NCBI GenBank assembly: GCA_021806745.1
Contig: JAJZQS010000023.1
Coordinates: 1 to 32,539 of the forward strand
DNA: 32,539 nucleotides
Direction of reading: 5' to 3'
Source of the DNA: a bacterium
Lineage (GTDB): Bacteria > Elusimicrobiota > Elusimicrobia > UBA1565 > UBA9628
Under the pieces are notes generated by a model. That model was not told the DNA's origin, made no database searches, and saw only the letters and a list, made by a program, of their open reading frames with translations. How positions within the stretch are numbered: position 1 is the stretch's first letter; each line of letters begins with the position of its first letter. Below are positions 1-32,539 of this stretch, piece after piece. Both the position numbers and the translations under genes were made by a program.

Positions 1-2064
1 AACCCGGGACGACGCGCGCCGATAGCCGCGCGCGAGCTTGACGGCCGCGGAGCCCTCGAAAGGCCGCGCGCCGGTGACGGCCTCGTAGAGCACCGCGCCC
101 AGAGAAAACAGATCGCTTTCCTTGCGCACGACGCCATACTCCTGCTCCGGAGCCATGTAGTGGGGCGTGCCGAGCACGCTTTGAGTGACCGGAGCCTTGG
201 CCGAGGCGGCGGCGCGCCGCGAGATGCCGAAATCCAGCACCTTGACCCCGCCGTCGAGCAGGAGCATCACGTTCGAGGGCTTGAGGTCGCGGTGGACGAC
301 GCCGTGCCCGTGCGCGTACTCAAGAGCGGCGCAGACCGGGCGCAGCACGCGCTTGGTCTCGGCGATGGTCAAGCGCCCGCGCTCGGCGATGGCCTCGTCG
401 AGAGGGCGGCCTTCGAGAAGCTCGAAGACCAGGGCGACGCCGCGCTCGTCTTCCACGATCGCGTAGATCTCGACGATGGCCGGATGATGGAGTTCGGCGA
501 CCGTGCGCGCCTCCTCCAGGAACGCGGCCTTGGCCGCCTCGTCGAGCCTGAATTCGTCGCGCAAGGTCTTGATCGCCACCGGCCGCCGCAGGCGGCGGTC
601 GAAGCCGCGATAGACCACGCCCATGCCGCCTTGACCCAAAGGCGGACCGAGCTCGTAGGCCGACTCCAGCGGCGGCGCGGGGGGGGACTTCGCGCGCGAC
701 TCGCGCGCGGCCGAGCCCACGTGCAGAAGCCCCAACGCGATCAGCAGGCCTCCGGCCAGCGACGACAGCAAGACCGCGCCGAACTCGCGGCGGCGGCCGG
801 GCGTGGGCGGCGGCGGGGAATCGGCGGCGTCCAGTCCGTGACGGCGGGCGGCCGCCAGGTAGTCGTCGCGAAAGCGCGGGTCCAGCCGCGCGGCCGCGCG
901 GTAGTCCTCGAGCATCGACGCGTAGTCGCGCTTCTGCTCGTCGGCGAACGCACGGTTGGCCAGCGCGTAGCCGTCGCCGGGGTCGATTTCCAGGGCGCGG
1001 TGCGCGTCGGCGACCGCGTCGTCCAGGCGCCCCAAGCGCCCGAACGCCCAGGAGCGCGCGTCGAGCAGCGGCGCGTCGTCGGGGCGGGCGATCAGTCCCT
1101 TGGTGGCGTCGTCGACGGCCGACGAGTAGTCGCCGAGAAGGTTGTCGGCGGCGGAGCGGTAGTAGAACGCCAGGGCGTCGTTGGGATCTTGGGCCAGAGC
1201 CTTGTCGGCCTCGGCGATCGCTCCGGGGTAATCGCGTACCGCGAGTTTCTCTCCGGACAGGCGGTCGAGCCGGGCCACATCGGGCGCTCGCACGATCCCG
1301 TCCGGGATGTTTCTGCGCCCGGATGCCTGGCTCCACTGCTGGAGTTTGCCCGCGTCCGCGATCGGCGCCGACTCCGGGCCGGGAGAGGAGCCGAAATCGG
1401 GAGCGGTGAGGCGCGAGCGCATTTGGGCGAGCTTGAGCAAGTCGAAGGCGGTGGCGTCCAGAGGGTCGAGCGAAAGCGCGCGCTTGGCGTCGTCACCGGA
1501 TCGCTTGAAGTCGCCGAGTCCATACTCGGCGGCGGAGCGGGCGGCGAAGGCCGCGGCCATCGACGGAGCCGAGCGCGCGGCCGCGGCGGCGTCGGCCAGG
1601 CCGGCGGCGTCGTCGCCGAGGGCGACTTCCGCGCGCGCCCGCACGACTCGCGCCACCGGGTCGTCCGGCGCGGTCGACAGCGCGCGCCCGGCGAAATCGC
1701 GCGAGGATTCCCAGCGTTCGGCGCGGCCGTCGAGCACGGCCGCGGCCCGGTCGGCCGCCAGCGCGAGGTCGGGCGCGGCGGAGCCGTCCAGGCCGCGCAC
1801 GGCCGCCTCCACGCCGTCGAGGTGCGCGTCGATCCAGGTTTGCCGGTCGGCGGGCGGGACCGAGGCGGCGCTCTCCTCCAGGTCCGACAGCGCGCCGAGC
1901 ACGGCGTCGCGCGCGGAACTCTGGGGCAGCGCCAGGATTTGCGCGCGCGCCTCCTTCAGCAGTTCGACGGAGGGCTTGCCGTGCTCCAGCGGCGGGCGTT
2001 GGGCTCGCGCCGCGGGCGGCGCAAGCGACAGGGCCAGGCACAGCATCGAAGCGAGGGGCGTCAT
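1..2064 (-). CDS. Ser/Thr protein kinase with N-terminal exported TPR region (partial, runs off left edge)
   Basis: The frame reads from ATG at 2064 to the window edge without a stop (688 codons seen). A signal peptide (residues 1 to about 21, ending ARA/Q) is followed by a helical region with several TPR-like units (about 25-420). One membrane segment lies at about 428-450. A Hanks-type kinase domain starts at about 470. Visible kinase motifs are the glycine loop GQGGMGVVY (M481), VAIK lysine K499, HRDLKP (D593), DFG (D611) and MAPE (M637). It ends near subdomain X. The order predicts TPRs outside the cytoplasmic membrane and the kinase inside, the reverse of the usual PknB-like order of kinase, membrane helix, sensor. 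It lies 50 bp after the exported TPR-like gene on the same strand and is probably co-transcribed with it; no clear -10 or SD precedes its own start. The kinase call is firm; the signal sensed is unknown. Confidence 0.9.
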   Translation of the reverse strand, partial: MTPLASMLCLALSLAPPAARAQRPPLEHGKPSVELLKEARAQILALPQSSARDAVLGALSDLEESAASVPPADRQTWIDAHLDGVEAAVRGLDGSAAPDLALAADRAAAVLDGRAERWESSRDFAGRALSTAPDDPVARVVRARAEVALGDDAAGLADAAAAARSAPSMAAAFAARSAAEYGLGDFKRSGDDAKRALSLDPLDATAFDLLKLAQMRSRLTAPDFGSSPGPESAPIADAGKLQQWSQASGRRNIPDGIVRAPDVARLDRLSGEKLAVRDYPGAIAEADKALAQDPNDALAFYYRSAADNLLGDYSSAVDDATKGLIARPDDAPLLDARSWAFGRLGRLDDAVADAHRALEIDPGDGYALANRAFADEQKRDYASMLEDYRAAARLDPRFRDDYLAAARRHGLDAADSPPPPTPGRRREFGAVLLSSLAGGLLIALGLLHVGSAARESRAKSPPAPPLESAYELGPPLGQGGMGVVYRGFDRRLRRPVAIKTLRDEFRLDEAAKAAFLEEARTVAELHHPAIVEIYAIVEDERGVALVFELLEGRPLDEAIAERGRLTIAETKRVLRPVCAALEYAHGHGVVHRDLKPSNVMLLLDGGVKVLDFGISRRAAASAKAPVTQSVLGTPHYMAPEQEYGVVRKESDLFSLGAVLYEAVTGARPFEGSAAVKLARGYRRASSRV

Positions 2065-2114
2065 CGGGATATCGCGCGGCGGCGGGGAAGTTTAGGCGGC
2101 GCCGGCCATCCGCG

Positions 2115-2990
2115 TCAAGGGTCGGAGGGCCCGGAGCCGGGCTTGCCGCCCACGAGGACCTGGAAATCGCCGCGTACTCTCAGCGCCTCGAAGTCGTCGT
2201 CGTCGCGCGCGCGCGCGCGCAGCGACGCGTCCAGGCGGATGGCGGCGGCCAGCTCCGCCATTGCCGGGGCGATGCGGCCGGTCAGGGTCATCACCGCGGC
2301 GTTCTCATAGCGCGCGATGGGCAGATCCGGCGCCAGGTCGGCGGCCGTCTGGGCCTCGGCGGAGGCGGCGTCGGTTTGTCCGTCCTCGAACAGCAGGCGG
2401 GCGTCCTCGGCGTGGGCGCGGGCGCGTTCGCGGCGCGCGTCCGGGTCGTAGACGCGCGTCAGCAGAAAGCGCAGGCGCGGGCCCTTCGAGCTCCGGGCGT
2501 AGACGACGACCGCGCAGGTCGACAGCGGGTTGAAGTTCACCGCGGCCAGGCGCCAACCCGGGCCCGGCCAGCCGCGGGTCAGTCGAGAGCGCAGCGACGA
2601 GGTCGAAAGAAGCACCGGCGCGGTCTCCGGCGCGGGATTTTCGGGGACGGTCTCGGCGTAGCCGGGGCGAGACCAGCCGGCCTCGCCCAGGTCTTTTTCC
2701 GTCTGCGCGGCGACTTTGGGGTCCCAACTGAACGCGCCGTCGAGCTGGAGATTCCAGTCGGTCTTGGAATCCTCGCGTCCCGGCGGTATCGTCATCGTGC
2801 CGATGTTTGTCTCCACGGGCTCGGCCTGGAGTCCCTGGCCGAGCTTCGGGAAGTATTCGACTTCAAGCGCCGCAGAGCAGGCGTCGTTCCAGCCCAGCAC
2901 GCGCCATTGCGCGCGCGCGATCGCGGCGTCTTCGACGGCGGACGCGGGCGCGACGCACGGAAAGACGGCGGCCAGCAGCAAGGCGAGCAC
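2115..2990 (-). CDS. Exported protein with C-terminal TPR-like helices, function unknown
   Basis: I do not recognise the family. The frame stays open upstream to 3254, but that part overlaps the riboswitch and is Arg/Pro/Gly-rich. I therefore choose GTG at 2990 (291 aa), which directly begins a hydrophobic signal peptide (LALLLAAVFPCVAPASA) and sits 6 nt after a perfect TATAAT. The middle part (about residues 25-190) looks globular and beta-rich. The last 90 residues are Ala-rich helices resembling TPRs and end in an 'RARDDDDFEALR..FQVLVGG' stretch typical of the end of bacterial TPR arrays. The neighbouring TPR kinase follows after 50 bp, so this protein could work with its extracytoplasmic TPR region (inference). 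The start codon is the least certain point because the n-region carries almost no positive charge. Confidence 0.65.
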   Translation of the reverse strand: MLALLLAAVFPCVAPASAVEDAAIARAQWRVLGWNDACSAALEVEYFPKLGQGLQAEPVETNIGTMTIPPGREDSKTDWNLQLDGAFSWDPKVAAQTEKDLGEAGWSRPGYAETVPENPAPETAPVLLSTSSLRSRLTRGWPGPGWRLAAVNFNPLSTCAVVVYARSSKGPRLRFLLTRVYDPDARRERARAHAEDARLLFEDGQTDAASAEAQTAADLAPDLPIARYENAAVMTLTGRIAPAMAELAAAIRLDASLRARARDDDDFEALRVRGDFQVLVGGKPGSGPSDP

Positions 2991-2996
2991 GATGCG

Positions 2997-3002
2997 ATTA
3001 TA
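2997..3002 (-). promoter_or_regulatory. -10 box (TATAAT) of the exported TPR-like gene, leaderless
   Basis: A perfect TATAAT on the minus strand ends exactly 6 nt before the GTG at 2990, so transcription should start at or next to the start codon. The -35 region is poor (AAGTTT at 3020-3025) and overlaps the -35 of the divergent porin promoter. Confidence 0.5.
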
Positions 3003-3023
3003 GGATTCCGGCGGCGCCGAAAC

Positions 3024-3052
3024 TTGACAGAAAAAAAGCCGCGTGATAGGAT
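3024..3052 (+). promoter_or_regulatory. Sigma70-type promoter of the riboswitch-porin transcript
   Basis: TTGACA (3024-3029), 17 bp spacer, TAGGAT (3047-3052). The expected transcription start, about 3056-3060, coincides with the 5' strand of riboswitch helix P1. The promoter and aptamer therefore fit together with almost no extra 5' sequence. Confidence 0.7.
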
Positions 3053-3055
3053 TGC

Positions 3056-3198
3056 GCCGACAGCCTAAGCCGCCCGCCCTTCCTGGCGCGCGGCGCGGGG
3101 GACCCGGACTCCCTGGAGACAGGGACGGGGCGAACGAGGGCGGGCGACCGTCCGAGAGGCCACTTCCAAGGCCTAGCCCGTCAGCTAACCTCGTCGGC
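3056..3198 (+). promoter_or_regulatory. Cyclic-di-AMP riboswitch (ydaO/yuaA class) aptamer
   Basis: Recognised from conserved blocks in the right order. GCCGAC at 3056-3061 pairs with GTCGGC at 3193-3198 to form P1. Next come a CCTAAG block, GCGGGGGACCCGG (about 3095-3107), a CTCCCT/AGGGA hairpin, GGGGCGAA (about 3127-3134), and the class-defining 3' block CCGTCAGCTAACCTCG (3178-3193). These correspond to the GGGGACCC, GGGGUGAA and CCGUCAGCUAACCUCGUAAGC blocks of the B. subtilis ydaO leader. Members bind c-di-AMP, and ligand binding usually switches the downstream gene off. Here the only gene on the transcript is the porin. Family identification is by eye; a covariance-model search (RF00379) would settle it. 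Confidence 0.88.
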
Positions 3199-3277
3199 AT
3201 TTGGGAGGGTGATGTTCGGCCCGCGCGTCTTGCGCGGCGCAGGAAATCCCCCACTTCGTGCCCCTGGGGGGTGCTGC
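3199..3277 (+). promoter_or_regulatory. Probable expression platform between riboswitch and porin
   Basis: The 79 nt after P1 hold a perfect 6-bp hairpin (CCGCGC/GCGCGG, about 3221-3237). A CCCCC run (3248-3252) could pair with the GGGGGG (3266-3271) just upstream of the ATG at 3278. There is no T-tract, so I favour control of ribosome access over transcription termination. A GGGAGG at 3203-3208 followed by GTGATG (3209-3214) offers an alternative, upstream in-frame start. Confidence 0.45.
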
Positions 3278-4750
3278 ATGCCTGCGTCTCGCGTCGCCGT
3301 CCTGCTGAGCTTCGTTTTTGCCGCGGCCGTTTGCGCGCGCGCGCAATCGTCTCCGGAATCCTCCGACGCGGCCCTGCGTCGGCAGGTGCAGGACTTGCAA
3401 AAGCGCCTGGAGCAACTGGAAAAGGAAGTCGGCGCGGCGGGCGGCGCGGCAGTGCCGTCGACCGCGACGGTTGCCGCGCCGGCGGTTGCGCAGCCCTTCG
3501 ACTTCGCCGACTTCACCTGGCTCAACGGCAACAGCCGCACGCACGACTCGCCGCTGGACACGAAATACTTCACGCCCGAGATCCGCGTGGACGCCAACTA
3601 CGTCTACGACTTCAACCACCCGAAGGACCACACGCTCGACGGTTCCTGCGAGACCGGCCGCACCAACGAGCTGCAAATTCAGCAGCTCGGACTCGGGGGC
3701 GATTTCCACTACGACAACGTGCGCGCGCGCTTCATGACGCAATTCGGCGAGTACTCGCAGATGACCCCGCGCAACGACGCCAGTCCTTCGCGCGGCCAAT
3801 GGAATCTGAACAACGCTTATCAGTACATCTCCGAGGCCTACGGCGGCTACCACTTCGACGTGCTCAATCAATACGGCGTCAATGTCGACGCGGGCATATT
3901 CATGTCCTACATCGGCCTGTTCAGCTACTACAACGCCGACAACTGGGCCTACCAGCCTTCCTATGTCTCGGCCAACACCCCGTGGTTCTTCAACGGCGTG
4001 CGCATCCAGACCTTCCCGACCGACCGCTGGAAATCCGAGTTCTGGCTGATCAACGGCTGGCAGTCCTACGGCATGTTCAACGAGCAGCCGGGCGTGGGCA
4101 CCGAGCAATTGTGGCGTCCGACCGGTTGGCTGGAGCTCATCTCCAACGACTACATGGGCGCGGACACGCCCGGAAACCCGGCGCGCCAGCGCTACCACAG
4201 CGACAACAGCGCGGAGGTCAAGTACCTCGACCGTCCGAAGAGCTTCATCGACAAGGCCGCCTTCTCGCTCACCTTCGACGCGGGCTGCGAGAACGGCGGC
4301 GGCGTCAAGTGCTTCTCAAGCGCGCCCGGCGCGCCGCAGCAGGACTTCCTCGGTTTCATGTTCTACGACCGGACTTGGTTCGCGCGCGACAAGTACGCGC
4401 TGACGCTCGGCGGCGGCGCGATCACCAATCCCGGCCGCTATCTCGTCTTGCTGCCGCCGGTCAATGGCGCGACGGCGGCCTCCGGCACGCCGTATTTCAC
4501 CGAGAACCCGGGCGACCAGTTCAAGGCGTGGGACATGTCGGCCACTTTCGACATTCTGCAAAACGATTATCTCACCTGGCGCCTGGAGTTCGACCACCGC
4601 GCGGCCGACGTGCCCTATTTCGCCGGACCCGGAGGGATGACGCCGCCGGGCGGAAACAACGGCAACCCCGGCGCCGTCGTGGCAGGCTGGGCTCCGGACT
4701 TGGTCAAGGCGGAAAACCGCATCAATGTCGCGATGCTGATCAAATTGTGA
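3278..4750 (+). CDS. OmpL-like outer-membrane beta-barrel porin (putative BBP2 family)
   Basis: 490 aa from ATG 3278. This start opens a clean signal peptide (residues 1 to about 22, ending ARA) and is preceded by a G-rich SD-like run; GTG/ATG at 3209/3212 is the alternative and would add 22-23 residues. After the signal comes a short coiled coil (about 25-55: heptads of QVQDLQKRLEQLEKEV). A long Tyr/Trp/Asn-rich series of amphipathic strands follows, with repeated aromatic pairs and a short hydrophobic end (NVAMLIKL). The opening 'FTWLNGNSRTHDSPL' and the overall pattern match the putative beta-barrel porin-2/OmpL-like family (PF07642) as I know it. Expected role: a trimeric or coiled-coil-anchored diffusion pore. 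It is alone on its transcript, behind the c-di-AMP riboswitch. The substrate is unknown. Confidence 0.8.
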   Translation: MPASRVAVLLSFVFAAAVCARAQSSPESSDAALRRQVQDLQKRLEQLEKEVGAAGGAAVPSTATVAAPAVAQPFDFADFTWLNGNSRTHDSPLDTKYFTPEIRVDANYVYDFNHPKDHTLDGSCETGRTNELQIQQLGLGGDFHYDNVRARFMTQFGEYSQMTPRNDASPSRGQWNLNNAYQYISEAYGGYHFDVLNQYGVNVDAGIFMSYIGLFSYYNADNWAYQPSYVSANTPWFFNGVRIQTFPTDRWKSEFWLINGWQSYGMFNEQPGVGTEQLWRPTGWLELISNDYMGADTPGNPARQRYHSDNSAEVKYLDRPKSFIDKAAFSLTFDAGCENGGGVKCFSSAPGAPQQDFLGFMFYDRTWFARDKYALTLGGGAITNPGRYLVLLPPVNGATAASGTPYFTENPGDQFKAWDMSATFDILQNDYLTWRLEFDHRAADVPYFAGPGGMTPPGGNNGNPGAVVAGWAPDLVKAENRINVAMLIKL

Positions 4751-4797
4751 CGGATCATCGCGCGGTCGGGCCGGTGCGAGGCGGATGCGGGATGGCG

Positions 4798-5955
4798 CTA
4801 GAACGAGTAGCGCAAACTCGCCTTGAGCGTCGTCCAATAATTTAGCGTGGCCATGTCCATGTTTTCCGACGCGGCCAATTTCGGCAAGCCGGCCGCTTCG
4901 ATCAAAAGCTCCCAATTTTTATACGACAGACCCGGGCCAGCCTCCCACGCGAAGCCGGTCCCGGTGACGGAATAGTTCGCCACGCGCAACGCGCCGACGG
5001 GCAGGACTCCCAATTGCTGACAAAGCGATGACGGCGAATTGCAGTAGAGTTGGTCCGTTTCCTGCTGCCAGCCTTGCGCTACGCCCGCTCCCGCATGGAA
5101 ATGGAGCGCGAGGTTCTCCCGAATCTCCCAGTGTGCCTGCCCTTCGAAAAGAAACCGGAGGTACGAAACGCTGCCGCTCGTGTTGTCGCCGAAGCTGGCT
5201 CCGCTCGTTCCGGGAGAAAACGTCTCGGCGTATTGCGGACCGGAAATGTAGCTGAGGCTCCCTCCCCAATCCACGATGTCGGACGCCGGACGAAGATATC
5301 CGGCCGTCAATCCCCAGCCGCCCGTGGCGGAATAACTCGCGGCGGACCCTGCCGGCAGCGAGTTGACGGTCGATTGTGTTCCAGCGCGAATTCCGGTCGC
5401 GGCGTTGCCGATGCTGTAGTAATCCACCGCTAGGAACCATTGCCCTGCGTGCGGCGTCAAACCGGCATCGGTCGCGGGGTAAGCATGATCCTGCCAAGTC
5501 GGCGGCGCGGAAGCCGCCGGTCGAGCGTACACGGTTGCCGATGCTTCGGCGGGCTCGGGGTTGTTTGCGGCGGCTGCAGATGCCGAAAAAGAGAAGGCAT
5601 CGGAGTCGTCTTTCGCGGGCTGCTGCGACGGCGAGGGGGGAGGCGCGTCGGAATATCTCGCGGGAGCGGCCGGAGAATCCTTGGGATTGGCGGGCCAGGG
5701 GCCCGCAACAACCTTGCGTATGTGGCTCCAACGCACGAAAAACAGTCCGCGATCCCGCGCTCGGAAGCGCAGGCCGAGCGCGCCTGAGCTGATGACGGTG
5801 GCTTGGAGCGCCGTGCCTTCCGGTATCGGCGTACCGGAGCCCATGATGACGGTGACGTTTTGACCATTCGTTAGCTGCATGGGTTGAGCCCACGACCGAG
5901 CGCAGTTTAGTGCGAGTGCAAAGAATACCGCCCGGATTAGCCAACGGTTGCTCAT
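4798..5955 (-). CDS. Outer-membrane beta-barrel protein with N-terminal small beta domain
   Basis: 385 aa from ATG 5955, with an SD-like AGGGGGGAG about 6 nt upstream. A signal peptide (1 to about 23, ending SWA/Q) is followed by a compact beta-rich domain of about 60 residues (25-85: GQNVTVIMGSG...LRFRARDRGLFFVRWSHIRKVV). A Pro/Ala/Ser linker (about 90-150) comes next, then a C-terminal barrel with alternating Gly/aromatic strands ending in Tyr-Ser-Phe, the usual C-terminal signal for BAM assembly. The specific family is not recognised; porin or surface channel is a guess. It is convergent with the porin (47 bp between stops, no clear terminator) and divergent from an XRE regulator, which suggests control by that regulator. 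Its A+T content is visibly higher than that of its neighbours. Confidence 0.75.
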   Translation of the reverse strand: MSNRWLIRAVFFALALNCARSWAQPMQLTNGQNVTVIMGSGTPIPEGTALQATVISSGALGLRFRARDRGLFFVRWSHIRKVVAGPWPANPKDSPAAPARYSDAPPPSPSQQPAKDDSDAFSFSASAAAANNPEPAEASATVYARPAASAPPTWQDHAYPATDAGLTPHAGQWFLAVDYYSIGNAATGIRAGTQSTVNSLPAGSAASYSATGGWGLTAGYLRPASDIVDWGGSLSYISGPQYAETFSPGTSGASFGDNTSGSVSYLRFLFEGQAHWEIRENLALHFHAGAGVAQGWQQETDQLYCNSPSSLCQQLGVLPVGALRVANYSVTGTGFAWEAGPGLSYKNWELLIEAAGLPKLAASENMDMATLNYWTTLKASLRYSF

Positions 5956-6066
5956 GTCCGCTCCCCCCTGAAGTCGCGAGACGCCTATGCGCCAATATTA
6001 GAAAATATTATATTTTTTCCTATAGAGTATTTTAGCATCGACGGTCCTTGCCTACAATGATTTGGA
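5956..6066. promoter_or_regulatory. AT-rich divergent promoter/operator between barrel protein and XRE regulator
   Basis: 111 bp, markedly AT-rich in its middle. It holds a perfect 15-bp dyad with one central base (AAAATAT-T-ATATTTT, 6002-6016). A minus-strand TATAAT (6012-6007) lies inside the dyad and would give the barrel gene a leader of about 45 nt with its SD. On the plus strand TACAAT (6053-6058) lies 8 nt before the TTG of the regulator. A dyad over the -10 of the barrel gene is the expected place for repressor binding (inference). Confidence 0.5.
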
Positions 6067-6405
6067 TTGCTCGACATATACTTGCTCGTCGGCCAAAGAA
6101 TCCGATCGGAGCGCAAGGACAGGAAGCTGACGCTGGAGGAGCTTGCTTCTCTCGCGGGAATGAATACAAGCTTCCTCCATCACATCGAAACCGGCAAGAA
6201 AAAGCTGAGCCTGGCCATGCTTCAAAATGTCGCCCACGCTTTACGGTTGCCGATTTCGCGGTTGCTGGAGCGTTCGGAGTCAAAGCAGCCCGAAGACCTC
6301 TATGTCGACAGGCTCTCCGCGCTGGTTCGACGGGCCGATTCGGAAAAGCGCGAGACGATCATCCGTGTGGTGCGCGAATTGACGCGCGGCCCGCGGTCGC
6401 GCTGA
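6067..6405 (+). CDS. XRE-family helix-turn-helix transcriptional regulator
   Basis: 112 aa with a single HTH_3-type DNA-binding domain (about residues 9-65: GQRIRSERKDRKLTLEELA...MNTSFLHHIETGKKKLSLAMLQNVAHAL) and a charged helical tail (about 70-112) that may dimerise. No ATG is available in frame. TTG at 6067 is taken because a stop (TGA 6058-6060) lies just upstream and a TACAAT -10 ends 8 nt before it; TTG at 6082 would also keep the domain intact. It is transcribed away from the barrel-protein gene, a common arrangement for a local repressor. There is no ligand-binding domain, so the signal is not apparent. Confidence 0.8.
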   Translation: MLDIYLLVGQRIRSERKDRKLTLEELASLAGMNTSFLHHIETGKKKLSLAMLQNVAHALRLPISRLLERSESKQPEDLYVDRLSALVRRADSEKRETIIRVVRELTRGPRSR

Positions 6406-6458
6406 ATTGCAGCGCAAGGACGTCTCGGCGGGCTGCAGAGATTCGGCGCGTCTTCCCC

Positions 6459-6488
6459 TTGATGCGACCGTCGCCGACATGCGATAAC
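6459..6488 (+). promoter_or_regulatory. Promoter of pgm, leaderless
   Basis: TTGATG (6459-6464), 18 bp spacer, GATAAC (6483-6488), then 5 nt to the ATG at 6494. No SD is present before pgm. Confidence 0.45.
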
Positions 6489-6493
6489 CAGAC

Positions 6494-8125
6494 ATGAGCA
6501 ACCATCCCGACGCCGGAAGGGCGCCGACGGCCGCGCAGCTTGTCGATGTCCCGAAGCTGATTGCGGACTATTTCGATCTTAGGCCCGATCCGGCCGTCAC
6601 CGCCCAGCGCGTGGCCTTCGGCACCTCCGGGCACCGGGGCTCGGCGTTTTCGCGTTCCTTCAACGAGGCGCACATCCTCGCCGTCGCCGAGGCGATCTGC
6701 CGCTACCGAAAAAAAGAAGGCACGGACGGGCCGTTGTTCTTGGCGCAAGACACCCACGCGCTCTCCCGGCCGGCGCACGACACCGCGCTGGAGGTGTTGG
6801 CCGCGCACGGCGTGGAGGTCCGCGTCGCCGCGGACGGCGGCTATACGCCCACGCCCGCGCTGTCCCACGCGATTTTGGCCTACAACCGCGGGCGCAAGAC
6901 TGGTTTGGCCGACGGCATCGTGGTCACGCCCTCTCACAACCCGCCCGAGGACGGAGGCTTCAAGTACAACCCGGTCAACGGCGGACCTGCCGACGCGGAC
7001 GCGACGAAGTGGATCGAGGCCGAGGCCAACCGCCTGCTTGAAGGCGGCCTTAAGGAGGTGCGGCGCGTTTCCATCGAGAAGGCGCGCCGCGCCGCCAAGC
7101 CGCACGATTACCTGAGCGAATATGTGGATGACCTCGGCGCGGCGATCGATTTCGCGCCGATCGCGTCCTCGGGCCTCGAACTGGCGGTCGATCCTCTGGG
7201 GGGGGCGGGGGTCGCGTATTGGCCGCGCATCGCCGCGCGCTGGAAGCTCCCGTTGAAAGTCCTGAACTCGACGGTGGACCCCACCTTCCGGTTCATGTCA
7301 CTGGACTGGGACGGCAAGATACGCATGGACTGCTCGTCGCGCCACGCGATGGCGGGATTGGTGGCGCTCAAGGACCGCTACGATCTCGTGCTGGCCTGCG
7401 ACACCGACCATGACCGGCACGGGATCGTCGCCCGCGGGGCGGGCCTGCTCAACCCCAACCATTATCTCGCGGTCGCCGTTTCGTATTTGTTCCATCGACG
7501 CAAGGACTGGCCCGCGCGCGCGGGCGTGGGCAAGACGATGGTGTCGAGCTCCATGATCGACCGCGTGGCCGCGGAGCTTGGACGACGGCTCTACCAAGTT
7601 CCCGTCGGCTTCAAGTGGTTCGTGCCGGGACTTCTCGACGGCTCGCTCGGCTTCGGGGGCGAGGAGAGCGCGGGCGCGTCGTTTCTGCGCCGCGACGGCG
7701 GCGTCTGGACCACCGACAAGGACGGCATCCTCCTGGCGCTGCTCGCCGCCGAGATGACCGCGCGCGAGGGGAAAAACCCGGGCGAGCTTTATCGAGATTT
7801 AACCGCGCGCCACGGAGATCCGGTCTATGAACGCGTGGACGCGCCAGCCTCGGCGCAGCTTAAGGCGGCGTTGCTCAAGCTTTCCCCGGATCGGCTTGCG
7901 GCCGATACGCTTGCCGGCGAGCCGATCACGGCCAAGCTCGTGAAAGCGCCCGGCAACGGCGCGGCGCTGGGCGGTCTCAAGGTCGAGACCGCCGGCGGCT
8001 GGTTCGCGGCGCGGCCCTCAGGCACGGAGAGCGTCTACAAGATTTACGCGGAGAGTTTCCGCGGCGAGTCGCACCTGCGCCTCATCCAGGCCGAGGCGCG
8101 CGCGCTCGTGGCGGGCTTGGTCTAA
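6494..8125 (+). CDS. pgm: Phosphoglucomutase (alpha-D-glucose phosphate-specific)
   Basis: 543 aa, close to E. coli Pgm (546). It interconverts glucose-1-phosphate and glucose-6-phosphate in the cytoplasm, linking glycolysis to glycogen and nucleotide-sugar synthesis. Visible family signatures: FGTSGHRGS (about 42-50), the phosphoserine loop TPSHNPPEDGG with S147, the Mg2+-binding DTDHDRHG (D303, D305, D307), the sugar-specificity loop GGEESAG, and the C-terminal phosphate-binding loop RPSGTESVYKIY. The frame is intact and full length. It stands alone, with its own predicted leaderless promoter. 88 bp separate it from the regulator gene and the next plus-strand gene is over 700 bp away. Confidence 0.96.
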   Translation: MSNHPDAGRAPTAAQLVDVPKLIADYFDLRPDPAVTAQRVAFGTSGHRGSAFSRSFNEAHILAVAEAICRYRKKEGTDGPLFLAQDTHALSRPAHDTALEVLAAHGVEVRVAADGGYTPTPALSHAILAYNRGRKTGLADGIVVTPSHNPPEDGGFKYNPVNGGPADADATKWIEAEANRLLEGGLKEVRRVSIEKARRAAKPHDYLSEYVDDLGAAIDFAPIASSGLELAVDPLGGAGVAYWPRIAARWKLPLKVLNSTVDPTFRFMSLDWDGKIRMDCSSRHAMAGLVALKDRYDLVLACDTDHDRHGIVARGAGLLNPNHYLAVAVSYLFHRRKDWPARAGVGKTMVSSSMIDRVAAELGRRLYQVPVGFKWFVPGLLDGSLGFGGEESAGASFLRRDGGVWTTDKDGILLALLAAEMTAREGKNPGELYRDLTARHGDPVYERVDAPASAQLKAALLKLSPDRLAADTLAGEPITAKLVKAPGNGAALGGLKVETAGGWFAARPSGTESVYKIYAESFRGESHLRLIQAEARALVAGLV

Positions 8126-8200
8126 CGCTGTCGGCGTTTGAGTTGGTCGCGGCGCCGCTGGCGCCGTGCGCGGCGGCCTGCGCGGGGCTGCTTTTGGCCG

Positions 8201-8740
8201 TCAGCGCGTCTCGTCGACCACGATCGCGTGGTAGCCGAGGAGGAGGCCGCCGCGGGCCGACAGCGCCGCGCGCAGGCCGGAGAGGGCCGGGGCGGCTGTC
8301 GCGGCGTTTCCGCTGACGACGAGTTCGATGCCCTCGACTTCATACATCGCTCCGCAGGCGACCACGCCGACGGGACGGCAGGCGCGCAGGGCGAAGCGGG
8401 CGGCCGTCGCGCGCACGGAGTAGTCGGCGTCCTCGGGGTAGGAGTGGTTCAGGCAGGTCTGCACGAGCAGCGCGGCTTGGGGCGCGTTGGCAGCGACGAC
8501 CGCTCCCGCCGAAAAGGCGGGGCAGGACGCCAGCGCGTCGACGCTCGGCGCGGCGCCGATCCAAGCGGAAGCGGCGGCGGCGCGGCGAGCGGAGCCCAGC
8601 GACGCGGCCAGCGGCGCGGCGTCGGCGCCGGCCTGCGCGGCGAGATCCTGGAGCGCGGATTGGGCGCGGACGGCGGGAGCCGGCAACGCGACGGCGGCGA
8701 CCGCGAGGGCGGCGCAGAGAGCGATGTTCTTTTTGTTCAT
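8201..8740 (-). CDS. Small exported Cys-containing protein, unknown function
   Basis: 179 aa. The signal peptide is clear (MNKKN basic n-region, hydrophobic core, cleavage near VRA/Q27). The mature part is Ala-rich and helical at first (30-90). It then has a conserved-looking C-terminal half with four cysteines (two in ALAS-C-PAF and VQT-C-LNH, two in RA-C-RPVGVVA-C-GA) that could form two disulfides in the periplasm. I recognise no family. A minus-strand AATACT (8752-8747) ends 6 nt before the ATG and there is no SD, so the mRNA is probably leaderless. Its stop faces the end of pgm across 75 bp with no clear terminator. Confidence 0.7.
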   Translation of the reverse strand: MNKKNIALCAALAVAAVALPAPAVRAQSALQDLAAQAGADAAPLAASLGSARRAAAASAWIGAAPSVDALASCPAFSAGAVVAANAPQAALLVQTCLNHSYPEDADYSVRATAARFALRACRPVGVVACGAMYEVEGIELVVSGNAATAAPALSGLRAALSARGGLLLGYHAIVVDETR

Positions 8741-8746
8741 GGGGAG

Positions 8747-8752
8747 AGTATT
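8747..8752 (-). promoter_or_regulatory. -10 box (AATACT) of the small exported protein gene
   Basis: AATACT on the minus strand lies 6 nt before the ATG at 8740. The -35 is not convincing. Confidence 0.35.
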
Positions 8753-8824
8753 CCTGAAAGTCCCGAGGCTGGAGTAGGACTTTCGTCAAGGCGCCGTGTT
8801 GACCGGGGTCAGCGTCGGTCGGTC

Positions 8825-8853
8825 TTGACGGCGGGCGCGGGGGGCGATAAGCT
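8825..8853 (+). promoter_or_regulatory. Promoter of the CFA-synthase-family gene, leaderless
   Basis: TTGACG (8825-8830), 17 bp spacer, TAAGCT (8848-8853), then 6 nt to the ATG at 8860. The spacing matches the other start-proximal promoters of the window. No SD is visible. Confidence 0.5.
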
Positions 8854-8859
8854 ACGGCC

Positions 8860-10029
8860 ATGCCCCTGCTCGACAAAGCCGCCGACGAATTGAATTGGAT
8901 GTTCCCGACTTTGCCGTGGACCGTGCGCCTGAGCTGGCGAGGCCAGAGCCGCCCGATCGGACGCGGCCCGGAGAGAGTGGAGATGGCCTGCAAGACGGAG
9001 GAATCCCTGCGCGCGCTGGCCGCGGGGGACCTGTCGCGCTTTCTTGATCACTATGTGCTTGGCGACGCGGACCTCAACGGCGACATGTACGCGTTCGTCG
9101 GCGCGCGCAATCACGTGCGCCGCGACGAGCTCTGGCGCATCCGCTGGAAGTACCAACTGCGCTACTTGTGGACCGCGCTGTTTCCCTCCTCGGTGAGGCG
9201 TAAGCTGAGGGCGGTCAGTTCCCACTATGATCTGCCCAACGAATTCATCCTGTCCTACCTGGACACGCGCACGCGGGCGTACTCGTGCGCGATGTGGGAT
9301 TCGCCCGAGACGATCGGCGACCTGAGCGACCAGACGCTGGAGGACGCTCAGCACAACAAGTTCCAAATGGCGCTCGACGAACTGCAGATCCAGCCCGGCG
9401 ACCGCTTCCTCGACATCGGCTGCGGCTACGGCTACGCGGTCCACCTCGCCGAGACCAAATACGGTTGCCGCGACGCGCTGGGCATCACGCTGTCGCAGAA
9501 CCAGATCGACGAGGGCTACTCGAAAAATCTCAAGCTCCTGCACTACAAGCAGCTTCCCGCCGACGGAAGCTTCGACAAGATCTACACCTGCGGCATGATC
9601 AGCCATCTCGATCGCTCCGAGATCGAGCAGTACTACCGCCATGTTTTCGGGCTGCTGAAGTCCGGAGGCAAGGTCTGGTTTCACGCGATCATCCCGCCGG
9701 CCAATTCCGCCGGGCTGACCAACTACACGACGATTTCCGGCACCTTCAGCCAGAAGTATGTTTTCCCGGACCACTTTCAATTCCCCGTCCATGTTCATCT
9801 GAAAATGATCGAGAAGATGGGGTTCCGGGTCAAAAAAATCCATTTCCGATACGGGCATTACGCCAAAACCCTGCGGCACTGGTATAAGCGTTATGTCGAG
9901 AATTTGCCGCGCACGCGGGCGATGATCACTCCGGTCATCGAACGCGCCTGGCATCTGTATTTGACCTACGCGTCCGTCGTCGACGGCCCCAATTCGGTGG
10001 TCAAGCAGATCGTCTGCGAAAAGGCCTGA
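8860..10029 (+). CDS. Cyclopropane-fatty-acyl-phospholipid synthase family SAM methyltransferase
   Basis: 389 aa. The N-terminal third matches the lipid-binding part of CFA synthases (YVLGDADLNGDMYAF around 65-79). It continues with the family hallmark HYDLPNEF...YSCAMW (122-146, C143) and the SAM-binding motif FLDIGCGYGYA (183-193). Known members methylate or cyclopropanate acyl chains of membrane lipids. At the position of E. coli Glu239 (GMFEHVG), a bicarbonate ligand, this protein has Ser248 (GMISHLD), whereas the later His (H275) is kept. The reaction may therefore not be plain cyclopropanation; N-methylation of polyamines or another methyl transfer is possible. Its stop overlaps the lgt start (TGATG), so the two are translationally coupled, fitting a membrane-lipid role. 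Confidence 0.85.
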   Translation: MPLLDKAADELNWMFPTLPWTVRLSWRGQSRPIGRGPERVEMACKTEESLRALAAGDLSRFLDHYVLGDADLNGDMYAFVGARNHVRRDELWRIRWKYQLRYLWTALFPSSVRRKLRAVSSHYDLPNEFILSYLDTRTRAYSCAMWDSPETIGDLSDQTLEDAQHNKFQMALDELQIQPGDRFLDIGCGYGYAVHLAETKYGCRDALGITLSQNQIDEGYSKNLKLLHYKQLPADGSFDKIYTCGMISHLDRSEIEQYYRHVFGLLKSGGKVWFHAIIPPANSAGLTNYTTISGTFSQKYVFPDHFQFPVHVHLKMIEKMGFRVKKIHFRYGHYAKTLRHWYKRYVENLPRTRAMITPVIERAWHLYLTYASVVDGPNSVVKQIVCEKA

Positions 10030-10871
10030 TGCATCCGATCTTGTTTCGCTGGGCCGACGGAACGGGATTTGCGACCTATTCGGCGCTGGTCACGCTCGGC
10101 TACGTCGTCGGCGTGCTGTGGCTGAGGACGCAACTCGAGCATCATCGCGCCGAGCCCGCCGAGTTGTGGGGCATGGTCGCCGCGGTGTTGGCGGGCGGAA
10201 TCCTGGGCGGCAAGATCGGATTTTTCATCGTCGAGTGGACCGACTTCAAGGCCGATCCCTGGGCGATGATCCGGCGCTGGAACACCGGCTGGGTGTATTG
10301 GGGCGGAGTGATCCTGGGCTGCCTGGCGGGCCTCGCCTATCAATGGTGGCACAACCGCCGCTGGCGGCCGCGCGCATACCTGCCGGTGGCCGACTATTGC
10401 GTGGCGGCCGTGGCCATCGGCCATGTGCTGGGCCGGCTCGGCTGTCTGATGGAGGGCTGCTGCTACGGCCGGCCCACGAGCCTGCCTTGGGGCATTTCGT
10501 TCATCAGTCCCGCGTGCAGCGTGGCGCCCGAACTTCGCGGCATCCCGCTGCATCCGACGCAGATCTACGAGGGCCTCGGAGAGGCGTTCGCCGCGTGGTT
10601 TCTGACCGCGAGGCTTCTGCCCGCGATCCGCGCGGGAAAATACCGCTACGGCACCGGCTTTTTCGGCTACATCCTCTACTACTCGACGCTGCGCTTCGTC
10701 GTCGAATGCTTCCGCGGAGACGACCGCGGCGTTTTCCTATCCCCGATTTTGTCCCCGTCCCAGTGGACTTCGCTGTTCGCCTTCGCCGTCGCCGCGGCGA
10801 TACTATGGAAGCGAGGGATCGTCGAGCGCGATCCGGGGGGGCGCTCGTTGTTCTTGGAGGCGCCGCGATGA
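10029..10871 (+). CDS. lgt: Prolipoprotein diacylglyceryl transferase
   Basis: 280 aa, polytopic with about seven membrane segments. It transfers diacylglycerol from phosphatidylglycerol to the lipobox Cys of prolipoproteins, the first step of lipoprotein maturation. Visible motifs are an N-terminal TYSALVTLGYVVGV segment, GGILGGKIGFFI (about 56-67) and the Lgt signature region GHVLGRLGCLMEGCCYGRPT. That region is the Cys-rich variant (GCxxxGCCYG) found in many non-proteobacterial Lgt proteins in place of GNFxNxExxG. HPTQIYEG follows, then a C-terminal helix with a basic tail. Coupled to the preceding lipid methyltransferase through TGATG. The downstream TPR gene is convergent, with 18 bp between stops. 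Confidence 0.93.
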   Translation: MHPILFRWADGTGFATYSALVTLGYVVGVLWLRTQLEHHRAEPAELWGMVAAVLAGGILGGKIGFFIVEWTDFKADPWAMIRRWNTGWVYWGGVILGCLAGLAYQWWHNRRWRPRAYLPVADYCVAAVAIGHVLGRLGCLMEGCCYGRPTSLPWGISFISPACSVAPELRGIPLHPTQIYEGLGEAFAAWFLTARLLPAIRAGKYRYGTGFFGYILYYSTLRFVVECFRGDDRGVFLSPILSPSQWTSLFAFAVAAAILWKRGIVERDPGGRSLFLEAPR

Positions 10872-10889
10872 CGGCAAATCCGGGCGCGC

Positions 10890-12647
10890 CTACGGCAGCG
10901 CCAAGCCGCAGTCGAGGCCGTCCTTGACCACGGCTCGGATTTCGGCGGGCGAGGAGGCCGGCGCGGGATCGGCCAGCCGCAGCATCAGCGAGCGAAGCCC
11001 GGGATCGTCGGCCCGCGCGGAAAGCGCGCGCAGGCGGGCGGCGGTTCGACGCGCGTCTTGGGGGCGTCCGTCGACGCGGTCGAATTCCATCCGGATGCAC
11101 AACGACTTCAGCGAGTCGGGGCGAAGCGCCTCGGCCTGGCGGAGATAGGACCAGGCGGCGGGGCGCTCGTCGCGCACGGCCGCGGCTCCGGCCAGCACCA
11201 GGAGCGTCCAGTCCGGATGATGCTCCGGTCGCGCATGGGCTTGGGCGAAAAGCGCCGCGGCCCGCGCCTGTTCGGGATGGCCGCGTTCCAGCAGCATGCC
11301 GGCGTATGTCGTCCAGAGGACGTCCGTGTATTCCGGCATCAGCGCCGTCAGCCCGTAGATGAGCGGCTTGAGGGCCGCGTCGGGCACGCCGCGACGAAGC
11401 TGAGCGGAAATTCGCCCCAGCGGGTCGTGGAGAATCGGGTAGTAGTCGTGGCCGACGACGCGTTCGGCCCGCTCGAAATACCAAAGAGCCCGGAGCGGCT
11501 CGCCTCCGTATGCGCACACGCGCTCCAGCCCGGCCAGTCCCGCGATGGAGCCGGGCTCGCGCGCGAGCAACTGCGCGAACGCCGTCCGCGCTTGGGGCGC
11601 ATCCGCGGCGGAAAAGGCGCGCTCGCCGCGCCAATAGTCGGCGGCGATGGGCGCCGATGCGGCGGCGGAATCCTGCTCGCGGGCCGAAGCGAGGCGGCGC
11701 AGGCGTTCGGCCTCGGGTAGCAGCAGAACGCTCTCGTCGTCTCGAGAGAGCACCGCGAGGCGCCGCAGCGCGTCGAGGCGCGCCGCGGCGCCCGCGCCGT
11801 CCAACGCCGCTCGAGCGTCCGCGCGCCATAAACTCCGTCGCAGGGCGCGGCATCGCGGCGCTTCGCGAGGAGTCAGCGCCAGCGCGCGCGCGAAAGCGGC
11901 GCGCGCGAGCGCGTTCTGACCCAGGCGCAAGCGCGCGTCGCCGAGAAGAGCGTAGAGATCGGCCGCGACGGCCGAGCCGCGGCCCGCGTTCGCCCAAACT
12001 TCGACTTTGCGGGCGAATTCCGAGAGCGTGCGCGGGTCGGCGCCCTTTTTCAGCAATTCGCGCCCGAGCCCTTCGACGATCTCCCTCGAGAGCGGCGGGC
12101 CGTCCGGGGCCGCGCGCAGGGAAGCCGTCAGGGCTTTCAGTTCCGAGTCGGCTTGAGCCCGGTCGCCGAGAGCCAAGTCGAGCTCGGCGCGCTCAAGGAC
12201 GAGCAGAGGTTCGCCCGGGCAGCGGCGCGCACCCTCATCGAGAGTGCGCCTTGCTTCGTCGAGACGGCGGCGGTCGAGGAGGATGCGCGCAGACAGCGCG
12301 TAGGCGTGCGACAGGTACGGCTCGCGCCAGCAGCCGCCGTCGTCGGTCGGGCTCGCGCGCCCCCGCGCCTTCCGATAGCGTTGAAGCGCGCCGTTCGCGT
12401 CGCCCTCGGACTCGAGCATGAGCCCCAGCCCCAGTTGCGTCATCACGCGGCCCGAGGCCAGGAGTCGTTCGCGTTTTTTTCCTTCCACGCGCTCGCCGCC
12501 GGGGCGGCCGGGCGTGAGCCAATCGAAGGCCAGACGCAGGTCGCGGCTCGCCAGCGCGGCGGCCAGCAGCGCGAGAGCCGCCGCGGTCCAGGCGGCGGCG
12601 CGGCGTCGACGCGGCGCGGCGTCAGTCCGCGGCGGTTGTTCCGGCAT
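10890..12647 (-). CDS. Membrane-anchored TPR-repeat protein
   Basis: 585 aa from ATG 12647; the frame is open further upstream, but that start directly follows a promoter at canonical leaderless spacing. A short Arg-rich cytoplasmic tail precedes one membrane helix (about 20-38, AAAWTAAALALLAAALAS), so the bulk should be extracytoplasmic. The rest is helical pairs of TPR type across the whole length (e.g. about 65-180, 200-300, 330-480, 500-570) with frequent LLGDARLRLGQ, ALWYFERAERV and YGLTALMPEY patterns. No enzymatic motif is visible. It resembles the O-antigen/EPS-type tetratricopeptide scaffolds only in layout. It lies directly downstream of the acyl-carrier operon in the same direction but has its own promoter. 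Confidence 0.75.
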   Translation of the reverse strand: MPEQPPRTDAAPRRRRAAAWTAAALALLAAALASRDLRLAFDWLTPGRPGGERVEGKKRERLLASGRVMTQLGLGLMLESEGDANGALQRYRKARGRASPTDDGGCWREPYLSHAYALSARILLDRRRLDEARRTLDEGARRCPGEPLLVLERAELDLALGDRAQADSELKALTASLRAAPDGPPLSREIVEGLGRELLKKGADPRTLSEFARKVEVWANAGRGSAVAADLYALLGDARLRLGQNALARAAFARALALTPREAPRCRALRRSLWRADARAALDGAGAAARLDALRRLAVLSRDDESVLLLPEAERLRRLASAREQDSAAASAPIAADYWRGERAFSAADAPQARTAFAQLLAREPGSIAGLAGLERVCAYGGEPLRALWYFERAERVVGHDYYPILHDPLGRISAQLRRGVPDAALKPLIYGLTALMPEYTDVLWTTYAGMLLERGHPEQARAAALFAQAHARPEHHPDWTLLVLAGAAAVRDERPAAWSYLRQAEALRPDSLKSLCIRMEFDRVDGRPQDARRTAARLRALSARADDPGLRSLMLRLADPAPASSPAEIRAVVKDGLDCGLALP

Positions 12648-12653
12648 CCCGGT

Positions 12654-12682
12654 ATTGTCGTATAGCGCGTCCGTCCGCGCAA
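12654..12682 (-). promoter_or_regulatory. Promoter of the TPR-repeat gene, leaderless
   Basis: Minus strand: TTGCGC (12682-12677), 17 bp spacer, GACAAT (12659-12654), 6 nt to the ATG at 12647. It separates the TPR gene from the acyl-carrier operon, whose last stop is at 12704. Confidence 0.5.
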
Positions 12683-12703
12683 GGCTGACGGCGCTTTCGC
12701 GCC

Positions 12704-14674
12704 CTAGCGCAGCGACATCGCGCACTCGTAGGCTTCGCGCAGCGCGCTGGTGATGTTCGCGTTGTGCCCGGGTTCGTCGCGGCACGCTCCGACGCTCGCG
12801 AAGGCGATGGACAGACGGCGCAGCGTCTCGCGCGGGCCCGGGCGCGGGTCGTGGCCCGCGGCGACGACGACCGTCGCGGCCGGCACGCTCCGGCGCCGGC
12901 CCCCGGCGCGATCGCAGATCTCGACTTCTCCGGGAGACACGCGTACGAGTTCGACGGACTTCAAGGCTTCCACGCCGGCGTCCTTGAGTTCATTCATCAG
13001 GACCCAGCGGGTCGTCCAGCCGACTTTGTGCGCGAGCTTGCGGCTGGACCGCTGGAGGATGGTCACGCGCGCGCCGGGGCCGCCGAGGCGGGTCAGGAAT
13101 TTCGCCGCGTCGCAGGCCACGCCGCCCCCTCCGACGACGACGGCCGGAAACGCGACCGGCCGCGCTCCTTCCAGCACCTCGCGATAGCCGAGCACGTGCG
13201 CGCCGTCCGCTCCGGGTACGCCGTCCAGCCGCCGGGGCGCGCCGCCGACCGCGACGACGGCGAAATCCCACGCCTCCTGCGCCGCGTCGTGGTCCTGGAA
13301 CGCGCAGTTGAGCCGGATCTCGACTCCGGCGCGACGAGCTTCGTGCGAGTAATAGCGGACCGTCTCGGCGAACTCTCCTTTCCCGGGCACGAGCGCGGCG
13401 GCGTTGAGCTGGCCGCCGAGGCGTTCGGAAGCTTCGAACAGCGTTACCCGGGCGCCGCGCCGCGCCAGGAACAGAGCCGCGCCCAGGCCGGCGATCCCGC
13501 CGCCGATCACGGCGACGCGGCGAGGGCCCTCGAAAGGCGGGTAGACCCCCTCGTTCGGCTTCGCGCAGTCGGGGGCGACGCTGCAGCCGACCGGCTCGCC
13601 GCTGGAGAAGATGAAGTCCAGGCAGCTCTGGTTGCAGGCGATGCAGGTGTTGATCTGCTCGAAGGCTCCGCGGCGGGCTTTGTCGGCCAGCGCGGCGTCG
13701 GCCAGGAACGGCCGTCCCATCGCGATCACGTCCGCGGCGCCGTCTTCCAGCAGGCGCTCGGCCAGGCGGGGGTCGTTGATGCGGTTGCTGACGGCGAACT
13801 TGAGCGCCGGGAATCGGGCGCGCAGCCGCGCGGAGACTTCGGCGAACGCGGCGCGCGGCACCGACATCGAGATGGTCGGGACCGAGGATTCGTGGCAGCC
13901 GATGCCGACGTTGATCAGATCAGGACCGAACGGGATCAGGAGCTCGACGAGGGCGTCGGACTCCGCGCTCGTCAGTCCGCCCGCGATCAGGTCGCGACAG
14001 GGCACTCGGAAGATCAGCGGATAGCGCGGTCCCACGCTTGCGCGCACGGCCTCGGCGACCGCCAGCGCGAAGCGCGAGCGGTTTTCGAAAGAACCTCCCC
14101 AGCGGTCCACGCGGCGGTTGAAGACCGGAGCCAGGAATTGATGGACGAGAAATCCCTGCGAAAAACACAGTTCGACGGCGTCGTAGCCGACTTGCGCGGC
14201 GCGCGCGGCGCAGGCGGCGTAGGCGCGCACGGTCGCCGCGATGCCGTCTTCGTCCAGAGCGCGTGGCGTGTAGGGAATTTCGGGAGCGCGTCGCGGCGAA
14301 GACGAAACCAGCCCCGCGTGCGACGCGTGGCGTCCGAGGTGAAGAATCTGCAGGGCGATGCGGCCGCCTTCCGAGTGCACCGCGTCGACGATCCCGCGGT
14401 GGCGCGGAATGTCCTCGTCTTGCGCCAGCGCGAAGCCGCTCGGCGTGGATTTCCCGGCGGCGTCGGGGCTGCAGCCGGCGGTCACGATCAGGCCGACGCC
14501 CAGCCGCGCGCGTCGCGCGTAGAAGCGCGCCAGGCGTTCGTATTGCGCGGGGTCGTCGTCTAGGCCCATGTGCAGCGAGCTCATCAGCAGGCGGTTGGGC
14601 AACTCCAGCGAGTTCAGGCGCAGAGGGGAGAATAATCGCGGCAAAGCCGGGGCGGCGCGCGAGGCTTCGCTCAC
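12704..14674 (-). CDS. FadH-like 2,4-dienoyl-CoA reductase family flavin/Fe-S oxidoreductase
   Basis: 656 aa from GTG 14674 (GTGA overlap with the fabG-like stop); E. coli FadH is 672. Domains: an Old-Yellow-Enzyme TIM barrel with FMN (about 12-340, LFSPLRLNSLELPNRLLMSSLHMGL), a 4Fe-4S motif C344-x2-C347-x3-C351-x12-C364, an FAD dinucleotide fold (387-400, VAVIGGGIAGLG), and an NADPH fold near the GGGGVACDAAKFL stretch. The catalytic His (H261, GCHESSVPTI) is kept. The Tyr in the E. coli GYLINEF motif, assigned there as proton donor, is Phe175 here (GFLVHQF). In beta-oxidation FadH removes 4,5 double bonds from dienoyl-CoA. At the end of an ACP/KS/KR/DH operon with no FabI, FabK or FabV, it is the obvious candidate enoyl reductase (inference). 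Confidence 0.88.
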   Translation of the reverse strand: MSEASRAAPALPRLFSPLRLNSLELPNRLLMSSLHMGLDDDPAQYERLARFYARRARLGVGLIVTAGCSPDAAGKSTPSGFALAQDEDIPRHRGIVDAVHSEGGRIALQILHLGRHASHAGLVSSSPRRAPEIPYTPRALDEDGIAATVRAYAACAARAAQVGYDAVELCFSQGFLVHQFLAPVFNRRVDRWGGSFENRSRFALAVAEAVRASVGPRYPLIFRVPCRDLIAGGLTSAESDALVELLIPFGPDLINVGIGCHESSVPTISMSVPRAAFAEVSARLRARFPALKFAVSNRINDPRLAERLLEDGAADVIAMGRPFLADAALADKARRGAFEQINTCIACNQSCLDFIFSSGEPVGCSVAPDCAKPNEGVYPPFEGPRRVAVIGGGIAGLGAALFLARRGARVTLFEASERLGGQLNAAALVPGKGEFAETVRYYSHEARRAGVEIRLNCAFQDHDAAQEAWDFAVVAVGGAPRRLDGVPGADGAHVLGYREVLEGARPVAFPAVVVGGGGVACDAAKFLTRLGGPGARVTILQRSSRKLAHKVGWTTRWVLMNELKDAGVEALKSVELVRVSPGEVEICDRAGGRRRSVPAATVVVAAGHDPRPGPRETLRRLSIAFASVGACRDEPGHNANITSALREAYECAMSLR

Positions 14675-15435
14675 GCGGAAAGGCCGCCGTCGACGACGAG
14701 GACTTGGCCCGTCACGTAGCCGGCCGCGGGGGAAGCCAGGAACGCGGCGCATTGCGCGACCTCCTCGGCGCGCCCCAGACGCCCCAGCGCGATCATCCGG
14801 CGCGGATCGGCCGGGGTTTCCTCGGACTTTCCGGCGGCGGAGCCGCGCAGCATGTCGGTATCGATGAATCCCGGCGCGACCGCGTTCACGCGGATCCCGT
14901 GGCGGCCGAGTTCGCGCGCGAGCACGCGAGTCAGCGCGATCAGGCCGCCCTTGGCCGCGGCGTAGTTGGCCTGGCCGGGAAGTCCGCGCAGACCGCTGAG
15001 GGAGGCCACGTTGACGATGCAGCCGCGGCGGCGGGCGATCATCGCCGACGCGGCCTCGCGCGCGCAATGGAACGCTCCGTCCAGGTTCGTACCCAGGACT
15101 TCGCGCCAGTCCTCGGTCGACATCACCGCGAAGGGGCGGTCGCGCAGGACGCCGGCATTGTTGACCAGAGTGCGCACCCAGAAGCCGCGCGCGCGAATCT
15201 CGGCGAACATCGCGCGTACGGCTTCGCGGTCGCCGACGTCGGCGCGCAACGCGTCGGCGCCCGCGCCCTTTTCGCGGACCAGGCGGCAGGTCTCGCCGGC
15301 GGCCTCGGCGTCGGCTTTGTAGTTGACGAAGACCTGCGCGCCGCGGGCGGCCAGGGCCAGAGCGATCGCGCGCCCGATGCCGCGTCCTCCGCCGGTCACG
15401 AGAACGGCGTCTTTAAGCGGCGACGGGATCGTCAT
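14671..15435 (-). CDS. FabG-like 3-oxoacyl-ACP reductase (SDR family)
   Basis: 254 aa, typical FabG length. Cofactor loop TGGGRGIG (14-21), NNAG (92-95), and catalytic Ser145, Tyr158 and Lys162 (YAAAKGG) are all present, plus the C-terminal GQVLVVDGG. It would reduce 3-oxoacyl-ACP to 3-hydroxyacyl-ACP with NADPH. The start ATG is 1 nt from the stop of the ketosynthase-like gene, and its stop overlaps the FadH-like start by 4 nt. I leave the symbol blank because it is more likely the ketoreductase of this special pathway than the housekeeping fabG. Confidence 0.92.
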   Translation of the reverse strand: MTIPSPLKDAVLVTGGGRGIGRAIALALAARGAQVFVNYKADAEAAGETCRLVREKGAGADALRADVGDREAVRAMFAEIRARGFWVRTLVNNAGVLRDRPFAVMSTEDWREVLGTNLDGAFHCAREAASAMIARRRGCIVNVASLSGLRGLPGQANYAAAKGGLIALTRVLARELGRHGIRVNAVAPGFIDTDMLRGSAAGKSEETPADPRRMIALGRLGRAEEVAQCAAFLASPAAGYVTGQVLVVDGGLSA

Positions 15436-15436
15436 C

Positions 15437-16642
15437 TCAGGCGTCTCCTCGCTCCAGATGAAGGACGCCGTAGCGCCCGTCCGATTCCAGGCCCGAGACC
15501 AGCGCCGCCGCCCCCGAAAGCGCGCCCCCTTGCGCTCGTTCGCGTACGGCTTGGGGCGCGTCGTGAGCGGTGTGGCGCGTGGGGGGGGCGCGTCGCGCGC
15601 GCAGGCACGCGGCGGCCAGCGCCGCCTGTAGGAGGCCGGTCCAGCACTCGCCTTCTCCTGAAAATGAACGCGGCGCGCAAAAGAGCGTGGGCGGATCGGC
15701 GTCCTTTGCCCATAAGCTCAGCGCGTGGGCCTCGGCGAGTTCGTGGGTTCGGGCGCCGCCGCCCGAGCAAGCCGACAGCAGCGCGACTTCGCTGCGCGAG
15801 AGGCCGCCTTCGGCGAGCAGCCGCGTCCAAGCGCCGAGAAGACCCTCGCCCCACGGACCGCCGCCCAAGCGGCCGCAGCGCCAGCCGCGCACGCGCGCGT
15901 ACGCGGCGGCTCCCCGAGCGCGGGCGGCGTCGGCGCGCTCGAGTACGAGCGCGACCCCGCCTTCCGAAGGGATAAGTCTCCCCGGCGTTCGCCCGAAGAA
16001 CGCCGGGGCGGGGCGCGCGCAATCTTCGCCGTGCTCGGCGCGAAAAGAATAGAGCGCGAACTTTGACAAGATCTCGGCGGCCGTCACGACGGCGGTCCGT
16101 GCGCGGCCCAGGCGCAGAAAGTCGTAGGCGCGGCCGACGGCTTCCAGCGCGGCCAGGCTTCCCGAGGCCAGCGTCGTGCTGGGGCCGCGCAGGCCGAAGC
16201 GGATCGCGATCTGGCCGCAGGAGATGTTGCGCGCCATCCATGGGAAGTTGGCGGGGTTAAGAGCGCGCGGCTTCCCATCCAGGATCGGCTGGGTGAAGCG
16301 CAGCATCGAGGTTCTCTCCGCGCGCGAGGTGGCGAAAAACACCGCGGTGCCGTCCCGGTCGATCCCGCCGTCGGCAAGTCCGGCGTTTTCAAGCGCCTGG
16401 CCCGCCGCGCACGTCGACATCGCCATCACGCGGTCGACCTGGCGGAGTTGGCGCTCGGTGAAGAATCGTTCTTTCGGGATGACGCGTGCCGCGCCGATCA
16501 CGGCGCCCGCGCCCGGCGGGTCCTGCTCCGCGGGCCACGGCGCGTACGCGCTCGCGTCCGAGCTCGCGGACTCGAGTACGGCGTCGATGCCCAGGCCATG
16601 CGGGCCGACGACGCCGACGCCGGTGATCCAGACCTCGGACAC
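15437..16642 (-). CDS. Ketosynthase-like protein lacking catalytic residues (chain-length-factor/KS-beta type)
   Basis: 401 aa from GTG 16642, 3 nt after the ketosynthase stop. The thiolase-fold KAS pattern is preserved (start VWITGVGVVGPHG; GPSTTLASGSLAALEAVG at 153-170). Aligned with KAS II, however, the active-site Cys is Ser162. The NTHGT motif is replaced by an SACSGGG stretch and the (K)xxIGH motif by FSGEGE, so the C-H-H triad and usually the Lys are all missing. Length and fold regions are intact, with no frameshift, so this is not decay. In type II PKS, aryl-polyene and related systems such a partner (KS-beta/CLF) pairs with the active KS and sets chain length. That role is inferred here from adjacency to a complete KS. 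Confidence 0.85.
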   Translation of the reverse strand: MSEVWITGVGVVGPHGLGIDAVLESASSDASAYAPWPAEQDPPGAGAVIGAARVIPKERFFTERQLRQVDRVMAMSTCAAGQALENAGLADGGIDRDGTAVFFATSRAERTSMLRFTQPILDGKPRALNPANFPWMARNISCGQIAIRFGLRGPSTTLASGSLAALEAVGRAYDFLRLGRARTAVVTAAEILSKFALYSFRAEHGEDCARPAPAFFGRTPGRLIPSEGGVALVLERADAARARGAAAYARVRGWRCGRLGGGPWGEGLLGAWTRLLAEGGLSRSEVALLSACSGGGARTHELAEAHALSLWAKDADPPTLFCAPRSFSGEGECWTGLLQAALAAACLRARRAPPTRHTAHDAPQAVRERAQGGALSGAAALVSGLESDGRYGVLHLERGDA

Positions 16643-16645
16643 GGC

Positions 16646-17875
16646 TCAGCTCTCCCCGTCCCAGCGCCGCAACGCGACGCACGAGCAGGCGCCGCCGAAG
16701 CCGAACGACTGCGAAATCGCCGTACGGATGGAGGCGCGGCGAGGCTCGCCCTTGACCAGGTCCATGTTCAGGCCTTCGGCGTCGCCGCGCGTGCCGGGCG
16801 TGGGGGGCACGAGGCCGGTTTTGAGCGCCAAGATCGTCGCGACGGCCTCCAAAGCTCCGGAGGCGCCCATGCAGTGGCCGATCGCGGCTTTGTTGGAGTT
16901 GGCGAGGATGCGCGGCGCGCGCGCGCCGAAGACCGCCTCGACGGCGCGGATCTCGGTGGCGTCGTTGTATCGCGTCGCCGTGCCGTGCGTGTTGACGTAG
17001 TCGACGGCCTCCGGAGGGACGCCCGCCTCCTCGAGCGCGCGGCGCATCGCCAGCGCTTCGCCGGCGCCGTCTTCGGAAGTGGCGGTCAGGTGGTGGGCGG
17101 TGTTGCTGAGCCCGTAGCCGAGAACTTCGGCCAGGATTTCGGCGCCGCGCGAGAGCGCGGACTCGAGCGTTTCCAGATAGAGCGCGCCTGCGCCCTCGCC
17201 GATGAAAAATCCGTCGCGTTCGCGGTCGAAAGGTTTGGCCGAGGAGACGGTGATCGCGAACATCGAGTTGAATCCGCCGTGAATGGATTCGGCCAGCACG
17301 TCGCCGCCGCCGGCGAGGGCCGCGTCGCAGGCGCCCAGGCGGATCATGTCGAACGCGTGGCCGATCGCGTCCGTCGAAGAAGCGCAGGCGGTGGAGATCA
17401 GGCCCGAGGGCCCGGTCAAGTTGTGGCGTTCGACGAGAAAGCTCAACTGGTATCCCGGGCGCGCGGCGGTCACGAGTCCGGCGGAGGGGCGCGGGCCGCC
17501 GCCGAGGTAGTCGCGGGCGATGGCCATCTGCTCGGCGGCTCCCGCGCACAGCATGCCCAGCGCGCAACCGACGCGATCTTCGTCGGAGAACTTGGGGCCG
17601 ACTCGGGCCGCGCGCAGGGCCTCGTCGGCGGCCAGCGCCATGAAGAAGGCGGAGTCTTCCGCCGGATCGCCGCAGGCGCGGCGCAGTTCGGCGTCGGCGT
17701 AGAGCGATGGGGGCACCTCGGCGCCGAGGCGGCTTCGGTAGGGCGTGGAGTCGAAGCGTTCGATCGGCCGCGCGGCCGAATCGCCGCGCAAGAGCGCCTT
17801 CCAGTACGCGTCGATGCCGCGTCCGAACGCGGTGACGGCGCCAAGGCCCGTGGCGACGACGCGCCGGGCGCTCAT
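16646..17875 (-). CDS. Beta-ketoacyl-ACP synthase II-type ketosynthase (active KS-alpha)
   Basis: 409 aa from ATG 17875 (TGATG with the dehydratase stop; GTG one codon earlier at 17878 is equally possible and overlaps by 4 nt). Complete catalytic set: Cys164 in STACASSTDAIG, His297 in VNTHGTATRYND, Lys329 and His334 in NSNKAAIGHCMGASG, plus the C-terminal FGFGG loop. It condenses malonyl-ACP with an acyl primer. The motif text departs from housekeeping FabF (NSNKAAIGHCMG instead of NSTKSMIGHTLG). Together with the adjacent inactive homologue this suggests the alpha subunit of a KS/CLF pair rather than general fatty-acid synthesis. Confidence 0.92.
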   Translation of the reverse strand: MSARRVVATGLGAVTAFGRGIDAYWKALLRGDSAARPIERFDSTPYRSRLGAEVPPSLYADAELRRACGDPAEDSAFFMALAADEALRAARVGPKFSDEDRVGCALGMLCAGAAEQMAIARDYLGGGPRPSAGLVTAARPGYQLSFLVERHNLTGPSGLISTACASSTDAIGHAFDMIRLGACDAALAGGGDVLAESIHGGFNSMFAITVSSAKPFDRERDGFFIGEGAGALYLETLESALSRGAEILAEVLGYGLSNTAHHLTATSEDGAGEALAMRRALEEAGVPPEAVDYVNTHGTATRYNDATEIRAVEAVFGARAPRILANSNKAAIGHCMGASGALEAVATILALKTGLVPPTPGTRGDAEGLNMDLVKGEPRRASIRTAISQSFGFGGACSCVALRRWDGES

Positions 17876-18339
17876 CACGCGCCGGCCCCGCCCAGTCGCG
17901 CGGGATCGATCGAACTGATCGCGAGGTCGACGGTCGCGGCCTTGAGGCCATGCTCGTCGAAGGCGAACCCCGACGCGCGCGCGAGCCCGCCGAACGGCGC
18001 GTGCAGCGCTATTTCGAGGCGCACGGTCGTCTCCGGCCGCGTCGGCCGATGGAGCAGGCAGCGGCGCACGGCGGCGAGCACGCCCACCTCGGCGTTCGCC
18101 GACGGACGCCCCGCCGCGATCGCGACGCCGGCCAGTTGAGCGACGGCCTCGATCAGGAAAATTCCGGGCACCACCGGCAGTCCCGGAAAATGCCCGGCGA
18201 TGTGCGGGTGCTCGCGGCTCCAGCGCGCCTCTCCGACCGCGCGCCCGCCGTCGATTTCGGCCGAAAGCAGGAACAGCGCCGCGCCGCGGTGCGGAAGCAG
18301 GCGCTCGATTTCGGACCGGGAGAGGCGCCGTGCGCTCAC
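17875..18339 (-). CDS. FabZ/hotdog-type 3-hydroxyacyl-ACP dehydratase
   Basis: 154 aa, single hotdog domain. FabZ signatures are LLPHR (14-18) and GHFPGLPVVPGIFLIEAVAQLAG (split: GHFPG at 49-53 with His50; EAVAQ at 64-68 with Glu64), the catalytic pair of FabZ. It dehydrates 3-hydroxyacyl-ACP to trans-2-enoyl-ACP. It overlaps the ACP stop by 4 nt and the ketosynthase start by 1-4 nt. The sequence is more Ala/Arg-rich and slightly longer at the C-terminus (to 154) than typical FabZ (about 145-150). It resembles the dehydratases of polyene-type clusters, but I cannot separate these by eye. Confidence 0.9.
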   Translation of the reverse strand: MSARRLSRSEIERLLPHRGAALFLLSAEIDGGRAVGEARWSREHPHIAGHFPGLPVVPGIFLIEAVAQLAGVAIAAGRPSANAEVGVLAAVRRCLLHRPTRPETTVRLEIALHAPFGGLARASGFAFDEHGLKAATVDLAISSIDPARLGGAGA

Positions 18340-18668
18340 ATCTCTTCGGAGCGGCTGAAGTCCATCCCCGAGAGGTCCATCTCCAGAAAACGCTGGGCGG
18401 CCTCGGGGCCGAACTGCCGCTGGATGTAGACCGCCAGAGAGCGCAGCGACTCCAGGGTCTTGAGGTTGAATTGGTCCGGGATCGACACGCCCATCAACTC
18501 GTGCAGCGTGGCCAGGGCGTCGAGGGCCTCGATCGAGTCCAGGCCGATTTGCGCGATCAGGTTCTTCTCGGGATCGATTTTGACGTCGTCGCCGAGCTTG
18601 AGCACCTGGGCGATGAAGGAGGCGAGCTTGCGCTCAAGGGCGTCGCGCACGGCGTCCGCGTCGGTCAT
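18336..18668 (-). CDS. Acyl carrier protein
   Basis: 110 aa, first gene of the six-gene operon. The phosphopantetheine attachment motif is IGLDSIEALDAL with Ser45. The surrounding four-helix pattern is normal (about 8-85), but the LDSIEALD motif differs from the DSLD of AcpP, as in specialised ACPs. It has a C-terminal extension of about 25 residues (QFGPEAAQRFLEMDLSGMDF..) not present in AcpP (78 aa), which may dock a partner enzyme. A good SD (GAGGAAGG) precedes the ATG, unlike most first genes in this window. No holo-ACP synthase or malonyl transacylase is in the window, so these must be supplied from elsewhere. Confidence 0.93.
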   Translation of the reverse strand: MTDADAVRDALERKLASFIAQVLKLGDDVKIDPEKNLIAQIGLDSIEALDALATLHELMGVSIPDQFNLKTLESLRSLAVYIQRQFGPEAAQRFLEMDLSGMDFSRSEEM

Positions 18669-18691
18669 GGGCCTTCCTCAGACGGCGGTGC

Positions 18692-18720
18692 AGTCTAGGA
18701 CATTCGGCTCCGGTTCGTAA
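18692..18720 (-). promoter_or_regulatory. Candidate promoter of the acyl-carrier operon
   Basis: Minus strand: TTACGA (18720-18715), 17 bp spacer, TAGACT (18697-18692). The predicted leader is about 17 nt and contains the SD GAGGAAGG before the ATG at 18668. Confidence 0.4.
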
Positions 18721-18746
18721 AGCCGCGGATAAGGCATGCGTTAGGT

Positions 18747-18768
18747 CGCCCGCGAACGGCCGCGGGCG
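18747..18768. repeat. Perfect GC-rich inverted repeat between divergent genes
   Basis: CGCCCGCG (18747-18754) and CGCGGGCG (18761-18768) around a 6-nt loop. It sits between the acyl-carrier operon and the dihaem cytochrome gene, outside both coding regions. No T-tract follows on either strand, so it does not look like an intrinsic terminator. It could be a protein-binding site or a cruciform. Confidence 0.45.
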
Positions 18769-18805
18769 CTTCCGTTGCTTAGCTTGATTACATCGGAGGA
18801 GACCA

Positions 18806-19615
18806 ATGAAAAACAAGCTTGCATGGGTATCCGTGACGTTTGTCGTTTTCGCGCTCGCGTCCGCCGTCCGGGCCGACGACGCTCCACCCTCGACCGCCGC
18901 CCAGATTCGAAAAATGGACAAAGGCCCTGATTCGATCGATGTATCGAATTATCCGCCGGAGCAGCAGGAAAACTACAAGGTGTTCGCTTCGAAATGTTCG
19001 CAGTGCCACACGCTGGCGCGGGCCATAAACTCCCCGTACGTTTCCCGGGAGGAGTGGTCCGCCTACGTCGCGAAGATGTCGCAGAAGAAGGGTTCGGGCC
19101 TACGCGGCGACAGCGCGCGAGTGGAGAAACTCCGGAGGGATATCATCAGCTTCTTGGCCTACGATTCCTCGGTCCGCAAGAAAGACATCGCGGGACCGCG
19201 CACGATCGACGTGTCGAATTACCCGCCGGAGCAGCAGGCCAATTATCTCGTGTTCGCCGCCAAATGCTCGAAATGCCACTCCCTGGCCAGGCCGATCAAC
19301 GCGCAGTATGCCCTGCCGGAAGAATGGACGGCCTACGTCGACAAAATGGCCAAGAAAAAGGGCTCGGGGCTCATGGGCGACAGCGCGGAGATGAAGAAAA
19401 CCCGCGAGCAGATACTGAGCTTCCTGATCTACGATTCCTCGGTCCGCAAGAAAGCCCTCATCGAGCGTAAAACCGCGGCGAAGTCCCGTTATTTGGGAGC
19501 GTTCAAGCCGATGCTTTCCAGGAACGCGTCCTCGTTGGGCGCGCGGCCGAGGAAAGCCTTCAGCGAGTCCATCTCGTCGCGCGAGGAGCCGCGTTCCAGG
19601 ATTTCGGCGCGGTAG
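18806..19615 (+). CDS. Dihaem c-type cytochrome with internal duplication
   Basis: 269 aa, with a strong SD (GGAGGAG) before ATG 18806. A signal peptide (1-23, VRA/D) directs it to the periplasm. Two near-identical 90-residue units each contain IDVSNYPPEQQ, one CxxCH haem site (64-68 CSQCH; 154-158 CSKCH), a conserved Met (M91, M181; possible sixth ligand), KKGSGL.GDSA and YDSSVRKK. It should carry electrons in the periplasm; the partner is unknown. The last roughly 43 residues (from about 227) are encoded antisense to the end of the M3 peptidase gene and look unlike the rest (RNASSLGARPRK...). They may be a read-through tail after loss of an earlier stop. Confidence 0.85.
   Translation: MKNKLAWVSVTFVVFALASAVRADDAPPSTAAQIRKMDKGPDSIDVSNYPPEQQENYKVFASKCSQCHTLARAINSPYVSREEWSAYVAKMSQKKGSGLRGDSARVEKLRRDIISFLAYDSSVRKKDIAGPRTIDVSNYPPEQQANYLVFAAKCSKCHSLARPINAQYALPEEWTAYVDKMAKKKGSGLMGDSAEMKKTREQILSFLIYDSSVRKKALIERKTAAKSRYLGAFKPMLSRNASSLGARPRKAFSESISSREEPRSRISAR
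18935..19453 (+). repeat. Tandem intragenic duplication, 270-bp period
   Basis: Unit 1 (18935-19204) and unit 2 (from 19205) encode the two cytochrome modules. Similarity is visible at DNA level as well as in protein, for example long identical stretches around TCGAATTA..CCGCCGGAGCAGCAGG and TACGATTCCTCGGTCCGCAA in both units, so the duplication is fairly recent or kept homogeneous by conversion. Confidence 0.8.
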
Positions 19616-21516
19616 CGGCGGCCGACTTCCGGGTTCAGCAGACCCTTGGCCTTGAACACGCTGAACATGTCTTGCGCGTACACTTTCGACCACAGGTAGC
19701 CGTAGTAGCCGGCGTCGTAGCCGCCCATCAGGTGGCCGAAGCTGGCTTCCGGGTGGGTGCCGGGAGTCATCGGAATCAGGCTGACCGCCTCCATCACGCG
19801 CGCGTACTGCTTCGTGGTGTCCGACGGCGGGCGGCGGGAGTGGTAGTCCATGTCGACGATGCCGAACAGCAGTTGGCGCAAGTTGACCAGCGCCACGTCG
19901 GCGTTCTTGGCCGCGATCATCTTGTCGAGCAGGTCCTGGGGCAGCTTCTTGGAATGGTCCTTGTAGTAGCCCGACAGCGACTGCAAGACCACGGGGTCCC
20001 AAACCCAGTTCTCGAGCATCTGAGACGGCGCCTCCACGAAGTCGCGCGCGACGTTGGAGCCCGAAAAGCGGCCGTACTTGGTCTTGCTGAGCGTCTGGTG
20101 CATGATGTGGCCGAACTCGTGGAAAATCGTCTCGACTTCCTCGTGGTCGAGCAGCGACGGGCGGTCGGCCGAGGGCTTGTCGAGGTTGGCCACGATGGCC
20201 GACACGGGCTTGCGCACGGAGCCGTCGGCCAGGCGGCGCTCGGTGATGAGGCTGAAGGCGGCCGCGTGCGAGTACTTGCCCGGGCGCGGGAACAGGTCCA
20301 TGTAGAAGTAGCCGATCGGCGCTCCGCCGGAGGCGTCAGTGATCTCGTAGAGCTTGACGTCGGGATGCCAGACCGAGGCGTGGTCGATCCGGCGGAAATG
20401 CAGACCCAGCATCCTCTGGTAGACGCCCAGCATCTGCTCGACGACGAGGTCGGCCGGGAAGTACTCGCGCACGCGCTCCTCGTCGACCTGGTACTTGGCC
20501 TTGTGCAGGAGGTCGTCGTAGTAGCGCCAGTCCCAGGCGTGGATGACTCCGTCCGAGGCGCGTCCCTCCATCGCGCGCTTGAAGGCGCGCAGCACCTCAA
20601 GCTCTTCTCTGCCCCCGGGCGTGAGGCGACCTCGCAGCCGGGCCAGGAAGGCGTTGACGGTCTCGGGGGTCTTGGCCATGTTCGGTTCGATGGCGAACTG
20701 CGCGTGGGAGCGGTAGCCGAGCAGGCGCGCGGCCTTCAGGCGCAGGGCCAGCGCCTCTTTGAAAATCGGCAGGTTCTTGGCGGCGGCGCGGTCGTCGAAA
20801 GCGGTTTCAAGACGCCGACGCGCGTCGGGGTTGGTCGCGTTCTGCATGAACGGGAAATAGGTGGGATAATCGACGCCCACTTTGTACAGGTCTCCGATCT
20901 TGGGGAGTTTGGCGACGAAGTCATCGGGCAGGCCGGCGAGGTCGGCGCTGGACATCAGCACGAACGATGAATCCTCGGCGATGTTCTTGCCGAAGTCGGC
21001 CTCGAGCTTGGCGATGCGCTCGCGAAGGTCCCGGACCTCTTTGCGCGTGGCGTCGGGCAGGCCGAAGCCGGAACGCTTGAAGTCGAGCAGCGTCTTGTCG
21101 AGCAGGCGCGCATCCTCGCCGGCCAGCGGCTCCTTTTTGGCGGCGTAGGCGACCACGGCCTTGTCGAGATCCTCGCGGCTGTAGACGTCGACGTCGAACT
21201 GGGAAATCTCCACGTCGCAGGCGTTGGCGGCATCGCGCACGGCCGCGGAGGTGGAGACCTGCTCCAGGAACACGTCGGGAGCGGCGTCGTCGGAAAGTTC
21301 GAACATCGCGCGGTCGAGCGCGGCCACGGTGTTGTCGAAAGTCCGCTGCGCGTCGGGGACGGCGGCGATCTTGGCCAACTCGGCCTTGGCGGCGTCCACG
21401 GCGGCGCGGCAATGAGCGGTCAATTGTCGGGGACCGCGATCGAAGACGAGCGCCGGGTCGGGAGTGAAGGCGGCCAAAGACGGAGAGGCCAGAAGGGCGG
21501 CGGCGAAGAAGATCAT
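19489..21516 (-). CDS. Secreted M3-family zinc oligopeptidase
   Basis: 675 aa. The signal peptide (1 to about 16, MIFFAAALLASPSLAAF) predicts export. It is followed by the long helical M3 N-terminal region (about 30-330) and the catalytic region: zinc motif HEFGH (H466, E467, H470, in IFHEFGHIMH), then VARDFVEAPSQMLENW, which provides the third ligand Glu. A GYDAGYYGYLWSKVYAQDMF stretch near the C-terminus is typical of thimet oligopeptidase/Dcp relatives. It degrades short peptides; most bacterial members (PrlC, Dcp) are cytosolic, so a signal peptide places this one in the periplasm. A start-proximal -10 (TAGGAT, 6 nt before ATG) and no SD suggest a leaderless mRNA. Its 3' end overlaps the cytochrome gene by 127 bp. 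Confidence 0.93.
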   Translation of the reverse strand: MIFFAAALLASPSLAAFTPDPALVFDRGPRQLTAHCRAAVDAAKAELAKIAAVPDAQRTFDNTVAALDRAMFELSDDAAPDVFLEQVSTSAAVRDAANACDVEISQFDVDVYSREDLDKAVVAYAAKKEPLAGEDARLLDKTLLDFKRSGFGLPDATRKEVRDLRERIAKLEADFGKNIAEDSSFVLMSSADLAGLPDDFVAKLPKIGDLYKVGVDYPTYFPFMQNATNPDARRRLETAFDDRAAAKNLPIFKEALALRLKAARLLGYRSHAQFAIEPNMAKTPETVNAFLARLRGRLTPGGREELEVLRAFKRAMEGRASDGVIHAWDWRYYDDLLHKAKYQVDEERVREYFPADLVVEQMLGVYQRMLGLHFRRIDHASVWHPDVKLYEITDASGGAPIGYFYMDLFPRPGKYSHAAAFSLITERRLADGSVRKPVSAIVANLDKPSADRPSLLDHEEVETIFHEFGHIMHQTLSKTKYGRFSGSNVARDFVEAPSQMLENWVWDPVVLQSLSGYYKDHSKKLPQDLLDKMIAAKNADVALVNLRQLLFGIVDMDYHSRRPPSDTTKQYARVMEAVSLIPMTPGTHPEASFGHLMGGYDAGYYGYLWSKVYAQDMFSVFKAKGLLNPEVGRRYRAEILERGSSRDEMDSLKAFLGRAPNEDAFLESIGLNAPK

Positions 21517-21522
21517 GGGCCT

Positions 21523-21531
21523 ATCCTAGCA
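21523..21531 (-). promoter_or_regulatory. Extended -10 promoter of the M3 peptidase gene
   Basis: TGC-TAGGAT on the minus strand (21531-21523), ending 6 nt before the ATG at 21516. The TGn extension compensates for a weak -35. Confidence 0.5.
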
Positions 21532-21546
21532 CAGGGCGGCGCGGGC

Positions 21547-22362
21547 CTATTGGGAGATCGTCAGGCGGCCGCCGTTGAGCGTTACGACGATCTGGTTGCC
21601 GCCCAGGTTCACGCTCGCCGGAACTCCTGGGCGCAGCGCGGACTCGGCCAGGGGCCAGGCCTTCGACGACAGGCCGTTTTCCTGCACGAACAGGAAGCCG
21701 CGGGCGGTCGTCAATCCCGCGCCGTTGGAGGCGGCCGTGCGGCCGTAGAACAGCCAGTACTCGGTGCCGTCGTTGGTGTCGAAGACGGAGGCCTTGGCGC
21801 GGACGTCGTCGAGCAGTTGGCCGGTGCTCATGGAATAGCTTTGGCCCGCGGAGCCGTTGATCGGCGACATGTAGAAGGTGCTGCCGCGCACCGGATTGAA
21901 GATGTCGACCGAGACGCTCATGTTGTAGACCGACTGGGCGTCCACTTGCGCGTTCACGCCGTTGCCGGTCAAGTCGCTTGGGCGGCCGATGCGCGCAAGC
22001 CGCGTCACTCCTCCGCGGGTGAAGGAGAAAAAGAAATCCTTGAAGCCGGCGTCGGTGGCCAGGCCCATGTCTTGCGTGGCGACGCCGAACTGCCCCGTGA
22101 GCACGTGGAGATTGCGGTCGAGCAACGGCGCCAAATTCACGCTGGCCAAAACGCTCTCGACGCGCATCGGCGAGACCGGCTGCGGCTCAAGCGCGGGCTG
22201 AAGCATGTTCTGCGCGTCGCGAAGGTCCCGCGCCGCCTGAGCCTGGGCCGCGATCGCGGCTTCGGAGCCGCGCAGGTCTGCGGTGTTTGCCGCGGAGAAG
22301 GTCTGCGCGGCGGCGGAGGAGGCCAAAAGGCAGGCGAGCATGCGGGGGAGGGGAGAGTTCAT
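21547..22362 (-). CDS. Exported protein of unknown function
   Basis: 271 aa. Signal peptide MNSPLPRMLACLLASSAAAQ (cleavage near 19-20). An Ala/Gln-rich helical stretch (25-60) follows, then a beta-rich domain (about 65-271) with alternating strands and a repeated turn pattern (GTEYWLFYGRTAA, ARGFLFVQENG, GGNQIVVTLNGGRLTISQ). No catalytic motif or known family is recognised; a beta-sandwich or barrel-like secreted protein is plausible. Perfect TATAAT lies 6 nt before the ATG, with no SD. The M3 peptidase gene follows on the same strand 30 bp after its stop but has its own promoter. Confidence 0.75.
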   Translation of the reverse strand: MNSPLPRMLACLLASSAAAQTFSAANTADLRGSEAAIAAQAQAARDLRDAQNMLQPALEPQPVSPMRVESVLASVNLAPLLDRNLHVLTGQFGVATQDMGLATDAGFKDFFFSFTRGGVTRLARIGRPSDLTGNGVNAQVDAQSVYNMSVSVDIFNPVRGSTFYMSPINGSAGQSYSMSTGQLLDDVRAKASVFDTNDGTEYWLFYGRTAASNGAGLTTARGFLFVQENGLSSKAWPLAESALRPGVPASVNLGGNQIVVTLNGGRLTISQ

Positions 22363-22368
22363 GTTGAC

Positions 22369-22374
22369 ATTATA
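22369..22374 (-). promoter_or_regulatory. -10 box (TATAAT) of the exported-protein gene, leaderless
   Basis: Perfect TATAAT on the minus strand, then GTCAAC and the ATG at 22362. The -35 region is a G-tract and matches poorly. Confidence 0.5.
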
Positions 22375-22427
22375 ATTTCGCGCGCCCCCCTCGGGGAAGC
22401 GGAAAATGGCGCGAGGAGTCGTGAATT

Positions 22428-22856
22428 TTAGGGGGTGTCCGCGGGCGGCGCCGAGCCGTCGGGCTGCTGGAGCAGGCGAGGCGTGTTGCCCGGGATGTCC
22501 ACGGACTTGGGCTTGCCGCCGTCGATGGCGCGCCGTTGCGCCGCCAAGGAGCGCGCCATGTCGCGAGTGCGCCTCAGTCCCTCGTCGTAGGTCAGCGGCT
22601 GGGGTTCGTCCTCGGAGGCCAGGTGAGTGACCGGCATCAAGTGTTTGATGCCCAGCGCGGCGCTTTGCTGGCGAAGGTAGTCGGCCTGCATCTCGTTGGT
22701 GAACCCGGGCGTCCCCTTGTCGGATGGGAGCGTGATCGTCGTGCTGGAGGGCGCCGGCGCGGACAGTCCGGGCGGGGTCGGCGAACCGACGGGCGCGGGC
22801 GCGCGGCGGCAGGCGGCCGCGGCCAGAGCGAGGGCGGCGAGTACGCTAGCCCGCAC
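22428..22856 (-). CDS. Small lipoprotein, unknown function
   Basis: 142 aa from GTG 22856, inside the last codons of coaD (11-nt overlap). The signal is a lipoprotein type: short basic n-region, Ala/Leu core and lipobox LAAAAC, with the lipidated Cys at about 16. A Pro/Ser-rich linker (18-45) leads to a hydrophilic helical region (50-115, NEMQADYLRQQSAAL..., TYDEGLRRTRDMARSLAAQ) and a Pro-rich end. Residue +2 is Arg, so an outer-membrane destination is likely if the Lol rule applies. It is co-transcribed with coaD; a shared function is not evident. Lgt for its maturation is encoded in the same window. Confidence 0.7.
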   Translation of the reverse strand: MRASVLAALALAAAACRRAPAPVGSPTPPGLSAPAPSSTTITLPSDKGTPGFTNEMQADYLRQQSAALGIKHLMPVTHLASEDEPQPLTYDEGLRRTRDMARSLAAQRRAIDGGKPKSVDIPGNTPRLLQQPDGSAPPADTP

Positions 22857-23331
22857 GGAATTTGAGCTTAAGCCGGCGCGAGACGAAGGGCGTCACGAAC
22901 GCGTCGGTGTCGGCGCCCAGGCGCGCGACCTCGCGCACCATCGACGAGGCCAAATAGGTGTGCTGGTCGTCGGGCATCAGGAAGACGGTCTCGACGTCCT
23001 TGTTGAGCCTTCTATTGAAGGAGGCGAGTTGGAACTCGTAGTCCATGTCCGAGACCACGCGCAGGCCGCGGATGAGCACGCGCGCCTTCTTGCGCTTTAA
23101 ATAGTCGACGAGCAGGCCGGTGAAGGTGTCGGCGTCCGCGTTCGGAAGGCCGCGGATGGCGTCTTCCACCATCTCGATGCGCTCGGACACGGAAAACGAG
23201 TGCCTCTTGGAGGCGTTGTTGGACACCGCGACGATCACGTGGTCGAAGATGCGCGCCGCGCGCTGGACGATGTCCAGATGTCCGCGCGTCAACGGATCAA
23301 AGCTTCCCGGGTAGACCGCGATTCGGCTCAT
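22846..23331 (-). CDS. coaD: Phosphopantetheine adenylyltransferase
   Basis: 161 aa, normal length. It converts 4'-phosphopantetheine and ATP to dephospho-CoA, the penultimate step of CoA synthesis. Nucleotidyltransferase signature YPGSFDPLTRGHLDI with H18; SERIEMVEDAI; VLIRGLRVVSDMDYEFQLASFNRRL; and the C-terminal TYLASSMVREVARLG (ISSTxVRE equivalent). It has the best promoter in the window (TTGACA-N17-TAAACT, 6 nt before ATG) and no SD. The lipoprotein gene begins within its 3' end. Confidence 0.97.
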   Translation of the reverse strand: MSRIAVYPGSFDPLTRGHLDIVQRAARIFDHVIVAVSNNASKRHSFSVSERIEMVEDAIRGLPNADADTFTGLLVDYLKRKKARVLIRGLRVVSDMDYEFQLASFNRRLNKDVETVFLMPDDQHTYLASSMVREVARLGADTDAFVTPFVSRRLKLKFRAG

Positions 23332-23337
23332 CGCCGG

Positions 23338-23366
23338 AGTTTAACAGGCGCCGCCCGCCTTGTCAA
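23338..23366 (-). promoter_or_regulatory. Strong sigma70-type promoter of coaD, leaderless
   Basis: Minus strand: TTGACA (23366-23361), 17 bp spacer ending in TGT (extended -10), TAAACT (23343-23338), then CCGGCG and the ATG at 23331. This is the clearest example of the start-proximal promoter arrangement of the window. Confidence 0.75.
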
Positions 23367-23437
23367 ACGCGACAACAAATCCGAAACAGTGGAGCGCCAT
23401 ACTGTCTGCAAGACCGCAGCACGGGAGTGAAACGAGG

Positions 23438-23617
23438 ATGAACATGATGATCGCCGCCGTCGGAGTGGACCTGGCGCCGGGGGGATTGGGCGGCGACGCC
23501 GGGGCGGCGCTTCTGGGCGCGGGGCTGCTGATCGGGGCGGTCCTGCTGTGCGCGGCCGCGCTTTGCTGCGCGCGCGCCGACCGTCAGGACAGCCAGCGAG
23601 CCGCTTCGAGCGCGTAG
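23438..23617 (+). CDS. Candidate small single-pass membrane protein (59 aa)
   Basis: ATG 23438 follows an SD-like ACGAGG. The product is a Gly/Ala-rich start, one strong hydrophobic segment (about 23-46, [24 protein letters not shown]) and a short polar tail. It lies in the 250-bp gap between coaD and hemB and overlaps the hemB 3' end by 34 nt on the opposite strand. No family is recognised. A chance frame cannot be excluded in such GC-rich DNA; the SD and the membrane segment are the only support. Confidence 0.4.
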
Positions 23618-24555
23618 TAGGTCAAGATGAAGTCGGCGCCGGCGCGCTTGATGGAGGTCAGCGCCTCCAGCGCGACTTTCCGTTCGTCGATCCAGCCGTT
23701 CTTGGCCGCGGCCTTGATCATCGCGAATTCGCCGGAGACCTGGTAGGCCGAGGTCGGCAGGCCGAAGCGCTCCTTGACCGCCTTCAGCACGTCGAGATAC
23801 GGCAGGGCGGGCTTGACCATGACCATGTCCGCGCCCTCCTCCGCGTCGAGCGCGACCTCGCGCAGCGCCTCGCGGAAATTAGCCGGGTCCATCTGGTAGC
23901 TTGAGCGGTCGCCGAACGACGGCGGGCTTTCCGCCGCCTCTCGAAACGGTCCGTAGAAGCCGGAGGCGTACTTCGCCGCGTAGGCGAGAATCGGCGTGTC
24001 GGAAAAACCCGCGGCGTCCAGCGCCCGGCGCATGACTCCGACCTGGCCGTCCATCATGCCGGAGGGAGCGACCACGTCGAAGCCCGCCCGGGCTTGGCTT
24101 ACCGCGGTCTTGGCCGCAAGCTCTAGCGTCGGGTCGTTGAGCACGCGCCCGTCCTTGACGATCCCGCAGTGGCCATGGTCGGTGTACTCGCAAAAGCACA
24201 GATCGGCGATCAGCAGCAGTCCGGGATGCTTGTTCTTGATCGCCTTGGCCGCGGTCTGCACGATCCCCCCGGGAGCGTAGGCTCCGGAGGCCTTGGCGTC
24301 CTTCTTGTCCGGGATGCCGAATAAAATCAGCGCGGGCACGCCGAGCGCGGCGGCCTCTCCGGCGGCCTTCACCGCCTCGTCGACCGAGTACTGGAAGTGC
24401 CCGGGCATCGAGGCGATCGGCCGCTTCTCGCCCCGGCCCGGCCGCACGAACAGCGGCAGCACGAAGTCGCGCGCCGAAAGCTCGGTCTCGCGCACGAGCG
24501 CGCGCAACGCGGCGCAGGAGCGCAGGCGGCGGGGACGCGTCGTCGGGAAGGTCAT
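23584..24555 (-). CDS. hemB: Delta-aminolevulinic acid dehydratase (porphobilinogen synthase)
   Basis: 323 aa from ATG 24555; an open frame upstream overlaps guaB and is ignored. It condenses two 5-aminolevulinate molecules to porphobilinogen in haem synthesis. Active-site lysines are K195 ([14 protein letters not shown]) and K248 ([10 protein letters not shown]). The metal site [14 protein letters not shown] keeps three cysteines (C120, C122, C130), so this is the zinc-dependent type. Haem supply fits the dihaem cytochrome encoded nearby. It is divergent from guaB with only 28 nt between the two start codons; the -10 TAAAAT ends 8 nt before the ATG and there is no SD. Confidence 0.97.
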
Positions 24556-24563
24556 CGGGCGGC

Positions 24564-24576
24564 ATTTTACTACAAT
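24564..24576. promoter_or_regulatory. Back-to-back -10 boxes of divergent hemB and guaB
   Basis: Minus-strand TAAAAT (24569-24564) for hemB and plus-strand TACAAT (24571-24576) for guaB lie one base apart in the 28-nt gap between start codons (24556-24583). Each -35 region must lie within the first codons of the opposite gene; neither matches TTGACA well. Confidence 0.5.
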
Positions 24577-24583
24577 CGCCTCC

Positions 24584-26020
24584 ATGGAAATGCGAGAAGG
24601 CCTCACCTTTCACGATGTGCTGCTCGTGCCCAAGCGGTCGGCGATCTCGTCGCGGCGGGGAGTGGACACGACCGGGCGCTTTTCGCGCCGCATCTCCCTG
24701 AAAGTCCCCATCGTCTCGGCCAACATGGACACGGTCACCGAGCACCGGATGGCGGCGGCGCTGGCGCGCGCCGGGGGCCTTGGCGTCATCCACCGCTTTC
24801 TGACCGTCGCGGATGAGGCCGCGCAGGTGGCCAAGGTCAAGCGCGCCGAGTCCATCGTCATCGACGCGCCCTACACGATCGCCCCCGACGAGACCGTCGG
24901 CGCCGCCAAAGGCCTGATGCGCGAGCGCGGCGTCGGCGGCCTGCTGGTCGTCGACGCCCGGGGCGGGCTGGCGGGCATCGTCACCGAGCGCGACCTGCAG
25001 TTTCGCGACAAGCCCGGGCAGCCTCTGCGCGAGGTCATGACCACCAAGCTCGTGGTCGCGCCCCCGGACGTGAGTCAGGCCAAGGCGCGCGAGATCCTGC
25101 GCGACCGCAAGATCGAGAAGCTGCCCCTCGTCGACCGCGACGGACGCCTGCGCGGGCTCATCACCGCCAAGGACCTCAAGAACCGCCAGCGCCATCCGGA
25201 CGCATCGCTCGACGCCAGGGGTCGCCTGATGGTCGGCGCGGCCGTGGGCGTGGTCGGCGACTATCTGGAGCGCGCGGCCGCCGTTCTGGAGGCGGGCGCG
25301 GACGCGCTCGTCGTCGACGTGGCCCACGGCCACGCCGAGCACGCGATCCGGGCCGTCGAGAGCCTGCGGCGCAAATTCCCGAAGGCCGAACTCGTGGCGG
25401 GCAACGTCGCGACCTACGAGGGCGCGCGCGACCTCGCCGCGGCCGGCGCTGATGGGATCAAGGTCGGCGTGGGCCCGGGCTCGATTTGCTCGACGCGGAT
25501 CGTCTCCGGCGCGGGCGTGCCGCAGTTGACCGCGATTCTAGACTGCGCTCGCCTCACCCGCGAGAAGGGCGTGCCGATTTGCGCCGACGGCGGCCTGCGC
25601 GAGTCCGGGGATTTGGCGAAGGCGTTCGCCGCCGGGGCGTCGTCGGTCATGCTGGGCTCGCTGCTGGCCGGAGCGGAGGAAAGCCCGGGCTGGACCGTGG
25701 TGCGCGACGGCGCGCGCTGGAAAATCTACCGCGGCATGGCCTCGCTTGGCGCCACGCTCACGCGCAAGACCAAGGAGCGTCGCGACGACGAGGACCTCAA
25801 CCCCATCGAGGTGGCCGAGGTCGTGCCCGAGGGCGTCGAGTCGATGGCGCCCTATAAGGGTCCGGTGGCCGACGCGATCCACCAGCTCATCGGCGGCGTG
25901 CGCTCCGGAATGAGCTACTCGGGCGCCGCGACGCTGGCGGAGTTCTGGAAAAAAGCCGAGTTCATCCGCATCACCGCGGCCTCCTGGGCGGAATCCCGCC
26001 CGCATCACCTCGACCGCTGA
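24584..26020 (+). CDS. guaB: Inosine-5'-monophosphate dehydrogenase
   Basis: 478 aa from ATG 24584 (a second ATG two codons on is possible). It oxidises IMP to XMP with NAD+, the committed step of GMP synthesis. N-terminal [14 protein letters not shown] and [13 protein letters not shown]; two CBS domains inserted at about 90-205 ([15 protein letters not shown]..., [10 protein letters not shown]...); the catalytic loop [11 protein letters not shown] with C302; the IMP-phosphate loop [10 protein letters not shown]; the C-terminal flap [13 protein letters not shown]. All key residues are present. A TACAAT ends 7 nt before the ATG; there is no SD and no leader riboswitch. The stop is 23 bp from the 3' end of the RNase P RNA gene, which is convergent. 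Confidence 0.97.
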
Positions 26021-26043
26021 CGCGGCGCGTCCGCCAAAGGGTT

Positions 26044-26398
26044 CAGGGACGGCCTGTACCCCGGATTCTGTCCCGGCCCTCGCGGGCCATCGGGGACCAT
26101 TTCTCTGATGCGGCCACCGGGCGACCGTCCCGGGCGTCAAGCCCGGGCGCGCGAGCCGCGCGTCTTCGCCCACTGCCTTGCTCCCGACGGGGTTTGGCTG
26201 TGCCGCGTCCCTCGCGGTCCGCGCGGTGGGCTCTTACCCCACCTTTTCACCCTTGCCCTCGCGGGCGGTGATTTTCTGTGCCACTGTCCGTCGACGGGGG
26301 ATTTGGCCCCCGCCTCCCCGCCTTTCGACGGGCGTCGCGCTCGACGGAGTCCGGAAGTTCCTCCCGCCTTTCGGCGAGCGGCCCCCCGGCCGTCCCTG
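26044..26398 (-). ncRNA. rnpB: RNase P RNA (bacterial type A)
   Basis: Read on the minus strand, conserved elements appear in order. GGAGGAACTTCCGGACTCC (CR-I region, about 26342-26371) comes first, then GACAGTGGCACAGAAAA (about 26280), AGGGTGAAAAGGTGGGG with TAAGAGCCCACC, CAAACCCCGTCGGGAGCAAG, AGAGAAATGGTCCC, and the 3' block ACAGAATCCGGGGTACAGGC (about 26054-26073). P1 is an 11-bp perfect helix, CAGGGACGGCC at the 5' end (26398-26388) with GGCCGTCCCTG at the 3' end (26054-26044). This is the catalytic RNA that trims tRNA 5' leaders. It begins 5 nt after the stop of the zinc-ribbon gene. Confidence 0.96.
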
Positions 26399-26403
26399 AA
26401 ATC

Positions 26404-27138
26404 TTAGGCCGCCGCGGCGGCCGGCTTTTCCGGCTTGTACAAGATGCGCTGGCAGGATTCGCACACCGCCAGGCTCTTGAGCTTGGCCACCTCCAAAGTC
26501 ATGCTTGGCGCCAGGTTGATTTGGCAGCCGCCGCAGTGGCCGTCGACGACCGGAACGATCGCGTCGGCCTTGCCGCGCGAGCGGATGTGGTCGTAGACGC
26601 GCAGGATCTCGGGCGGCACGGGCGTCGCTGCGGCGTCGCGCGCGGCCTGGGCCGCGGCGCGCTCGCCCTCGGCGTGAGAGAGCTCGGCGGCGAGTCTTTC
26701 CAGGTCGCTCTTGGCGAAATCCTCGATTTTCTTGAGCTCCGCGGCCAGGGCCTTTTCCTCGGCGCGGGAGCGGTCGATGTCTTCCATGAGCTGGAGAATC
26801 TCGGTTTCCACGTCCCCGGCGGCGGCCTTTTCCTTGGCGATCTCGGCTTGCAAGGCTCGGTAGGCGTCGTTGCTCTTGACCTCGTTGAGCTGCAGGCCGT
26901 GCTTGCGCGCCGCCTCTTCCTTGGAGGCGACGTCGAGCTCCTTGGACTTCTTGAGCTTCTCGAGCTCCAGCGTCTTGGCCTTGGCCGCGTCCATGCGCTT
27001 CTTCTCATTGGCCAGGTCGGACTTCACCGCCGCGACGCGCGGGGCCACCGCGTCCACGGCCTTGCGTCGGGCGTCAAGGACCTTGTCTTTTTCCTGGAGC
27101 GCGAGCAGCGCCGCGAGCGCTTCTTTGATCGTCGCCAT
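26404..27138 (-). CDS. C4-type zinc-ribbon coiled-coil protein (zf-RING_7 family)
   Basis: 244 aa. A long antiparallel coiled coil (about 5-175, Lys/Glu/Ala-rich, e.g. KSDLANEKKRMDAAKAKTLE) is followed by a C-terminal zinc ribbon with two CxxC pairs (CGGC and CESC about 27 residues apart: GHCGGCQINLAP... and LAVCESCQRILY). This matches the widespread DUF164/zf-RING_7 proteins, whose role is unsettled; nucleic-acid binding is often proposed. TAAAAT ends 7 nt before the ATG, no SD. rnpB follows 5 nt after the stop, so the two may share a transcript. Confidence 0.85.
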   Translation of the reverse strand: MATIKEALAALLALQEKDKVLDARRKAVDAVAPRVAAVKSDLANEKKRMDAAKAKTLELEKLKKSKELDVASKEEAARKHGLQLNEVKSNDAYRALQAEIAKEKAAAGDVETEILQLMEDIDRSRAEEKALAAELKKIEDFAKSDLERLAAELSHAEGERAAAQAARDAAATPVPPEILRVYDHIRSRGKADAIVPVVDGHCGGCQINLAPSMTLEVAKLKSLAVCESCQRILYKPEKPAAAAA

Positions 27139-27145
27139 GCCCGGG

Positions 27146-27151
27146 ATTTTA
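27146..27151 (-). promoter_or_regulatory. -10 box (TAAAAT) of the zinc-ribbon gene
   Basis: TAAAAT on the minus strand 7 nt before ATG 27138, inside the 15-bp gap after the hydrolase stop (27154). The -35 would lie in the hydrolase gene and is weak. Confidence 0.4.
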
Positions 27152-27153
27152 AC

Positions 27154-27879
27154 CTATTTTCCGGGCGCGCGCTCGCGCGGCGCGCCGGCGCGCGCCGCGA
27201 TCCAGCCCGCGACGCGCGCGAGCGTCGCCGGGTCGGAGAACATCTGCACGCCGTGTCCGGAGGGCGCGCAGAAGGTCTCGACGTTCGGGTAGGCGGCGCA
27301 CGCGCGGCGCGCGGCGTCAGCGTAGCCGTCCTCGGGCGAGGCGCCCACGAGCACGCGCGCTTTCGCCGGCAGCACCAGAGGCACGCCGCGATAATCGCCG
27401 CCCGGAGACAGCAAAACGAGGAAGGTCCGGCAGCGGACGCGGGCCGCGGCCTGGGCGGCCAGGTTGGCGCCGATCGAAGCACCCCCGTAGCCCAGGCGCG
27501 AGTCCGGAAGGCCGCGCGCGCCCAGCCAGCGCCGCGCGGCGAGCAGGTCCGCGACGGCGTTCGGCCATTCGCCCGTCGCATCGAAGGTCTCGTAGCCGCG
27601 CTCGCCGCCCGGCCCCTTGCGGCTGTCGGCGTGGCCGCGCAAATCCAGCGACAGCGTCCCGACTCCGCGCGCGGCGAGAGCCTCGACCAGCGGCCGCCAC
27701 TCGGCTTTCGAGGAGCCCACGCCGTGGGCGAGGATCACGACGCTTTCGCCGCGGCGCGGCGGGCGGTAGTCCGCGGCGATGGTCCAGCCGTCGGGAGTCG
27801 AGAAAGTCACGCGGCGAGCGCCGGGCATCGCGGGCGCGGCGAGCGCCGGCAAGGCCAGCAGGGCCGCGATCAGCGGCAT
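27154..27879 (-). CDS. Exported alpha/beta hydrolase
   Basis: 241 aa from ATG 27879, overlapping the upstream gene by 10 nt. N-terminal signal peptide (MPLIAALLALPALAAPA). The alpha/beta-hydrolase fold shows the oxyanion-region HGVGSSKAEW, LDLRGHADS, the nucleophile elbow GGASIGANLA (GxSxG, nucleophile Ser), an acid after VLVGASPEDGYAD and the catalytic His in PSGHGVQMF. This places it among dienelactone-hydrolase/serine-aminopeptidase-like esterases; the substrate is not predictable. It is coupled to the exported helical protein upstream, so both act outside the cytoplasm. Confidence 0.85.
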   Translation of the reverse strand: MPLIAALLALPALAAPAMPGARRVTFSTPDGWTIAADYRPPRRGESVVILAHGVGSSKAEWRPLVEALAARGVGTLSLDLRGHADSRKGPGGERGYETFDATGEWPNAVADLLAARRWLGARGLPDSRLGYGGASIGANLAAQAAARVRCRTFLVLLSPGGDYRGVPLVLPAKARVLVGASPEDGYADAARRACAAYPNVETFCAPSGHGVQMFSDPATLARVAGWIAARAGAPRERAPGK

Positions 27880-28526
27880 CGCACGGTCAAGTCGTAGCCG
27901 GCGTTGTAGACGGAAAACACCGAGTCCTGCACGCGCACGACGCTGTACATCAAGTTCTCGGTGCGCGCGAGGAAGAACTTGTCGTTCGCCCAGGCGTTCT
28001 GGTAGACCTGGCCGCGGGCGGCGAGCGTGTCGTAGTAGAGCGTGTTGAGCCCGAGTTGGAGCGCCTGGATTTGGCCGAGGATCAGCAGGCCGGCCTTGTA
28101 CATGTCGGCGTCGGGCAGGGCCTGCGAGGCGGCCATGCGCTCGCGCGCGGTCAGGTAATAGAGGTTCTGGCGAACCTGGTCGGCTCCGGCGGTCAGCGTG
28201 ACGAAGTTGTCGGAGATCGTCGACAGGCTGGGCTGGGGATCGGTCTGCGCGTAGGCGTAGCGCAAGTTGTCGCCCTGGGCCTTCACGTACTGGTCGATCT
28301 GTTTGAGGTTGGCCACCTGCTGGGCGATCTGCAGCGCGACGGCCTTCATCACCGGCACCGTCTCCGGATCGCTTTGCTGCCGTGCCAGCCGGTCGCGCGC
28401 CTGCAGCAGCGCGTCCCAGAAGTAGCTCTCCTGCCACAACTCGGGAGGCTGATCGGGCATGCCGAGCGCGCGCACCGCGCCCGGCGCGACGCAAAGCAGG
28501 GCCGACAGGGCAAGCCGCGCGCGCAT
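27870..28526 (-). CDS. Exported helical protein, unknown function
   Basis: 218 aa from ATG 28526. Signal peptide about 1-20 (ALLCVAPGAVRA). The mature protein is almost entirely helical, with Gln-rich amphipathic segments (40-75 LARQQSDPETVPVMKAVALQIAQQ split over heptads; 120-190 around LYYLTARERMAASQAL, LNTLYYDTLAARGQVY). It resembles periplasmic conjugal-transfer-type coiled-coil proteins in texture only; no other transfer gene is present. TATACT ends 6 nt before the ATG. Its stop lies within the first codons of the hydrolase gene. Confidence 0.7.
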   Translation of the reverse strand: MRARLALSALLCVAPGAVRALGMPDQPPELWQESYFWDALLQARDRLARQQSDPETVPVMKAVALQIAQQVANLKQIDQYVKAQGDNLRYAYAQTDPQPSLSTISDNFVTLTAGADQVRQNLYYLTARERMAASQALPDADMYKAGLLILGQIQALQLGLNTLYYDTLAARGQVYQNAWANDKFFLARTENLMYSVVRVQDSVFSVYNAGYDLTVRCR

Positions 28527-28532
28527 CGCCGC

Positions 28533-28538
28533 AGTATA
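28533..28538 (-). promoter_or_regulatory. -10 box (TATACT) of the exported helical protein gene
   Basis: TATACT on the minus strand 6 nt before the ATG at 28526. The -35 is weak. It is divergent from the DoxX promoter within an 82-bp gap. Confidence 0.5.
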
Positions 28539-28572
28539 GCGGATGCGGGCTGCGCCGGACAGGGTCCTTCGA

Positions 28573-28602
28573 TTGGCGCGCTTCCGGGCCCTTTGGTATG
28601 AT
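28573..28602 (+). promoter_or_regulatory. Promoter of the doxX-dnaX-recR-cbs operon, leaderless
   Basis: TTGGCG (28573-28578), 18 bp spacer ending TGG (extended -10), TATGAT (28597-28602), then 6 nt to the GTG at 28609. Confidence 0.55.
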
Positions 28603-28608
28603 CGCCGG

Positions 28609-28992
28609 GTGAGAGTCGACGAGGTCTTGTCGCTGACGGGCCGCATGTTCCTGGCGTCGGTGTTTTTGGCGGCGGCTTTCGGCAAGGTCACGAACTTCGA
28701 CGGGACGGTCCAATACATGACCGCGCACGGCATGCCCGCCGCGTCGGCGCTGTGCGCGGCGGCGATCGCCGTGGAGGGGCTGGGGTCGCTGTCTCTCATC
28801 TTGGGCTATCGCTCGCGCTGGGGAGCTTCGGCGTTGGCCGGATTTCTCGTGATCGCGACCTGGATTTTCCACACGGGGCCGGATCAGCGCATCCAACTGC
28901 TGAAAAACCTGGCGATCTTGGGGGGGCTTCTGAACGTGATCGCGCTCGGCCCCGGCCCCATCAGCCTGGAAGGCCCGGGAGGCGGGGCGTGA
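28609..28992 (+). CDS. DoxX-family membrane protein
   Basis: 127 aa from GTG 28609, chosen because the frame starts at leaderless distance from TATGAT and opens the first membrane helix. Four hydrophobic segments (about 10-25, 45-62, 68-85, 95-112). The DoxX/SURF4-like core is visible: GRMFLASVFLAAAFGKVTNF, then GMPAASALCAAAIAVEGLGSL and a 'KNLAILGGLL' helix near the end. Relatives are inner-membrane proteins linked to respiration or thiol stress; the function here is not defined. It leads an operon, with dnaX starting inside its stop (GTGA). Confidence 0.82.
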   Translation: MRVDEVLSLTGRMFLASVFLAAAFGKVTNFDGTVQYMTAHGMPAASALCAAAIAVEGLGSLSLILGYRSRWGASALAGFLVIATWIFHTGPDQRIQLLKNLAILGGLLNVIALGPGPISLEGPGGGA

Positions 28993-30656
28993 GCGGACAA
29001 GAATCCGCGCCGCACCAGGCGCTGGCGCGCAAATACCGGCCGCAGGACTTCGAGACGCTCATCGGCCAGCCCGCGGTCGCGCGCACGCTGGCCAACGCGC
29101 TGTCGGCCAAACGCCCGCACCACGCCTATTTGTTCACCGGCCCGCGCGGCTGCGGCAAGACCACGACCGCGCGCATACTGGCCAAGGCGCTCAACTGCGC
29201 CAAGGGCCCCACGCCCCGGCCGTGCGGCGAATGCGCGCCCTGCCGCGAGATCGCCGCCTCCTCGTGCCTGGACGTGCTCGAGATGGACGCGGCCTCCAAC
29301 ACCGGCGTCGATGACGTGCGCCAGGTCATCGTCGAGACCGTCGCGCTGGCGCCGGCGCGCGACCGCTACAAGGTCTTCATCATCGACGAAGCGCACATGC
29401 TGTCGAATTCCGCGTTCAACGCGCTGCTCAAGACCGTCGAAGAGCCTCCGCCGCACGTGATTTTCATCCTGGCCACCACCGAGGCGCACAAGGTTCCCGC
29501 GACCATCGCCTCGCGCTGTCAGCGCTTCCGCTTCCGCCCCGTCTCGCCCGAACCCTTGGCCGAGCATCTGGCGGGCATCGCCAAGAAAGAGAACATCGCC
29601 GTCGACGCCGCCGCGCTGGACTTGCTTGCGCGCGCGGCCGAAGGCTCATTGCGCGACGCGGTGGGCCTGCTCGACCAATGCCGCTCGGCGGGAGAAGGGC
29701 GCGTCACCGTGGAGTCCGTGCGCGAGATGTTCGGCTTCACCGCGGCCGATCTTCTGCTGGCCGCGGCGCGCGCGTTGACGCAACGCGACGCGAAGGCCCT
29801 GGCCGCAGCGCTCAAGACGGTGTACGAGGAGGGCGTGGAGCCCGCGCAGTTCTTGAAGGATTTGCGCGCGGGCTTCGAGGGCGTCTATCTGGAAAAGCTG
29901 GGCGCCGGGAAGGCTGATCCGCAATGGTCGAAGGCCATGCCGGAGGCGACGGCCGAGGCCCTGGGCTTCCTGCTGCGGCGGCTCAACCGCGCGCTGGAGG
30001 AGCTGCGCTTGGGCGATTCTCCGCGGCTGGCGCTGGAGTTGGGCCTGTTCTCCGCGCTGGAGGCCGCGCACGACCTCGGCGCGTGGGTCGCGCGGTTGGA
30101 GGCGCTGGAGCGGCGGCTGTCGGCCGGCGGCGGCGGCCCGGCTCTGGCGGCGGCGCCCTTGCCGGCCCCCGCGGCCCGGGCCGCCGCGCCCGCCGCGGCG
30201 CCGGAATCCGCGTCCGTTCCCGTCGCCGACGGCGACGACGCGGCGTGGGCTCGCGTCATCGACGCGATCTCGGCCAGCAAGATGGCCCTGGGCGCCATTT
30301 TGCGCGGCTGCTCGCGCCGGTCGCTTCCCGACGGCGGCTGGAGCATCCGTTTCTCGCGGCGCTTCGACCTGGACGGGGCCGAACGCGCGCGCGGACTGCT
30401 CGAGGCCGAGGCGGCCGCGGCGGCGGGCCGGCCGATCAAGCTCGAACTGACGCTGGGCGAACCGGCGGCCCCGGCCGCCGTCGACATCGTCGACGCGGCC
30501 ATCCCGGAAACGCCCGGCGGCGCGCCCGACGGCGCGCGCTGGAAAGACGTCACCGAGGGCGCTTCGGGCGCGCCGGAGACCTCGGCGCTTAAAAAAGCCG
30601 AGAGCGTGTTCGGCGGCAAGTCGCGCATCATCAAGAAGCCGAGCGGGGGCGCGTGA
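28989..30656 (+). CDS. dnaX: DNA polymerase III subunits gamma/tau
   Basis: 555 aa from GTG 28989 (GTGA overlap with doxX, SD-like GGGAGGCGGGGC). Clamp-loader ATPase of the replisome. Walker A GPRGCGKT (51-58), zinc module cysteines C70, C79, C82, C85, Walker B IIDEAH (131-136), sensor 1 LATTEAHK and the SRC arginine-finger motif (IASRCQRF). Domain III follows to about 375, then an Ala/Pro-rich linker (about 385-415) and a short tau-like C-terminus of about 130 residues. No obvious A-tract slippage site is seen, so a frameshifted gamma form is not predicted. Confidence 0.96.
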   Translation: MSGQESAPHQALARKYRPQDFETLIGQPAVARTLANALSAKRPHHAYLFTGPRGCGKTTTARILAKALNCAKGPTPRPCGECAPCREIAASSCLDVLEMDAASNTGVDDVRQVIVETVALAPARDRYKVFIIDEAHMLSNSAFNALLKTVEEPPPHVIFILATTEAHKVPATIASRCQRFRFRPVSPEPLAEHLAGIAKKENIAVDAAALDLLARAAEGSLRDAVGLLDQCRSAGEGRVTVESVREMFGFTAADLLLAAARALTQRDAKALAAALKTVYEEGVEPAQFLKDLRAGFEGVYLEKLGAGKADPQWSKAMPEATAEALGFLLRRLNRALEELRLGDSPRLALELGLFSALEAAHDLGAWVARLEALERRLSAGGGGPALAAAPLPAPAARAAAPAAAPESASVPVADGDDAAWARVIDAISASKMALGAILRGCSRRSLPDGGWSIRFSRRFDLDGAERARGLLEAEAAAAAGRPIKLELTLGEPAAPAAVDIVDAAIPETPGGAPDGARWKDVTEGASGAPETSALKKAESVFGGKSRIIKKPSGGA

Positions 30657-31246
30657 AGCCCGTCGAACGCTTGACCGCGGCGCTCAAGCGCCTGCCCGGC
30701 GTGGGCCAGAAGCAGGCCGAGCGCCTGACGATCCACCTCCTGCGCGCGCCGCGCGCCGAGGTGGAGGGACTGGCCGAGGCTTTGGTGGAGGCCGCGCGCG
30801 CGGTGCGCCGCTGCGCTCGCTGCGGAGACTTCACCGACCGCGAGCTCTGCCGCCTGTGCGCCGACCCGGGCCGCGACCAGACCCTGATCTGCGTGGTCGA
30901 GGAGCCGCAGGACGTGGCCGCGCTCGACCGCACGCACGCGTTTCGCGGGCTCTACCATGTCCTGCACGGGGCGCTGTCGCCGCTGGACGGCGTCGGCCCG
31001 GACAAGATCCGCGCGCGCGAGCTCGTCGAGCGCGTGCGCGCCTCGGCCGGCGTCGTCAAGGAAGTCGTGCTCGCCACCGATCCCGACGCGGAGGGAGAGA
31101 CCACCGCGCTCTACCTCGCCCAGCAGCTCAAGGTCCTGCCCGTCAAGGTCACGCGCATCGCGCACGGGGTGCCGCTGGGCGGCGACCTCGACTACCTCGA
31201 CGAGCGCACCCTGTCGCACGCCTTGTCGGGGCGTCGGGAGGTCTAG
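30653..31246 (+). CDS. recR: Recombination mediator protein RecR
   Basis: 197 aa from GTG 30653 (GTGA overlap with dnaX). It acts with RecO/RecF in loading RecA at gaps. Helix-hairpin-helix LPGVGQKQAERLT (14-26), zinc finger C54-x2-C57...C66-x2-C69, Toprim domain starting ICVVEEPQD (79-87), with DPDAEGETTALYL (ATDPDAEGE) and the C-terminal GVPLGGDLDYLDERTL. The usual dnaX-ybaB/ebfC-recR order lacks the ebfC gene here. Confidence 0.96.
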   Translation: MKPVERLTAALKRLPGVGQKQAERLTIHLLRAPRAEVEGLAEALVEAARAVRRCARCGDFTDRELCRLCADPGRDQTLICVVEEPQDVAALDRTHAFRGLYHVLHGALSPLDGVGPDKIRARELVERVRASAGVVKEVVLATDPDAEGETTALYLAQQLKVLPVKVTRIAHGVPLGGDLDYLDERTLSHALSGRREV

Positions 31247-31253
31247 GAGAATC

Positions 31254-32539
31254 ATGCGCTACGAAAATGTTTTAGAGGCGATCGGCAGCACCCCCCTGAT
31301 CCGGCTCAATCGCCTGGCGAAGGGCCTCAAGCCCCGCGTCTACGTCAAGGCCGAATTCCTCAATCCCGGAGGCTCGGTCAAGGACCGCATCGGCGTGGCG
31401 ATGATCGACGAGGCCGAGCGCAAGGGCCTGCTCAAGCCCGGCGGCACCATCGTGGAAGGGACTTCCGGCAACACCGGCATCGGCTTGGCGCTGGTGGCCG
31501 CCCTGCGCGGCTACAAGCTGATCTTCACGATCACCGACAAGCAGAGCCGCGAGAAGATCAACCTGCTCAAGGCGCTGGGCGCGGAAGTCATCGTCTGCCC
31601 GACGAACGTGGAGCCGGAAGACCCGCGCTCCTATTATTCCGTGGCCGACAAGCTCACCGCCGAGATTCCCGGCGCCTATCACCCCAATCAATACGAGAAT
31701 CCCGAAAATCCTCTCGCGCACTACCGCACCACCGGCCCCGAGATCTGGCGCGACAGCGAAGGCGAGATCACGCATTTCGTCGCCGGCATGGGAACCGGCG
31801 GCACGATCTCCGGCGTGGCGAAATATCTGAAGGAGCAAAACCCCAAGATCAAGATCATCGGCGCCGACCCGGTGGGCTCGCTCTACTACGAGAAGATCAA
31901 GTTCAACCGGCTGGGCGCGGCCAAGCCCTACGTGGTCGAGGGCATAGGCGAGGACATTTTCCCGGGCACCATGGACCTGAAGTGCGTCGACGACGTCCTG
32001 CAGGTGACCGACCGCGACAGTTTCCTGACCACGCGCAAGCTCGCCCGTCTCGAGGGCCTGCTGGTGGGCGGCTCGTGCGGCGCGGCGGCCTGGGCGGGGT
32101 TGGAGTATGCCAAGAAGCTCGGCGAAAAGGACTTCATGGTGATCCTCCTGCCCGACACCGGCATGCGCTACCTGTCGAAGATCTACAACGACGAGTGGAT
32201 GCGCGAAAATCAGTATGTCGAGACGGCCGTGCCGCTGAAAGCCGCCGACGTGCTGGCGGCCAAGCGCGTGCGCGCCAAGGGCGCGGGGCTGGCCTCGGCC
32301 AAGCCCACGGACTCGCTGCCGCGCGCGATGGACGCGATGAGGCGCCGCGACATCTCGCAGACCCCGGTCTTCGAAAAGGGCGCGCCGGTGGGCACGCTGC
32401 ACGAAGACGCCGTGCTCGACTTGATGCTCAAGGGCCGCGACATCAAGAAGATGATCGTGCGCGAGGCCATGGGCGCGCCGCTGCCGGTCGTCGAGCCGCA
32501 GGCGCGGCTTGAGGCGGTGATGCGCCACATCACGCCGGA
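31254..32539 (+). CDS. cbs: Cystathionine beta-synthase (partial, runs off right edge)
   Basis: 428 codons seen from ATG 31254 (SD AGGAG in the gap after recR); no stop before the window end. A fold-type II PLP enzyme that joins serine and homocysteine to cystathionine; some relatives make cysteine. PLP lysine K43 in NPGGSVKDR, phosphate-binding TSGNTGIG, GMGTGGTISGVAKYL, GADPVGS, VEGIGEDIFP, GGSCGAA, and the CBS-type (rather than CysK-type) end LPDTGMRYLSKIYNDEWM. From about 345 a C-terminal regulatory CBS-domain pair begins (AMDAMRRRDISQTPVFEKG) and is cut by the edge. The haem-binding N-terminus of animal CBS is absent. Probably co-transcribed with recR, 7 nt upstream. Confidence 0.88.
   Translation, partial: MRYENVLEAIGSTPLIRLNRLAKGLKPRVYVKAEFLNPGGSVKDRIGVAMIDEAERKGLLKPGGTIVEGTSGNTGIGLALVAALRGYKLIFTITDKQSREKINLLKALGAEVIVCPTNVEPEDPRSYYSVADKLTAEIPGAYHPNQYENPENPLAHYRTTGPEIWRDSEGEITHFVAGMGTGGTISGVAKYLKEQNPKIKIIGADPVGSLYYEKIKFNRLGAAKPYVVEGIGEDIFPGTMDLKCVDDVLQVTDRDSFLTTRKLARLEGLLVGGSCGAAAWAGLEYAKKLGEKDFMVILLPDTGMRYLSKIYNDEWMRENQYVETAVPLKAADVLAAKRVRAKGAGLASAKPTDSLPRAMDAMRRRDISQTPVFEKGAPVGTLHEDAVLDLMLKGRDIKKMIVREAMGAPLPVVEPQARLEAVMRHITP

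Follow-up and report, generated by a model that had tools for sequence, protein, structure and literature searches.

A c-di-AMP riboswitch ahead of an outer-membrane porin gene with probable ties to potassium uptake in an Elusimicrobiota lineage

Architecture of the locus

The stretch of DNA analysed here (the window) comprises 32,539 nucleotides of a 2.78-Mb Elusimicrobiota genome (G000; completeness 93.6%, contamination 0.8%), and the locus under study is made up of a promoter, a riboswitch aptamer and a porin gene. The aptamer lies at 3052-3214 on the plus strand, where the covariance model RF00379 matches over its full length (1-134) with 47.9 bits against a gathering threshold of 38 (E 2.5e-8 in the window), and a search of the whole genome returns this match and no other (E 5.1e-10). 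Judged by this covariance match, significant in the window as well as in the genome, the element is a genuine c-di-AMP (ydaO) riboswitch, which bears out the class that had been read from the letters of the sequence. Conserved core blocks of the class, namely GGGGGACC, GGGGCGAA and CCCGUCAGCUAACCUCG, are present in the window aptamer in the alignment to the RF00379 consensus and are common to a 15-sequence alignment. Moreover, a covariance model of our own (R1), built from 15 Elusimicrobiota riboswitches, scores the window aptamer at 136.4 bits, the window being among the model's own training sequences.

With regard to the inner structure of the aptamer, the RF00379 alignment places the consensus P1 helix at GCC 3063-3065 and GGC 3196-3198; the second helix ends at CCUCGU 3189-3194, and the adjoining CAGCUAA 3182-3188 is conserved. 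The original prediction had drawn P1 as GCCGAC 3056-3061 paired with GTCGGC 3193-3198, and in this point it has to be corrected: the Rfam P1 is a different one, the proposed 5' strand is not kept in G010 and G017, the two same-genus relatives of G000 that were used as comparison, and GCCGAC falls at or ahead of the expected transcription start.

A sigma-70-type promoter, TTGACA-17-TAGGAT, occupies 3024-3052 on the plus strand with 10 of 12 consensus matches (shuffled sequences give a mean of 0.1). It is the only promoter found in 2900-4900 and is kept ahead of the same riboswitch in both G010 and G017, so the good promoter that had been predicted is indeed there. With this promoter before it and the start codon at 3278 after it, the riboswitch is placed in the 5' leader.

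The gene behind the leader (3278-4750, plus strand) encodes a BBP2 (OmpL-like) outer-membrane porin of 490 aa with an intact frame, which is a clear member of family PF07642 (profile E 9.9e-43; 147.1 bits against a curated cut-off of 26.2) and has an N-terminus that looks by eye like a signal peptide. An AlphaFold2 model based on 34 sequences shows an N-terminal helix (29-54) and 16 strands at a mean pLDDT of 66.6, and the best 50 Foldseek matches listed for it are all outer-membrane porins or channels, with low TM-scores of 0.27-0.43 by query length; hence the barrel class is supported and no specific relative is singled out. A beta-barrel fold is thus supported by the predicted structure, and the search by sequence for a solved relative found none (best E 0.19). 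Translation from an in-frame GTG at 3209 was also considered and rejected, since the upstream frame is out of phase with the porin in G017. The next long open reading frame downstream (4798-5955) runs on the opposite strand, which makes the porin a single gene in the window, and the prediction that the switch precedes one OmpL-like barrel gene is confirmed. Elsewhere the window contains a class A bacterial RNase P RNA (26041-26397, minus strand, 143.4 bits) and one 787-aa open reading frame (12704-15067, minus strand) joining an Old-yellow-enzyme-type flavin oxidoreductase to a pyridine nucleotide-disulphide oxidoreductase domain.

The kdpFABC position, ligand supply and sequence conservation

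Comparison within the genus places the porin in a potassium operon in one of the two relatives. The order in G010 runs from the riboswitch (contig C61:9657-9825) through the porin (9889-11346) and two small open reading frames, one of which reads by eye like KdpF, to kdpA (11590-13260), kdpB, kdpC, pgm and kdpD, while in G017 pgm stands about 60 bases after the porin. In the window the corresponding phosphoglucomutase/phosphomannomutase gene (pgm, assigned by Pfam) is at 6494-8125 on the plus strand; it is 80% identical to the G010 gene and forms a syntenic flank common to G010 and G017. The position of kdpFABC in G010 is therefore represented in the window by 4751-6493, which is taken up by an unrelated gene on the minus strand (4798-5955) and by other sequence: kdpA, kdpB and kdpC, all present in the G010 homologue, are absent from the window locus, and no kdp remnant was found between the window porin and pgm. 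At this place there is also a short plus-strand open reading frame (5956-6497) that reads by eye like an XRE-type helix-turn-helix regulator. KdpA is absent from the G000 and G017 genomes and occurs once in G010. From these gene orders we infer that kdpFABC was most likely lost in G000 and G017, rather than originally absent from them.

Among the four families of potassium importers sought in G000 (KdpA, TrkH, Kup and KimA-like), no match was found in this 93.6% complete genome, and TrkA_N gave weak matches only (26 and 21 bits). Some of this absence may be due to the genome being incomplete.

As for the ligand, the search for a diadenylate cyclase in the same genome, which had been suggested as a check, found one DAC gene of the CdaA type (DAC match C8:4408-4758, minus strand; locus L013, G000:C8:4219-5103, minus strand). 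Both its N-terminal region and its DAC domain can be aligned to diadenylate cyclases, PDB 9g69 among them, and the DGA motif is present, whereas GTRHAA replaces the GTRHRA of the solved relative, that is, RHA for the canonical RHR. DAC genes were found in 49 of 58 genomes. The motif search covered 31 loci, the window genome's own included, two of which lack a displayed match; among the displayed matches of 28 relatives, 25 have T, S, A or L as the third residue of RHR and three (G050, G052, G053) have R, with DGA and the first R of RHR kept, so that the change is lineage-wide. Replacement of the whole RHR motif by AAA abolishes DacA of Mycobacterium tuberculosis (PMC3328451), and R203A abolishes CdaA of Leptospira (PMC12974146); neither change concerns the third residue by itself. 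Given the RHA variant, synthesis of c-di-AMP in G000 appears likely but not secure.

The absence of kdpFABC from G000 and the altered cyclase motif, read beside the M. tuberculosis result, together raise the question whether the locus is a relic, in which switch and porin decay after the loss of the pump or the switch lies idle for want of c-di-AMP. Conservation speaks against such decay. The aptamer is identical at 151 of 153 positions between the window and G010 and at 150 of 152 against G017, and the interval between aptamer and start codon at 56 of 62 and 57 of 62, respectively; fourfold-degenerate sites of the porin are identical at 111 of 176 (G010) and 112 of 186 (G017). The porin itself has dN 0.19 and dS 0.72 against G010 (dN/dS about 0.27) and dN 0.17 and dS 0.77 against G017 (dN/dS about 0.22). 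An aptamer so little changed across a dS of about 0.7, where fourfold sites have diverged so far, is under selection, and together with the intact porin frame and its dN/dS of about 0.22-0.27 it indicates that the RNA is kept as well as the protein. Since, in addition, the change at the third RHR position is shared throughout the lineage with DGA and the first R retained, we regard a relic as very unlikely.

Expression platform and the sign of the switch

The bases between the aptamer and the porin (3215-3277, plus strand) form a candidate expression platform without a U-run, and no intrinsic terminator was found on the plus strand between the aptamer and the porin start. The leaders of all three porin genes (G000, G010, G017) lack a U-run, whereas a hairpin followed by a U-run stands by eye behind the aptamer of G050, G220, G222, G061 and G333. 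What the porin leader does contain is a possible hairpin of AUCCCCCA (3246-3253) with UGGGGGGU (3265-3272), which would close the SD-like GGGGGG at 3266-3271. Of the local folds, this hairpin ranks first in G000 and G010 but not in G017, and its strength does not exceed that seen after shuffling (z -0.8, -0.8 and -0.4 for G000, G010 and G017).

Folds of the whole leaders, which are 257-265 nt long and GC-rich and for which such folds are weak evidence, give probabilities of an unpaired SD, in the same order of genomes, of 0.01, 0.00 and 0.33 with the aptamer forced, 0.31, 0.33 and 0.31 in an alternative fold that pairs the aptamer's CAGC with GCUG beside the SD, and 0.01, 0.17 and 0.31 when unconstrained; in G017 the forced and the alternative fold do not differ. 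As the SD is closed with the aptamer forced in two of the three leaders, an OFF switch acting on translation is weakly favoured. A known precedent is found in Bacillus thuringiensis BMB171, whose kdpFABC genes are reported to be controlled by a c-di-AMP riboswitch of the OFF type that acts by termination (PMC6488665). The window aptamer belongs to the same class, and the arrangement in G010 is alike in that the switch precedes an operon holding kdpFABC. The window differs from the B. thuringiensis leader in that the porin comes first, kdp is missing and no intrinsic terminator is seen after the aptamer, where the latter uses termination.

The opposite sign has also to be weighed. In an ON switch the ligand-free CAGC...CCUC strand would pair with the SD region and close it, and c-di-AMP would free the SD and give more porin. 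The pairing of CAGC with GCUG beside the SD is available in all three leaders, and folding without constraint leaves most of the SD region paired in G010 and G017 (0.17 and 0.31 unpaired); however, forcing the aptamer closes the SD even more in G000 and G010 (0.01 and 0.00), and the described B. thuringiensis kdpFABC leader of the same class is an OFF switch (PMC6488665). An ON switch is accordingly quite improbable on this evidence.

We take it as likely that c-di-AMP represses translation of the porin by closing the ribosome-binding site. At high c-di-AMP the bound aptamer would hold on to its 3' strand (3182-3198) and the leader downstream would fold so as to close the SD-like GGGGGG, with less porin and less K+ entry as the expected result; at low c-di-AMP the aptamer strand would pair elsewhere and translation would be permitted. 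A site expected to respond to the ligand is CAGCUAACC in the leader RNA (window 3059-3280).

Potassium neighbourhoods of the porin and of the riboswitch class

The porin occurs in 11 of 340 Elusimicrobiota genomes, in seven of them directly upstream of kdpA (G010, G012, G022, G025, G029, G036, G038), in two between kimA and a gene for a KdpD-like kinase (G015, G016), and in two as an orphan (G000, G017); the porins of G012, G016, G036 and G038 are distant and matched by part of the profile only. The loci L020 and L021 of G015 and G016 have the order kimA, porin, kdpD-like without kdpABC between them, KimA replacing Kdp beside the porin.

Beyond the phylum, a scan of the contigs of named genomes kept 80 porin loci out of 150 relatives, mostly Acidobacteriota and Gemmatimonadota. 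Genes of kdp lie within 1.5 kb of the porin in 41 loci (36 downstream, 5 upstream) and further off in two, and 37 have no kdp within the locus, among which three have less than 600 bases downstream and six carry flanking matches to the KdpD N-terminus or weak partial matches to kdpA (L064, L082, L094, L098, L113, L121). No kdp is annotated beside two plasmid-borne Bacteroidota porins. Kdp-linked porins occur in Acidobacteriota MAGs and also in Acidobacterium sp. S8, where kdp is further off in the locus; the named isolates Edaphobacter aggregans, Terracidiphilus gabretensis and Geothrix terrae have porin homologues with no kdp within their loci. Porins linked to kdp appear all over a tree of 81 porins, the deepest pair included, and the kdp label requires 24 changes for 39 rows, against a mean of 27.3 when shuffled and with 63 of 500 shuffles as low. 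The label is not confined to one clade, which means that gain and loss of kdp are not distinguishable in detail, and its scatter together with the 37 loci without kdp indicates that not every member of the porin group serves Kdp. What sets this subgroup apart from the BBP2 family at large is that it is repeatedly encoded with kdp or kimA.

In two survey sets, both counting G000, RF00379 riboswitches were found in 6 of 58 genomes, all above the cut-off, and in 16 of 340 Elusimicrobiota genomes. The porin follows the riboswitch in G000, G010 and G017; 12 of the 13 others precede KimA-like, APC-type or TrkH transporters and one a CitMHS gene (G323). KimA-like transporters (PF13520) stand behind the riboswitch in G025, G028, G050, G220, G233 and G333, APC-type permeases (PF13520) in G176, G182, G184 and G206 (the last three by eye, from likeness to G176), a PTS EIIA gene followed by an APC permease in G061, and TrkH in G222. 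The KimA-like leaders share with the window both aptamer class and phylum; their target is an inner-membrane KimA-type transporter instead of an outer-membrane porin, and those of G050, G220 and G333 have by eye the hairpin and U-run that the window leader lacks. In G028 and G233 (L009, L163) the riboswitch sits between two tandem kimA-like genes and should control the second copy only, while in G050 (L008) it stands ahead of both copies. The APC-type permeases behind the riboswitch at L164, L165, L167 and L169 (G176, G184, G182, G061) are candidate K+ or osmolyte transporters. The R1 model finds the aptamer at the porin in the window, at L053 (G010) and at L054 (G017). It detects none in the remaining 81 sources, nor in 8 Elusimicrobiota porin loci that were additional or searched again (best 8.6 bits, E 0.72). 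Among the loci searched, the riboswitch is at the porin only in the window's clade.

These neighbourhoods bear directly on what the porin would do. It might be a non-selective pore, used by c-di-AMP to reduce the permeability of the outer membrane as a whole when osmotic conditions change. In favour of this, the BBP2 porins are a broad family, a kdp neighbour is missing from 37 of the 80 loci, and the searches of G000 itself yielded no gene for Kdp, TrkH, Kup or a KimA-like transporter. We hold such a role to be unlikely, because kdp and kimA neighbourhoods are repeated across Elusimicrobiota, Acidobacteriota and Gemmatimonadota and the remaining riboswitches of this class in the phylum stand ahead of transporter genes, for the most part of K+ or APC type. 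Capture of the porin by c-di-AMP without any K+ context is likewise less likely. The original prediction that c-di-AMP tunes outer-membrane permeability thus stands as to riboswitch class and porin target, but not as a separate branch of c-di-AMP control, since the porin recurrently adjoins kdpFABC or kimA. With the riboswitch ahead of porin and kdpFABC in G010 and potassium genes as recurrent neighbours, the target fits the classic K+ regulon, and the new part is an outer-membrane step within it.

Our reading is that the c-di-AMP riboswitch probably controls an outer-membrane porin serving K+ uptake in a genome that most likely lost the pump genes, the putative K+ role of the porin being drawn from gene neighbourhood. 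The porin group would be a recurrent partner of KdpFABC, with G010 retaining the riboswitch ahead of a porin-kdpFABC operon, and loss of kdpFABC in G000 and G017 would leave the switch on the porin alone. A related case comes from Geobacter sulfurreducens, likewise a diderm, in which the K+ uptake gene kup, a neighbour of kdp, is reported to be under an 'osmosensitive riboswitch' (PMC2700814); the target there is an inner-membrane transporter, in the window a porin. A wider reading, which we offer tentatively at somewhat under even chances, is that diderm phyla widely pair KdpFABC and KimA with a dedicated outer-membrane K+ pore, and that in one Elusimicrobiota lineage the c-di-AMP riboswitch now acts on the pore alone and sets the K+ supply. 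No statement of a link between this porin and kdp or a c-di-AMP riboswitch was found in the open-licence literature, a limited negative.

In work on K+ import, ions are usually assumed to cross the outer membrane freely. That a porin group is found again and again beside Kdp or KimA, and retains its own c-di-AMP switch where the pump is missing, suggests that passage across the outer membrane can be a limiting and regulated step. In that case the c-di-AMP regulon would reach past the inner-membrane transporters, and this bacterium may regulate how K+ enters through its outer membrane. The window's porin group, which has homologues in named isolates, is a testable candidate for a K+-linked porin.
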